DNA from: Bacteroidota bacterium
GTDB lineage: Bacteria > Bacteroidota > Bacteroidia > Bacteroidales > Paludibacteraceae
Length of the DNA: 64,000 nt
NCBI GenBank assembly: GCA_017860345.1
Contig: JAFNAV010000002.1
Span: 27,253 to 91,252, forward strand
Direction: 5' to 3'
Of the stretch, positions 1-64,000 are shown in pieces (positions within the stretch are counted from its first letter, which is position 1; the number at the start of each line of letters is the position of its first letter). The translations under genes were made by a program, and so were the position numbers. The notes beneath the pieces were generated by a model. That model was not told where the DNA came from. It ran no database searches and was given only the letters and a program-made list of their open reading frames with translations.

Positions 1-217
1 AGAATTGAATGCCGGCACAACAAACCGCCTTTCTTTACACCTGTTTCTTACTGGCTGATACCTAATTTGAGGTATTAAAAAATGCCATAACAATGGTATT
101 CTATTTCTTGATAATAAGGCTCATATTTGTATTCATATAAAACTGACTAATAAATAATCTCTTGATGTAGTTATTTTATTGGTCTGAATATTCAATTAAA
201 AAATTCAATAAAAAACT

Positions 218-799
218 ATGAGTACAATTTTAAACGAAGTTTTAAACGCTAACAAAGAGTATGCTTATACATTTGGAGCCAAAGCCGATTTATCGCTGCC
301 ACCAGCACGCAGATTTGCCATTCTCACCTGTATGGATGCCCGGCTTGATCCGGCAAAATATGCAGGTTTGGCCGAGGGTGACGCTCACGTAATACGAAAT
401 GCAGGTGGACGAGCCAGCGACGATGCCATCCGATCATTAATTATTTCGTACAAACTACTGGGCACACGGGAGTGGTTTGTTATACATCATACCGACTGTG
501 GCATGGAGTTTTTTACTGATGAGCTTATGGGTGATTTACTCCAACAAAGCCTTGAAACAGCAGCTCTTACCGAAGAAGGTTTTAAGGATGTAGGAGATGG
601 CCCGGGTTCAACTGAGGGTAAATACATCAAATGGCTTACAATAAGCGACCGTTTTAAGAGTGTAACAGAAGATGTATCACGCATTAAAAATCATCCATTA
701 GTACCTTTGGCAATACCGGTATATGGTTATATTTACGATGTAAAAAGCGGTAAGTTAATAGAAGTTCCCGAAGCTACCGAAGCCGGAAAGGCGCGATAA
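218..799 (+). CDS. beta-type carbonic anhydrase-like protein
   Basis: ORF; CMDAR...HHTDCGM zinc-site motifs of beta-carbonic anhydrases. Confidence 0.85.
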
Positions 800-876
800 T
801 CTTTAACTATTGTATACCATATTCAGGGTATATAAAATCACATCATAATGGTATTTCACCATTGAAATTCAGTTGC

Positions 877-884
877 TATTTTTG
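877..884 (+). promoter_or_regulatory. putative Bacteroidetes -7 box (TATTTTTG) for the metY leader transcript
   Basis: TAnnTTTG match 25 nt upstream of the leader-peptide ATG; TTTC (near TTTG) 19 nt further upstream. Confidence 0.45.
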
Positions 885-908
885 CAATGTAATCAAACAA
901 AAAGAAAA

Positions 909-965
909 ATGAAATATATAAGTGTAAATATGATAATGTGTTGTTTCATGTGCCGCAAGCAGTGA
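909..965 (+). CDS. putative Met/Cys-rich leader peptide MKYISVNMIMCCFMCRKQ
   Basis: ATG...TGA, 18 codons with 4 Met and 3 Cys (CCFMC), A-rich upstream, followed by a strong intrinsic terminator; too short for the ORF track. Confidence 0.6.
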   Translation: MKYISVNMIMCCFMCRKQ

Positions 966-1005
966 GCCGAACCATTATTGTATTATAAACACTACATAAT
1001 AATAT

Positions 1006-1050
1006 AAAAACAGTTGGTCGGTAATCAAGCAAACGACCAACTGTTTTTTT
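1006..1050 (+). terminator. intrinsic terminator/attenuator in metY leader
   Basis: perfect 10-bp stem cagttggtcg/cgaccaactg followed by TTTTTTT. Confidence 0.85.
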
Positions 1051-1137
1051 TATGGTTCTACACCAAAACCGTTTTTCTGAATTAAATCATACATGTGTTA
1101 TTCGTTTTATCAAAAATCTCTTTCTGAAATTACAGTA

Positions 1138-1163
1138 GTTGCTCCGATGTGAATCGGGGCAAC
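1138..1163 (+). repeat. 11-bp stem-loop capped by GTGA tetraloop in metY 5' region
   Basis: gttgctccgat-gtga-atcggggcaac. Confidence 0.6.
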
Positions 1164-1283
1164 TGCAAAATTCAAAACCCGGTTTTTGTCAATCCATTGA
1201 ATATCGGAGATAAAAAAAGTTGTTTTTTGGAGGATACATGTAAACAGACTAAAAAATTGATATACAAATTATAATTCAATTAA

Positions 1284-2699
<1,416 letters not shown>

Positions 2700-2815
2700 T
2701 AAAAATGCCCGGGTTGCAGGTCAATAACTAACAACAAACAAATACTTGGCCTGCACCATCAACATAAATTAGGTTTTAGTTTTTTATTAGTTACGTTGTA
2801 TTTTCTTGTTTTTTC

Positions 2816-2867
2816 AGTTATTTATAGTTTTCTACCGATGCGAATCGTAGGGAAACTATAAATAACT
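2816..2867. terminator. long stem-loop downstream of metY (possible terminator)
   Basis: agttatttatagttt.../...aaactataaataact inverted repeat with CGAT-GCGA-ATCG apex; no clean T-tract. Confidence 0.55.
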
Positions 2868-2945
2868 AAACTTTTACACATAGCGGTATTATATTTTTTT
2901 TAAGTAATAATATATTCCTTGTTCGCTTTTAAACAGTAACTCTTC

Positions 2946-3608
2946 ATGAATAAAAGTTCCTTTATTATTGCTGAAAGTAATATCTTATACAGTTTGGGGC
3001 TAAATGCCCTTATTCATGAGCGCATCCACAATGCTACCGTTATAAACGTTTCGGGCTTCGCCGAAATTAACAATGCTCTGTTATCAACTCCTGAGTCTGT
3101 CGTTATTGTTGATATGGATTCATTCAACAATAAACAGCTTGATTTTTTTTCGATGACTTCGTCAAAATTTACAGGAAGCAATTGGCTATTCATTTCCGAG
3201 ATTGCCCGCGAAGCGCAACTTATTGAACTTAACAGAGCAATTAACCACGCAAATTTTGTGCTTAAAACCAATGATTACGATGTTATATCCACAGCTATAG
3301 TAAATACGGCCAAAGGAATGAGGTATTTTTGTAGCGAAGCTTTACAAATTATCATGGAGGAGCATAACAGAAAAAAAACTACAGAGCCCAAAAAGCATGT
3401 GCTCACAGGCACTGAGCTGGAGCTTATTCAGCTATTTGCTATGGGTAAAACTGCCAAGGAGGTGGCCGTAATCCGCACGTCGAGTTATCACACCATCAAT
3501 ACCCATCGCAAGAATATCTTCCGAAAATTAGAGATTAACAACATTCAGGAACTTATCAAGTACGCTTTAAAGCATAATTTACTTGATTTGACCGAATATT
3601 ACATCTGA
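2946..3608 (+). CDS. LuxR-type response regulator (REC-like + HTH)
   Basis: N-terminal receiver-like fold (VVIVDMD, VLKT), C-terminal LTGTELELIQLFAMGKTAKEVA...HTINTHRKNIFRKL HTH. Confidence 0.85.
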   Translation: MNKSSFIIAESNILYSLGLNALIHERIHNATVINVSGFAEINNALLSTPESVVIVDMDSFNNKQLDFFSMTSSKFTGSNWLFISEIAREAQLIELNRAINHANFVLKTNDYDVISTAIVNTAKGMRYFCSEALQIIMEEHNRKKTTEPKKHVLTGTELELIQLFAMGKTAKEVAVIRTSSYHTINTHRKNIFRKLEINNIQELIKYALKHNLLDLTEYYI

Positions 3609-3621
3609 TTTAATCAGGTTC

Positions 3622-4146
3622 TCAGATCGAATACAATAAATCCAACCCTTGCTGCCAACTATAATGCCCCGATGCGGCATTAATATGTCCGGCTTGTCCG
3701 ATATTGATAAATTTACTACCCCACTTTTGAGCATAATATTCGGCAGTATTTATGGCAACCCACGGATCGTTGGTACTTGAAACCACAATGGTAGGAAAAT
3801 TTATTGGCGTTATAGGATTATGGTTGGTGAGGATATGCAGTTCCTTGCGAACAACATCTATATCAGGAGGCGCCACAAGAAGAGCCCCCTTAATTTTTTT
3901 ACGGTACCTGCGTGCCCATTCGGCCACCGTAAGGCAACCTAAGCTGTGAGCCGCAAGAACCACGCTATCGGGCTGATAAGCCGAAATCACCTCATCTATA
4001 TTTTCTACCCACTGGTCAATATCCGGCGAGTCCCAATTATGCTGTTCAATCCTTGTTATATGCTGTTGCGTTTTTTCAAACCAGGTCTGCCAATGTTCTG
4101 CACCAGAGCCTCCCAAGCCGGGCACTGTAAAATAATTAATCATCAT
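3622..4146 (-). CDS. RBBP9/YdeN-family alpha/beta hydrolase
   Basis: FTVPGLGGSGAEHWQTWFEK and AHSLGC nucleophile motif; likely start at internal MM of ORF 3622-4209. Confidence 0.85.
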   Translation of the reverse strand: MMINYFTVPGLGGSGAEHWQTWFEKTQQHITRIEQHNWDSPDIDQWVENIDEVISAYQPDSVVLAAHSLGCLTVAEWARRYRKKIKGALLVAPPDIDVVRKELHILTNHNPITPINFPTIVVSSTNDPWVAINTAEYYAQKWGSKFINIGQAGHINAASGHYSWQQGLDLLYSI

Positions 4147-4254
4147 TCTATACCTTTTTTCAAAAATTATTTGTACTGCAAATTTCGCAATTTCGGATGC
4201 GGTACACAATCACTGCGGCATGGTATTTTTGTACCGTGTTTATGGTATAAAAAA

Positions 4255-4281
4255 AGCCGGAGCTAAAAGAACGCTCCGACT
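4255..4281 (-). terminator. intrinsic terminator of mnmA
   Basis: agtcggagc/gctccggct stem followed by T-run on minus strand. Confidence 0.75.
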
Positions 4282-4306
4282 TCTAAAACGAAATATCGTT
4301 AGATTA

Positions 4307-5368
4307 TTATTTTATCTCACCACTTCCTATACATATGCGCGAATCGGCATCGTATATCACCCCAAACTGTCCCGGGGCAATTCCCTGCAACCTTTCCTCC
4401 GAAACCAGATGATATCCTTTGTCAGTATTGAAAATCCTGCCACGTGTAAACTCCGGCGTATGACGTATTTTGAAAGTAACATCAGCGCCATTGGCAGCAT
4501 CTACCCATACATTATCTGTTATAAAATGGAAATCCTGCATGGTAAGCTCATAGCCATATTGAGCTTCTGCATCAAAGCCCTTGGATGCCCACACTATATT
4601 AGCATCTACATCCTTGCGAATTACGTACCACGGACCACCCGATAGCCCCAAACCTTTGCGCTGACCTACCGTATGAAACCAGTATCCTTTGTGCGTTCCT
4701 AATATTTTTCCGGTTTCCAACTCTACAATCGGACCTTCTTTTTCGCCCAGATAACGCCGGATAAAATCATTATAGTTCACCTTCCCCAAAAAACATATAC
4801 CCTGACTATCAGGACGTTTTGAGCTTGGAAGTTTTGCTTTCAACGCTATCTCGCGTACCTCGCTTTTCATCAGATGCCCAATAGGAAACATCAGTTTTGA
4901 TACCTGAAGATAATTAATCTGAGCCAAAAAGTCGGTTTGATCTTTTATAGGATCTTTGGCAGTCGACAAGTATGTTTTTCCATCTGCCTCCGTAGTAGTG
5001 GCGTAATGCCCGGTAGCCGTTTTATCAAACTCCTTCCCTACCCGCTGCTCAAATACACCAAATTTAATCAACTTATTGCACATCACATCAGGATTTGGGG
5101 TAAGCCCCTGCTTCACTTTCCTTATCGTATAATCCACCACATTGTCCCAATAATCCTTGTGCAAATCAACCACCTCAAGCTTACATCCATACTTATGGGC
5201 TATAAGCGTAGCCATCTCTATATCTTCTTCCGACGAACAATGCAGTAATTCATCATCGTCCATACCTATTTTGATATAAAACAAAGTAGGACGATAACCT
5301 GACTCGCAAAGCTGGTGAACCACTACCGAACTATCAACCCCGCCTGATAATAAAGCTGCAATATTCAT
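4307..5368 (-). CDS. mnmA: tRNA-specific 2-thiouridylase MnmA
   Basis: [17 protein letters not shown]-loop, [22 protein letters not shown]. Confidence 0.95.
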
Positions 5369-5417
5369 TTAATTCCTTAATACTGTATTATTTAAAAAAA
5401 ATCAATTGGCTAAAAAA

Positions 5418-6071
5418 TCAGATATAATATTCAGCCATATCCACTATTCCGGCCCTCATCGCATATTTTGTGGCCTCATGGATATTATTTACTTCTATTT
5501 TCCTGAAAATATTTTTTCTGTGCGTCATAATGGTATGAACGCTTACAAACCGCTTTGCAGCTATTTCCTTGGTAGTTTTACCCAGCGCCATTTCCTTCAG
5601 AATTTCCTGTTCGGTGCCGGTAAGCACCTGTTTGTGCTGATCATTGCTGGTTTTACGACTGCTATCCAGCAAAATATTGCTCACAAAATTACAAATATAC
5701 CGGTTGCCCTTGATGGCTTCCTTTAAGCCTGTAGTAATTTCATCAGCCGAGCAATCTTTCATCAACACACTTACCGAATGAGAATTAAACAACAGGGTTC
5801 TCAAAAACTCATCGCTGAGCTCATCCGAAAACAATATCCAGTCAGTTTTCTCAAAACGACTCTGAATAATGATTAATTCACCGGCACTCTCAAAATCGAA
5901 TAAAGTATAATCAACAATAACAACAGCCTCCTGTTCGTTTTTCAACACATCTATCATCTCAGCTTTACCGCTTACCAACGCAATCTGAAAATTCTCGCTG
6001 ATTTGGCGAAGCAAAAAAGTAAGTCCGCAGCGCGATATGTCCTGATTATCCGCAATAATTATTTTTCTCAT
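5418..6071 (-). CDS. LuxR-type response regulator (REC + HTH), paralogue of 2946-3608
   Basis: receiver (VVIVDYT, VLMKD) plus LTGTEQEILKEMALGKTTKEIA HTH; same TEYYI/AEYYI C-terminus. Confidence 0.85.
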   Translation of the reverse strand: MRKIIIADNQDISRCGLTFLLRQISENFQIALVSGKAEMIDVLKNEQEAVVIVDYTLFDFESAGELIIIQSRFEKTDWILFSDELSDEFLRTLLFNSHSVSVLMKDCSADEITTGLKEAIKGNRYICNFVSNILLDSSRKTSNDQHKQVLTGTEQEILKEMALGKTTKEIAAKRFVSVHTIMTHRKNIFRKIEVNNIHEATKYAMRAGIVDMAEYYI

Positions 6072-6176
6072 ATCCTTTTTTTAATGAAAGAGCTTTAGAA
6101 AAAAACAAATGAACGCCTGCAAAGTTAGTTCATTTACAGAGAAAACTAAAATTAAGTTTCAATATACTTACAAAAT

Positions 6177-6222
6177 AATAACCGGACAAAACCAATAGTG
6201 ATATTGACCTTGTCCGGTTATT
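6177..6222 (-). terminator. stem-loop terminator downstream of gldN
   Basis: perfect 13-bp stem aataaccggacaa/ttgtccggttatt. Confidence 0.75.
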
Positions 6223-6242
6223 AACAAATATCTTTTTTAGAA

Positions 6243-7202
6243 TCAATATTCCCAAAGATCCTGCTCTACGTTAAGCAGCTCAGTTTCAATACGTTTTTGT
6301 TCTTTTACAATTTGATCATGGGTATTATAAGCCTGTAGCAGCATTCGGTTGAATACATTGCTGTCGCCCAACAGATAACTTGAATATAATTGTTGAGCAA
6401 AGAACTCGTCATAAGTCATGCGTTGGCTATCGTTTCCGCTTGGCACCACATATTGCTTAGCCAGATAGGGTCGCAACTCGTCGAACAGATACCAACACAA
6501 TACCGAACTTTGCAGAAAGTTCCAGATAGCATCGCCCGATTTTGTTCTTCCGAGCAAATTTTGTCTGGTTACGTTTGATTCGTTGTAGATAAAAATCGGA
6601 GCAATACCAATAATTTTGGTGTACATACGCGAATAATGTTTGTTGAAAAACACAATTTCCTGTATCACAAATTTCATTTGTTTGCTGGCAAAATCCTCGT
6701 AGTTATATGAGCTGATAACATTCTGATTTGTTACCGGATCTTTTTCTATCAGGTAGCTTTTACGTACGGTTGTATTAGCCGAGTCCCAGTCGCAACTCAC
6801 ATAATAGTTTTTCAAACTATCAATCAGGATTTGTTTTCTGTAATCAGGTTGTACGTCCGATTCTATTTTTTCGTAAGCGGGTAACGGATTGGTGTCGCTT
6901 AGCGATGATTCCAGTATAAGGCGGAATAAGCTTTTGTATTTTTCGTTAGGCACTATCGGGAAATACAATTGGTTGTTCTGCTTGTCACGCATATCAATAA
7001 CCCTGTACACAATGCGCGACCACACAATATCATCCCAGCGGTGGTTGATGATGGCTATAGTATCTGCAAGCGCATCAATCTGTTCAGTTTGTATCGCTAC
7101 ATTTCCCTTTTTATCAAAAAAAGGTAGCGACCTGTCCTGTGCTGCTATATGATTAACAGACATTATCAATACTAATGATAATAACATCCAATATTTTTTC
7201 AT
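6243..7202 (-). CDS. gldN: type IX secretion / gliding motility protein GldN (PorN)
   Basis: signal peptide; GldN-like sequence and operon position after gldM. Confidence 0.88.
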   Translation of the reverse strand: MKKYWMLLSLVLIMSVNHIAAQDRSLPFFDKKGNVAIQTEQIDALADTIAIINHRWDDIVWSRIVYRVIDMRDKQNNQLYFPIVPNEKYKSLFRLILESSLSDTNPLPAYEKIESDVQPDYRKQILIDSLKNYYVSCDWDSANTTVRKSYLIEKDPVTNQNVISSYNYEDFASKQMKFVIQEIVFFNKHYSRMYTKIIGIAPIFIYNESNVTRQNLLGRTKSGDAIWNFLQSSVLCWYLFDELRPYLAKQYVVPSGNDSQRMTYDEFFAQQLYSSYLLGDSNVFNRMLLQAYNTHDQIVKEQKRIETELLNVEQDLWEY

Positions 7203-7237
7203 ATGCGAATTTTTAAAAAAGTCTATTATTTAAAACA

Positions 7238-8767
7238 TTACAATAATCTTACTACGATAGCTCCAAGATTCTGATTTACACCATCAGGCCCTACAGCAAC
7301 GATACTGCTCAATATCAGGTTTTTCCCCTTTGTTAACTTCGATAAGAATCCGGGATTTAATGAAGTGCCGTTCACCTGTTGCGGTGCAATTCCATCAACC
7401 AGCATGGTAAACGATACTACCCGGAATTTGGCCTGAATCAATGCATCCTGACCGTAACTGGCTACCATTACAGAGCCTCTGAGCTGATCCATAGTCATAG
7501 CGCCTCCCTGAGCCAGATCTCCGCCATGTGTCTGTATATAAGCTGTTGGCTTAGGCAATCGCTTAACACGATACAGGCCACCGCCCATTGGCATTGTTTT
7601 ATTACCAATTTTGCCATAAACGGATATGCGCATTTCGGAATCGGCTCCTGGATTAATCGTATATTTACCATGTCCCCGCGGTCTTACACTTCCACCCGAA
7701 GCATTTACGGTAATGTTTTCAGGAGCTATGCCAGCTACAGATATGCTAAAATTGTTGTCGATACCTCGATATACAACATTCAAGTCTTCGTTAGAAATGG
7801 TAGCCGAAGGCTCCATTACCATATAGTCGCTCGCAAATGGGAAAACGTTTACATTACCATCGTTTCCGGCCATGCGTATTTCACCTGAGATTTTTTTAGG
7901 TCCAACTGCACTTGCACCCACTTCGTACAGGTTTCCACTTAAGCGGCCTCCATTCACAAATACTTCAGGGACTTTCGTAGTATCCACAGCTGCAAGTACA
8001 ATTTGTGCACTATATTTATCACCTCTGAATACCATTTTGGAGTTTGGCACTACTATGGCTTCAATTTTATTTACCCTGAAATCCGCAACATCTGTCTGAC
8101 TCTTCAGAAACTGAACCACTTCGGCCTCTGATGCTCTTACATCATTCTGGTATTTGGTTAACATGGCAACCACTGCCGATACAGGCATCATTTCAAACAT
8201 TGAAATTTCCCAAGGCTTTACTTCTCCATCTTTACTGTATCTGGCGGGTCGGGTGTTAAATATCTCGCTGTACATTTTTTGCTTTCTTTCGTTTCCGTAC
8301 GATTCTTTTACAAGCAAATCACGGTAAGCTTCAATTTTTCGTTTCAACACTTTCCCATTTCCTTCCAGTATGGCATACTGACCCGGGGCATCCAGATTGT
8401 CGCGCGCCTCTATATCCCTTGCTTTGGGGTCGGCCTTGTCTTTATCTGCCAGTTTTACAATGTCTACTTTAAATTTTTCGATAAAATTATAAAGTTCGTC
8501 TGATTGTGTCTTTACCTGTTTAGCCTTATCCAACCACTCCTTTACTTTTACCGGATTTTTATCGTATAAATCCTGAAAATCCTGATAAAGTCCTTCGTTA
8601 CGCATTTCGGCCGACTCTATACTACTGTGCAGACTATTGTCTACCATAGTAAATCCATTAAGAATCTCATTCGATACATTTAATGCTAACATGGCTGTAA
8701 GCACCAAATACATCATCCCGATCATCTTTTGCCTCGTCGTTTCCGGACAGTTTTTTGCTCCACTCAT
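7238..8767 (-). CDS. gldM: type IX secretion / gliding motility protein GldM (PorM)
   Basis: MSGAKNCPETTRQKMIGMMYLVLTAMLALNVSNEIL N-terminus typical of GldM. Confidence 0.95.
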   Translation of the reverse strand: MSGAKNCPETTRQKMIGMMYLVLTAMLALNVSNEILNGFTMVDNSLHSSIESAEMRNEGLYQDFQDLYDKNPVKVKEWLDKAKQVKTQSDELYNFIEKFKVDIVKLADKDKADPKARDIEARDNLDAPGQYAILEGNGKVLKRKIEAYRDLLVKESYGNERKQKMYSEIFNTRPARYSKDGEVKPWEISMFEMMPVSAVVAMLTKYQNDVRASEAEVVQFLKSQTDVADFRVNKIEAIVVPNSKMVFRGDKYSAQIVLAAVDTTKVPEVFVNGGRLSGNLYEVGASAVGPKKISGEIRMAGNDGNVNVFPFASDYMVMEPSATISNEDLNVVYRGIDNNFSISVAGIAPENITVNASGGSVRPRGHGKYTINPGADSEMRISVYGKIGNKTMPMGGGLYRVKRLPKPTAYIQTHGGDLAQGGAMTMDQLRGSVMVASYGQDALIQAKFRVVSFTMLVDGIAPQQVNGTSLNPGFLSKLTKGKNLILSSIVAVGPDGVNQNLGAIVVRLL

Positions 8768-8814
8768 TACTAAATACTTTTATTTTTTCAGAAATAGAAA
8801 ATAAATGTTACAAC

Positions 8815-9669
8815 TCAACTCAAGGCATTTAACATATTTCCATATACTGCGTTTAAGTCAGCTACTTGTTTCGACAGTTTCTCGGTTCCTGATTTATAGC
8901 TTTCGGTATGATTACCGGCAATTACAACAGCATCTTTCATCTTTTGTACGTTAGTCAGCACCTTGCCTAATTCATCGTTTACCAGTTGTACTGATTCTGT
9001 TTGCTTGTTCAGCCCTTCGGACTGAGCCTGTATGTTTTTAATTTGAATTTCGTACAGCGAATTTATAGATGACAAATTTTTGTTGATATCATCGATCCTT
9101 ACTGCATACGATTTTGTGTTTTTATCAACCGCATCCATGGATAAGGTTACATTTTGGTATGAAGCATTTAACGACTCTGTATGCGCGTTCAAAGTATTCT
9201 GACTATTTACGAATTTTGAAGTAGACTCTGAAGCACTATCAAAGGTTTTCACCAATTTCTCGCTGGATGCTGCCAGTTTATCGAGCGACGAAAGATGCTC
9301 AACAGACTCGGCAAACTTATCAATACCTGCGGTCAGCTTATGTGTATCAACAGGTGCCGACACAGTAGTTGCTACGGGAGCAGGTGCTTTTACTGCAGCA
9401 CTATTCAATGTTTCCTTAGCGCTTTCAAAATCGAAGATTCGGCTCCAGTCAAATTCTTTGTGAGGTTTGTCTAACGCACCGAGGGCGAACAAAAAAGCTT
9501 CGACACCCATACCGACACCTAAAATAGCACCTCCCCATGAGGTATGAAGAATTTTTCCCATTGCACCGACAATAACAATAGATGCTCCTAAACTATAGAC
9601 AACACCAACAATTCGTCGGATTTTATATGAGTTCCACCATAGGTCAAACTTTGATTGATTTTCAGACAT
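8815..9669 (-). CDS. gldL: type IX secretion / gliding motility protein GldL (PorL)
   Basis: two N-terminal TM helices (GVVYSLGASIVIVGAMGKILHTSWGGAILGVGMGVEAFLFAL) and operon position. Confidence 0.93.
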   Translation of the reverse strand: MSENQSKFDLWWNSYKIRRIVGVVYSLGASIVIVGAMGKILHTSWGGAILGVGMGVEAFLFALGALDKPHKEFDWSRIFDFESAKETLNSAAVKAPAPVATTVSAPVDTHKLTAGIDKFAESVEHLSSLDKLAASSEKLVKTFDSASESTSKFVNSQNTLNAHTESLNASYQNVTLSMDAVDKNTKSYAVRIDDINKNLSSINSLYEIQIKNIQAQSEGLNKQTESVQLVNDELGKVLTNVQKMKDAVVIAGNHTESYKSGTEKLSKQVADLNAVYGNMLNALS

Positions 9670-9692
9670 AATATTTCTGCTTTTATTAAGTA

Positions 9693-11093
9693 TTATTCCC
9701 CGTTAAACGATCTCACACAGCGAAAACCAATATATGGTCTGCTTTCGTACTGATACTCGTAAGTACGCACACCACATTGCAGGTAGTATGCTATATCTTT
9801 CCACGAACCTCCTTTAATCACTTTTTGTTTGAGCGCATCAGGGTCTTCATTTTTGGCATTGTACTGAAAGTTTGGATTCATATCGGCCACTACCGTATTT
9901 ATTGATTTGGAATGTGCCGTTGAAGTCCATTCTGCTACGTTTCCGGCCATATCATACAATCCGAAATCGTTTGGCATAAAAGAGGCTACCTTCATGGTTG
10001 TTGCTCCGGTATCGTCGGTATAGCTACCCCTCATAGGCTTAAAGTTGGCCATAAAACATCCTTTGGCATCACGTACATAGTTTCCACCCCACGGATATAT
10101 CGCCAGTTGGTTTCCGCCTCTGGCTGCATATTCCCATTCTGCTTCGGTTGGCAAGCGGTAATCCTGACCATGAACTTTGCTTGAGGTGTTGAACAACTGA
10201 GTTCTCCATTGGCAGAAAGCCTGCGCTTGCTCCCAGGTTACACCTACCACAGGGTAATTGGCAAATCCCGGATGCGAGAAATACATTCTCATTTTAGGAT
10301 CGTTATAAGCATACTGGAAGTCGCGTATCCACATAATTGTATCCGGATATACGTTGACAATACGTGTGGATATAAGGTCGTTACGTGATCTGAGTTTACG
10401 AACGATTGTTTTATTTACAATAACACCATTTTCAACATACGAAGTATCAACGCGAGCTTCGGCATTGGGTGGATAAGCGCCTGTATTTACATTAAACTTA
10501 TTCTTGGGAAGCGCTGCCTGATCGTAATTAACCCACTGATATTTATATCTGAGAATAAGAGGGTTAATCTGACGCAGGGAACCAATTTCGTTGCTGCCCT
10601 GATAATAAAAGCTGGATAAAATAGCTTTTACCGTATCATCTTTTGATTTCCAGGGTATGGAAGCTCTCCAGTTCAAGGGAACATTTTCAAGTTCTTCGGG
10701 GGTTAAATCGGTAAGAGGCGTCTCCTTGCTTCTGTAAGAAGTTAGCTTTTCGTACCCAACAGCGTTGCTGCGGATAAGCATGCGCATGGCTATAGAATCG
10801 CGCACCCAATAGATAAATTGCTTGTATTCATCGTTGGTAATTTCTGTTTCGTCCATCCAGAAAGCATCTACGGTTACATTTACAGACTTATCATTAATTC
10901 CACCTAAAGCCGACTGGTCGTTAGGCCCCATCATAAATGAGCCACGTTTGATAAAGACCATGCCATAGGGATTATTTTCCCTAAAACCTCTACTGAAAAT
11001 TGATTTTTTTGAAACTCCAGTGAGTTCACCTAATGGCTTTGCTGCAATTATAATCAGTAAGACAAGTACAATGATTGTCAGATTTTTTTTCAT
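9693..11093 (-). CDS. gldK: type IX secretion / gliding motility GldK-like SUMF1-domain protein
   Basis: FGE-sulfatase fold (YRLPTEAEWEYAARGG, GLYDMAGNVAEWTS, VIKGGSW...IGFRCV); next to gldL. Confidence 0.9.
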   Translation of the reverse strand: MKKNLTIIVLVLLIIIAAKPLGELTGVSKKSIFSRGFRENNPYGMVFIKRGSFMMGPNDQSALGGINDKSVNVTVDAFWMDETEITNDEYKQFIYWVRDSIAMRMLIRSNAVGYEKLTSYRSKETPLTDLTPEELENVPLNWRASIPWKSKDDTVKAILSSFYYQGSNEIGSLRQINPLILRYKYQWVNYDQAALPKNKFNVNTGAYPPNAEARVDTSYVENGVIVNKTIVRKLRSRNDLISTRIVNVYPDTIMWIRDFQYAYNDPKMRMYFSHPGFANYPVVGVTWEQAQAFCQWRTQLFNTSSKVHGQDYRLPTEAEWEYAARGGNQLAIYPWGGNYVRDAKGCFMANFKPMRGSYTDDTGATTMKVASFMPNDFGLYDMAGNVAEWTSTAHSKSINTVVADMNPNFQYNAKNEDPDALKQKVIKGGSWKDIAYYLQCGVRTYEYQYESRPYIGFRCVRSFNGE

Positions 11094-11153
11094 CTTTCTT
11101 ACTAAAATTATTTTTATATTGATAACAGATTTTCTGCTATATCGTATTTTATA

Positions 11154-12116
11154 TTATAAAAACCTTATACTTTTATATTTGGTAGTACTTTTGGTAAACA
11201 AATACTCAAAACTGTAAGACAATAAAATCTCGTGCGAACCATAGTTCGATGTAATCAGTTTATTTGTTGATATATCTACCGAATAGCCTATACTAAGTCC
11301 ACTTCCAATGTTTACTCCGCCAAGCAGCACTACTGCATCGAGCAACCTGTACGATATCCCTCCCCAGTATTTTTCATCATAATCGATACGTGTGGATAAG
11401 TCACAAGACCATACCGAAAAATCAGTCTTCAGAAGCATTCCGGGTTTTATTGTATATTTCGGATTTGCCATTCTGAGGTTCAATCCCCCTGTGAGATAAC
11501 CCATACCATATTGTGTAAATTCTGTTCTGTCGCCCCAGCGTATCACAGGCTTGTTCAGATGTTTGTACGATAACCCTGCGTACCATTTGTCGGTAGTATA
11601 CATCACACCAAGACTCATATCAAAACTTACTCCTACCACAGAGCTTGTTGGTATTTCGGGATCAGAAGTCAGGTTATGAGCTTCCCCTAAGGTTATCTGA
11701 TGGTTGGCAATACTATCGCCACTAAAGCCGAGACTTACAAAACCAATATCGGTACCTACACTCAGCGTACCGTTTGACAACGGCTTACGAAAGGCATATT
11801 GCAAATGAAATGCCTGATTAGAGAAATACCCGATTTTATCATCGAGAAAGCTTAATCCCAAACCGTGTTGTGTTTTACCTATCCTTATGGGGCTGTTTAA
11901 TGTAAAAGCAGCTGTTGTCCCTGCTCCCGGAAATCCCACCCAGTTCATTCTGTATTGCCCTGTGAGATCTATCATTCCGCTTTGCCCTACCGCCGCAGGA
12001 TTATATGACGGAATATGAAGCATGTACTGGCTCAACTGAGCATCGAACTGACTAAAAGCAGAACCTGTACAAACAGATAGTAACAATATGATAAGCGTTT
12101 TTTTCTTCATGAACAT
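11154..12116 (-). CDS. PorP/SprF family type IX secretion membrane protein
   Basis: signal peptide, FDAQLSQYMLHIPSYNPAAVGQSGMIDLTGQYRMNWVGFPGA motif. Confidence 0.92.
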   Translation of the reverse strand: MFMKKKTLIILLLSVCTGSAFSQFDAQLSQYMLHIPSYNPAAVGQSGMIDLTGQYRMNWVGFPGAGTTAAFTLNSPIRIGKTQHGLGLSFLDDKIGYFSNQAFHLQYAFRKPLSNGTLSVGTDIGFVSLGFSGDSIANHQITLGEAHNLTSDPEIPTSSVVGVSFDMSLGVMYTTDKWYAGLSYKHLNKPVIRWGDRTEFTQYGMGYLTGGLNLRMANPKYTIKPGMLLKTDFSVWSCDLSTRIDYDEKYWGGISYRLLDAVVLLGGVNIGSGLSIGYSVDISTNKLITSNYGSHEILLSYSFEYLFTKSTTKYKSIRFL

Positions 12117-12296
12117 TATAAGACTGTTGTGCTTTTCAGCCTCTAAGTTTTTTACATCTTAAGGTTGCGCTTTAATTCAAACTGCAAAATAATGAAAAAA
12201 TTGTCTTATAAGCATGATTTTTTTATAGAAGAATACTGTTTTTAACTTCAAACAGGCCTTTTTTTAAGACCATGTATAAAAAAAGCTTCAAAAAAA

Positions 12297-12524
12297 TCAA
12301 TATTCTTCCTCGTTAAAGAAGAAATCTTCCTTACTCGGGTAATCCGGCCAGATGTCCTCTATACACTCATATATCTCGCCCTCGTCTTCAATTTCCTGGA
12401 GGTTTTCAATAACTTCGAGTGGGGCTCCTGAGCGTATAGCATAATCAATCAACTCATCTTTCGTTGCCGGCCATGGCGCATCTTCAATCTTTGAAGCTAA
12501 TTCCAAAGTCCAATACATAGTCAA
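12297..12524 (-). CDS. DUF2795-like small acidic protein
   Basis: MYWTLELASKIEDAPWPATKDELIDYAIRSGAPLEVIENLQEI. Confidence 0.75.
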   Translation of the reverse strand: MTMYWTLELASKIEDAPWPATKDELIDYAIRSGAPLEVIENLQEIEDEGEIYECIEDIWPDYPSKEDFFFNEEEY

Positions 12525-12593
12525 ATCAATTATTTAGTAAATTATGGTTATTAAAATTCTTCAATTTTCGTGCAAAAATAGGAATTTTTTTTA

Positions 12594-13145
12594 TTATTCT
12601 CCTTTTTTCCAGAATATTTCTTGCGCACCTTTGTTATTAGTTATATATCTGGAAAGCACAAAAAAGTAGTCCGACAATCTATTTACATACATAACTATTT
12701 GCTCGTCAATACTATATACAGATGAAAGTTCTACAATTCGCCTTTCGGCTCTTCGCGATACAGCTCTGCAAACATGGCAAAGCCCTCCTTCAAAACTTCC
12801 TCCGGGCAAAATGAATTCCCGTAGCTCGGGTAATTGCTCGTTAAGTGCGTCGATATGTTGCTCTACTTCAGCTATATCGTTTTCATAAATTACCGAAGCT
12901 ATGTTAATATCCGTTTTCGATCTGTCGGTTGCAAGATGCGACCCCACGGCAAATAGCCTGTGCTGAATTTTTTGAAGAAAAAGGGCTTCTTCGCCCAATA
13001 TTTCCTGCGAAGCAAGCACCCCGATAAACGAGTTAAGTTCATCCACCGTTCCGTAGGCTTCTATCCGAAGATCACTTTTGGAAACGCGCGTACCACCTAT
13101 GAGTCCTGTTTGTCCCTTATCTCCTGTTTTGGTGTATATTTTCAT
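12594..13145 (-). CDS. PduO-type ATP:cob(I)alamin adenosyltransferase
   Basis: MKIYTKTGDKGQTGLIGGTRVSK, AVSRRAERR. Confidence 0.92.
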   Translation of the reverse strand: MKIYTKTGDKGQTGLIGGTRVSKSDLRIEAYGTVDELNSFIGVLASQEILGEEALFLQKIQHRLFAVGSHLATDRSKTDINIASVIYENDIAEVEQHIDALNEQLPELREFILPGGSFEGGLCHVCRAVSRRAERRIVELSSVYSIDEQIVMYVNRLSDYFFVLSRYITNNKGAQEIFWKKGE

Positions 13146-13166
13146 TTTATTGAAAATGCTATGTAA

Positions 13167-13940
13167 TTAAAAAATAAGTTTATAATGTTTCAAATTCAAA
13201 TCCGGGTTAAAAAACACTATCCCGGAGTGAAACAAATCCATGGTAGATGTTACAGCTGCGTGTTGTTGTATTTCTTTCCACGCCTGCTGCATTCCATCGG
13301 ACCAATGAATGTCGTCGACTACCATAATGGTATTAGCATTGATTTTGTTCAGGCACTGATTAAAATAGTTCATCACAGCGTCGTACCTGTGATTGGCATC
13401 AATGAATATAAAATCGATACTTTCAAAAGTTTCGAGCACAGCATGCAGGTTTTCATCAATATTTCCTTTTACAATGGTTACGTTATCCAGGCCGAGCTGC
13501 CTTAGATTTTCGCCGGCGATATTTGCAATTTCGGGACAACCCTCCATTGTTACACACCGGCTCTGCCGCGCTACCGAGGCAAGATAGGCTGTAGTAATAC
13601 CCAGCGAAGTACCTAATTCCAGAATCGTGGTAGCTTTGGCATAATTCACGATGCGATACAACAATTGCGCATACCGGGCTGGTTTTATAGCCCTTATTGC
13701 AATGTCACTGACGTTACGGGCAGAACTTACTCCCGTTCCAAAGTCGGTTACTGCAATTTTTTTGTCGCTATGAACCAGCAATTTACGAAAATGCTCTATT
13801 CTTTCAAAAATATAATATGAGTTTTTCTCGTAAACTACATATTGTGCAAATTTGTACATATATGGCGAATGAATACCAAAACCCCATGTATGACGTGCCG
13901 TTAGTAAATGTTTGATGTATCTGGTTGCTGTTTTAAACAT
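13167..13940 (-). CDS. class I SAM-dependent methyltransferase
   Basis: ILELGTSLGITTAYLA, FIDANHRYDAV. Confidence 0.85.
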   Translation of the reverse strand: MFKTATRYIKHLLTARHTWGFGIHSPYMYKFAQYVVYEKNSYYIFERIEHFRKLLVHSDKKIAVTDFGTGVSSARNVSDIAIRAIKPARYAQLLYRIVNYAKATTILELGTSLGITTAYLASVARQSRCVTMEGCPEIANIAGENLRQLGLDNVTIVKGNIDENLHAVLETFESIDFIFIDANHRYDAVMNYFNQCLNKINANTIMVVDDIHWSDGMQQAWKEIQQHAAVTSTMDLFHSGIVFFNPDLNLKHYKLIF

Positions 13941-14032
13941 CAGTTATCTCTATAAAAAAACCTAACAAAAGTAGCTAAAAATATCGACTTTTGGCTATGT
14001 TAAGCTATCAATACCCGATTATAGGTATAAAA

Positions 14033-14063
14033 AACCTGATACAGGTTTGTCGTGTATCAGGTT
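14033..14063 (-). terminator. intrinsic terminator for the acyl-CoA synthetase gene
   Basis: 11-bp stem aacctgataca/tgtatcaggtt followed by TTTTTT on minus strand. Confidence 0.8.
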
Positions 14064-14079
14064 CGTATTTTAAATGAAC

Positions 14080-15756
14080 TTAAATAATTTCAATATTTTC
14101 ATTTTTACATATTTCCAGAGCCATTTCGCGTAATTTGAATTTTTGTATTTTACCACTACCGGTAAGCGGATATTCATTAACAAAAAACACGTAACGGGGT
14201 ATTTTATAACGGGCAATCTTATCTTTACAAAAGTCTCTGAGATCTTCGGCTGTAAGGTCGGCTCCGTCGTGAGGAATCACAAACACACCTACATCCTCGC
14301 CATAACGTGGCGAAGTTATGGCTATCACCTGAGCATCTTTTACTCCCGGCATGTGATAAAGAAATTCTTCAATTTCGCGTGGCGAAATATTCTCACCTCC
14401 TCTGATAATCATATCCTTGATGCGACCTGTAATGCGATAATTTCCATCAGGGTCCTTGATACCAAGGTCGCCCGAATGCAGATACCCGTTTTTATCAATA
14501 ACTTCGGCAGTGGCTTGCGGGTTTTTATAATATCCCTTCATTACATTGTAGCCCCTGCAACACATTTCGCCCTGTACGCCGTCGGGGCAATGCTCACCGG
14601 TAACAGGGTCAATCACGGCCACTTCAGTAAACTCGTAATCGCTCCCTACCGTGGTACAGCGGGTTTCAAACGAGTCTTCGAGCCGGGTTTGCGTCATGCC
14701 GGGCGAAGTTTCGGTAAGCCCGTATACACTGGTTATGGTCATAAACATTTTTTCGCTTACCTTACGCATCAGTTCTATAGGACATAGGGCGCCGGCCATA
14801 ATCCCCGTACGCAGCGAACTCATATCAAACATATCGAACATAGGATGGTTGAGCTCGGCAATAAACATGGTAGGTACGCCATACAAAGCCGTACAGCGTT
14901 CTTTGTGAATGGAAGCAAGCGTTATAAGCGGATCAAATTTTTCGACCATCACCTGCGTGCTTCCATGCGTAAGGCAGTTCATTGTGGCCAACACCACTCC
15001 AAAGCAATGAAACAACGGTACGCAAACACAAAGCTTATCGGCCTGCGTAAATTTCATATGTACTCCGGTGAGGTAGCCATTATTAGCTATATTATGGTGC
15101 GACAGCATAACTCCTTTCGGAAAACCGGTAGTACCTGAGGTGTACTGCATATTAACCACATCGTGGCAATTTACAGTGCTTTTGATGGCATTCAGCTCAT
15201 CATCCGGTTTATTGCTGCCAAGCAACAGCATCTCGGCCGTATTGTACATGCCGCGATGTTTCTCCTGACCGATATAAATCACGTTTTTTAATTGTGGAAA
15301 ACGTGCAGACTCCAGCTTGCCGCGCTGCGTGGTTTTGAGTTCGGGCACCAGCAAATTTATAGTTTCAATATAGTCGTTGCCAGGCACACCGTCGGTAAGG
15401 CAAAGCGTGTGCATATCCGAGTTTTCGACCACAAAAGCCAGTTCGTGCGATTTATAGTTGGTATTAACCGTAACAGCCACCGCACCTATCTTGGCACAAG
15501 CGTAGAGAAACGTAAGCCAATCGGGTACATTTTGCGCCCATATCCCTACATGCGTGCCTTTGGTTACGCCTACAGCCAGCAACCCTTTAGCCATATTATC
15601 AACACGGATATTGAATGCCGACCAGGTAAACCGTAAATTTCGGTCGGAATAAACTATATATTCGTGATTGGGAGTCTCAGCTGCCCAATGCTCCAACCAA
15701 TCACCCAAAGTTCTGTCAAACAACTGCATATTACACTGATTTTGACCGGTTAACAC
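14080..15756 (-). CDS. AMP-binding acyl-CoA synthetase/ligase
   Basis: [48 protein letters not shown]. Confidence 0.92.
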
Positions 15757-15816
15757 ACTATTTGTATAACCGGAAAATTAATTTTTATAAAAACAGAAAA
15801 TCTTTAATGGAAATAA

Positions 15817-16389
15817 TTATACCGGAGTATATACCACAGCCAGTATTTTTGCCGGCCGACCGTCGACAGCGCTCACGAGGTGATCTACAATAGAATCATA
15901 ATAAATACTTTCGCCCTGATTCAGCACAATACTTTCTTTGCCATAAATAACACTTACCGACCCTTCAAGCACGTAAATAAACTCTTCGCCTTCGTGCGAA
16001 GACAAAAGAGGCTCATGTTCTTTCGACGGATTAATGTTGATTACAAAGGGTTCCATGTGTCGTCCGGTTTTGTTGCCGGCCAACGAGAAGAAGTCCAGAT
16101 GAGAATTGGCATCGGATAGCTGACTCGAAAAAGTTGCGGGAGCTGTCTGCTCGGTTACACGATGAACAACGGGTCCGAGCTGATCAGAGTCATCAAGAAA
16201 AGTGCCGAGTCGGACTCCAAGCGCCCGGGCTATTTTGATAACTGGCGAAAGCGACGGTACCACCGGACTTGTAAGGATAAAATCAATTTGCGCGACTGTG
16301 AGTCCTGCACGCTCTGCGAGCTCAGGTACACTCATATTTTTGGCGCTTAATAAAGCCTGAATTTTTTCAGCTACGATGTTGTTTTGCAT
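15817..16389 (-). CDS. XRE-family HTH regulator with C-terminal cupin domain
   Basis: N-terminal HTH (MSVPELAERAGLTVAQIDFIL), cupin HEGEEFIYVLEGSVSV. Confidence 0.88.
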   Translation of the reverse strand: MQNNIVAEKIQALLSAKNMSVPELAERAGLTVAQIDFILTSPVVPSLSPVIKIARALGVRLGTFLDDSDQLGPVVHRVTEQTAPATFSSQLSDANSHLDFFSLAGNKTGRHMEPFVININPSKEHEPLLSSHEGEEFIYVLEGSVSVIYGKESIVLNQGESIYYDSIVDHLVSAVDGRPAKILAVVYTPV

Positions 16390-16531
16390 GGGCTATTTTT
16401 TTACAATAGAACTTTTGTACATTAATCGTTAATAGTCTTTTTTTTCCGATGGCTCATAAACAGTGGGGAATCACTGGCTCAAAACCGGAAAACTGCCGCA
16501 AAAATAAAAAATAAATTTTGCATAAAAACAG

Positions 16532-16567
16532 ATAAAGGTTGAAAATTCTTATTTTTTCAACCTTTAT
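16532..16567 (-). terminator. terminator stem-loop after S41 peptidase gene
   Basis: ataaaggttgaa/ttcaacctttat inverted repeat. Confidence 0.65.
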
Positions 16568-16599
16568 ACTAATAATATTTTACATATTTGCCTTATCTA

Positions 16600-18258
16600 C
16601 TACTTTTTAATAAGAATTTTTGCAAATTCGTCAACATCAGCCATTTTAGCAAGTGCAGTTTTCAAATCCTGATCATTGCGCAATGAAAATTCTATTTCAC
16701 CTTTCTGAAAATAGTATCGTTTGATAATTTCATTGCTAAGCAGCTCTGCAATATCTTTCTTATAATCAAGCAAATTTTTATCAATATCCGGGTTGAGTTT
16801 AGCTTTCAGGGCTGCCAGCTCTGCTTTGGCCGTTTCGCTAAGCCCCTCGGCTTCGGCTACTTCTTCCAACTGGTTAAAGTATTTCTGAGTTTGGGTAGTG
16901 TAAGCAAATTTCACTTCTTTAAGATAATCAACAAAAGCCTTAAAATCGGCATCACTTAAATTGAAAGCTTGCGGTTTTTCAATAGTGGCATGCGCAGTTT
17001 TGTAGCGGGTAGCAAAGTCAAAATAATGATTTTGAAGAAAAATATAGTAAGCGATATTTATTTTTCGGTCGTCGGTAGTAACAATATCAGGTACTATACC
17101 TCCACCGTCGCGCACTTTACGCCCGTTGCGGGTGGTAAATTCGGTGGTGAGACTATCAGGTACCCGGCCTATGCTACCGTCTTCGTTCCTGTGACTATAG
17201 TCGATAGCCTGAATACAACGTCCGCTCGGGATATAATACTTTGCAGTAGTGATCTTTAAGTGTCCGCCATAACCCACAGGTCTTATATTCTGTACAAGTC
17301 CTTTCCCGAAAGTTCGCTCGCCAATTACCACGCCCCGGTCGATATCCTGAATGGCTCCGGCCAAAATTTCGGAAGCCGATGCCGAACCCCGGTTCACTAA
17401 AACAGTGAGCTTCATCTTAGGAAACAAAGGCTCTGTAGGAGTACGGTATGTGCGGGCAGCCAAAAAGTTTTTTCCTTTGGTGGTTACCACTTCGGTGCCT
17501 TTGGGCATAAAGTAGCCTGCTATCTTTACAGCCTCGTCCACCAATCCGCCACCGTTATTTCTGAGGTCGATAATCAATGATTCAATGCCATTTTTATGTA
17601 CCATTTCATTCACTGCATTTTTAAGCTCATTGGCCGATTTGTCGGTAAAATCCGTTAACAGCACATATCCTGTTTTGTCGGCCACAACAGCCGAATAGGC
17701 TACCGGATTTACCTGTATTCTTTCGCGCAAAAATGTTTTCTCTATCAGTTTTTTCTCGCCAAAGCGCTGTAGTTTGAGTTTTATCTGCGTATTAGGAGCT
17801 CCTTTGAGCATACTGCTTACCCGGCTTACATCCATTCCTTTAGTCTGTTTTCCGTCTACCTCCACGATTATATCTCCGGCACGAATATCGGCACGCTGCG
17901 CCGGCATACCCTCATAAGGATCTGAAATACAAATATCGTTACCTTTTTTCATGATTACAGCTCCAATACCCGCATATTCGCCCGTGGTCAGAAATGTCAG
18001 CTCATCTGTCTCTTCTTCGGGCATGTACACTGTGTAAGGATCGAGCTTTGAGAGCATCTCATCCACAGCACTTTTCATCATTTTATCGTAATTGAGAGAG
18101 TCAACGTAAAATGCGTCAAGCTCTCTGAGTACGGAGTTGAATATGGTTTGGTTTTTGCTTATGCGAAATGTTTTCTGCGAAGGTTTATCAGTAAAAGAAA
18201 AAACAGACTGAGAAATCAATACAGCACAACTAACTACTACAACAAAGATTTTTTTCAT
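16600..18258 (-). CDS. S41-family C-terminal processing peptidase (PDZ)
   Basis: PDZ region, NRGSASASEILAGAIQD catalytic Ser, GERTFGKGLVQ catalytic Lys. Confidence 0.92.
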   Translation of the reverse strand: MKKIFVVVVSCAVLISQSVFSFTDKPSQKTFRISKNQTIFNSVLRELDAFYVDSLNYDKMMKSAVDEMLSKLDPYTVYMPEEETDELTFLTTGEYAGIGAVIMKKGNDICISDPYEGMPAQRADIRAGDIIVEVDGKQTKGMDVSRVSSMLKGAPNTQIKLKLQRFGEKKLIEKTFLRERIQVNPVAYSAVVADKTGYVLLTDFTDKSANELKNAVNEMVHKNGIESLIIDLRNNGGGLVDEAVKIAGYFMPKGTEVVTTKGKNFLAARTYRTPTEPLFPKMKLTVLVNRGSASASEILAGAIQDIDRGVVIGERTFGKGLVQNIRPVGYGGHLKITTAKYYIPSGRCIQAIDYSHRNEDGSIGRVPDSLTTEFTTRNGRKVRDGGGIVPDIVTTDDRKINIAYYIFLQNHYFDFATRYKTAHATIEKPQAFNLSDADFKAFVDYLKEVKFAYTTQTQKYFNQLEEVAEAEGLSETAKAELAALKAKLNPDIDKNLLDYKKDIAELLSNEIIKRYYFQKGEIEFSLRNDQDLKTALAKMADVDEFAKILIKK

Positions 18259-18339
18259 TCAAAAATTTTTTTAAATAAATTATATGGCAACGCGCAAAGC
18301 TTTCAGCAGATTGTTGCTTAAAGCCTGTTGCTACCAAAG

Positions 18340-18792
18340 CTATATTTTTACATTCGGTGGCAAGAAACCTGAAATATCTTTACCATACGACATAAGATCG
18401 CGTGCTACTGTGGAGGAAATATGGGCATAAGCCGCTTCGGTAAACAAAATTACCGTTTCGATACCGGACAATATCCGGTTGGTATCGGCTATGGTGCGCT
18501 CGTACTCAAAATCGCCAACTGAGCGCAAACCACGCAACACAAAATGCGCATCTACAGAGTTGGCAAAATCAATGGTAAGACTGTTGTAAGCCATCACAAC
18601 AACCCTGGGTTCGTTAACAAACGCTTGCTTTATCATATCAATTCGTTTCTCAACAGTAAACAAAGTTTTTTTCGACTGATTGGTACCTATACCAATAATT
18701 ATCTCGTCGAACATGCCCAACCCACGCTGCACTATGCTATAATGCCCTATTGTAAAAGGATCAAATGAACCCGGAAATACCGCACGCTTCAT
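18340..18792 (-). CDS. coaD: phosphopantetheine adenylyltransferase
   Basis: AVFPGSFDPFTIGHYSIV, RGLRSVGDFEYE, SSTVARDL. Confidence 0.95.
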   Translation of the reverse strand: MKRAVFPGSFDPFTIGHYSIVQRGLGMFDEIIIGIGTNQSKKTLFTVEKRIDMIKQAFVNEPRVVVMAYNSLTIDFANSVDAHFVLRGLRSVGDFEYERTIADTNRILSGIETVILFTEAAYAHISSTVARDLMSYGKDISGFLPPNVKI

Positions 18793-19015
18793 CTTGTATG
18801 TCGTATTTATATTTTTATTTCAATTGTTTATGTAAACAGTCCCGCTTTTGATAATCGACTACGGCGGTAAGTAATTACAACTTCAGAAATTTAATACAAA
18901 GATAGATAATTTAAAATTCAAAGAATAAATATCTCAATTATGTTTTATTTTTTTAGATGTTTGACAAAATATAAACTAACTTTGTAATTAGAAATTTTAA
19001 CTGATTTATTGTTCC

Positions 19016-19936
19016 ATGATTAAAAAGAATTTAATAGCTTTTGTGCTGTTTGTTACAGCCTTACCGTTAATGGCTATAGAGCCAACCGAGTCCTTACCTA
19101 TTCCTTCGGAAGTACAGTTTGCTTCACAAACCATATCGCTCGACCGATACGACATGCGCGAACGTTACGACCGCGAACAGATAGCCATCACTTTCCAACA
19201 CTCGCTGAGCCTGCTTATTATCAAAAGAGCCAACCGGTATTTTCCTATCATCGAACCTATATTAAAGGCCAATGGCATTCCCGACGATTTCAAGTATCTG
19301 GCTGTGATTGAGAGCAATCTTGACCTGCGTGCACTATCGCCGGTACAAGCCGCCGGACTATGGCAGCTGATGCCCAAAACGGCTGAGCAATTCGGCCTTG
19401 AAGTGAACAACGAGGTTGACGAACGTTACCATATTGCGAAAGCCACCGAAGCGGCTTGCAAATATCTGAAAAGTGCTTTTAATAAATACAAAAGCTGGAC
19501 ATCGGCCGCTATATCATACAATGCAGGCATGGGGAAAATTTCGTCGGAACTTACAAAACAACAGGTGGAAGATGCACTCGACATGCTGCTGACTTCGGAA
19601 AGCAGCCGATACTTTTTCCGCATTCTGGCCATGAAACAGTTCCTCGAAAATCCGGCTCATTTCGGCTACAAAATTCATAAAAATGATTTTTATCAGAACA
19701 TCAATACACAGCCGGTTTTGATAACCGACTCGGTAGGCGACTGGACTATCTGGGCTGCGAAATACGGAATCAGTTATGCCCAGCTAAAAGATTTCAATAT
19801 ATGGTTGCGCGACAGAAAGCTTACCAACATAAAAAAGAAATCATATATCATTGATGTGCCTGTTAAGGAAGATTTGAGCTTTAAAACGGCTAAAATAAAA
19901 ATTCATCCTACCTTATTTAATGATAAACTTTTCTGA
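19016..19936 (+). CDS. lytic transglycosylase (SLT domain, MltD-like)
   Basis: IPDDFKYLAVIESNLDLRALSPVQAAGLWQLMPKTAEQFGL. Confidence 0.9.
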   Translation: MIKKNLIAFVLFVTALPLMAIEPTESLPIPSEVQFASQTISLDRYDMRERYDREQIAITFQHSLSLLIIKRANRYFPIIEPILKANGIPDDFKYLAVIESNLDLRALSPVQAAGLWQLMPKTAEQFGLEVNNEVDERYHIAKATEAACKYLKSAFNKYKSWTSAAISYNAGMGKISSELTKQQVEDALDMLLTSESSRYFFRILAMKQFLENPAHFGYKIHKNDFYQNINTQPVLITDSVGDWTIWAAKYGISYAQLKDFNIWLRDRKLTNIKKKSYIIDVPVKEDLSFKTAKIKIHPTLFNDKLF

Positions 19937-19970
19937 TTTTCGGTCCTACAATTAAGAGTTTGACAACAAT

Positions 19971-20054
19971 GGCATGGAGCTCGCATCCTTATAGCTATCG
20001 GGATACGGGTTTCACGCGGACAACTAATAAAAAATTAAAATGAACGCATGAAAG
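19971..20054. repeat. interspersed hairpin element, copy 1
   Basis: catggagctcgcatcc-ttatagctatc-gggatacgggtttcacgcgg hairpin plus tail ending gaacgcatgaaa; second copy at 56456-56530. Confidence 0.65.
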
Positions 20055-20776
20055 CGATGATATTTGCCGCAGGCTTAGGCACAAGGCTCAAACCACTTAC
20101 CGACTCGGTACCAAAGGCTCTGATTCCAGTTGCGGGCAAGCCTTTGCTACAGCACATTATCGGCAAACTGATTCAATCCGGATTCGACGAAATTATTGTA
20201 AACGTGCATCATTTCCCGGATATGATTATTCAGTTCTTGAAAGATAACCACAATTTTGGAGTACGTATTGAGGTGTCGGACGAGCGCGACTTGCTGCTCG
20301 ATACAGGCGGTGGCATACGCAAAGCTGCTCATTTTTTTGATGATGGAAAGCCTTTTCTGGTGCACAATGTCGACATTTTATCGAACCTGAACCTGAACGA
20401 GTTATACAACCATCACATCCGGTACAACGCACTCGCCACCCTTACGGTAAGTCACCGAGATACATTTCGCTATCTGCTTTTTGATAATAATATGCAACTT
20501 AAAGGCTGGATTAATGAAAAAACCGGAGACACAAAACCAAAAGGGTTTAGTTATTCGGGCGAATATAACAAACTGGCTTTTTCAGGCATTCAGATACTTT
20601 CGCCAGATATTTTTGAACTGATGGCCGGATACGAGGCTAAATTTCCGATTATGGATTTTTATCTTGAAAATGCCTGCAATCAGGCTATCTCAGGATTTAT
20701 TCCTGACAACTATCGAATGATAGACGTAGGTAAACTGGACGTTTTGGATGAGGCCGAAAAGTTTGTAAACCTCTAA
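20048..20776 (+). CDS. nucleotidyltransferase (sugar-1-phosphate NTP transferase family)
   Basis: MKAMIFAAGLGTRLKPLTDSVPKALIPVAGKPLLQ. Confidence 0.92.
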   Translation: MKAMIFAAGLGTRLKPLTDSVPKALIPVAGKPLLQHIIGKLIQSGFDEIIVNVHHFPDMIIQFLKDNHNFGVRIEVSDERDLLLDTGGGIRKAAHFFDDGKPFLVHNVDILSNLNLNELYNHHIRYNALATLTVSHRDTFRYLLFDNNMQLKGWINEKTGDTKPKGFSYSGEYNKLAFSGIQILSPDIFELMAGYEAKFPIMDFYLENACNQAISGFIPDNYRMIDVGKLDVLDEAEKFVNL

Positions 20777-20786
20777 AAAAAATCAA

Positions 20787-20820
20787 CTGGCTGCAAGTAG
20801 CCCAAAGGCATTGCAACCAG
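20787..20820. terminator. stem-loop between convergent genes
   Basis: ctggctgcaa/ttgcaaccag, followed by A/T-rich sequence. Confidence 0.5.
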
Positions 20821-20852
20821 CTGAAAAAAGTTTCTCCGAAAAAAAAAATCAC

Positions 20853-21902
20853 TTATAGCACAAGCTTAATTTTTACCGGCATACCGGTCCGCAACGATTC
20901 GTCCATGGCCTGCATCACAGCCACTGTACCCATTCCTTCACGCAAATCAGGATAAGCAGTTTGATTGTTATCCAGACAATCGGCAAAGTACTCGTAGTAG
21001 TTCTGGTACTCACCAGCATGGTGCGATTTCCCTTCGAAGCGAAAAAAATGCTTCAACTTATGATCAAAAGTAATTAGTTTTTCCTCGCCGGTTCGGGTGG
21101 TGATAGCGTAACGCAAATCCATATAATCGGCCTGACTACAGCCTTCGGTACCGCGCAAAATACAACTCATCTCACTATCGCGCATGGTTGGCTGTACCGG
21201 ACCCGAATATACACCACTAATGCGGGCAATACGTCCGTCAGCTGCTTTCAGAATAAAGTGCATCGTATCCTCATTTTTCAGTCCGCCGGCTTTGCCATTG
21301 GGGCTTAACATGCCATAACCCATTACTTCAGTAATGTCGGGCAAATACCAACGCACCAAATCCACCGGATGACTTAAGCCTCCATAGAGCCATTTGAACG
21401 AGTTTTCGAGCGACCAGCCTTTTCCCAGAAACCAGCGATGATCGGCATGATAATACGCCTCAACTGTAACAAGCTCTCCCACTTCGCCCGATTCGAAATC
21501 GGCACGCTGACGTTTCATCGGCTCAAAAAAACGGCTACTTTGTCCTACAAAAACCCGTTTCTCCGATTTCTCGCTCAGGGCAAGCAGCTCGGCAGCACGG
21601 CCTAAATCATCAATAAGCGGCTTGGTGCAAACCACATGCTTTCCGGCCTTCAACGCCATGGCTATGTGGTCGGCATGAAACTTATCGGGGGTGTAAATGC
21701 CAATAACATCAATATCGGGGTCGTTCAGTAAATCTTCGTAACGGGTGGTATAATTATGAAAATCGAACTCTTTAGCCCTTTGGCGACAGAGATTTTCGTT
21801 TAAATCGCATATTTTTCTCAACTCCCAACGGGAGCTTTGAAGAGCCGCCGACATGGTGCTACGCCCTTCGCCTAAACCCAAAATTCCAAGTCTGTAAATC
21901 AT
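20853..21902 (-). CDS. Gfo/Idh/MocA family oxidoreductase
   Basis: LGILGLGEGRS, YTPDKFHADHIAMALKAGKHVVCTKPL. Confidence 0.9.
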   Translation of the reverse strand: MIYRLGILGLGEGRSTMSAALQSSRWELRKICDLNENLCRQRAKEFDFHNYTTRYEDLLNDPDIDVIGIYTPDKFHADHIAMALKAGKHVVCTKPLIDDLGRAAELLALSEKSEKRVFVGQSSRFFEPMKRQRADFESGEVGELVTVEAYYHADHRWFLGKGWSLENSFKWLYGGLSHPVDLVRWYLPDITEVMGYGMLSPNGKAGGLKNEDTMHFILKAADGRIARISGVYSGPVQPTMRDSEMSCILRGTEGCSQADYMDLRYAITTRTGEEKLITFDHKLKHFFRFEGKSHHAGEYQNYYEYFADCLDNNQTAYPDLREGMGTVAVMQAMDESLRTGMPVKIKLVL

Positions 21903-22002
21903 AATATTTTTTCTGTTTTATATAAAAAGACAACAAAGAACGCTAAATGTACTCTTTACAAAACAAGAATCTATATCATTTTTTTTTGAATAAGCGCAAA
22001 AG

Positions 22003-24213
22003 CTATAATCTGAACTGAAGTTCGTCCATCATAAGCGTCAACTCATCTTCATCCAGCCCGTTGGCTATCAAATAAGGCATATCCTGCAACATATTCAGGC
22101 GAAATTGTTCAAAGTTATCATTATTCAATTTAATAGATCTCAGATATAAATCAGCCGCCAATGAATTTTTCCTCATACACCAGGCTATATGTCCGGCATT
22201 AAAAAAGTCGTGCTCCATGGGGGCATCTTCAAGTACCTTTTGCGAATAATAGTCGGCCTGAGCCATATTGTTGGATACAAAGGCACACCAGCTTATAGCA
22301 CGCCATATTTTGATATTCGGGTCATTGCCATTGTCGAGCTGAAAATAAAGATTCAATGCCTCTTTAAACCGCTTGAGCTGAACCAGACACTTTCCGGTTT
22401 GCAGCTGTATGTTTTGCTGACCCGGTTTTAAAAAATCTAAATGCTGGTAATATTCCAGCGCTTTAGCATAATTACCGGAGAGTTTGTAACATAAGGCAAT
22501 TTTTCGTAAAGTCCACAAATCGTCGGGCTGTATAATATCGGCCTTAAGGTAAGCATCCAAAGCTTTATCCAGCTGCGATGTTTGCTGGTACGAGTAGCCC
22601 AGCTTCTGATACAAAGATGCAGTAGGACTATGCTCAGCAATCAGCTCTTCGTACAAACTGATTGCCTGCTTGTAATGGCTTTTCAAAAAATAATATTCGG
22701 CAATATCCGACTTCAAGTCACTACTATCTGCCAGAATATCAAACAGAAAAGACCCATGCATTGTCAATGCCGTATTAAACATATCGGCAAACGCATTGTG
22801 CTGAGGATAAAGCCTGAAAAAGCGGAATAAATCCTGAATATATTGTTTGGAAATATTTTTTGAGGCAAGGTCAGGCGTTAAAACAGCTTCGTCTCTGGCC
22901 ATTTCTTCAAGCTGTTCGGTTTCCATCCTAAAGGACTGTTTTAAATTGCTGCGCTGCATTTCGGGCATTTGTAAAATACTCAGGCAGAACGAATATTTAT
23001 CAGAATTGCACATGGCATTATTGCCGACAAATGCTGAGAGTACTGACTTTTCGTCAGATTCAAACAGCTCGTTCACCACTGTAGCCTGCGTATCAAAAGG
23101 TAAAAACCAGTTCGATATTTCGTTGAAAAAAGGAAAATTCTTCAACAACGAAAAAGTACTCATATACACATCAGCTCCTTCCATTTGCAGTTCGCTCAGC
23201 TCCCTCAATTTGTCGGACACACCGCTTTTTTCCAGAATATCCTGCCACTCAGGGTTTTCCTCCTCCCACTCGTCCGATTTAAGCATATTTTCAGCGTCCA
23301 GCTTATCCTTAAGCAATGGGCTTATTTTCATTACTTCGGGCAATATTTCCTCCCTGAGCTTTTTGGTAATCTTATCGGTTTCTACCGTAGCAATTATCTG
23401 AATCAGTATATTGCGGAAGTTTTCGAGCGTATGAGTATCGTCAGCCAAAAGCACTAATCGGTTTCGCACAGCAGGAAAATACATCAAAAACTTATCATAC
23501 CGGGCTAATACAAAACATAAGCCTACCAAAGCTCGCTGCTTCACTATCTGGTTTTCGTGCACACAAGTGTCCAATAGCAGCATCAGCTTTTCTTCATCAA
23601 ACGAGCGCCACAAATTAAGCGTCAGCGCCGATACAACCAATGTTTTTTCAATCCAGCCTTCATAGTTTTTATCCATGATTTGCCGGAACAATTCCTTTTC
23701 TTTGTTTTCAAAACGTGCTGTAAGCCAAAATATTGCAAAAACATCGGGCAGCAGTTGTTCAAAATTGCGCCTGAGTCTTTTAATTTCCGAACTATTATCG
23801 TTCAGCGTATTATTGGCTGTAATAAGTTTGCTTTGGTTATAAAAATATTGGAGGGCATCAAAAAGGTCGGGATACGACGAGAATCTCAGTCGATATGGAA
23901 AGTAACGTTTTTGTTGATACTCATAATAATCTGAATTTCGGAAACTTAGCTCTTCACGCAATTCACAGGCGAGAACAAACATTTTGGCCACCAACCGATT
24001 ATATACGGTTTTTCTTTCAGGGTCGGTCACGCCATCGATGTAGTAATTCAACATCAATCGATAGTTTTGCTTCAATTCTTCACAGCGATCGATGTAAAAA
24101 CCTATCTGTAACTCGTTTACAAGTACAGACAATGAATCAAAACCTTTCTTCATATTTCCTGCCGAGAGGTTTTCAAGTATTTCGCTGTAAGCTTTTTGGT
24201 AATTAGCTGCCAT
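22003..24213 (-). CDS. large tetratricopeptide-repeat protein
   Basis: C-terminal TPR units (LYQKLGYSYQQTSQLDKALDAYLKADIIQPDD...). Confidence 0.8.
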   Translation of the reverse strand: MAANYQKAYSEILENLSAGNMKKGFDSLSVLVNELQIGFYIDRCEELKQNYRLMLNYYIDGVTDPERKTVYNRLVAKMFVLACELREELSFRNSDYYEYQQKRYFPYRLRFSSYPDLFDALQYFYNQSKLITANNTLNDNSSEIKRLRRNFEQLLPDVFAIFWLTARFENKEKELFRQIMDKNYEGWIEKTLVVSALTLNLWRSFDEEKLMLLLDTCVHENQIVKQRALVGLCFVLARYDKFLMYFPAVRNRLVLLADDTHTLENFRNILIQIIATVETDKITKKLREEILPEVMKISPLLKDKLDAENMLKSDEWEEENPEWQDILEKSGVSDKLRELSELQMEGADVYMSTFSLLKNFPFFNEISNWFLPFDTQATVVNELFESDEKSVLSAFVGNNAMCNSDKYSFCLSILQMPEMQRSNLKQSFRMETEQLEEMARDEAVLTPDLASKNISKQYIQDLFRFFRLYPQHNAFADMFNTALTMHGSFLFDILADSSDLKSDIAEYYFLKSHYKQAISLYEELIAEHSPTASLYQKLGYSYQQTSQLDKALDAYLKADIIQPDDLWTLRKIALCYKLSGNYAKALEYYQHLDFLKPGQQNIQLQTGKCLVQLKRFKEALNLYFQLDNGNDPNIKIWRAISWCAFVSNNMAQADYYSQKVLEDAPMEHDFFNAGHIAWCMRKNSLAADLYLRSIKLNNDNFEQFRLNMLQDMPYLIANGLDEDELTLMMDELQFRL

Positions 24214-24347
24214 TTAGCGGATTTAGTTTTTTTTATGAACAGGTAAATATATAAATAATTTTTTATGGTTTAAGACAAAAAAAACCAACATATATTTTTA
24301 TCACCAAAATTCATGCAAAAAAAACCGAAAAGCATATTATGTCAGTA

Positions 24348-25049
24348 TCAGCCCATTTTGCTGATTTTTCGGAGGTGATCCTCGTCAATAATTTTGAGCT
24401 TGCGCCCATCCATTGCTATAAGGTGCTCACTTACAAAGTTTGAGAGGGTACGAATGGCATTTGAGGTAGTCATGTTTGACAAATTGGCTAAGTCCTCGCG
24501 CGACAGGTAGATATTGATGGTAGCACCATCCTCTTCTACTCCATAATTCTTTTTTAGAAGCAGTAGAGCTTCGGCCAACCTTCCGCGGATATGCTTCTGG
24601 GTAAGATTTACAGTACGGGCATCAGAAGCGCCAAGGTCGGTAGCTATTTCTTCGAGAAAACGGTAACAAAATGCATTGTTGTTTTTCAGTATTGAGATAA
24701 AAATCTCGCTCTTAATCATGTATACTACCGACGATTCAAAAGCCGAGACATTGGTATTGTAGGGTTCGCTGGCAATAATAGCTCTATAGCCAAAATGCTC
24801 TCCCGGCTTTAACATACGAATTATCTGAGTACGACTACCCACACCTTCTTTATATACTTTCACTTTGCCTGCTGCCAATATCATCATATGAGTTGGCGTA
24901 TCACCCTCACAGTGAATCAATTCGTTTTTATTATAAAAATGTACAGTATGATTGTTTTTTACGAATTGCCTTTCATCGGGAGTCAAAACGTCCCATACCG
25001 TTAACACATCTTCAATGGGCTTAATATCTGAAGCCAGTTTTTTAGCCAT
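24348..25049 (-). CDS. Crp/Fnr-family transcriptional regulator
   Basis: cNMP-binding-like domain and HTH (YLSREDLANLSNMTTSNAIRTLSNF); likely start MAKKLASD inside ORF 24348-25094. Confidence 0.9.
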   Translation of the reverse strand: MAKKLASDIKPIEDVLTVWDVLTPDERQFVKNNHTVHFYNKNELIHCEGDTPTHMMILAAGKVKVYKEGVGSRTQIIRMLKPGEHFGYRAIIASEPYNTNVSAFESSVVYMIKSEIFISILKNNNAFCYRFLEEIATDLGASDARTVNLTQKHIRGRLAEALLLLKKNYGVEEDGATINIYLSREDLANLSNMTTSNAIRTLSNFVSEHLIAMDGRKLKIIDEDHLRKISKMG

Positions 25050-25398
25050 AGTATTTTCTCTCGAAATATGTTTGACAACAATGTTATAAAGCACAAATTT
25101 AGTAATTTTTTGTTATATAGCACATAATACGTTGTAAATACATACAAAAAAGTAATAAATAATAAGGTTTAATTTATCCTAACTCATTTTTATTGAATTT
25201 TAATGCACGTTATTAGCATTTTAAATGAGTTTAAGGGAATAATTCAGAATTCGTTTTTTGACAAAAATTATTTATTTTTTCAATAATTCATCTGTCAAAG
25301 TTATCTCCATTAACAAAAATCATCAAAATACACAACAATGTTTTAATTTTTAATCAGAGACTTGTATCTTTGTAGAATAAAAAATATCTGAAAAAAAT

Positions 25399-25941
25399 AT
25401 GGCTTTAATTAAAGAAGTGAGAGGTTTTGTGCCTCAGTTCGGCAACAATTGTTATCTGGCCGAAAATGCCACCATTGTAGGCGATGTTACGATGGGAGAA
25501 GGATGTAGCGTTTGGTTTAATGCTGTACTTCGTGGCGATGTAAATTCAATCCGCATTGGTAATCATGTAAATATTCAGGATGGCTCGGTACTTCATACTT
25601 TATACCAAAAATCCACTGTAGAGATAGGCGATTATGTTTCTATAGGACACAACGTTACTGTACATGGCGCTAAAATAGACGATTATGCACTTATTGGTAT
25701 GGGGGCCATCCTGCTCGACTATGCCGAGGTGGGCGAAGGAGCAATAGTGGCTGCGGGCGCTTTGGTGCTGAGTAACACCAAAATACCTCCCTACACCCTT
25801 TGGGCAGGCGTACCTGCCAAATATGTGAAAGATGTAGAGCCCGAAAAAACCAACGAAATGAACCGGAAGATTGCGCACAACTATGCTATGTATGCCGGTT
25901 GGTACAAAGAAGAAAATAAGAAAATTATCGAAAAACAATAA
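25399..25941 (+). CDS. gamma-carbonic anhydrase family protein (hexapeptide repeat)
   Basis: left-handed beta-helix repeats, NIQDGSVLHTLY, IGHNVTVHGAKI. Confidence 0.92.
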   Translation: MALIKEVRGFVPQFGNNCYLAENATIVGDVTMGEGCSVWFNAVLRGDVNSIRIGNHVNIQDGSVLHTLYQKSTVEIGDYVSIGHNVTVHGAKIDDYALIGMGAILLDYAEVGEGAIVAAGALVLSNTKIPPYTLWAGVPAKYVKDVEPEKTNEMNRKIAHNYAMYAGWYKEENKKIIEKQ

Positions 25942-25994
25942 TTTATATTTGTATATCGAGATTATTTATTATTTTTGCAAAAAATAAAAAATAT

Positions 25995-27479
25995 ATGATA
26001 ATAACTGACCTGATCAAACACGAATGGCAGAAGGGGCTCAGGGCTCAGGGTTTTTACCGAAACCTGGCAGTAAATCTCCTTTTAGGCTTTTTTGCTCTTT
26101 ATATTGCAGCAGTATTGTTGTTTCTGGGTTTCTCGCTCGACAACATTCTGGAGTCGGCCGACAATACCCGGAATCCATTTCAACTGTTTAGCGGTGGACT
26201 TTTGTATATTTTCCTGGGTGGGCTCTCGTTCAGATTTTTTATGCAACAGTTGAACACCATCAACCTGCCTCCTTATCAGGTATTGCCTGTAAAAAGAAGC
26301 ATGTTAGTCAACTTCCTGCTTATCAAGCCTCTTTTCAGTCCTATCAATTATTTTCAGCTCCTGATAACCGTTCCTTTTGCCGTTCAATCGGTTTCGAAAT
26401 ATTACAATGGTGCAGTTGCTTTCCGTTTTGTATTATTATCGGTTTTGCTGGTATGGTTCAATTCACTTATGGCGTCGTTTCTCAAACGTCGTTTCGGGTC
26501 GGGTTTTGTGAGCTTTATTCTGGTAGTACTTGTTTTAGGCCTTATTGCCTCCTTGGAATATTTCAATGTACTTTCGTTTTTCGACATTTCCATGAAACTG
26601 TTCCAATCTTTAATTCTTAACCCACTGGGATTATTTATCCCGATGGCGGCTGTAGTTGGCGCATATCTGCTTAACCGCATGTTCTTTTCGCAAAACTATT
26701 ATGCCGAAAAATTCAACTCAAAAATCAAAGCGCAGAAAAACGTTAATGCCAATTTTTCTTTCCTGAACAAATTTGGTGTTATCGGAGAAATTATATCGCT
26801 CGAAATAAAACTGATACTCAGACACAAAAGAACAAAAAGCATTTTATACATGTCGGCGTTCTTTTTGCTCTATGGTTTATTATTTTACACCAGAGATGAA
26901 TACCAAAGTAGCGGAGGCTTGTTGTTTTTTGTAGCCATGTTTATAACCGGGCTGTTAATGCTGATGTTTGGACAATGGGTTATAAGCTGGGATAGCAATC
27001 ATTTCGACAGCCTGATGACCAAAAACATACCGATTCAGACCTACCTGAAAGCAAACTATTATTTGCTTATTGCCTTTAATGTTATATGCTTTGTGCTTAC
27101 TACTCCTTATTTCTTCTTTGGTATGAAAATCGTGTATATGCACCTGGCTGCATTCGTATTCAACTCCGGGGTCAATGTTTATTTATTGCTGTTTCTGACT
27201 ACCTACAACACCAAACGGATAGACCTGACCAAGTCATCGGCAATGAATTATCAGGGAACTACATTTAAAAGTTTTCTGATTGTTTTCCCAATTATGTTTG
27301 TACCTATGATTTTAGTAGGTATTATCTCAGCGCTTTTTTCGCTCACTGTTGCTCTTTGGGCACTCACAGTTCTGGGGTTGGCAGGTATGGTAATGCACAA
27401 ACAGCTTATCGGCCTTTGTGTAAGTCAGTTTAATCGTCGTAAATATGCTCTGGCAGAGGGTTTCAGACAAAGTGAATAA
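25995..27479 (+). CDS. DUF5687-like ABC transporter permease
   Basis: multiple TM helices; precedes ABC ATPase. Confidence 0.75.
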   Translation: MIITDLIKHEWQKGLRAQGFYRNLAVNLLLGFFALYIAAVLLFLGFSLDNILESADNTRNPFQLFSGGLLYIFLGGLSFRFFMQQLNTINLPPYQVLPVKRSMLVNFLLIKPLFSPINYFQLLITVPFAVQSVSKYYNGAVAFRFVLLSVLLVWFNSLMASFLKRRFGSGFVSFILVVLVLGLIASLEYFNVLSFFDISMKLFQSLILNPLGLFIPMAAVVGAYLLNRMFFSQNYYAEKFNSKIKAQKNVNANFSFLNKFGVIGEIISLEIKLILRHKRTKSILYMSAFFLLYGLLFYTRDEYQSSGGLLFFVAMFITGLLMLMFGQWVISWDSNHFDSLMTKNIPIQTYLKANYYLLIAFNVICFVLTTPYFFFGMKIVYMHLAAFVFNSGVNVYLLLFLTTYNTKRIDLTKSSAMNYQGTTFKSFLIVFPIMFVPMILVGIISALFSLTVALWALTVLGLAGMVMHKQLIGLCVSQFNRRKYALAEGFRQSE

Positions 27480-27505
27480 AAAATACAACAAAATAACAGT
27501 CAAAA

Positions 27506-28201
27506 ATGATACAGGTAACGCATTTACAGAAAGTATATAACGGGGTAACCGTTCTCAATATCCCGGCTCTGACCATCAATCAGGGTGAAAGTTTCGGACT
27601 GGTAGGCAACAATGGCGCTGGTAAAACGACGTTCTTCAGGCTCATTCTTGACCTGATAGAGGCATCGGCTGGCGAAGTAACCGTGGATAACGCCCGGGTT
27701 ATGCGCAATGATGAGTGGAAAAATAAAGTCGGTTCTTTTTTGGACGAAGGTTTTTTGATCGATTTTCTAACTCCCGAAGAATATTTTGCGTTCGTTGGGA
27801 AATTGTACGGAAAATCCGAAGGTGACATTGCTTTATTCCTTGAATCGGTAAAAGATTTTTTCAATGGCGAGATTACCGGCACTAAAAAGCTTATCCGGGA
27901 TTTCTCAAAAGGCAACCAGAAGAAAATTGGTATTGCAGCAGCCTTGCTGGGCGAGCCCAAAATACTAATTCTGGATGAGCCATTCACAGCGCTGGATCCA
28001 TCGTCGCAGATACGCCTAAAACGCTTGTTGAACGAATTGCAAACACGCCATAACATGACCATGCTGATTTCGAGTCACGACCTGAACCACGTTACCGAAG
28101 TTTGCAAACGAATTGTGATTCTGGAAAAGGGTATAGTGGTAAAAGACCTGCAAACCCGCGAGGACACTCTCAAAGAACTGGAAGACTATTTTGCAGTATA
28201 A
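27506..28201 (+). CDS. ABC transporter ATP-binding protein
   Basis: Walker A GNNGAGKTT, FSKGNQKKIGIA signature, ILILDEPF Walker B. Confidence 0.95.
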   Translation: MIQVTHLQKVYNGVTVLNIPALTINQGESFGLVGNNGAGKTTFFRLILDLIEASAGEVTVDNARVMRNDEWKNKVGSFLDEGFLIDFLTPEEYFAFVGKLYGKSEGDIALFLESVKDFFNGEITGTKKLIRDFSKGNQKKIGIAAALLGEPKILILDEPFTALDPSSQIRLKRLLNELQTRHNMTMLISSHDLNHVTEVCKRIVILEKGIVVKDLQTREDTLKELEDYFAV

Positions 28202-28360
28202 TATTGAAGCGTAAGGCTATACTTTTTTTGCAGGAATAACGATGATTGATGCTACCCTTCATTAATACGAACAAAGGTCAGAAGAAAGCATTCAGGATGA
28301 CAAAGATGCTGATTAAAGTGTTTTCGCCGATGCTGTAAGAATGGAGAAAATCATAAAAAA

Positions 28361-28395
28361 ATTAACCCCTCTTTGAAATTCAAAGAGGGGTTAAT
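28361..28395. terminator. bidirectional intrinsic terminator between convergent genes
   Basis: attaacccctctttgaa/ttcaaagaggggttaat flanked by A-run and T-run. Confidence 0.9.
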
Positions 28396-28442
28396 TTTTT
28401 TATATAATTTCTTATATTACATCAATTCTATAGAACAACACA

Positions 28443-29825
28443 TCAGAATTTACTATAAACCACATCTATTTTCATAGGCTTGGTTTTGTGCTTACCAGAA
28501 TTTATTTTGGTAGCACTCATCAGGTTCTGTGGTTTTACCTCAATAACACTACTACTTCCATTATATTGCAGCGTTACAGGCATCAAAATAAAGTTCATTG
28601 TTTCCGGCAAATCATTTACATCCTTATTTCTGATTTCATTGATAATCAGTCCAGCCAAATCGAATGAATAATAATAATTTACCTCCTCAGTATCTTCATC
28701 GGTTTCCGACGAGTACGAAGTAAGAATAGCGCAGGTATCCGACGGAAGTTCGTGTTTTTGGAAAAATCTGTTATAAGCCGATTCTTTTACCAGCAACATA
28801 CGCGAAGTAATTGGCTGCGCCAAATCATCTTCGTTCAGTTCATTTACATCTACTCTGAGTTTAGCCCGGTTTAGAAGCAAAATTTTATCATTTACCTTCA
28901 ACTGCATACCCAATTTACGGAGCGGAACTGATACTTTTGTGTAAATATTAGTCGGACTCGACAAATATGTTACCTGATCATCGGCATTATAGGTAGCTTT
29001 CAGCGATTCTCTATCAGGATGCTGAAAACGGTTTACCTGACGCACTTCGGAATTGGCCGGATAAGGCACATATGAATTAACATATGCGGTAGAATCCTGT
29101 CCTTTAATATCTTTAGTGATGTAGCTGTAATGAAAATAATACTTAATAGCTAATCCTCTGAGATATAGCATACTGGCCGTACCAAAATTGGTAGTTACGT
29201 AGATACCATTAAAGAAGCTCTGAAACTCTGACTGGTTCGATTGCGTATAACGTTTGGACAGTACAGAAGAGAAATTCTGAACAAACGAATCGGTTAGCTT
29301 AATTTCAATAGCAGTAGTGTCAGGCCTGATAATCACAGCATCCTTTGCTGAAAACGATTTTTTTCCTATACGCTCAGTTCTGTCGGTGTACAAACTCACA
29401 TCTATATCCGACCGGTAAGCATTAGTATAATTAAATGTCAGCCCCTTGTTCATCTTATATACATTCACTTCCATAGGCGAATACTGATGACCAAACCAGT
29501 TATAGTAATACATGACTAACTTGGCCGAATCGGCCTGTGCACCTGCGGGATAGCTGAAATCGAGAGGAGGTTGTACCTGAGCCAGAATGTCGGCATACGT
29601 TGTTCCGTAGAACGGATCTACAAAAGTTCCGAGCAGAAATGAGTCGGGCCTTGAATACATAAATTCGGGAAAATAGTTTTCAGTTTCGAGATACACAGTG
29701 GCAGTGTCGACTGAAATTTTATCACCCTCAGGTTGTATTTGCGATCCTGTATCAGTGATACCATCGGTACAGGAAAAAGTGAGCAACATTAAAATTGCAA
29801 AAAGAAGATATGAATACGATTTCAT
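28443..29825 (-). CDS. DUF4270-family lipoprotein
   Basis: lipobox LLTFSC; DUF4270-like (YFPEFMYSRPDSFLLGTFVDPFYGTTYADILAQ). Confidence 0.82.
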   Translation of the reverse strand: MKSYSYLLFAILMLLTFSCTDGITDTGSQIQPEGDKISVDTATVYLETENYFPEFMYSRPDSFLLGTFVDPFYGTTYADILAQVQPPLDFSYPAGAQADSAKLVMYYYNWFGHQYSPMEVNVYKMNKGLTFNYTNAYRSDIDVSLYTDRTERIGKKSFSAKDAVIIRPDTTAIEIKLTDSFVQNFSSVLSKRYTQSNQSEFQSFFNGIYVTTNFGTASMLYLRGLAIKYYFHYSYITKDIKGQDSTAYVNSYVPYPANSEVRQVNRFQHPDRESLKATYNADDQVTYLSSPTNIYTKVSVPLRKLGMQLKVNDKILLLNRAKLRVDVNELNEDDLAQPITSRMLLVKESAYNRFFQKHELPSDTCAILTSYSSETDEDTEEVNYYYSFDLAGLIINEIRNKDVNDLPETMNFILMPVTLQYNGSSSVIEVKPQNLMSATKINSGKHKTKPMKIDVVYSKF

Positions 29826-29885
29826 GCAAAATGAAATAAATTATAAAAAATTTGAGTGAATCTCTCAGAAAATTATGCTAATAAT

Positions 29886-30698
29886 TTAGATAAGGCTATC
29901 ATAAAATCTGACATATTCATCGGCGTAATCTTCTTCATTCACGTATGGCAGGAATTTTATTTCTTTTTCTTTTACGTAGTCAACTACCTTGTCGTTAACA
30001 ACCGGACTCGATTGGATTACTCCATCCGAAAAATCAATTGCTAATTTAGATAATGCCACATAATCAATTTCCTTATCTTTAATGGGCTGAATGTGTTTTT
30101 CTTCAATGCCTTCGAGCAATAACTGTTTGGCAAACAGCTCACGAAATGGCTTTTTAAATTCATCGTTAAAAACCGAATATACAACTTTCGAGTTTTTAAA
30201 AAACGGATCCTGATTGTAAGCTTTCTTAATATACAACGGAGCCAAAGCAGTCATCCAACCCTGACAATGAATAACATCAGGTGTCCAACGCAGCTTTTTC
30301 ACGGTTTCCATTACTCCGCGTATAAAAAAAATCGTACGTTCATCGTTGTCGGTATAATCTTCTCCGTTTTCGTCGGCTACAGTATTTTTTCTGTGAAAGT
30401 AATCATCATTATCAATAAAATACACCTGCAAACGGGCTGATTGTATCGAAGCAACTTTGATAATCAGCGGATGGTCAGTGTCATCAATAATAAGATTCAT
30501 TCCCGACAAACGTATTACCTCATGTAATTGATTTCGTCGTTCATTTATTGCACCAAACTTGGGCATAAACGTGCGGGTCTCACGACCCCTATCCTGTACT
30601 GCCTGAGGTAAATAACGCCCCATATTAGCCAACTCTGACTCAGGTAAATAAGGAAAAATTTCTTGCGAAATGTAAAGGACTTTGCTTACTTTTTTCAT
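29886..30698 (-). CDS. short GT5 glycogen/starch synthase N-terminal domain-like protein
   Basis: VLYISQEIFPYLPESELANMGRYLPQAVQDRGRETRTFMPKFG; likely start at MKKVSK inside ORF 29886-30773. Confidence 0.82.
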   Translation of the reverse strand: MKKVSKVLYISQEIFPYLPESELANMGRYLPQAVQDRGRETRTFMPKFGAINERRNQLHEVIRLSGMNLIIDDTDHPLIIKVASIQSARLQVYFIDNDDYFHRKNTVADENGEDYTDNDERTIFFIRGVMETVKKLRWTPDVIHCQGWMTALAPLYIKKAYNQDPFFKNSKVVYSVFNDEFKKPFRELFAKQLLLEGIEEKHIQPIKDKEIDYVALSKLAIDFSDGVIQSSPVVNDKVVDYVKEKEIKFLPYVNEEDYADEYVRFYDSLI

Positions 30699-31194
30699 GC
30701 TCTTGAGCTCCGAAGCTATGAGATAAATGTTTTCGGATTGCAAAGATATATAAAAAAAACCGGATATAAACAAGTGTTTAAGCTAAAATGTTAAGCCATG
30801 TTTTATCATTTAAACAAGATTTAATTGACCTCGAAGCTCATCACTATCATCCATTTTGCATAAAATCAATAGTTTAACAGGCTCTTTTATAACTTTTGAT
30901 TCGTCTGCGTTACCACATCCGGCTTTTCATTAACCAAACCTTTTAGCGTTTTTTATGGGGTATCTGTATCCAATTTATTTTTCGTTGACAATGTGTGAAT
31001 AAACAACTGTGATTCAAAACGTGTTTAATTATGTATAATGCTGATAATTTGTAGCATCATACAAATAAGTTTTTGTACTTTTGCAGCTGTTTTTTTCAAA
31101 ACAATCATTTTATTGTATAAAAATACACGGGCTGATTTCTTGAAAACACAAGAAATAAACCATATCGATTAAAAGTTTTATTTAATATCGTTAT

Positions 31195-32052
31195 TTGATG
31201 AAGATTATTTCAAATCCGGAAGAACTGCGTAGCGAAATAAGCAACATGCGGCTATCCGGTAAAACAATAGGCTTTGTGCCCACAATGGGAGCTTTGCACG
31301 ATGGACACAAGTCGCTGGTTGCAAAGTCGGTGGGCGAAAATGACTTTAATGTGGTAAGCATATTTGTGAATCCGACACAATTTAATAATGCTGAGGATTT
31401 AAAAAAATACCCGCGCACCCTGGAACGGGATGCCGAAATGCTTGAAAAAATTGGTTGCAATTTGATATTTGCACCGCAGCCGGACGACATTTACAGCAAA
31501 GACGAAATGAATCAGCGTTTTGAATTCGATTTCGGTGGACTGGACGAAGTAATGGAAGGAGCATTTCGGCCGGGACATTTTAACGGCGTAGTACAAATTG
31601 TCAGCAAACTTTTTAAGTTGGTAGAACCCGACAAAGCGTATTTCGGCGAAAAAGATTTCCAGCAATTAGCCATTATTCACCGCATGGTAAGAATAATGAA
31701 TATGAAAGTGGAAATTGTAGATTGTCCCATTGTACGGGAGCAAAGCGGACTGGCTATGAGCAGCCGGAACGAAAGGCTAACTGACGAACAACGGAAATAT
31801 GCTGCCGAAATATCGAAAGTTTTGTTTGAAAGTCGTAACTTTGCACCGGAATTAACTCCCGGTCAGGTGACTGATGAGGTAATTAGCAAAATCAATGCAA
31901 CAACCGGATTATGTGTAGAATACTACCAGATAGTAAATGACACAACCCTGTTGCCTGTCGAAACATGGAGCGAACCGGCAGTGGGATGTATCGCTGTTTT
32001 TTGTGGCGAGGTAAGACTGATTGACAACATCAGATACACTATGCCACGATAA
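31195..32052 (+). CDS. panC: pantoate--beta-alanine ligase
   Basis: IGFVPTMGALHDGHKSLV, VSIFVNPTQF, YFGEKDFQQL. Confidence 0.96.
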   Translation: MMKIISNPEELRSEISNMRLSGKTIGFVPTMGALHDGHKSLVAKSVGENDFNVVSIFVNPTQFNNAEDLKKYPRTLERDAEMLEKIGCNLIFAPQPDDIYSKDEMNQRFEFDFGGLDEVMEGAFRPGHFNGVVQIVSKLFKLVEPDKAYFGEKDFQQLAIIHRMVRIMNMKVEIVDCPIVREQSGLAMSSRNERLTDEQRKYAAEISKVLFESRNFAPELTPGQVTDEVISKINATTGLCVEYYQIVNDTTLLPVETWSEPAVGCIAVFCGEVRLIDNIRYTMPR

Positions 32053-32092
32053 TAATTATTTATTCATAAAAAAAATCAGACAATTTATATAA

Positions 32093-32443
32093 ATGTTAGT
32101 TCACGTTGTAAAATCAAAAATTCATCGCGTAACCGTTACCGAAGCCAATCTGAATTACATCGGTAGTATCACTATTGATACTGACCTGATGGATGCGGCT
32201 AATATTATTGCCAACGAAAAAGTAAGTATTGTCAATAATAATAATGGTGAAAGGTTCGAGACTTACGTTATTCCCGGCCAAAGAGGCTCAGGGGTAATCT
32301 GTCTGAATGGCGCTGCGGCACGCTTGGTACAACCGGGCGACATCGTAATTATTATGGCCTATGCCATGATGGATATGGAAGAAGCCCTCACTTTCAAGCC
32401 AGCTGTGGTTTTTCCTGACACCGCCACAAACAAACTGGTATAA
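32093..32443 (+). CDS. panD: aspartate 1-decarboxylase
   Basis: [23 protein letters not shown] with G-S cleavage site, [15 protein letters not shown]. Confidence 0.96.
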
Positions 32444-32495
32444 CGCGCATAAAATGCATCTCAGGAATAACACGGTACTCATATTACTAAATTAA

Positions 32496-33089
32496 ATGAA
32501 AGTTGTAATTATAAAATACAATGCCGGCAATATCCGATCGGTGCTTTTTGCGCTCGAACGCATTGGCGTACAGGCTGTAGTAACCGACGATCCGGAATTG
32601 ATAAGAGCTGCCGACAGGGTTATCTTCCCCGGAGTGGGCGAAGCATCGTCGGCCATGCAGTACCTTTCAGAAAAGGGACTCGACCAGCTTATACAATCGC
32701 TCACACAACCGGTGTTGGGCATTTGCCTGGGTATGCAACTGATGTGCTCTTTCTCCGAAGAGAACAACACGCCCTGCATGGGTATTTTTAAGGAAAAAGT
32801 AAAGCGCTTTCCTGAAAAAGCGGGATTTAAAATCCCTCAAATTGGCTGGAATAATATTTATGGATTAAAATCGGATTTGTTCGCCGGTATCGACGAAGAT
32901 GCTTATATGTATTTTGTTCATGGATATTATGTTGAAGCCTGCAACGATGCTATTGCCCGTACAAATTATGTAGCGGAATATAGTTCGGCAATTCATAAAG
33001 ACAACTTTTACGCGGTGCAGTTCCACCCCGAAAAGTCGGGTGTGGTTGGCCAGCGAATACTCGAAAATTTTATTTTCGGTCAGAAATAA
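32496..33089 (+). CDS. hisH: imidazole glycerol phosphate synthase subunit HisH
   Basis: YNAGNIRSV, GICLGMQLM nucleophile, FHPEKSG. Confidence 0.94.
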   Translation: MKVVIIKYNAGNIRSVLFALERIGVQAVVTDDPELIRAADRVIFPGVGEASSAMQYLSEKGLDQLIQSLTQPVLGICLGMQLMCSFSEENNTPCMGIFKEKVKRFPEKAGFKIPQIGWNNIYGLKSDLFAGIDEDAYMYFVHGYYVEACNDAIARTNYVAEYSSAIHKDNFYAVQFHPEKSGVVGQRILENFIFGQK

Positions 33090-33136
33090 TCAATTTTTCT
33101 GCAACGCACTACAGCCGAAACTGAATAATCATAAAA

Positions 33137-34267
33137 ATGACATTTGAATTACAATACAAAGATTCGCAAAGCAATGCCAGAGCAGGTGTAATTACTACAG
33201 ACCACGGTATTATTGAAACGCCTGTGTTTATGCCTGTAGGTACCGTGGCCTCGGTAAAAGCGGTACATATGCACGAGCTGAAAGAAGACATCAAAGCCCG
33301 GATTATACTTGGTAACACGTACCACTTGTACCTGCGCCCCGGAATCGACACCCTGGAGAAAGCCGGCGGACTGCATAAATTCAACGGATGGGACAAACCG
33401 ATATTAACTGACAGCGGTGGTTTTCAGGTATTCTCGCTCACCGGCAACCGCAAACTTACTGAGGAAGGCGCCACTTTCCGTTCGCACATCGACGGCAGCA
33501 AACACCTGTTTACACCTGAACGTGCTGTAGACATACAACGCTCTATCGGCGCTGATATTATCATGGCATTTGACGAATGTACGCCTGGCAATGCCGATTA
33601 TCAGTATGCTAAAAAATCGATGGAACTAACTCATCGTTGGCTTGAGCGGGGAGTAAAACACTTTGACAACACCGAAGCCAAATATGGTTATTCTCAAACC
33701 TTTTTCCCCATTGTACAAGGCTGCGTTTATCCCGATCTTCGTAAACAATCGGCAGAATTTATTGCATCGCAAAACCGAGAAGGCAATGCCATAGGTGGCC
33801 TGGCAGTAGGCGAACCTACCGAAAAGATGTATGAGATGATTGAGATTGTGAATGAAATTCTGCCCACCGACAAACCAAGATACCTGATGGGTGTAGGTAC
33901 GCCCCAGAACATTCTTGAAGGTATTGAACGTGGCGTGGATATGTTCGACTGCGTTATGCCTACACGCAACGGACGAAACGGAATGCTTTTTACGTCGCAG
34001 GGCGTAATGAATATGCGCAACGAAAAATGGAAAAATGATTTTTCGCTTTTAGATGAGTTCGGAACTTCGTATGTCGACAAAGCTTACTCCAAGGCTTATC
34101 TCCGTCATTTATTTATAAGTAAGGAGCTATTAGCCATGCAAATAGCATCTATTCACAATCTGGCCTTTTATTTGTGGTTGGTGGACGAGGCTCGTAAACA
34201 CATCATAGCCGGTGACTTTAGCACCTGGAAAACAGGCATGGTACAGCAATTAGGCCAAAGACTCTGA
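33137..34267 (+). CDS. tgt: queuine tRNA-ribosyltransferase
   Basis: TDSGGFQVFSL, MAFDECTP, MPTRNGRNG. Confidence 0.96.
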   Translation: MTFELQYKDSQSNARAGVITTDHGIIETPVFMPVGTVASVKAVHMHELKEDIKARIILGNTYHLYLRPGIDTLEKAGGLHKFNGWDKPILTDSGGFQVFSLTGNRKLTEEGATFRSHIDGSKHLFTPERAVDIQRSIGADIIMAFDECTPGNADYQYAKKSMELTHRWLERGVKHFDNTEAKYGYSQTFFPIVQGCVYPDLRKQSAEFIASQNREGNAIGGLAVGEPTEKMYEMIEIVNEILPTDKPRYLMGVGTPQNILEGIERGVDMFDCVMPTRNGRNGMLFTSQGVMNMRNEKWKNDFSLLDEFGTSYVDKAYSKAYLRHLFISKELLAMQIASIHNLAFYLWLVDEARKHIIAGDFSTWKTGMVQQLGQRL

Positions 34268-34402
34268 ACTGGCAAACATATAGAACTAAAAAATAATACA
34301 TACCGACAACAGGAAAGTTAATCAGGAAAGAAATTCGTTCGGCACTTGTACTAAGTTTATAAAAAACGGTTAATTTCTCTATTTATCTAATTTTGACTCA
34401 TA

Positions 34403-35503
34403 ATGAAGATCAACTTACAGAAATTGGGCTTAAAACGAATTGATACTTATATTATCACTAAGTTTTTGGGAACGTACTTTTACTCTATAGTGCTGATTAT
34501 AAGCATATCTATTGTATTTGACCTTACCGAAAAGCTGGATAACTTTTTTGACAACAATGCTCCGCTCTCTGCAATTGTATTCGATTACTACCTGAACTTT
34601 ATACCGTTCTATATGAACATGTTCAGTCCGCTGTTTACATTTATTGCCGTAATATTCTTCACTTCCAAGATGGCCTCAAACACCGAAATTATCGCCATTT
34701 TAGCCAGTGGAGTTAGCTTCAGACGACTGATGGTGCCTTATATGGTTTCGGCAATGGTTATTGGCTCACTGGCTTTTGTTCTCGGAGGCTATGTTATACC
34801 TCCCGCATCGGCCAAAATGATTGATTTTGAAGACAAATATATCAAAAAACTAAAATCGAACAACGCCCGAAACGTCCAGATGGAAGTAGAACCAGGTGTA
34901 ATCATGTATATTGAAAGATACGAAATTTCGGAAAAGACGGGATATCGTTTTTCGCTCGAAAAATTTAAAAACAAAAAGCTTATTTCGCGCCTTACTGCCG
35001 AAACCATTAAGTACGACACGCTGTACAAATGGACTATGAACAATTATCTGCAACGCGATTTCAAAGGTATGCGCGAAAGCCTCAGCAACGGTACAGCCAA
35101 AGACACTACCATCCATGTAGAGCCTTACGAGTTTTTCATATCTTCCAAAGAAAGTCCTCAGATGAACAATACCCAACTACGAACTTATCTGAAACGACAA
35201 AAAAACCGTGGAGTAGGAAACATACAAGGATTTGAAGATGAATACTATAAGCGTTATTCGATGCCATTAGCCGCTTTTATCATGACCCTTATTGGCGTAT
35301 CGCTATCGTCGCGCAAAGTACGTGGTGGCATGGGGCTTCATCTGGGAATAGGTCTTGCACTCAGCGCTTTATACATCTTATTTACCACCTTATCTACCAC
35401 TTTCTCAGTCAAAGGGCTGATGTCGCCTTTTGTAGCTGTATGGATTCCGAATATCGTGTTTCTCACAGTGGGCTTATATCTCTATCGCACAGCTCCAAAA
35501 TAA
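34403..35503 (+). CDS. LptF/LptG-family (YjgP/YjgQ) permease
   Basis: IDTYIITKFLGTYFYSIVLIISI and 6-TM layout. Confidence 0.9.
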   Translation: MKINLQKLGLKRIDTYIITKFLGTYFYSIVLIISISIVFDLTEKLDNFFDNNAPLSAIVFDYYLNFIPFYMNMFSPLFTFIAVIFFTSKMASNTEIIAILASGVSFRRLMVPYMVSAMVIGSLAFVLGGYVIPPASAKMIDFEDKYIKKLKSNNARNVQMEVEPGVIMYIERYEISEKTGYRFSLEKFKNKKLISRLTAETIKYDTLYKWTMNNYLQRDFKGMRESLSNGTAKDTTIHVEPYEFFISSKESPQMNNTQLRTYLKRQKNRGVGNIQGFEDEYYKRYSMPLAAFIMTLIGVSLSSRKVRGGMGLHLGIGLALSALYILFTTLSTTFSVKGLMSPFVAVWIPNIVFLTVGLYLYRTAPK

Positions 35504-35510
35504 AAAAGTA

Positions 35511-35562
35511 AGGGTGTCAACACAACAGGACTTTTTATCATCTTGTTTTGTTTGACACCCTT
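35511..35562. terminator. terminator stem-loop between convergent genes
   Basis: agggtgtcaa.../...ttgacaccct. Confidence 0.75.
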
Positions 35563-35586
35563 CAGGCTTATTTGCAATCACCCTGT

Positions 35587-36645
35587 TTATCTTTCGGTAT
35601 ACTGCACTTCGTAATATTTTTGATACTGTCCGCTGGTAACATTATCCAACCATTCCTGATTGCTCAGGTACCAGTCTACAGTCTTTTCAAGTCCTTCTTC
35701 AAACTGCAACGAGGGCTTCCAACCCAGCTCACTTTGCAATTTCGACGAGTCGATAGCATATCGCAAATCATGCCCTGCACGATCCTTTACAAAGGTAATC
35801 AACTGAGCCGACTCCCCTTGGGCACGTCCGAGCTTCCTGTCCATAATTTCGCAAAGCTTATAAATAAGGTCAATATTCTTCCATTCGTTGTTACCGCCAA
35901 TATTATAAGTCTGACCCGTTTTTCCGTTATGAAAAATAGTGTCGATAGCACGCGCATGGTCATTTACCCACAACCAATCACGTACATTTTCGCCCTTTCC
36001 GTAAACAGGAATCGGTTTTTTGTTTTTGATATTATTGATAGCCAGCGGTATGAGTTTTTCCGGGAAATGATTAGCCCCATAATTATTGGAACAGTTGGAT
36101 ATAACTACCGGCAAGCCATAAGTATCCAGATAAGCTCTTACGAAATGATCGGACGAAGCCTTGCTGGCCGAATAGGGCGAGTGCGGATCGTATTTGGTGT
36201 TTTCAGTAAAATAAGTACCGTCAAACTCCAGAGCACCATACACTTCGTCGGTTGACACATGATAAAATCTCTTTCCTTCAAAATTATCTTTCCAAGCATT
36301 TTTAGCCGCATTCAGCAGGTTGCACGTACCAAACACATTGGTGCGTATAAAAGCCAGCGGATCGGTTATCGAACGGTCGACATGCGATTCGGCAGCAAGA
36401 TGTATAACTCCATCAAACTTATATTGATTGAATAACTCGGGGATGAATTTTTCATCCGTAATATCACCTTTAACAAATATGTAGTTTGGTAAGTCGGCAA
36501 TATCTTTTAAATTCTCAAGATTTCCGGCGTAAGTAAGTGCATCCAAATTTACAATTCGGTAACCAGAGTATTTGGTTACAAACAAACGAACCACATGAGA
36601 GCCTATAAAACCTGCTCCACCGGTAATTAAGATAGTTCCTTTCAT
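35587..36645 (-). CDS. rfbB: dTDP-glucose 4,6-dehydratase
   Basis: ILITGGAGFIGSHVVRLF, HLAAESHVDRSI, YSASKASSDH. Confidence 0.94.
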   Translation of the reverse strand: MKGTILITGGAGFIGSHVVRLFVTKYSGYRIVNLDALTYAGNLENLKDIADLPNYIFVKGDITDEKFIPELFNQYKFDGVIHLAAESHVDRSITDPLAFIRTNVFGTCNLLNAAKNAWKDNFEGKRFYHVSTDEVYGALEFDGTYFTENTKYDPHSPYSASKASSDHFVRAYLDTYGLPVVISNCSNNYGANHFPEKLIPLAINNIKNKKPIPVYGKGENVRDWLWVNDHARAIDTIFHNGKTGQTYNIGGNNEWKNIDLIYKLCEIMDRKLGRAQGESAQLITFVKDRAGHDLRYAIDSSKLQSELGWKPSLQFEEGLEKTVDWYLSNQEWLDNVTSGQYQKYYEVQYTER

Positions 36646-36765
36646 GTCTGAAAATCAGATTATTATTCTATAATAAAAAAAGTTATTAACTCAGATACTT
36701 TCATAAATATCTGCATGGCAAAGATACAATCTTTTTCAGGTCTTACAACTTGTTGATAACTTTTT

Positions 36766-37719
36766 ATGAAAAGCAGTGATTCATATTTTTGTAAAAATTA
36801 CTTTTGCAATGTGGAAAGAATATATAAATACAGTGAAAGACTACTGGCATACCACGATTATGTGGTAGTGCCCGGCTTGGGAGGATTTGTAGTGCAAAAA
36901 CAATCGGCACGTATTCTGCCCGATCGGATTATTCCGCCAATGTCAACCATTGGTTTTAATCCTCTCATTAAGCATGGCGACGGTTTACTGGCCATTGAAA
37001 TAGCCCGTGCCGAAGGAATAACCTACCGGAAAGCGGTGGAATTGATTGATATGGAGGTTGATAGAATTAAAATTCAACTCAGCAATGGTGAAAAATTCAA
37101 CTTTGGAAATTTTGGAGAATTGGTGACCGGAGAAAATGGCAATATCCTGTTTTCGCCGCAGCAGAAAAGTGCTTTTCTGCCCGGAAACTTTCAAATGAAT
37201 GAAATTTTCGCTACTGAACGGAACTTTTCTGAAAAGCCGCAAAACAGCAAACAGATTATTTCAATCCCTATTGCCAATACATTCAGATATGCTGTAGCTG
37301 CCTCGCTCATTTTCGGACTATTGCTGATTTCGCCACAGGTGAATGATGTAAAAAGAACCGATGCTGCCGGTTTTATTCCGTTCAGCAACACCATTATTGC
37401 CCCTGCTCAGGTTGCCGACACCGTGGCCGTTGCCTGCCCTGAACTTACAAGCACCGAATTACCCAACGGTCAGATACAGAACAACGACTCTGCTCTGTAT
37501 CATGTAATTGTAGCAAGTATGGCAACACTGGAGGACGCGCAAAACTATTGCGCTACGCTAAAAGCCGATGATTACGAATGCGCACACATTCTCGATCCCG
37601 TAAAAACTTATCGTGTAGCCATCCAATCGTTTCCCGATAAAAACGAAGCTGTGGCTTACATGGAAAATCTCCGGAAGTTAGATTCGCGCTTTGAAACCGC
37701 ATGGGTACTGTGCAAATAA
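36766..37719 (+). CDS. HU/CCDC81-like N-terminal domain protein with TM helix and SPOR domain
   Basis: YSERLLAYHDYVVVPGLGGFV N-terminus; C-terminal SPOR-like YHVIVASMATLEDAQNYC; likely start may lie downstream of 36766. Confidence 0.82.
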   Translation: MKSSDSYFCKNYFCNVERIYKYSERLLAYHDYVVVPGLGGFVVQKQSARILPDRIIPPMSTIGFNPLIKHGDGLLAIEIARAEGITYRKAVELIDMEVDRIKIQLSNGEKFNFGNFGELVTGENGNILFSPQQKSAFLPGNFQMNEIFATERNFSEKPQNSKQIISIPIANTFRYAVAASLIFGLLLISPQVNDVKRTDAAGFIPFSNTIIAPAQVADTVAVACPELTSTELPNGQIQNNDSALYHVIVASMATLEDAQNYCATLKADDYECAHILDPVKTYRVAIQSFPDKNEAVAYMENLRKLDSRFETAWVLCK

Positions 37720-37890
37720 GTACCGGGAAACGCAAAAAAGAAAGTGAATCATTTTTACTTCATTGTAAAACAGAGAGAAATATCCTATAATTTTTTGACT
37801 ATAAGTATTCTGATTCAAAAAAAAATCTTATCTTTGCATCCGCTTTTCGAGAAAAAGCATTAGGTATAATCATTAAAAAATTGAATTAAA

Positions 37891-38439
37891 ATGCCCGTTA
37901 AAGTAAGATTGCAACGTCATGGCCGTAAAGGATATGCTTATTATCATATCGTTATTGCCGACAGTCGCGCGCCACGTGATGGCAAATTTATCGAACGTAT
38001 CGGTTCGTACAACCCGAACACCAATCCTGCAACAGTTGACCTGAAATTCGACCGCGCAGTATATTGGTTACAAGTTGGTGCTCAGCCTACTGACACCACT
38101 CGCAACATACTTTCTGCTGAAGGTGTATTGTTGAAAAAACACTTGTTGGAAGGTGTAAAAAAAGGAGCTTTTGATGAAGCTGAAGCTGAAAAACGCTTTG
38201 CTGCATGGAAAACTTCAAAAGAATCGCAAGTAAACAAAACCAAAGAACAACTGGCTGCCGAAAAACAAGCTGCTAACAAAGCACGCTTAGCCGCCGAAGC
38301 AGAGCTTAATAAAGCTAAAGCTGCTGAAGTAGCTAAGAAGAAAGCTGAGGCCGTAGCTGCTGCTGCCGAAGCCGAAGTGGCCGAAGAAGCTCCTGCTACT
38401 GAAGAAGCTCCTGCTGAAGAAGCTCCTGCCGCCGAATAA
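37891..38439 (+). CDS. rpsP: 30S ribosomal protein S16 with long Ala/Glu-rich C-terminal tail
   Basis: [42 protein letters not shown]. Confidence 0.96.
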
Positions 38440-38463
38440 AGATTCGATGGAAAACAAAACATA

Positions 38464-38490
38464 AAACCCGAAAGCAATTTCGGGTTTTTT
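38464..38490 (+). terminator. intrinsic terminator after rpsP
   Basis: aaacccgaaa-gcaa-tttcgggttttttt. Confidence 0.92.
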
Positions 38491-38631
38491 TGTATACCTC
38501 ATTTTTCAAAAAGAAAATCACAACCGCTTTTTAAGTGTATCTTTAGGATATTACTACAGAAGATAATTTTTCAACAAATCGAATTTCTGCAAACGCAGAA
38601 TAATCTTTTTTAATTTATTCAATATCAAATC

Positions 38632-38925
38632 ATGATGACAAAAACAGTAAACATAGCGCTACAAATCCTGCCATCGTCAAAAAGCGTACACCCCTACAGT
38701 ATAGTAGACAAAGCCATAGAAGTAATTGCAGCATCGGGGCTTAAGTACAGAGTAACCCCTTTTGAAACAGTGATGGAAGGCAGCTACGAAGATATAATGA
38801 CAGTGATAAAAGAAGCACAGGAAGCTTGCTACAATGCCGGAGCCGACAGTCTGATGACTTATCTGAAAATTCAAAGCTCACTCAATGATGTGACTATTGA
38901 AGATAAAATGGAAAAATACGATTAA
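38632..38925 (+). CDS. MTH1187-family thiamine-binding protein
   Basis: VNIALQILPSSKSVHPYSIVDKAIEVIAASGLKYRVTPFETVMEGSYEDI. Confidence 0.88.
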   Translation: MMTKTVNIALQILPSSKSVHPYSIVDKAIEVIAASGLKYRVTPFETVMEGSYEDIMTVIKEAQEACYNAGADSLMTYLKIQSSLNDVTIEDKMEKYD

Positions 38926-38956
38926 CATCGCAACAAAAAACAACCCATTCCGCAAT

Positions 38957-39769
38957 ATGGTAAATGCGTCCATCGTGATATACAAACATGCGGTACATGA
39001 AATTGAGCCGCTTGTACAAACGCTACGGAAATCAAATATGATTTCCGAAATATATCTGTTGGATAATTCACCTGAATACAACTCTGATTTTGAAGCTCTT
39101 CCTGCCATTTATATTTTTAATCATCAAAATATCGGATACGGCAGAGCGCATAATATAGCACTACGGCAATCGCAACAACAAGCTACTGATTATCATCTTG
39201 TAGTAAATCCTGACATCCGGTTCGATTCAGACATTATCGGTAAAATTGTTGAATTTATGGATAAAAATACAGAAATAGGACATTTAATGCCTCAAGTATT
39301 TTATCCTGACGGCAGAATTCAGTATCTTTGCAAACTATTACCTACACCTGACGATTTGTTGTTCCGCCGGTTTTTGCCCGGTTCATGGACAATCAAAAAA
39401 ACAGCCCGGTTCGAAATGCACGATTGCGGATACAACAAACTTACTGACGTACCATACCTCTCGGGGTGTTTCATGTTTTTGAGAGTATCGGCGCTGAACG
39501 CAACCGGCATTTTCGACGAACGATTCTTTTTGTATCCCGAAGATATTGATTTAAGCCGGCGAATACACCAAAAATATCGAACAGTTTTTTACCCTGATGT
39601 GTCGGTGGTGCATTACCATGAACGAGGCTCGTACAAAAGCCTGAAAATGATGCTGATTCATATCATAAACCTGATCAGATATTTCAACAAATGGGGATGG
39701 TTTTGTGATAAAGAACGAAAAAAGATTAACAAACAAATAATAAAACAATACCTATGCACTTCAGCCTGA
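38957..39769 (+). CDS. family 2 glycosyltransferase (rhamnosyltransferase-like)
   Basis: MVNASIVIYKHA...LLDNSP...NIGYGRAHN...VVNPDIRFD; start at 38957 preferred over 38897. Confidence 0.9.
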   Translation: MVNASIVIYKHAVHEIEPLVQTLRKSNMISEIYLLDNSPEYNSDFEALPAIYIFNHQNIGYGRAHNIALRQSQQQATDYHLVVNPDIRFDSDIIGKIVEFMDKNTEIGHLMPQVFYPDGRIQYLCKLLPTPDDLLFRRFLPGSWTIKKTARFEMHDCGYNKLTDVPYLSGCFMFLRVSALNATGIFDERFFLYPEDIDLSRRIHQKYRTVFYPDVSVVHYHERGSYKSLKMMLIHIINLIRYFNKWGWFCDKERKKINKQIIKQYLCTSA

Positions 39770-40329
39770 TACAAATAACAAGTGCCTTTATGGTGCTTTT
39801 TGCCATTATCGACATACTGGGTTCTATTCCTATTATATTGAATATCAAGAAAAAATCTAATAAGATATATGCCCTGAGAGCCAGTTCTGTAGCTTTGGGT
39901 ATATTGGTATTGTTTCTGTTTACAGGCGAAGGTATTCTTAAATTATTTAATGTTGATATTCAGTCGTTTGCTGTAGCTGGCGCTTTAGTTATTTTTATTT
40001 TTGCCATCGAGATGATTCTTGATGTTGAGATTTTTCGTAACAAAGGCCCCGAAGGCGGCTCTTCTATAGTACCGCTGGCCTTTCCATTAATAGCAGGCCC
40101 GGGTTCATTTACTACATTACTTTCGCTTCGTGCCGAATACGCTACCGAAAACATTCTGGTGGCACTGGTTCTGAATCTCGCTTTTGTATATTTAGTTCTA
40201 AAATCGACTTCCAAAATAGAAAAGTTTATCGGCGAAGCAGGCATTTATATTTTGCGAAAATTCTTTGGAATAATACTTTTAGCCATCTCGGTTAAACTAT
40301 TTACTTCCAATCTGGGAACATTGCTTTGA
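39754..40329 (+). CDS. MarC-family integral membrane protein
   Basis: multi-TM, VPLAFPLIAGPGSFTTLLSL. Confidence 0.92.
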   Translation: MHFSLIQITSAFMVLFAIIDILGSIPIILNIKKKSNKIYALRASSVALGILVLFLFTGEGILKLFNVDIQSFAVAGALVIFIFAIEMILDVEIFRNKGPEGGSSIVPLAFPLIAGPGSFTTLLSLRAEYATENILVALVLNLAFVYLVLKSTSKIEKFIGEAGIYILRKFFGIILLAISVKLFTSNLGTLL

Positions 40330-40412
40330 TAGTAAAAATCGCAAACAAAAGGATTATAACCCTCAAAACAATTTACTAATCCGTTTTTTGTATCGAAAAA
40401 ACACCCACATAC

Positions 40413-40958
40413 ATGTCCGAAATATCAATTGAAATTCAGGGAGTTGCCGCAGAACTTGTGCTTGGAAATTACATGCCAACCGACCCAACCATTATGAATA
40501 ACTGGGAAGACTTTTATCATTACAACGACCTGATTCATACTTCGCAATTGCTCCCGGATTATATCTCGGATATCACTATCAGGCAAAACGAGAGCATCTT
40601 GTTCCGTGGAAAAATTCCGGCAAGTCAGTTCAAAGCGCAAAAAAGTTTTATCCCGGTAATGGTTGAAAGAGCCTTGTATCTTCGAGCAGAATGCGTTGAA
40701 CAAGCCGTGTTCAAATGCTTTTTTAACGCTGAAACTTTCGATATCAGCAAATTGAGTTTTGAAACTCAGGATTACGATCAGCTATTCAAAACCGGCACAT
40801 CGTTTCTGGTACATCTGCTTTACGATGGCCGCAAGATTGTTCCTGAATGGCAAAGCGGAAAGCCCATAGGCAACATCTGCCTGCTATGTCGTTACGAAAA
40901 CGGTTACCTGGTACCACTCTACGACGCTGTAAATAAGGTAGAAGCTGGTAAAAGGTAG
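40413..40958 (+). CDS. conserved-looking hypothetical protein
   Basis: intact 181-aa ORF with codon usage like neighbours; no recognised family. Confidence 0.6.
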   Translation: MSEISIEIQGVAAELVLGNYMPTDPTIMNNWEDFYHYNDLIHTSQLLPDYISDITIRQNESILFRGKIPASQFKAQKSFIPVMVERALYLRAECVEQAVFKCFFNAETFDISKLSFETQDYDQLFKTGTSFLVHLLYDGRKIVPEWQSGKPIGNICLLCRYENGYLVPLYDAVNKVEAGKR

Positions 40959-40994
40959 ATTGATTTGTTCTGATTAACTCATCTAACCATCAAA

Positions 40995-43900
40995 TTAGTA
41001 CTTAGTTTTTTCTTTTACCACTCTTACTTTTTTCAGACTATTATTGGCATTAAAAGTAGGAAAGTACATCAACTCAACTTTAGCAGGATTTAATGTAAAT
41101 ATGCCATCAAAACGTGGAATCAGATTAATTTCGTAGGTATATTTTCCTTTTTGAAGTTTCTGAAAATAGATGTTGGTCATATTTTTATAGTATTCGCGAT
41201 ATTCATTCCATCTGTTTCCCTGATTTTTATTTTCGTAAGAAAAACCTGCCGGGACAGGAATGTTAAGCATCACATATTCAGCATCTTTCTTTAGCTCAAG
41301 ATTTACAATCAACTTTACTGGTTTACCTGCGTAAAAGCATAAATTACCCGAATTAAAACGGGTTTCTATAACAAAGTCCCCGGACTTGGGTTTGGGGTTC
41401 GCGTTCCATGCATGTTGATAAGCCGTTAGAAAAACAACACCCTGCCCCCTCTTTGTTATTGTAATTTTTTGGTCCGCATTAACTTTTAATGTATAGGGAA
41501 ACTCGGTAATTGTTTTATTTATATCTCCCAGAAACATGAGCGATGACTTACCCGGACTTGTTTTAATTTTTAAAATATCAGGTAAAATTGTTTCCAGTAT
41601 CTGAGCCGACTCGTAAGTATTCCACCAAGAATAGCTTTGTTTTGTTTCCATAAAAAATCGCCTTATTTTATTTAGTACTGAATCATTTTCTCCGGCATGT
41701 CGCAAAATTCGATAAACCGACAAAGTGTTCATAATATCATTGCTCATCAAACTATGGTTTTTGTTTTCTTCTCTGTAAAATGTGTTTCCAAATATTGTTT
41801 GCTGTTTATGTTTGGAGAGTAATGTTGTATCGTAAGGTATTTTACATGACTGACGTAACTCAATAAGCGATAACTGTATGTCAAACGATTTATGTTTAAC
41901 GGTATCAAGTTCATTGATATAAGTTTTATAATCAACGGCACAATTAAACATTTTGAGCATTTTAAGAATACAAACATCTTTGTCGATATTCTGATGTTTT
42001 CCAGACTCAAGTACAGAAACGTAATCCATAGCGAGGCGGGTGCTGTCAATATTGACCTTAAAGTTTTGTTGGCGTGCTTTACCAAGAGCCTGTAAGACAT
42101 GTAAACTAAACCTGTAATGTGTTTCCGTATCAGGCCACCAACCCCAAAAGCCATCAGATTTTCTGTTTTTAACCAACCGTTGTATCATACTTTCCACATC
42201 GCGATCGTACTTAAACTTTACGCCTTTGTATGCTGCAACGGCTCTTTCAGACAATAAGGCTATTAATTTAGACGCTATCTGTTCGTTGCAATCATATCTG
42301 TAACTTTTAAGCCGCTTGATTTCCGTTTCAAAAACATTAAGCACATCAGCATCAGCATAAATAGAAACCTCTCCTTGCGCATGATTAAACACAGGTGTTA
42401 TAGTACTATCACTATCAAGCATATAAAAGCTTCCGGTTGTTTCTTCCATTCCCGTTGGAAAAACAGGAATTTGTCGCTCTTCTCCGTCAAAATATCCGTC
42501 TTCTCTTTTAAGCATATATTTTAACCTGAGTGTATCCGAATGGGCAACTACATTTAAAGTGTCGATGTCAGAATTACGGCAATAGCGGCTTTTCTCATAC
42601 AATATGGCCCCATCTTGTTCAAACGAACTTTTTACTTTAGTGGAATCTGGCAAATAGTTGACCGTTTTACCAATTACCTTTACCGTGTCGCCCATCACCA
42701 AAAATGAGGGCACTGATAACTGAGCCATTAACGGTTTGTAGGATTTGATACTACTATTAGCCATACCTACCTGCCTCTTCCCATTCATTGCCAAAGCATA
42801 AGTATTCCATTTTGTAACATCATCGGGAAAGGTAACATCAAATCTGACTTTACCGTTTTTATCCGTTTTCAATCGTGGTTGCCAATACGCATAATCTGAG
42901 AAATTTGTTCGCAAATTACCGGCCTGCGTTGCAGCATCTACAAAAGACTGGTCGTAATCAGCTCCTTTATTATCTTTACTCAGAATACTTCGGTATGCAT
43001 TATCTTTGGTACTGATAACTACAACCCCATTGGCCGCCCTTGCCCCATAAATAGCTATAGCACTTTCATCTTTAATTACCTCGATGTTATTAATCATCGA
43101 CTGATCAAGAGCATCCGGGTTTCCAGTAAATACCATTCCATCAACAACATATAATGGTGTTGCATTTACAGAAATGGCCGAAACTCCTCTTACAATCAAG
43201 TTCTCAGAACTTTGAGAACCAACAACCCCTGAAACCTTTCCTGACAAAACAGAACTAATTGAACCTGTAAGAACTTGTTTTTTATAAGTGCCATACCCAA
43301 TCACCACCACTTCATTCAGATTAAGTTCACTTTCAGTTAATTCAATATTGTGGTTAGTTACTTCCCATATATTCATTTTAACCGGGTTGTATCCCACATA
43401 CGAAATTGTTACACTACTCCTGTTCTTAGGTACCTTTAAAGTAAAGTTGCCCTCCAGATTAGAAACAGTACCCAGATTTGTACCATCGACGGTTATCGAA
43501 GCTCCAATTACTGGTTCTTTAGTGGTAGCATCAACCACTTTCCCCGATATGATAGAACCTTCGCCGTTGTATATATTTTTTATCAAATATTGATTGTAAA
43601 TCTGATTTAACTCCGACTCCTTTACCGGCTCTCCATCCTTATCGAGAAACATGTACTGCTCAATCATATTACTTACAGTTTTGCCAAAATTATCATGGCT
43701 CAAAGACTCGGGTAAATTTGTTTTAATGTAAGTTATACCATCTCTTTTGGCATAAACAGAATCCACTAAACAATAAGACGAGCCCTGATAAAACAATATA
43801 ATCTGATAAAATCCCTCTTTGAGCTGATGAAACATATTAACCCGCCCGGGATAAACGCGAATAAATTTTTCATTATTCAAACCAATTATCAATGTATTAA

Positions 43901-46898
43901 GAGGTATCCTGTCCTTAAATTTATCTTCTACACTAAAAAATATTCTCGCATAACCTTCAATAGTTTTTGTAGGATAATTATATCGGTTACTCATTCTGCG
44001 CTTCAATTCAAGGCTTTGCATCATAAGCAACTCAGCATTCTTTTTTGTCAACACAGAATCTTCCAGATTTTTTTTTGCACCAAAATAAGCAAGCGGATTG
44101 TTAGTTGGTAACCACTCCGGTTTTACTTCCCGCATTTTTATTTTACTGCCTGAAAACTCATATTCAAAATAAGGCTCATGTAAAAAATCGTAAGAATACG
44201 TACCTATCATATTTACATTTACAAGACCCGAAACCGGCCCAGCGAGTTTTACTTTATCATAGTTGGAATTTAAGAGTTGTACATCATAGTCTTTCTCAAG
44301 CGTAACAAAGTTATCTTTAAAATTATCACGGTAGGGAAATATATACCTATTCAATACATTCTTCTCAATATCAGTAAGATTTACAGGCATTTTTTTAATA
44401 TCAATATTATTTTCCTTAACAGCCATAGAAATACTGAATACAGACTTGTATCCTTTTTCAAAAAAATAGTTGTCAATCGTTATAAGTTTATCTCTCAATC
44501 TTAGTTGAATTTGATGTTTTCCATCGTCTACCCTGAAAGCATAAGGTTGACTTACATTTGTCCAACTAAAATACACCGGTTTATTATCCACATAAATCAC
44601 GTGTACTGGCAGTATATCACCACGTTCGGATACTACAAATGGAGCGAATTGAGTGATTCCTTCAGCCTGCTTATAATCATACCTGTAAATGCTGTCGCCC
44701 GGATATAAGAACTTATAATACTCTATCGAATCGATTCCGGCAAGCGTTTTCCACGCTTCATAGTTCAAATAACGAAAATTTTCTGTAGTAGATAAGCTCT
44801 TTCCAATTGTAAAATTATTTATCACACTTTTTTCGGGTCTTGATTTACCTAAATAGGGCAAATCAGGTACACTATAATCAAACTTACTGGTAATAGAAAA
44901 TGCGGTTAAATCCACGCCCTCTACTGGTTTACCTCCAGGATCAGTTACTGTTATTTCTACGTTTGATTTCATACCGGGATAGATGAGCTTAGGCTGTTTA
45001 ACGTTCACATTCAACATTTTATCGGCTAATGGAATACGATATGTTGCCTCTTTTATTTCACCTCCCCACAAATATCTGATTGATGCATAATAATTCTGGC
45101 TTGATGAAACTGATTTGCGTAAAGATAACGACTTACCATAGCCCCTGAATTTTTCAGAATTGCCTTTGTAAATATTATAGGTAAAATTCAGTTTACGCGG
45201 GTTAGATGTTTCGATAAAAAGTGAATCTTTAGTACGAGTAGCAAAACATTGCAGTAATGACGACTGGTTATCTACTTCTAATGTTTGTATCATATCCCGA
45301 CCAACTGCTGTATACGACTTATAATAAACATTTAACGGCAAATTACAAGGTGTGGTAAAGTTTCCAATATCCGTTTTTATTCCAAAATTATCAGCAGCAA
45401 ATATTTTCACTGGTATACTTTTAGGCATTCCGTTTTCGGAATATCTTACTTGAACCGAATCATCTTTCAAGTTCATAAAGATGCTCTTAATTTCAGAATA
45501 ATAACTAATTACCTTGCTTTGAGAAAAGGTTTTGTTATCAGAAGTTAGCATACGAATCTGAAGCTTATAGGTTAGGTTCAGTTTTGGAAATATTGAGTCT
45601 GGAATTAATATCTCGGTTTCACCCACGGGCTTAAGTGGCTGATTACATGACCAGATGGTATCCGGAACAAATAACTTATCGGAAAGATACATTTCAACTT
45701 TATCAGTTAGTAGTTGTAATTCCATTCGGGCGTCCTGAACGTTAAGACCATTATCATCAACACCTTTAAGAAACACAGAAAATGGTTTCCCTCTGTATTG
45801 CGAACTTCCATCGGTTCTAAGCTCAAGTCGAACTGGATTCAGCTCATAATCTTCGTATCTAAAATTATTGGATATATAGTTTTCACCCTTTTTATTTTCT
45901 AAAAAAACGGTACAATATTTATCTAATTTAAGATTGAGTGAATCATGTAAATAAAAGCTATACTCGTACGCTCCCGGATAATATGGTTTAAGTTTATCCA
46001 ATGTAATATTTTTGGAATCGCAGAATAGCGTAAGTGAAACTTCTTTCTCCAAAGGGGTTCCTTTTTTGTTTACTAAATAAGCTTTTAGCCTGACTGTATC
46101 GCCGGGCATATATTTGGGCTTATTAAAAACCAAATATCCTTTGTAATCTAAATTCTGTCTGTAACTATAATCGCCATAAAAAAGATTTTCAATTTGATAG
46201 CCAACTCTTCTAAAGAACGATTTTGTACGCCATAACGAACCTGTTAAATGACCTTTGGATATTGACTTCACAGCATCTACAGGCAAATCTACCACAAACT
46301 TAACAGGACGCCACACATACTGTAAAGGCGTACCATAAAGCACCTTACGAGAATTACGAAGAAAAGCCGAATTATTATACTTTCGTTTTAAATCAAAATA
46401 GGCTGTATTACCCTGATAAGTAACTGATAAAAATCCTCTCAAATTAGATTTCCGATGCAAATAACATTGGGTTTGCGCATCAAATTTCAGGTTTCTACCA
46501 CCCACTTTCACTTTTGCATTATTTATGATTGTTCCTTGCAAATTGTAAATCTGAATGTAAAGGTCAGTATTATTATTCAATACCTGCACTTCAAAATTGG
46601 GAACAAAAACATAAAATATACGTTGCTTATTCTCAACCCCCGAAACTTGCAGATAATGTCCTGAACTAAGAATTCCTTTATATACACTATCGGTGGGATA
46701 TGAATCGACCAAGGTATGTAAAAACGTGGAATCCGCTTTCAAGAGTCCCTTCTTATTGATTATTTTTGCTTCCTTATCTGTAATTTTATAGACATAAGTC
46801 AAACAAGAAGTTTTTCGGCTTGTCAACAAATTTCCTGATAAAGCATAAATACTATTCATTAAAAATAATACAAGTAATAATCTAAAGAAGATTTTCAT
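40995..46898 (-). CDS. alpha-2-macroglobulin-like giant protein with embedded CarboxypepD_reg-like and TonB-receptor plug domains
   Basis: signal peptide; MG2-like KPKYMPGDTVRLKAYL; SusC-like ISGKVVDATTKEPVIGASI...LNEVVVIGYG...PLYVVDGM...IEVIKDESAIAIYGARAANGVVVISTK; A2M YAYWQPRLKTDKNGKVRFDVTFPDDVTKWNTYA; CNEQ thioester-like motif. Confidence 0.9.
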   Translation of the reverse strand: MKIFFRLLLVLFLMNSIYALSGNLLTSRKTSCLTYVYKITDKEAKIINKKGLLKADSTFLHTLVDSYPTDSVYKGILSSGHYLQVSGVENKQRIFYVFVPNFEVQVLNNNTDLYIQIYNLQGTIINNAKVKVGGRNLKFDAQTQCYLHRKSNLRGFLSVTYQGNTAYFDLKRKYNNSAFLRNSRKVLYGTPLQYVWRPVKFVVDLPVDAVKSISKGHLTGSLWRTKSFFRRVGYQIENLFYGDYSYRQNLDYKGYLVFNKPKYMPGDTVRLKAYLVNKKGTPLEKEVSLTLFCDSKNITLDKLKPYYPGAYEYSFYLHDSLNLKLDKYCTVFLENKKGENYISNNFRYEDYELNPVRLELRTDGSSQYRGKPFSVFLKGVDDNGLNVQDARMELQLLTDKVEMYLSDKLFVPDTIWSCNQPLKPVGETEILIPDSIFPKLNLTYKLQIRMLTSDNKTFSQSKVISYYSEIKSIFMNLKDDSVQVRYSENGMPKSIPVKIFAADNFGIKTDIGNFTTPCNLPLNVYYKSYTAVGRDMIQTLEVDNQSSLLQCFATRTKDSLFIETSNPRKLNFTYNIYKGNSEKFRGYGKSLSLRKSVSSSQNYYASIRYLWGGEIKEATYRIPLADKMLNVNVKQPKLIYPGMKSNVEITVTDPGGKPVEGVDLTAFSITSKFDYSVPDLPYLGKSRPEKSVINNFTIGKSLSTTENFRYLNYEAWKTLAGIDSIEYYKFLYPGDSIYRYDYKQAEGITQFAPFVVSERGDILPVHVIYVDNKPVYFSWTNVSQPYAFRVDDGKHQIQLRLRDKLITIDNYFFEKGYKSVFSISMAVKENNIDIKKMPVNLTDIEKNVLNRYIFPYRDNFKDNFVTLEKDYDVQLLNSNYDKVKLAGPVSGLVNVNMIGTYSYDFLHEPYFEYEFSGSKIKMREVKPEWLPTNNPLAYFGAKKNLEDSVLTKKNAELLMMQSLELKRRMSNRYNYPTKTIEGYARIFFSVEDKFKDRIPLNTLIIGLNNEKFIRVYPGRVNMFHQLKEGFYQIILFYQGSSYCLVDSVYAKRDGITYIKTNLPESLSHDNFGKTVSNMIEQYMFLDKDGEPVKESELNQIYNQYLIKNIYNGEGSIISGKVVDATTKEPVIGASITVDGTNLGTVSNLEGNFTLKVPKNRSSVTISYVGYNPVKMNIWEVTNHNIELTESELNLNEVVVIGYGTYKKQVLTGSISSVLSGKVSGVVGSQSSENLIVRGVSAISVNATPLYVVDGMVFTGNPDALDQSMINNIEVIKDESAIAIYGARAANGVVVISTKDNAYRSILSKDNKGADYDQSFVDAATQAGNLRTNFSDYAYWQPRLKTDKNGKVRFDVTFPDDVTKWNTYALAMNGKRQVGMANSSIKSYKPLMAQLSVPSFLVMGDTVKVIGKTVNYLPDSTKVKSSFEQDGAILYEKSRYCRNSDIDTLNVVAHSDTLRLKYMLKREDGYFDGEERQIPVFPTGMEETTGSFYMLDSDSTITPVFNHAQGEVSIYADADVLNVFETEIKRLKSYRYDCNEQIASKLIALLSERAVAAYKGVKFKYDRDVESMIQRLVKNRKSDGFWGWWPDTETHYRFSLHVLQALGKARQQNFKVNIDSTRLAMDYVSVLESGKHQNIDKDVCILKMLKMFNCAVDYKTYINELDTVKHKSFDIQLSLIELRQSCKIPYDTTLLSKHKQQTIFGNTFYREENKNHSLMSNDIMNTLSVYRILRHAGENDSVLNKIRRFFMETKQSYSWWNTYESAQILETILPDILKIKTSPGKSSLMFLGDINKTITEFPYTLKVNADQKITITKRGQGVVFLTAYQHAWNANPKPKSGDFVIETRFNSGNLCFYAGKPVKLIVNLELKKDAEYVMLNIPVPAGFSYENKNQGNRWNEYREYYKNMTNIYFQKLQKGKYTYEINLIPRFDGIFTLNPAKVELMYFPTFNANNSLKKVRVVKEKTKY

Positions 46899-47166
46899 GA
46901 CACTCTGTTTTAAAGTTAATTATTACAAAACTACAAAATATATCAGATAATTGATTAACAATTTATGATGATTATTTGCATTTTTATTTTAATAGATACA
47001 TAAATTCATCTTTTTCCATAAAAAAAATCTTTTTTATTTCTATTCCCCCCACCAACAAAAAAGAATACTTCCCAAAAGCATCATTTACGACCCTGATGTT
47101 CGGTGTTTTAGCATAAAATTTCGTATTTTTGCAAAACAAAAGCTCCTCAACAAGGGTTTTATCAGC

Positions 47167-48390
47167 ATGGAAAAAGAAAAAATTGAACAAATAAGGGCGG
47201 AATTTCCGATTCTGACCGAACAGATATATAAAAAGCAACTTATTTATTTTGACAATGGCGCTACTACTCAAAAACCCCGATGCGTTGTTGAAAAGATAAA
47301 TTCGGCATATTATCATCTGAATGCCAATATTCACCGCGGCGTACATTATTTGAGTCAGAAGGCCACCGAAGCGCACGAGGCTGCACGACAGAGTGTTGCG
47401 GAGTTTCTGAAGGCCGATAAGCGTGAAGAAATCATATTCACACGAGGAACTACCGAAGCTATTAATCTGGTGGCATTTTCGTTTGGCGAGGCTTTTGCTA
47501 AGCCCGGAGCCGAAGTTATTGTGTCGGTAATGGAGCATCACTCCAATATCGTTCCCTGGCAAATGCTTTGCCAACGGAAAGGAATGACGTTGCGTGTAAT
47601 TCCTATGAACGAAAAAGGTGAACTCCAAATGGATAAATTCGCCGAACTGCTTAATGAGAAAACCTGCATCGTTTCTGTTTCGCACGTATCCAATGTACTG
47701 GGCACTGTAAATCCGGTAAAAGAGATTATAAAACTGGCTCATGATCAGAATATTCCGGTATTAGTGGATGGAGCACAGGCGGTACCACATATTCCGGTAG
47801 ATGTGGTGGAACTGGATGCTGATTTTTATGTTTTTTCAGGTCATAAAATTTATGGTCCTACTGGCATAGGGGTACTTTATGGTAAAGAAAAATGGCTGAA
47901 TGCAATACCTCCGTATCAGGGTGGTGGTGAGATGATTGCTACCGTAACATTTGAGAAAACAACTTATAATGAACTACCTTTTAAGTTTGAAGCAGGCACA
48001 CCCGATTACATTGGTTCTACTGCTCTGGCCGAGGCATTGCGATATGTTCAGGAAATAGGTTTGAACGAGATAGCGGCCTACGAACATGAACTGACCGAAT
48101 ATGCTACGCAGCGTTTGCTTGAGATTGAAAACATGCGCATTATCGGAACTGCCAGCAACAAAAGTTCGGTAGTGTCGTTTCTGGTTGGCAATATCCATCC
48201 TTACGATATTGGCATGCTGCTTGATAAAATGGGGATAGCCGTTCGCACAGGGCATCATTGTGCTCAACCGCTGATTGATTCGCTCCATATACCCGGAACT
48301 GTACGCGCTTCGTTTGCGTTTTACAACACCAAAGAAGAGATTGATACTTTCATCGAAGCGCTCAAAAAAGTAGTTGGAATGCTGAGCTGA
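47167..48390 (+). CDS. sufS: SufS-type cysteine desulfurase
   Basis: DNGATTQKP, SGHKIYGPTGIGVLYG, RTGHHCAQP. Confidence 0.95.
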   Translation: MEKEKIEQIRAEFPILTEQIYKKQLIYFDNGATTQKPRCVVEKINSAYYHLNANIHRGVHYLSQKATEAHEAARQSVAEFLKADKREEIIFTRGTTEAINLVAFSFGEAFAKPGAEVIVSVMEHHSNIVPWQMLCQRKGMTLRVIPMNEKGELQMDKFAELLNEKTCIVSVSHVSNVLGTVNPVKEIIKLAHDQNIPVLVDGAQAVPHIPVDVVELDADFYVFSGHKIYGPTGIGVLYGKEKWLNAIPPYQGGGEMIATVTFEKTTYNELPFKFEAGTPDYIGSTALAEALRYVQEIGLNEIAAYEHELTEYATQRLLEIENMRIIGTASNKSSVVSFLVGNIHPYDIGMLLDKMGIAVRTGHHCAQPLIDSLHIPGTVRASFAFYNTKEEIDTFIEALKKVVGMLS

Positions 48391-48451
48391 AATGTAGCTC
48401 GATAATAAATTATCAAAAAAACAGTCCTTTGACTTTAGATAAAACCAAAAT

Positions 48452-48874
48452 ATGACAATTAACGAAATTCAGAACGAAATTGTAGAAGAATTTAACCAGT
48501 TTGACGACTGGATGGATAAGTATTCACTACTGATTGACCTGGGAAATTCGCTGAAACCGGTGGATGAGAAGCACAAAACGCCTCAAAACATAATAGAGGG
48601 TTGCCAGAGCCGTGTATGGCTTAATGCTGAAATGAATGATGGCAAAATCATTTTCGAAGGAGATAGTGATGCTATTCTGGTGAAGGGGATAGTGGCTTTG
48701 CTTATACAAGTATTATCGGATCATACGCCCGATGAGATACTAAATACCGAACTCTACTTTATTGATAAAATTGGACTTAAAGAGCACCTCTCTCCTACCC
48801 GTTCTAACGGCTTGGTTTCAATGGTTAAGCAAATGAGGATGTATGCTTTGGCTTTCAAGGTAAAATCGAATTAA
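48452..48874 (+). CDS. sufE: SufE-family cysteine desulfuration protein
   Basis: NIIEGCQSRVWL, adjacent to sufS. Confidence 0.93.
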   Translation: MTINEIQNEIVEEFNQFDDWMDKYSLLIDLGNSLKPVDEKHKTPQNIIEGCQSRVWLNAEMNDGKIIFEGDSDAILVKGIVALLIQVLSDHTPDEILNTELYFIDKIGLKEHLSPTRSNGLVSMVKQMRMYALAFKVKSN

Positions 48875-48899
48875 AAATACTCCTGATATTTTTTTGTGC

Positions 48900-48938
48900 C
48901 ATTAGTGATTATCAATTATAAGCTAATAATCACTAATG
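48900..48938. repeat. perfect 13-bp inverted repeat between convergent genes
   Basis: cattagtgattat/ataatcactaatg, 13-nt loop. Confidence 0.7.
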
Positions 48939-48978
48939 CACTTGCTATAACCACAGTATCTTTTTGTCTTTTAATCTT

Positions 48979-49722
48979 CTAATCTTCCAAAAATTCCAAC
49001 CGGAAATTTTCGCCATCAAAAACTCCGTACGAAAATATCGACACAAAGTCGCCCAAAACGACTACACGCGTATTGTTTTTAATCTGTAAGTCAAGCGCTA
49101 TGTGTCTGTGACCATAGATAAAGTAATCAATTTCAGGATGATTTTCAGCATATTGCTTTGAGTAAACAACCAAAAACTCTCTGTCCTCGCCCAGAAATTT
49201 GTTTTCGTTGGGCAAGTCTTTCTTCCGGTTGTTTTTCGACCAGTTATATCCAAACCCCTGACCAATTTGCGGTGGAACCAAACGAAAAAGCTTTTGTGCA
49301 AAAGAACTATGAAATATCTTTCTGATAATTCTGAATCCCGTATCTTCCTGCGTATAAAGTCCGTCGCCATGAGCCAGATAAAAGTTTTTTCCACCCAGCA
49401 CAACTACTTCAGGCTGTCTGTGTACTATCAGCCCCACTTCATTTTCGAGATAGCCAAAAGTCCAGATATCGTGATTTCCGGTAAAGAAATGTATTTCAAT
49501 TCCTGCATCAATCAGTTCGGCCACCTTGCCCAAAAAGCGCACAAAGCCCTTGGGTACAACCGTTTTATACTCGAACCAAAAATCGAATATATCTCCCATC
49601 ATATAAATGGCGGTAGCATCAGCTTTTACCTGGTCGAGCCAGTCAACAAACTTTTTTTCATGCGCCTTGTGGTCGTCAACAAGCCTCGAACCCAGATGCG
49701 AATCGGAAATGAAATATATCAT
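48979..49722 (-). CDS. lpxH: UDP-2,3-diacylglucosamine diphosphatase-like metallophosphoesterase
   Basis: FISDSHLG, MGDIFDFWFE, TGNHDIW, GHRH. Confidence 0.88.
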   Translation of the reverse strand: MIYFISDSHLGSRLVDDHKAHEKKFVDWLDQVKADATAIYMMGDIFDFWFEYKTVVPKGFVRFLGKVAELIDAGIEIHFFTGNHDIWTFGYLENEVGLIVHRQPEVVVLGGKNFYLAHGDGLYTQEDTGFRIIRKIFHSSFAQKLFRLVPPQIGQGFGYNWSKNNRKKDLPNENKFLGEDREFLVVYSKQYAENHPEIDYFIYGHRHIALDLQIKNNTRVVVLGDFVSIFSYGVFDGENFRLEFLED

Positions 49723-49804
49723 TAATTAGTATTTTACAGTTGGCAGATTCCGAAATTTAATAATCACCAAACGGGAATTTTATGCAGATGTAAAACTCAT
49801 TTTT

Positions 49805-50119
49805 TTACAGGAAACCTAACTCTAACTGAGCCTCCTCGCTCATCATACTTTTGTCCCAGGCCGGTTCGTACACAATGTTTACTGTAACATCTTTTACTCC
49901 TTCCACACTGGCAGTTTTCATTCTCACATCTTCCACAATGAAATCAACAGCCGGACAGTTGGGTGCAGTCAGGGTCATGTCAATGGCAAGCTGTCCATCA
50001 TCGGCCAAATCAATCTTATATATTAACCCAAGGTCATAGATATTTACCGGTATTTCGGGGTCATATACGGTCTTGAGCATTTTTACAATTTTTTCTTCTG
50101 TTTCGAGAAATTCGTTCAT
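49805..50119 (-). CDS. SufT/MIP18-like DUF59 iron-sulfur assembly factor
   Basis: VYDPEIPVNIYDLGLIY, MTLTAPNCP. Confidence 0.92.
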   Translation of the reverse strand: MNEFLETEEKIVKMLKTVYDPEIPVNIYDLGLIYKIDLADDGQLAIDMTLTAPNCPAVDFIVEDVRMKTASVEGVKDVTVNIVYEPAWDKSMMSEEAQLELGFL

Positions 50120-50243
50120 ATCTTAATCTTATTATATACTTTGTAATTCTTTTATTTTGATAAACCATGTTTACTCCTTTTTAACACGCAAAACAGTAAA
50201 TAGTTTATTAAAAAAACGAATCAATACAAAAAAACATGGATTA

Positions 50244-50651
50244 CTAAGCCTTTATCAGGCTTCTTTCCACCAGTTCGTCGAACTCAGGCAACGAGGCTAC
50301 CAGTTTACCATTGACAACCACTACGGTGTCTACTTTGGCTTTAACGCAAAGTTTGTTGTCGGACAAGCGATGAATTACCTGATTAAACTCATACTTAACA
50401 CCTTCTTTTTTTACAAACAGACGCGAAATAAATTTATCGCCTGAACGTAATGGTAGTTTATATGCAATCTCGATACGTGCCACAAAAGCATCAATACCCT
50501 GCTGGTGTAGCTGGTCGAAGCTGATGTTGTTTTCAAGCAGAAATTCATGTCGTGTATGTTCCAGATAATTCTGGTAAACAGAGTTGTTCACCACTCCCTG
50601 CAAATCGCATTCGTAATCGCGTACCTTAAATTCAAGTTCGTAAATATACAT
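50244..50651 (-). CDS. acyl-CoA thioesterase (hotdog fold)
   Basis: VRDYECDLQGVVNNSVYQNYLEHTRHEFL. Confidence 0.9.
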   Translation of the reverse strand: MYIYELEFKVRDYECDLQGVVNNSVYQNYLEHTRHEFLLENNISFDQLHQQGIDAFVARIEIAYKLPLRSGDKFISRLFVKKEGVKYEFNQVIHRLSDNKLCVKAKVDTVVVVNGKLVASLPEFDELVERSLIKA

Positions 50652-50730
50652 ATTATCTATTTAATTTCTATTCATTTAAAAAGACGGACAACTAACTGCC
50701 TGTCCATACTTCTCCCAACTCGTTTTGGTC

Positions 50731-51369
50731 TTATTTTTTTCTGATAATCGTCAGTCCATCGCGCAACGGCAATATCACTTTTTCCACCCTTGTATCTTTG
50801 GCCACATGTTCGTTGAACTTCATTATTTCTATTGTTTGTTTGTCATTATCAGCCACATTGTTTGCAAGCACTTTGCCATCCCACAAAGTATTATCAGCCA
50901 AAATAAAACCACCCTGACGTAATTTGGGCAGCACCGCTTCGTAATAAGCCGTATACTCGCGCTTATCGGCATCAATAAACACCAAATCGAAAGTCTCGTT
51001 CAACCTTTCGATTACTTCCAGTGCGTTTCCTATATGAAGTGTAATTTTATGCCCATCATCAGAATTGGTGATATTCTCCCGGATAAAGTCTTCCAATTCG
51101 TCGTCGCTTTCCACCGTATGCAATACACCATCAGCAGGCAGCGCTTCGGCCATACATAGGGCTGAATAACCCGAAAAAGTACCTAATTCAAGAATTTTAT
51201 GAGGTTTTATCATCCGGCAAAACATAGCCAAAGCCCTGCCTTGCAAATGTCCTGAACACATGCGCGGATTTATAAGGCGGACATGAGTTGCCCGGTTTAC
51301 ATGAGCCAAGTATGAAGGCTCAGCGTCAGAATGATTCAGTATGTATTCTTCGAGAGTCATTATCGTCAA
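50731..51369 (-). CDS. O-methyltransferase (caffeoyl-CoA OMT-like)
   Basis: ILELGTFSGYSALCMAEAL, VFIDADKREY, ADNTLWDG. Confidence 0.92.
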   Translation of the reverse strand: MTIMTLEEYILNHSDAEPSYLAHVNRATHVRLINPRMCSGHLQGRALAMFCRMIKPHKILELGTFSGYSALCMAEALPADGVLHTVESDDELEDFIRENITNSDDGHKITLHIGNALEVIERLNETFDLVFIDADKREYTAYYEAVLPKLRQGGFILADNTLWDGKVLANNVADNDKQTIEIMKFNEHVAKDTRVEKVILPLRDGLTIIRKK

Positions 51370-52589
51370 TAATATTTCAGTACGCTCAACCGGCTTTCGT
51401 CAAAAATTTCGCAGGCAATTTGCCTCAGTTGCGAAGCAGTAACTGTTTCAATGCGCTTGCGTATGGTGTCTAAACTATCAATTTTGCCATATCGCAAAAA
51501 ACTTTTACCCAGACTCAGTGCCATATTCTCCTTATTTTCAGAAGATATAGCCATCTGACCCATTAACTGTAATTTATATTTTTTCAAAGCGTTGTCCGAT
51601 ATTTCCTGCTCGCGAAGTTTTTTTAACTCACTATAAACTAAGTTTTCGCAACGTGTAGCATTTTCGGGGTCACATCCAAAATACACGCTCCATAAACCGG
51701 TATCGGTAAATGGCTGATAGGTTGACTCTACATTGTACACCAAGCCATGCCTCTCGCGCAACGACAGGTTCAGCAAACTATTCATGCCCGGCCCACCCAG
51801 TATATTATTTAATAGATACAATCCCATTCTATCAGGATGATGAAGGTTGTAGGCCTCACCACCCAGCATAAAGTGCACCTGATGTGTGTTTTTCTCCACA
51901 ATTCGCTTTGCGGGTTTGTAATTCTGCGGAACTTTACGCACTGCCTTTGATGCAGATTCAATATCTACAGCCCGGAAGTACTTCTCGCCCCAACGTATAA
52001 GTTGTTTAAAGTTCAGATTACCTACAGCGAAAAACACCATTTCTTCGGGGCGATATTGTTTTCTGATAAAATTTTGAGCATCGGAAGTGGAAAATTGCTG
52101 AAGCAATTCCGGTTTTCCCAGAATATTGTGTCCTATGGCATGTTTATCGAATATAAGTTCCTCAAAATCATCGTAAATAAGTTCCGACGGGCTGTCGTTG
52201 TACGACTGTATTTCATCAATAATGATAATTACCTCTTTGTCGATTTCTTTCTGAGGAAAAACCGAATGAAATACAATGTCGCCAATCAGCTCTACCGCAC
52301 GTTCAGCATATTCCTTAAGTACCGCAGCATACACTACTGTTTCTTCTTTCGAGGTAAAAGCATTCAGTTCGCCTCCTACGTTTTCGAGTCGGTTAATAAT
52401 ATGCCCCGACCGTCGTTTTTCAGTGCCTTTAAACAGCATATGCTCAATAAAATGAGCCATCCCCTGTTCAGTATCATCCTCATCGCGCGAACCGGTATTA
52501 ATTACCATGCCACAATATGCAACTGCTCCCTCATCAGGCTTGTACACCAGTCTCAATCCGTTGGGTAGCGTATATGTTTGATATGTCAT
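51366..52589 (-). CDS. M16-family zinc peptidase
   Basis: HFIEHMLFKGTEKR (HxxEH), downstream E; overlaps neighbour by 4 nt. Confidence 0.93.
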   Translation of the reverse strand: MTYQTYTLPNGLRLVYKPDEGAVAYCGMVINTGSRDEDDTEQGMAHFIEHMLFKGTEKRRSGHIINRLENVGGELNAFTSKEETVVYAAVLKEYAERAVELIGDIVFHSVFPQKEIDKEVIIIIDEIQSYNDSPSELIYDDFEELIFDKHAIGHNILGKPELLQQFSTSDAQNFIRKQYRPEEMVFFAVGNLNFKQLIRWGEKYFRAVDIESASKAVRKVPQNYKPAKRIVEKNTHQVHFMLGGEAYNLHHPDRMGLYLLNNILGGPGMNSLLNLSLRERHGLVYNVESTYQPFTDTGLWSVYFGCDPENATRCENLVYSELKKLREQEISDNALKKYKLQLMGQMAISSENKENMALSLGKSFLRYGKIDSLDTIRKRIETVTASQLRQIACEIFDESRLSVLKYY

Positions 52590-52680
52590 TAATCTATTCT
52601 TTTACAAAAAAAATGGTTACAAAATTACACTTTTTATTAGTTAATGCATTAACTTCTACTGCGGATAGTATATTTAAAAA

Positions 52681-52710
52681 AACAAAATGAGGCTTTCGAC
52701 CTCATTTGTT
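52681..52710 (-). terminator. intrinsic terminator after S41 peptidase gene
   Basis: aacaaatgagg/cctcattttgtt stem followed by T-run on minus strand. Confidence 0.85.
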
Positions 52711-52718
52711 CTTATTAT

Positions 52719-54335
52719 TTACTTTTGATGCTTTACAAGCTCAATGGCCTTATTCACTGTTTTATCATATTTATAAAACAATGGATAAAAACCGGGGTCG
52801 CCCAATATATTTCTGCTGATATACGATTCAATCTGATTGGTTATCAACCTTTTTGATATAGCAATATCCCGGGGTACAGGTTTCACACCCTTGGTATTAG
52901 CAAAAACCGTAAACTGGCTCAGAATGTCTTGAGTTGCAAGATAAGCCTCCAAGGCTTTCCAGTTGTTGAAGCTATTCAGTTTTTTACGATTTTGGTCGGT
53001 ATACTGAAAAGCAAACTGATAAAGATATCCATAATTTACCACTTTGTTGAGATAGGGAGTATATTCTGAGGTATCGCGGGGAACAAAATAGTCGGGCATA
53101 ATACCACCTCCACCATATACAGTACGGCCTTTCAGAGTTTTATATTTCAACGAATCGGCCACACGAATACTGTCTTTGTTATCAAACTCGCCATGTATAT
53201 ACCTGTTGAGTAAGTCCTTTTCATAATCTTCGGCTTTACCCTTTGTATAGGGTTTCTGAATACTTCTACCCGATGGTGTATAATATCTCGCCACAGTAAG
53301 CCGTATTGCCGACCCATCGCTCAGGTCGTATTGCTGTTGCACAAGCCCCTTGCCGAATGAACGACGTCCAACAATTAGCCCCCGGTCATTGTCCTGAATA
53401 GCGCCTGCAAAAATTTCGCTGGCCGAAGCCGAAAACTCATCCAAAAGCACAACTACCGGTAAACCGATACAGCTTCCCTTGCCATCGGCTTTAGCCTCGA
53501 AACGCGAGTAAGCTTTTCCCTGCGAGTATACGATGAGCTGATTGGCTGGTAAAAACTCGTTCACCATCTTAATAGCCTGATCCATGAAACCGCCGCTATT
53601 TTCGCGCAAGTCTATGATGTACCGCTTAGCGCCTTTGGCTCTTAAATCGGCTATAGCATCGAGAAATTCCTTGTATGTAGTAGCTGCAAATTTACTTACC
53701 TTGATAAACCCTACGCCGGGTTCAATCATGTAAGCCACATCTACCGAGTTAACCGGAATTTGACCACGGGTTACCGTATATTTAAGCAACTCTTTTGTGC
53801 CATTGCGCTTAACGCCGAGCTTAACCTTTGATTGGGCAGGGCCGCGCAACTTTTTCATCACCTTTTCGTTGGTCACTTTTTTTCCGGTAAAAGTAGTATC
53901 ATTAACTAAAACTATGCGGTCGCCAGCCTGCAAACCAACCCGCTCAGATGGGCCACCACTGATGACCGACACAATCATAATTGTATCGTTCTGTATATTA
54001 AACTGAACACCTATTCCACTAAAACTACCTTCAAGTTCGCTATTTACATTTTCCAAATCGCTGGCAGGTATATATACCGAATGTGGATCCAACTTGGCAA
54101 TTAAATCGGTCATCATCTCTTCGGTAAGCTCACTTACATCCACAGTATCAACGTATTGCGCATCAATCATGGAAAGCACCTCATCCAGTTTATTTGACCC
54201 CTCACCCGAAAAAAAGCCTTTTAATGCAGGATTATTGCGTATCTGAGACCTATTAGCCAATAAGTTACCCAAAAACAAACCAACAACCAGCGCCACAAAA
54301 ACAACGAGTACCAGCAATAAATTTTTTTTATTCAT
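52719..54335 (-). CDS. S41-family C-terminal processing peptidase (second paralogue)
   Basis: PDZ; DEFSASASEIFAGAIQDNDRG, GRRSFGKGLVQ. Confidence 0.93.
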   Translation of the reverse strand: MNKKNLLLVLVVFVALVVGLFLGNLLANRSQIRNNPALKGFFSGEGSNKLDEVLSMIDAQYVDTVDVSELTEEMMTDLIAKLDPHSVYIPASDLENVNSELEGSFSGIGVQFNIQNDTIMIVSVISGGPSERVGLQAGDRIVLVNDTTFTGKKVTNEKVMKKLRGPAQSKVKLGVKRNGTKELLKYTVTRGQIPVNSVDVAYMIEPGVGFIKVSKFAATTYKEFLDAIADLRAKGAKRYIIDLRENSGGFMDQAIKMVNEFLPANQLIVYSQGKAYSRFEAKADGKGSCIGLPVVVLLDEFSASASEIFAGAIQDNDRGLIVGRRSFGKGLVQQQYDLSDGSAIRLTVARYYTPSGRSIQKPYTKGKAEDYEKDLLNRYIHGEFDNKDSIRVADSLKYKTLKGRTVYGGGGIMPDYFVPRDTSEYTPYLNKVVNYGYLYQFAFQYTDQNRKKLNSFNNWKALEAYLATQDILSQFTVFANTKGVKPVPRDIAISKRLITNQIESYISRNILGDPGFYPLFYKYDKTVNKAIELVKHQK

Positions 54336-54437
54336 AAAACAGATAAGCTATTTGTTATTTAGTACTTTTTATTCATCTTATATTTTCAACAACAATATTT
54401 TTTTGATCCTACTCTATCAAATACACCATTTGATATA

Positions 54438-54878
54438 TTATTGGTTTTCAAGGAAAATTACCTCAACACCAGCCCTTTCGAGAAGCTCAACACCATCCAT
54501 AATCCTGTATTTCTCGCCATAAACCACACGTTTGATACCCGATTGGATTATCAACTTTGAACACTCAATACATGGCGATGCCGTAACATAAAGTGTAGCT
54601 CCGTCGCTACTGTTATTCGATCGCGCCACTTTAGTAATGGCATTGGCCTCGGCATGTAAAACATATGCTTTCGATACATTGTTTTCATCTTCACATTTAT
54701 TTTCAAATCCCGATGGCGTTCCATTGTAGCCGTCCGATATAATCATTTGATTTTTTACCAGTAAAGCTCCTACTTTGCGACGCTCGCAGTACGAGTTTTC
54801 GGCCCAGATACGTGCCATGCGCATGTAGCGCTGATCAAGTTTATATTGTTTTTCATCCATATTGTTTCTTATTTTCAA
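54438..54878 (-). CDS. deoxycytidylate (dCMP) deaminase
   Basis: HAEANAI, TASPCIECSKLI zinc motifs; start may be MDEKQ slightly downstream. Confidence 0.92.
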   Translation of the reverse strand: MKIRNNMDEKQYKLDQRYMRMARIWAENSYCERRKVGALLVKNQMIISDGYNGTPSGFENKCEDENNVSKAYVLHAEANAITKVARSNNSSDGATLYVTASPCIECSKLIIQSGIKRVVYGEKYRIMDGVELLERAGVEVIFLENQ

Positions 54879-56236
54879 ATCTTATCTTTTAAAATTTTTT
54901 CAACATCTATCCCTGAGAAATTCCCCGACGACATAAGCAAAACTACCGAACCGGCATAATCCATTTCTTTTAATCTGGTTTCAAACAATAACTTATCTGT
55001 CAGTACTTCAACATTTGCAGGGCCAAAAGCCAGCTTAACATCTTCAGGATTTAAATCTTTCAGCCCCTTCCGCTTAAGCTCTTCAGGGTCATAGTATATC
55101 AGCGCTATGTCAGCATGCCGGGTAGTATCAGCATATCGTAAAATATATTCGGCACTAAGGCTGCTATAGGTATTAAGCTCGAAACAGGCTATGATTTTTT
55201 TGTCGGGATACTGACCCCGAACTGCTTTTAAAGTAGCCCTGAGTTTAGATGGAGAATGGGCATAGTCTCTGTAAATAATGGTTTTATCGCTATCTGCTAT
55301 ACGCTGCAAACGAGTGGCTGCTCCACCAAAACCGGGAATTACCGAATAAAACTGATCGTCAGTTACTCCAATTTGTCGGCAAGCAATCCGGGCAGCCTCA
55401 ATATTTTGCAGATTATGCTCTCCAAAAACACTCAGCGCCACATCGGCTTTCTTTGTTTTGAGGTATGTAACTCCTTTGTGCACTTCGTATTCAGGCGTAT
55501 TGTAGGTGAACGGAACAATATCCCTGCGCAGTTTTTCAGCTATTTGCTTTAAGTGTTTATCGTCAGCAAAATAGATAAGTCGTCCCTGAACTTCCATCAG
55601 TTCTGTAAAACGCCTGAATTGCTCCACATATTCTTCTTCGGAGGGAAAAACGTCAATATGATCCCAGGCAATACCTGTAAGTACCGCAATATGAGGCTTG
55701 TAAAGATGAAATTTAGGACGAGGATCAAGCGAAGAAGTAAGGTACTCATCACCCTCAAAAACAGCTATTCTCGCTTCGTACGAGAGCTTAGCCAAAGCAT
55801 CAAAACCATCGATATGAGCGCCAACCATATAGTCGGCATCTATCCTTAATTGCTTGAGTACGTATAAGATAATGGCCGTAGTAGTGCTTTTACCATGACT
55901 ACCACCAACTACTATACGCGTTTTGCTACGGGTTTGTTGGAAAAGAAATTCGGGATAGGAATATACTTTCAGCCCAAGCGCCTTGGCCTGAACAAGTTCA
56001 GGATTATCAGAGGCAACATGCGTACCTACAATGACAGCAGAAAGTCCTTTGTGAATTCTATCAGGAAACCATCCCAGTTTATCGGGCAATAACCCTCTGT
56101 TTTTGAGCCTTGTAAACGACGGGTCGTATATTTCATCGTCAGAACCTGTTACCAGAAAACTATTTTTTTTACTGATAGCGATAGCCAAATTATGCATGGC
56201 TGCTCCACCTATTGCTATAAAATGTACTCTCTGCAT
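54875..56236 (-). CDS. Mur ligase family protein (Mpl-like peptidoglycan recycling ligase)
   Basis: VHFIAIGGAAMHNLAIAI, GGSHGKSTTTAIIL, YRDYAHSPSK. Confidence 0.88.
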   Translation of the reverse strand: MQRVHFIAIGGAAMHNLAIAISKKNSFLVTGSDDEIYDPSFTRLKNRGLLPDKLGWFPDRIHKGLSAVIVGTHVASDNPELVQAKALGLKVYSYPEFLFQQTRSKTRIVVGGSHGKSTTTAIILYVLKQLRIDADYMVGAHIDGFDALAKLSYEARIAVFEGDEYLTSSLDPRPKFHLYKPHIAVLTGIAWDHIDVFPSEEEYVEQFRRFTELMEVQGRLIYFADDKHLKQIAEKLRRDIVPFTYNTPEYEVHKGVTYLKTKKADVALSVFGEHNLQNIEAARIACRQIGVTDDQFYSVIPGFGGAATRLQRIADSDKTIIYRDYAHSPSKLRATLKAVRGQYPDKKIIACFELNTYSSLSAEYILRYADTTRHADIALIYYDPEELKRKGLKDLNPEDVKLAFGPANVEVLTDKLLFETRLKEMDYAGSVVLLMSSGNFSGIDVEKILKDKI

Positions 56237-56455
56237 GGTTTGCCCGGATGTGGTTTTTTGCCTATTTTTGCCCTGAAATAATAACGAAACACAAAAGTAA
56301 TAAAAAGTTTGGGCTTAAGTTAACTTGCTTATATTTATTTAATATTTAAATATATAATAACCGTAAGTAAACAAACATCAAGTCAAAAACATTTTTATAG
56401 ACAACAAATTTGAATTATTATGGAACGAGCATGAATACAATTATTTAAACCAAAT

Positions 56456-56530
56456 ACCATGTCCCGATAGTTATCGAGATGCGAGTTCCATGCGACCAAT
56501 AATTAAAAAAATACAAACGAACGCATGAAA
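56456..56530. repeat. interspersed hairpin element, copy 2
   Basis: cccgatagttatcgagatgcgagttccatgcgaccaataattaaaaaaatacaaacgaacgcatgaaa aligns to 19971-20054. Confidence 0.65.
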
Positions 56531-56597
56531 CACCCATGAGTAAGTTTACTCGCACAAGGGAATGATTAATAAATCCGACGTCACCTCAATCAGTCGG

Positions 56598-56632
56598 AAA
56601 GCCTACCCTTCGGGGAGGTTGGAGGGGCTTTT
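56598..56632. repeat. REP-like hairpin aaagcctacccttcggggaggttggaggggctttt
   Basis: AAAGCC/GGCTTT arms with CCC-TTCG-GGG core; ends 7 nt before an ATG. Confidence 0.6.
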
Positions 56633-56638
56633 AAATAT

Positions 56639-57478
56639 ATGAAATTACATAAAATTGAAGCTGGCGCTTTCCACGTTGATGGAGGTGCTGCATTCGGGGT
56701 AGTTCCCAAAAAAGTATGGCAAAAAAGGTATCCGGCCGACAAAGACAACTATTGCAGGGTACACATGCGCTGTCTCCTTATCGACACCGGAAACCGCTTA
56801 ATTTTAATCGATGCCGGTACAGGCGATAAGCAACTTGAATATCTGAAATTTTATGGCTTTGAAGGTGTGATTAATTTTGATGCTGAACTAAGTAAATTAG
56901 GATATAAAGCTGAGCAGGTTACTGATGTTATATTCACGCATTTGCACTTCGACCACTGCGGCGGTGCAACCCGATACAACGCCGGCAAAACTGCTGTAGA
57001 GCTTGTTTTTCCCAATGCGGTACATCATGTTGGCGAAACCCAGTGGCAAAATTTTCTGAATCCCAATGTACGGGAAGGCGATTCTTATTTTAAAGAAAAT
57101 ATGCTGCCTATAGCCGATGCTGGCAAACTGCACACCCTTACCGGAGATGAATTTTTATGCCCTGAAATTGAAATGAGAATTTACGACGGGCACACACCGG
57201 GACAGATAGTAACTTATATCAACATGGACAATCAAACTCTTGTTTACTGTGGCGATGTGATTCCGCTGGCTGCTAATGTGCCTTTAGCGTGGATTTCGTC
57301 GTACGACGTTTTCCCCCTTACAGCCATGGAGGAAAAGAAACGCTTACTGGACGAAGCTGCTGAAAAACAACAGATTTTGTTTTTTGAACATGATGCCTAT
57401 ACCGAATGTTGCACCGTGGTAAGCAATTACAACAAACACAAGGTAAGCAGTATGTTAAGGTTTGAAGAAGTGCTTTAA
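56639..57478 (+). CDS. MBL-fold metallo-hydrolase
   Basis: THLHFDHCGG (HxHxDH), YDGHTPGQ, CGDVIP. Confidence 0.92.
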   Translation: MKLHKIEAGAFHVDGGAAFGVVPKKVWQKRYPADKDNYCRVHMRCLLIDTGNRLILIDAGTGDKQLEYLKFYGFEGVINFDAELSKLGYKAEQVTDVIFTHLHFDHCGGATRYNAGKTAVELVFPNAVHHVGETQWQNFLNPNVREGDSYFKENMLPIADAGKLHTLTGDEFLCPEIEMRIYDGHTPGQIVTYINMDNQTLVYCGDVIPLAANVPLAWISSYDVFPLTAMEEKKRLLDEAAEKQQILFFEHDAYTECCTVVSNYNKHKVSSMLRFEEVL

Positions 57479-57521
57479 CAATTTGGCGTTAGGGCTCTCA
57501 TCATATGAGTATCAAAAAAAA

Positions 57522-58232
57522 CTAATCCACTGAAAGTAAAGCCAGTGCATCCAGAATATTGTACATATTAGCATTATTGCTTTGAAAATAGTTTTTTTCG
57601 GCAAGGATGGTCTCAGCCGATTGTACGGTAGCGCCCGGGGTGAGCTCTTCGACCCCATTGGCTACCATTCCTTGCAGAGTTTCGGCCGTTACCTCGAAAT
57701 GGAACTGCAAACCGACTACACGCTGACCGTACAGAAACGCCTGATGCCTACAAACATTGCTATAAAAAAGATGCGTTGAGCCTGACGGCAAATCGTAAGT
57801 ATCGCCATGCCAGTGAAACACCTTAAAATCATTGTCGATATCTTTTAAAAGCGAGTTGACTTTCCCTGAATCGGTTTTATGAATATCAAACCAGCCAATT
57901 TCTTTTTGGTGATTTGGGTATACGCTGGCTCCGAGCACATCGGCAATAAGCTGTGAGCCCAAACAAATACCTAAAACCGTTTTACCGACTCCTATAGCAT
58001 CTTTGATAAATGCTTTTTCAGTTGCCAGCCAGTTGTATTGCTCTTCTTCGTACACACTCATTGGGCCTCCCATTACTATCAGCCAGTCGAAATTACTCAG
58101 CGCAGGTAAGTTCTGATTTTCGTACAATTTGGTATAACTGAGATTATGACCCTGAGTTTGCACCCAGGTTTCGATGCAACCCGGCCCTTCGTAAGGCACG
58201 TGCATCAACAGATGAATGGTAAGCTGTTTCAT
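57522..58232 (-). CDS. type 1 glutamine amidotransferase (GMP synthase-like GATase)
   Basis: LGICLGSQLIADVLG, WHGDTYDLP, FHFEVT. Confidence 0.9.
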   Translation of the reverse strand: MKQLTIHLLMHVPYEGPGCIETWVQTQGHNLSYTKLYENQNLPALSNFDWLIVMGGPMSVYEEEQYNWLATEKAFIKDAIGVGKTVLGICLGSQLIADVLGASVYPNHQKEIGWFDIHKTDSGKVNSLLKDIDNDFKVFHWHGDTYDLPSGSTHLFYSNVCRHQAFLYGQRVVGLQFHFEVTAETLQGMVANGVEELTPGATVQSAETILAEKNYFQSNNANMYNILDALALLSVD

Positions 58233-58301
58233 TTTAAATAAACAAGTATAAACACTTAATTTTGCCTGCGGTAAACCAATGCAGGCTCACAATAATCCGG
58301 G

Positions 58302-58598
58302 TTACAATGGATGGTTATTGGCTTCGGGTGCTTTATTATTAAAAAATTTTTTATAAAAATATCCCAATGTAAATGTGGGTATTATATCTACAAATGGAAT
58401 AATCTCCTCGGTAAAGCTTATAAAAGCACCTATTTTGCCTGTACGACCACCAAACATACGGTAAAATATCCACGCCGAAAATGGCGCCCAGGCCACATCA
58501 AACCATTCGCCGGCAAAAGGTAGAAAATAACTGATATTACCAAGCAAATCAAGAAAGATGCAGAATAATAGTGAGGGGTTCTGTTTCATGTTTTTCAA
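58302..58598 (-). CDS. small predicted membrane protein
   Basis: 98-aa ORF with hydrophobic segments. Confidence 0.6.
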   Translation of the reverse strand: MKNMKQNPSLLFCIFLDLLGNISYFLPFAGEWFDVAWAPFSAWIFYRMFGGRTGKIGAFISFTEEIIPFVDIIPTFTLGYFYKKFFNNKAPEANNHPL

Positions 58599-58623
58599 AG
58601 TTTGCTACGAAAATAAATAAAAA

Positions 58624-58648
58624 AAAGCGAAACAAAATGTTTCGCTTT
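58624..58648 (-). terminator. intrinsic terminator of rpoD
   Basis: aaagcgaaac/gtttcgcttt stem followed by T-run on minus strand. Confidence 0.85.
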
Positions 58649-58664
58649 CAAATTTTTATTACGC

Positions 58665-59528
58665 TTATCCCAGAAAGCCTTTCAGTAATTTACTTTTTGA
58701 AGTAGGTCTTAATTTCCGGATAGCTTTTTCTTTGATTTGTCGTACACGTTCCCGTGTAAGTCCGAATTCGTCACCGATTTCTTCCAGAGTCATCTCTGGC
58801 ACACCGATTCCGAAGAATTTTTTTACGATATCACGTTCTCTGTCAGAAAGTGTATGCGCCAAAACACGTTCTATTTCTTTGGATAGCGACTCGTTAATCA
58901 GTGCGCGGTCAGCGTTAGGCGAATCATCATTCACCATCACATCGAGCAAACTGTTGTCTTCACCTTCCACAAAAGGAGCATCTACCGAAATATGACGACC
59001 TGACACCTTCATGGTATCTGCAATCTTATCAACGGGGATGTCTAATTGTTCGGCGAGCTCCTCGGGCGACGGACGACGTTCGTTTTCCTGCTCGAATTTA
59101 GAGAAAGCTTTGTTGATTTTATTCAACGAACCTACCTGATTCAGAGGCAGACGCACAATACGCGACTGTTCGGCCAAAGCCTGAAGAATTGACTGACGAA
59201 TCCACCATACAGCATAAGAAATAAACTTAAAACCACGCGTTTCGTCGAATTTTTCAGCAGCTTTTATCAACCCCAGATTACCCTCATTAATAAGATCGGG
59301 CAGACTAAGTCCCTGATTTTGATACTGCTTGGCCACTGAAACCACAAAACGAAGATTGGCGCGGGTAAGTTTCTCAAGAGCAATACGGTCGCCATTGCGA
59401 ATACGCTGAGCGAGCTCTACTTCTTCTTCAACTGTTATAAGATCCTCACGTCCAATCTCTTGCAAGTACTTGTCAAGCGATGCACTTTCTCGATTCGTGA
59501 TCGATTTCGTAATTTTTAATTGTCTCAT
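58665..59528 (-). CDS. rpoD: RpoD/SigA-family primary-type sigma factor
   Basis: region 2 [15 protein letters not shown], region 4 [18 protein letters not shown]; short Bacteroidetes form. Confidence 0.95.
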
Positions 59529-59550
59529 TCCTGTATAGAAATTTAGCTTG

Positions 59551-59581
59551 CAAAAGTAGTAATTTTTTTTGACCTGTCAAA
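59551..59581 (-). promoter_or_regulatory. rpoD promoter, TTTG-N19-TACTTTTG on minus strand
   Basis: exact match to the Bacteroidetes -33/-7 consensus with 19-nt spacer, about 20 nt upstream of the start codon. Confidence 0.8.
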
Positions 59582-59689
59582 CAAGTTTTTTGTCAAAAAA
59601 AATATCAGTTCTGCTTTATTGATATTGAAACGTAGGAAAGTGCAAATTGTTTCGCATTGTTGAAAAATTATAACATTTTAATATCAATA

Positions 59690-59722
59690 AATAAGCCGCA
59701 GTTAACGAAACTACGGCTTATT
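59690..59722 (-). terminator. stem-loop downstream of htrA/degP-like gene
   Basis: aataagccg.../...cggcttatt. Confidence 0.65.
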
Positions 59723-59802
59723 ATTGTGTTTAATAGCTCAAAGCTCTTCCAAATTCAGTTGTCATACCCATGGTTTTCAACCTGATATTACTTTGCCAAC
59801 AA

Positions 59803-61302
59803 CTAATTTTCGAGATTGATGGCATATACAGCCATACGTCCATTAGGATAAACTCCGGCAATATTCAGCACTTTATTAAATTGGTCGGTTGAGTTGGCTG
59901 CTTCTTCGTAAACAGCATCCAAATCCTCCGTATTTCGAATAGCCTGATTATTAATCTTTACAATAATAAATCCGGGTTTAATGCCTGCCGCCTGAAATTT
60001 ACCTTTATCTACCGACACCACTTCCACTCCGTAGTCAATCTGAATTTGCGACTTGGTTTTTGAGCTGATATCTTTAAACTCGGCACCCAACACTAAAGCT
60101 TTATTTTCGGAATTTACCACATCGGTACTTCCCAGTCTATTTTTAAGTTCTGCATTCATCTTCAGCTGCTTGTTGTCACGTATTACAACTATACTTACTT
60201 TATCTCCGGGGCTGTACCGGCCAATTTGTTCCTGCAACTGATTTCTCGATTTTATGCTTACACCATTAACATCAACAATAATATCACCGGCTTTTATTCC
60301 GGCAGCTTCAGCGGCCGTATTCTTGTAAACATTCTCCACATAAGCACCTTCCATCGTTTTAAGGTTCTTTTCTTTCGCCAGCTTGTCGGTAATTTCACCC
60401 AATTCCACGCCAAGCATTGCACGCTGAACTATGCCGTACTGACGGATGTCGGACACCACTTTTTGCACTATACTAACCGGCACTGCAAACGCGTAACCTG
60501 AGTAAGTTCCGGTTTGCGAAGCAATGGCCGTATTAATCCCTACAAGTTCGCCCCGGGTATTAACCAGAGCTCCACCACTATTTCCGGGATTAACCGCAGC
60601 ATCGGTCTGTATAAACGATTCTATTTTCATTTTAGAATTGATGATGTTGATATTACGTGCTTTGGCACTAACAATACCCGCTGTAACGGTAGAGGTAAGA
60701 TTGAACGGATTGCCCACAGCCAACACCCACTCGCCAACCTTAAGAGAGTCGGAATTTCCGAACAAAATAACCGGTAGATTTTCTGCTTCAATCTTTAGCA
60801 GAGCAATGTCTGTATTGGGGTCGGCACCTACCAGCTTGGCTTTGTAAGTTTTGTTATTGTTGAGCGTTACTTCTATTTCTTTCGATCTTTCAATCACATG
60901 ATTATTTGTAACAATATAGCCATCTTTAGAAATAATTACTCCTGAGCCCGAACCTTCCTGCAGAGGAGCTTCCTGCTGCTGGCGTTGCTGAGGTTTCCCG
61001 AAGAAAAACTCGAAAAATGGATCGTCCGAATACCCATATTGCCGCATATCTACAGGTGTTTTGGTTTTTACGTGAACTACAGCATGTACCGACAACTCGG
61101 CGGCCACTGTAAAATCGGTCTCCATAGCGCTGGATGCACGCGAGAAAGCGGCATAGCTTGCCGGGATGGAATTATTTCCCTGAAATAAATTAGAGTCAGA
61201 GGTTTTGTTTGAAATGTAGCTGGTGGTAATGCTACTGGCTACACTTACTGCTACGACTAATGCAAAAAAGCCGAGCACTTTGGTTTTCTGCGAAACATTC
61301 AT
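59803..61302 (-). CDS. Do/DegP-family periplasmic serine protease
   Basis: GSGVIISKDGYIVTNNHV, TDIALLKI, NPGNSGGALVN, PDZ domains. Confidence 0.95.
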   Translation of the reverse strand: MNVSQKTKVLGFFALVVAVSVASSITTSYISNKTSDSNLFQGNNSIPASYAAFSRASSAMETDFTVAAELSVHAVVHVKTKTPVDMRQYGYSDDPFFEFFFGKPQQRQQQEAPLQEGSGSGVIISKDGYIVTNNHVIERSKEIEVTLNNNKTYKAKLVGADPNTDIALLKIEAENLPVILFGNSDSLKVGEWVLAVGNPFNLTSTVTAGIVSAKARNINIINSKMKIESFIQTDAAVNPGNSGGALVNTRGELVGINTAIASQTGTYSGYAFAVPVSIVQKVVSDIRQYGIVQRAMLGVELGEITDKLAKEKNLKTMEGAYVENVYKNTAAEAAGIKAGDIIVDVNGVSIKSRNQLQEQIGRYSPGDKVSIVVIRDNKQLKMNAELKNRLGSTDVVNSENKALVLGAEFKDISSKTKSQIQIDYGVEVVSVDKGKFQAAGIKPGFIIVKINNQAIRNTEDLDAVYEEAANSTDQFNKVLNIAGVYPNGRMAVYAINLEN

Positions 61303-61528
61303 AATCTTTATTGTTTTATAGTTTTAGTTAAATATATTCTTTACTATTTGTAATTTTAAATATTAGTTTTCGATGATTTATTTTGGACGAAAATACACAA
61401 AAAACATTCCTGCAAAAATCATTGTCAGTTATATTTTTTTATTATTAACAGCTGTTTTTTAGGGCTTAACGGGTATTAACGGAATGTAAATTGAATTATA
61501 AAAAAATCTGAAAAATCGAACAAAAAAA

Positions 61529-61552
61529 AGCCGTCCGAATTGTCAGACAGCT
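61529..61552 (-). terminator. intrinsic terminator of eno
   Basis: 10-bp stem (two G-U on minus strand) followed by T-run. Confidence 0.8.
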
Positions 61553-61596
61553 TTTAGAAGGTACAAAAATGTCAGGATTAATCCTGTCATTTTTTC

Positions 61597-62892
<1,296 letters not shown>

Positions 62893-63011
62893 TTAGAAAT
62901 TTCGTACCAGTTAAACATTTGTTCAAAAAAAATGTTCAGTTAAAATACCGAATTTATCAAAACATTATTTACCTTTGAACTTTAAAAACAAAGTTATTTA
63001 TTTATATCATT

Positions 63012-63776
63012 ATGAAAAAATTTATTCTACTATTTGCTATTGCTTTAACCACCGCGTCATGCACCGAGCTTTTAAAAGTTGCTAATCAGATATCTACAAC
63101 AACCGGCATCAGTCCCATTATTACCAACGCCGACAATGTGGCCGGGCTGAAAAGCTCTCTGAATGTGGGTATTGAAAATGCTGTTTCGCTGTTAGGTAAA
63201 GAAAACGGCTTTCTGGATGATGCTGCTTTGAAATTACTGTTGCCGGAAGAAGCTCAGAGCATTGTCAACAACATAAAGCTTATCCCCGGAGGCCAGGAGC
63301 TTGTTAATAAAGCAGTATTATCGCTCAACCGCTCAGCAGAAGATGCTGTAAAAGAAGCTACGCCAATATTCAAAAATGCTATCACCAGCATGACAATTAA
63401 CGATGCCCTTGGTATTTTGCTGGGTAATCAGGATGCCGCTACTCAGTATTTGCGCAATACCACCTATGCCCAACTAAAGGCAGCCTTTGCACCTAAAGTA
63501 AAAGACTCTCTTGGCAAACCGCTTGTAGCTAATATTTCTACTACCGAGTCGTGGACTGCGCTAACTTCGTCGTATAATAAAGTTGCAGGAACAGCTGTTG
63601 GCTCTATTGCCGGAATGAAAGCAATTAATGTAAACCTTGAAGAATATGTTACCGAAAAAGCTTTAGATGCACTTTTCACCAAAGTGGCTAATGAGGAAAA
63701 GGCAATTCGCACCGATCCGGCTGCACGTGTAAACGACATTCTCAAAAAGGTCTTCGGCCAGTTGGATAAGAAATAG
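63012..63776 (+). CDS. DUF4197-like lipoprotein
   Basis: lipobox-like TTASC; GLKSSLNVGIENAVSLLGKENGFLDDAALKLLLPEEAQ. Confidence 0.85.
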   Translation: MKKFILLFAIALTTASCTELLKVANQISTTTGISPIITNADNVAGLKSSLNVGIENAVSLLGKENGFLDDAALKLLLPEEAQSIVNNIKLIPGGQELVNKAVLSLNRSAEDAVKEATPIFKNAITSMTINDALGILLGNQDAATQYLRNTTYAQLKAAFAPKVKDSLGKPLVANISTTESWTALTSSYNKVAGTAVGSIAGMKAINVNLEEYVTEKALDALFTKVANEEKAIRTDPAARVNDILKKVFGQLDKK

Positions 63777-64000
63777 TTTTATATCCAAAATTTGGACAGC
63801 CCACAGGCACAAAATGCAAAATTGTATTGGCAATAATACCCCTGTTTATATCGGCAGAATATTATTAAACTATATTTTCTAAGCATATGACAAAAAAAAA
63901 AGAATAGAAACGCGGATATAGCGGATTCAACTGATATACACTGATTTATTGTAGTAATAAAACGGATTTTAATTCTGATTTATTTACTACGTAAATGGCG

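Follow-up and report, generated by a model that had tools for sequence, protein, structure and literature searches.

A probable cysteine- and methionine-responsive leader-peptide attenuator upstream of metY in Bacteroidota

In a 64-kb stretch of Bacteroidota DNA (the window), positions 877-1051 in all likelihood form a ribosome-mediated, trp-type transcription attenuator for metY, and this leader would very probably turn metY on when cysteine and/or methionine is short. The case is built from the parts of the leader, their conservation, their alternative folds and the recurrence of similar short upstream ORFs (uORFs) before sulfur genes. An earlier note on this DNA had proposed Met/Cys leader-peptide attenuation upstream of metY, which is now supported by kept codons, by folds that depend on ribosome position and by uORFs before other Bacteroidota metY genes. 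Leader-peptide attenuation is a known kind of regulation (trp, his, leu), and the metY product acts in homocysteine and methionine synthesis. The mechanism is a known one, while the codon set, the gene and the phylum are new, and the tandem with a SAM riboswitch in relatives is unexpected. Features and homologous leaders are collected in Table 1.

Table 1. Features of the metY leader region in the window, and leader peptides of the four relatives
Feature	Position	Strand	Basis or remark
Candidate operator TACC-N8-GGTA with a further GGTATT half-site	815-857	+	Pattern scan of genome
-33 element GGTATTTC	850-857	+	3' end of the candidate operator
-7 box TAnnTTTG, Bacteroidetes-type, TATTTTTG	877-884	+	Sequence; box and spacing kept in 4 homologous leaders
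Leader peptide uORF MKYISVNMIMCCFMCRKQ, 18 codons	909-965 (ATG 909, TGA 963-965)	+	
Region 2 (GCCGAACCAT)	966-975	+	RNA folding; partner bases 968-974; energy vs shuffles p = 0.037
Intrinsic terminator (regions 3:4)	Stem 1006-1020 / 1034-1048, T tract 1044-1051	+	Sequence, RNA folding
14-bp GNRA-capped hairpin, core CGATGTGAATCG at 1145-1156	1135-1166	+	RNA folding, genome search
metY, O-acetylhomoserine sulfhydrylase-type PLP enzyme	1296-2699	+	Pfam Cys_Met_Meta_PP 6e-135
Second GNRA-capped hairpin, core CGATGCGAATCG at 2836-2847	2816-2867	+	Between metY and LuxR-type gene; z -8.2
LuxR/GerE-type regulator gene, adjoins metY	2946-3608	+	Pfam GerE 6e-12
Leader peptide of L002 (G024), MRFVKTNMCMCCFMSSRC			MetY 91% identical
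Leader peptide of L104 (G498), MKSVLVNMYMCCFMSSLRC			MetY 88% identical
Leader peptide of L003 (G016), MNSLFMYMYMCCCHYHFNDRSRRLCIFVK			MetY 88% identical
Leader peptide of G033, MSSLSMYMRCCHYHFIDRSKCIFIIIKQICM			Before LuxR-type gene, not metY

The -7 box and the short ORF that the earlier note had placed upstream of metY were both read directly as described, and the transcript start predicted from the box lies ~18 nt 5' of the ATG. The arrangement GGTATTTC-N19-TAnnTTTG shows no variation across the five homologous leaders. The control codons of the uORF encode Met-Ile-Met-Cys-Cys-Phe-Met-Cys. When both strands of the window were scanned for short ORFs with at least 5 Cys/Met per 6 residues this uORF was the sole case, and the same test on 30 dinucleotide-shuffled windows gave none; its composition is beyond chance.

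Promoter, Cys/Met uORF and terminator are kept together in the four relatives of Table 1, in which the genes upstream of the leader differ. The M-x-M-C-C core is present in MRFVKTNMCMCCFMSSRC, MKSVLVNMYMCCFMSSLRC and MNSLFMYMYMCCCHYHF..., and almost so in MSSLSMYMRCCHYHF..., while the flanking residues diverge. Codons around the core have changed (one change, TGT/TGC, is synonymous), and the core itself is largely unaltered. Loss of the Met and Cys codons in close relatives had been named beforehand as a result that would count against the proposal; the check found M-x-M-C-C kept. Such a leader is absent from most other metY copies in the genus, and several of the same-genus metY genes that lack it are members of operons; in L004 and L006, for instance, metY follows a cysK-like gene. 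A separate short ORF ending ...SSSTRMGCCM* was seen next to metY at L003:3276-3338, behind an ATACC/GGTAT-type promoter and upstream of a SusC/TonB-receptor-like gene.

The GC core of the terminator is a perfect 10-bp stem, CAGTTGGTCG (1011-1020) with CGACCAACTG (1034-1043), closed by a 13-nt loop; once A-T pairs are counted the stem (1006-1048) has 15 bp. The perfect hairpin noted before thus stands, but its T tract consists of 8 T, not 7. Folding gives -17.2 kcal/mol (z -6.3), and a terminator lies at the same position in all four homologous leaders. A generic terminator scan overlooked the hairpin because its loop exceeds 8 nt.

Each leader was folded in three states: untranslated, with a ribosome on the CC codons, and with a ribosome at the stop codon. 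In the untranslated RNA, region 2 is bound by uORF bases (1:2), and the fold includes the terminator. A ribosome placed on the CC codons lets region 2 join the 5' arm of the terminator (2:3), giving antiterminators of -14.2 (L001, the window leader), -8.9 (L002), -14.8 (L104), -17.6 (L003) and -14.8 kcal/mol (G033). With the ribosome at the stop codon there is no antiterminator (-3.8, 0, -0.1, -1.2 and 0 kcal/mol in the same order). Compared with shuffles of region 2, the antiterminator energies have p values of 0.037, 0.235, 0.001, 0.008 and 0.044, again in that order, and a Fisher combined p of 2e-5 for the five leaders, which is overstated since the leaders are related and not independent. 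A test that counts pairs to the arm is weakly significant (combined 0.034; p 0.66 for the window leader alone and 0.55 for L002). Five distant leaders with terminators show the same contrast between stall and stop, three before metY (L158, L161 and L173, shuffle p 0.042, 0.005 and 0.027) and two before sulfite reductase (L281 and L283, p 0.252 and 0.320), so that an antiterminator dependent on a stalled ribosome appears in the computed folds of 10 leaders. In L161, GTGAGAATG at the end of the uORF and CGTTCTCAC in the terminator arm complement each other, one G-U pair counted.

These folds modify one pairing suggested earlier. GAACCAT (969-975) is indeed complementary to ATGGTTC (1052-1058), yet this is probably not the working alternative, since region 2 (~966-975) is predicted to pair better with the terminator 5' arm (~1012-1022), probably as a trp-type antiterminator.

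The start of metY had been put at 1395, and the distance from terminator to gene at ~345 nt. Both were revised. The N-terminal stretch MAGFSIAF... and its ATG are kept in L002, L003, L004 and L104, and GTG replaces ATG at the equivalent of 1395 in L002, L003 and L104, so we take the ATG at 1296 as the actual start; because metY starts there, the gap is ~245 nt. The N-terminal extension (1296-1394) is conserved in the clade and apparently missing from many MetY copies.

From these parts we infer how the uORF is translated, where the ribosome stalls, what it senses and how metY is regulated in the cell, as follows. RNA polymerase would start ~7 nt past the TAnnTTTG box, and a ribosome would translate the 18-codon leader peptide. 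With Cys-tRNA (perhaps also Met-tRNA) charged, the ribosome would reach the stop codon at 963-965 and cover region 2, allowing the terminator (1006-1051) to form and transcription to end. With Cys or Met scarce it would stall in the M-I-M-C-C-F-M-C stretch, which would free region 2 from region 1; region 2 would then pair with the terminator 5' arm and polymerase would continue into metY, whose predicted product would fix sulfide into homocysteine. A signal of Cys plus Met seems more likely than either alone.

Other Bacteroidota, in which the earlier note had suggested looking for them, also carry Cys/Met-rich uORFs upstream of metY. Sixty whole genomes and a scan across GTDB yielded 126 distinct metY leaders. 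A short ORF with 4 or more Cys per 6 residues is present in 20 of them, against 0.0 in shuffles and 0 on the reverse strand, and 26 carry one with 5 or more Cys/Met per 6 (shuffles 0.0). The same test also puts Ala (12 vs 0.3) and Leu (14 vs 8.1) above the shuffled level, with Cys showing the largest excess. uORFs with a Cys run were seen upstream of metY in Pontibacter, Rufibacter, Hymenobacter, Thermonema, Cyclobacteriaceae, Chitinophagales, Flavobacteriales and Kapabacteria/Ignavibacteria MAGs. The Cys run of the window uORF is CC only, while those of distant Bacteroidota relatives reach from CCCC to CCCCCCC. Among 35 collected leader peptides, 17 have M-x-M-(x)-C-C, where shuffling of the residues before the Cys run would give 3.9 (P <1/5000). 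We count this order in favour of the attenuator, though the number is indicative only, because the peptides were selected as Cys-rich and several are related. Across the phylum, the data favour Cys as the first amino acid that would be sensed, together with Met.

Pattern searches reached further genes. In 118 Bacteroidia genomes, ATG followed by four TGY codons was listed at 55 places, while the backward control gave 8 matches; the majority of inspected matches lie inside or opposite long ORFs. Those intergenic cases that have a gene behind them stand upstream of metY (L257, L279), sulfite reductase (L281, L283) and homoserine dehydrogenase (L276), and also of PhyH (L266, L267) and, in one case, a response-regulator-like ORF (L265). 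A PAPS reductase gene has both a Cys-run uORF and a SAM riboswitch (L242). A scan for five TGY codons followed by TRR, a pattern in which TRR admits TGG so that many matches are TG-repeat readings, added one further metY case (L315) and repeated one PhyH case. The leader before the PhyH-family dioxygenase in L266 and L267, two genomes of one genus, is poly-Cys (..MMRMCCCCCCC*), suggesting a sulfur-related role for that enzyme. We also tried the exact MCCFM DNA pattern as a leader marker across the order and rejected it: it is enriched over the backward control, yet in the 30 loci inspected nearly all matches fall within long ORFs or antisense to them, and none precedes a recognised sulfur gene.

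The window leader had been described as free of a SAM riboswitch signature, and an Rfam scan of the window (no match of any kind) and a search of its whole genome for RF00162 (no match) confirm this. Among 36 related loci scanned, 18 have RF00162 above gathering score upstream of metY, and in the leaders that were read the Cys/Met uORF starts directly behind the riboswitch. SAM-I (RF00162) and a Cys/Met-run uORF occur together within ~450 nt upstream of metY in L138, L147, L157, L154, L166, L172, L176, L177, L180 and others. Such a tandem is apparently a two-input leader. Most of the distant SAM-associated leaders show no obvious intrinsic terminator after the uORF and must therefore work by another output, which may be translational or Rho-dependent. 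The Cys uORF was also considered as a constant companion of the riboswitch and this was ruled out, many SAM loci in the phylum being without one; the pairing is common, not obligatory.

The strongest competing explanation makes 877-1051 an independent short RNA ending at 1051 (an sRNA, or a message for a small Cys/Met peptide that binds metals or thiols), with metY under its own signals. It would suit the ~245 nt that separate terminator and metY, as well as the case of G033, where the complete leader precedes not metY but a LuxR-type gene that has its own TAnnTTTG-like box. We nevertheless consider it unlikely, as the peptide is unconserved in length and sequence outside its Cys/Met core, Cys-run uORFs repeatedly adjoin sulfur genes across the phylum, often right after a SAM riboswitch, and the computed switch between terminator and antiterminator depends on ribosome position. 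The uORF might otherwise act by nascent-chain arrest, with M-x-M-C-C as a stall sequence that senses a small molecule and not tRNA charging. The excess of M-x-M before C-C over its expectation from composition would suit this as well. The Cys-run length and the distance to the stop vary widely among leader peptides (0-20 residues), however, which suits codon sensing better than precise contact with the exit tunnel; we know of no arrest peptide similar to M-x-M-C-C, and give this explanation a small chance. Finally, a chance Cys/Met-rich ORF in an AT-rich spacer, followed by a hairpin that by position could be the ordinary terminator of the upstream carbonic-anhydrase-like gene, is scarcely credible in view of the shuffle tests, the conservation in four relatives with differing upstream genes and the parallel occurrence across the phylum. 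Attenuation of metY by the leader peptide is the reading we keep.

Beyond the terminator lies a second RNA structure. The sequence CGATGYGAATCG has exactly two copies in the genome, at 1145 and 2836, both flanking metY. When a covariance model of the hairpin was run on 45 genus genomes, 5 of them gave strong matches, 8 in total, which belong to this leader family without exception, all lie in sense and often come in pairs; the hairpin is also present at the homologous leaders of four relatives. Its core is constant except for Y, while the outer stems vary with some compensatory change. The covariation score is 0.264 vs 0.149 (0/500 shuffles), with 6 double-change cells that come from 2 pairs only. 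A dispersed genomic repeat was ruled out, there being two exact copies and strong genus matches confined to this leader family, and a known Rfam element was likewise set aside, as a search against Rfam gave nothing at gathering score. The hairpin is specific to this clade and probably an RNA element.

The genes around metY were also inspected. Relatives of the adjoining LuxR-type regulator lie behind metY in L002 and behind the orphan leader copy in G033, and a second, related LuxR/GerE-type regulator is found near metY at 5418-6071 (-). The pattern TACC-N8-GGTA with GGTATT has 3 sites in the 3.27-Mb genome (backward control 0): 59-100, before the carbonic-anhydrase-like gene; 815-855, before metY; and G000:C55:13928-13968, before a DUF4395 gene. 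As a proposal, we suggest that the neighbouring LuxR-type regulator binds these candidate sites. The gene at 218-799, upstream of metY, is beta-carbonic-anhydrase-like; the closest PDB sequences to its product are carbonic anhydrases, but also COS hydrolase and CS2 hydrolase, and a sulfur role is possible.

The trp, his and leu attenuators share a leader ORF rich in control codons, 1:2 and 2:3 alternatives, a 3:4 intrinsic terminator and a biosynthetic gene downstream. The window has a promoter-proximal uORF with control codons, an intrinsic terminator before the structural gene, a computed stall-dependent antiterminator (p 0.037 by energy, not significant by pair count) and metY downstream; it differs in its Cys and Met codons, its gene and its Bacteroidota promoter, and its mechanism is predicted. 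Cys codons are found in leaders of Actinobacteria cys operons, and in the mycobacterial ones no terminator hairpin was found to be conserved (PMC1262725); the leaderless polycysteine sORFs of mycobacteria are reported to respond to Cys (Canestrari 2020 as cited in PMC9094748). As far as these sources describe them, such leaders resemble the window type in that Cys codons, as runs there and as CC in the window, lie towards the end of a small ORF ahead of sulfur genes. The window type has an intrinsic terminator, a predicted 5' UTR and Met codons as M-x-M-C-C, and belongs to another phylum. The uORFC-8-2 motif of Rhodobacterales, a tandem-Cys uORF with a terminator before cysS, was proposed to act by ribosome-mediated attenuation (PMC8632094). 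Judged by its description, it is set apart from the window leader: it has a two-stem consensus with the uORF upstream of cysS, a tRNA synthetase gene, in Alphaproteobacteria, and Met codons are not described, while the gene here is metY. The SAM riboswitch RF00162 (S box) controls the same genes and stands directly 5' of the Cys/Met uORF in many relatives, and is absent from the window genome. Within the phylum, leader-peptide attenuation was proposed for amino-acid operons of Flavobacterium psychrophilum (PMC9723704), which shares the general mechanism, though the main text of that paper names neither a Cys/Met leader nor metY, and leader attenuation was suggested in B. thetaiotaomicron (PMC7366714). 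Our search of the open literature turned up neither a Cys/Met leader for metY in Bacteroidota nor a paper on a SAM riboswitch combined with a leader peptide in that phylum.

Taken together, the data allow a wider reading that we hold tentatively and with some doubt, consisting of a general sulfur-amino-acid leader code, riboswitch stacking and replacement by the GNRA hairpin. Bacteroidota and Kapabacteria-type lineages may use M-x-M-C-C, often with long Cys runs, before metY, sulfite reductase, PAPS reductase, homoserine dehydrogenase and other genes. This code may in many lineages be stacked directly on a SAM-I riboswitch, one leader integrating SAM and charged tRNA-Cys/Met. In the window clade, without the riboswitch, the GNRA-capped hairpin CGAUGYGAAUCG, often in two copies, may take the second regulatory role.

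Sulfur amino-acid control in Bacteroidota is little described, and a probable attenuator that recurs in several genera, some of which can be grown in culture (Pontibacter, Rufibacter, Thermonema), offers a testable mechanism; many small ORFs upstream of sulfur genes are thereby flagged as probably regulatory. The order M-x-M-C-C raises the question whether one peptide reads the supply of both Met and Cys, and the tandem of SAM riboswitch and Cys/Met leader would be a natural two-input RNA logic device.
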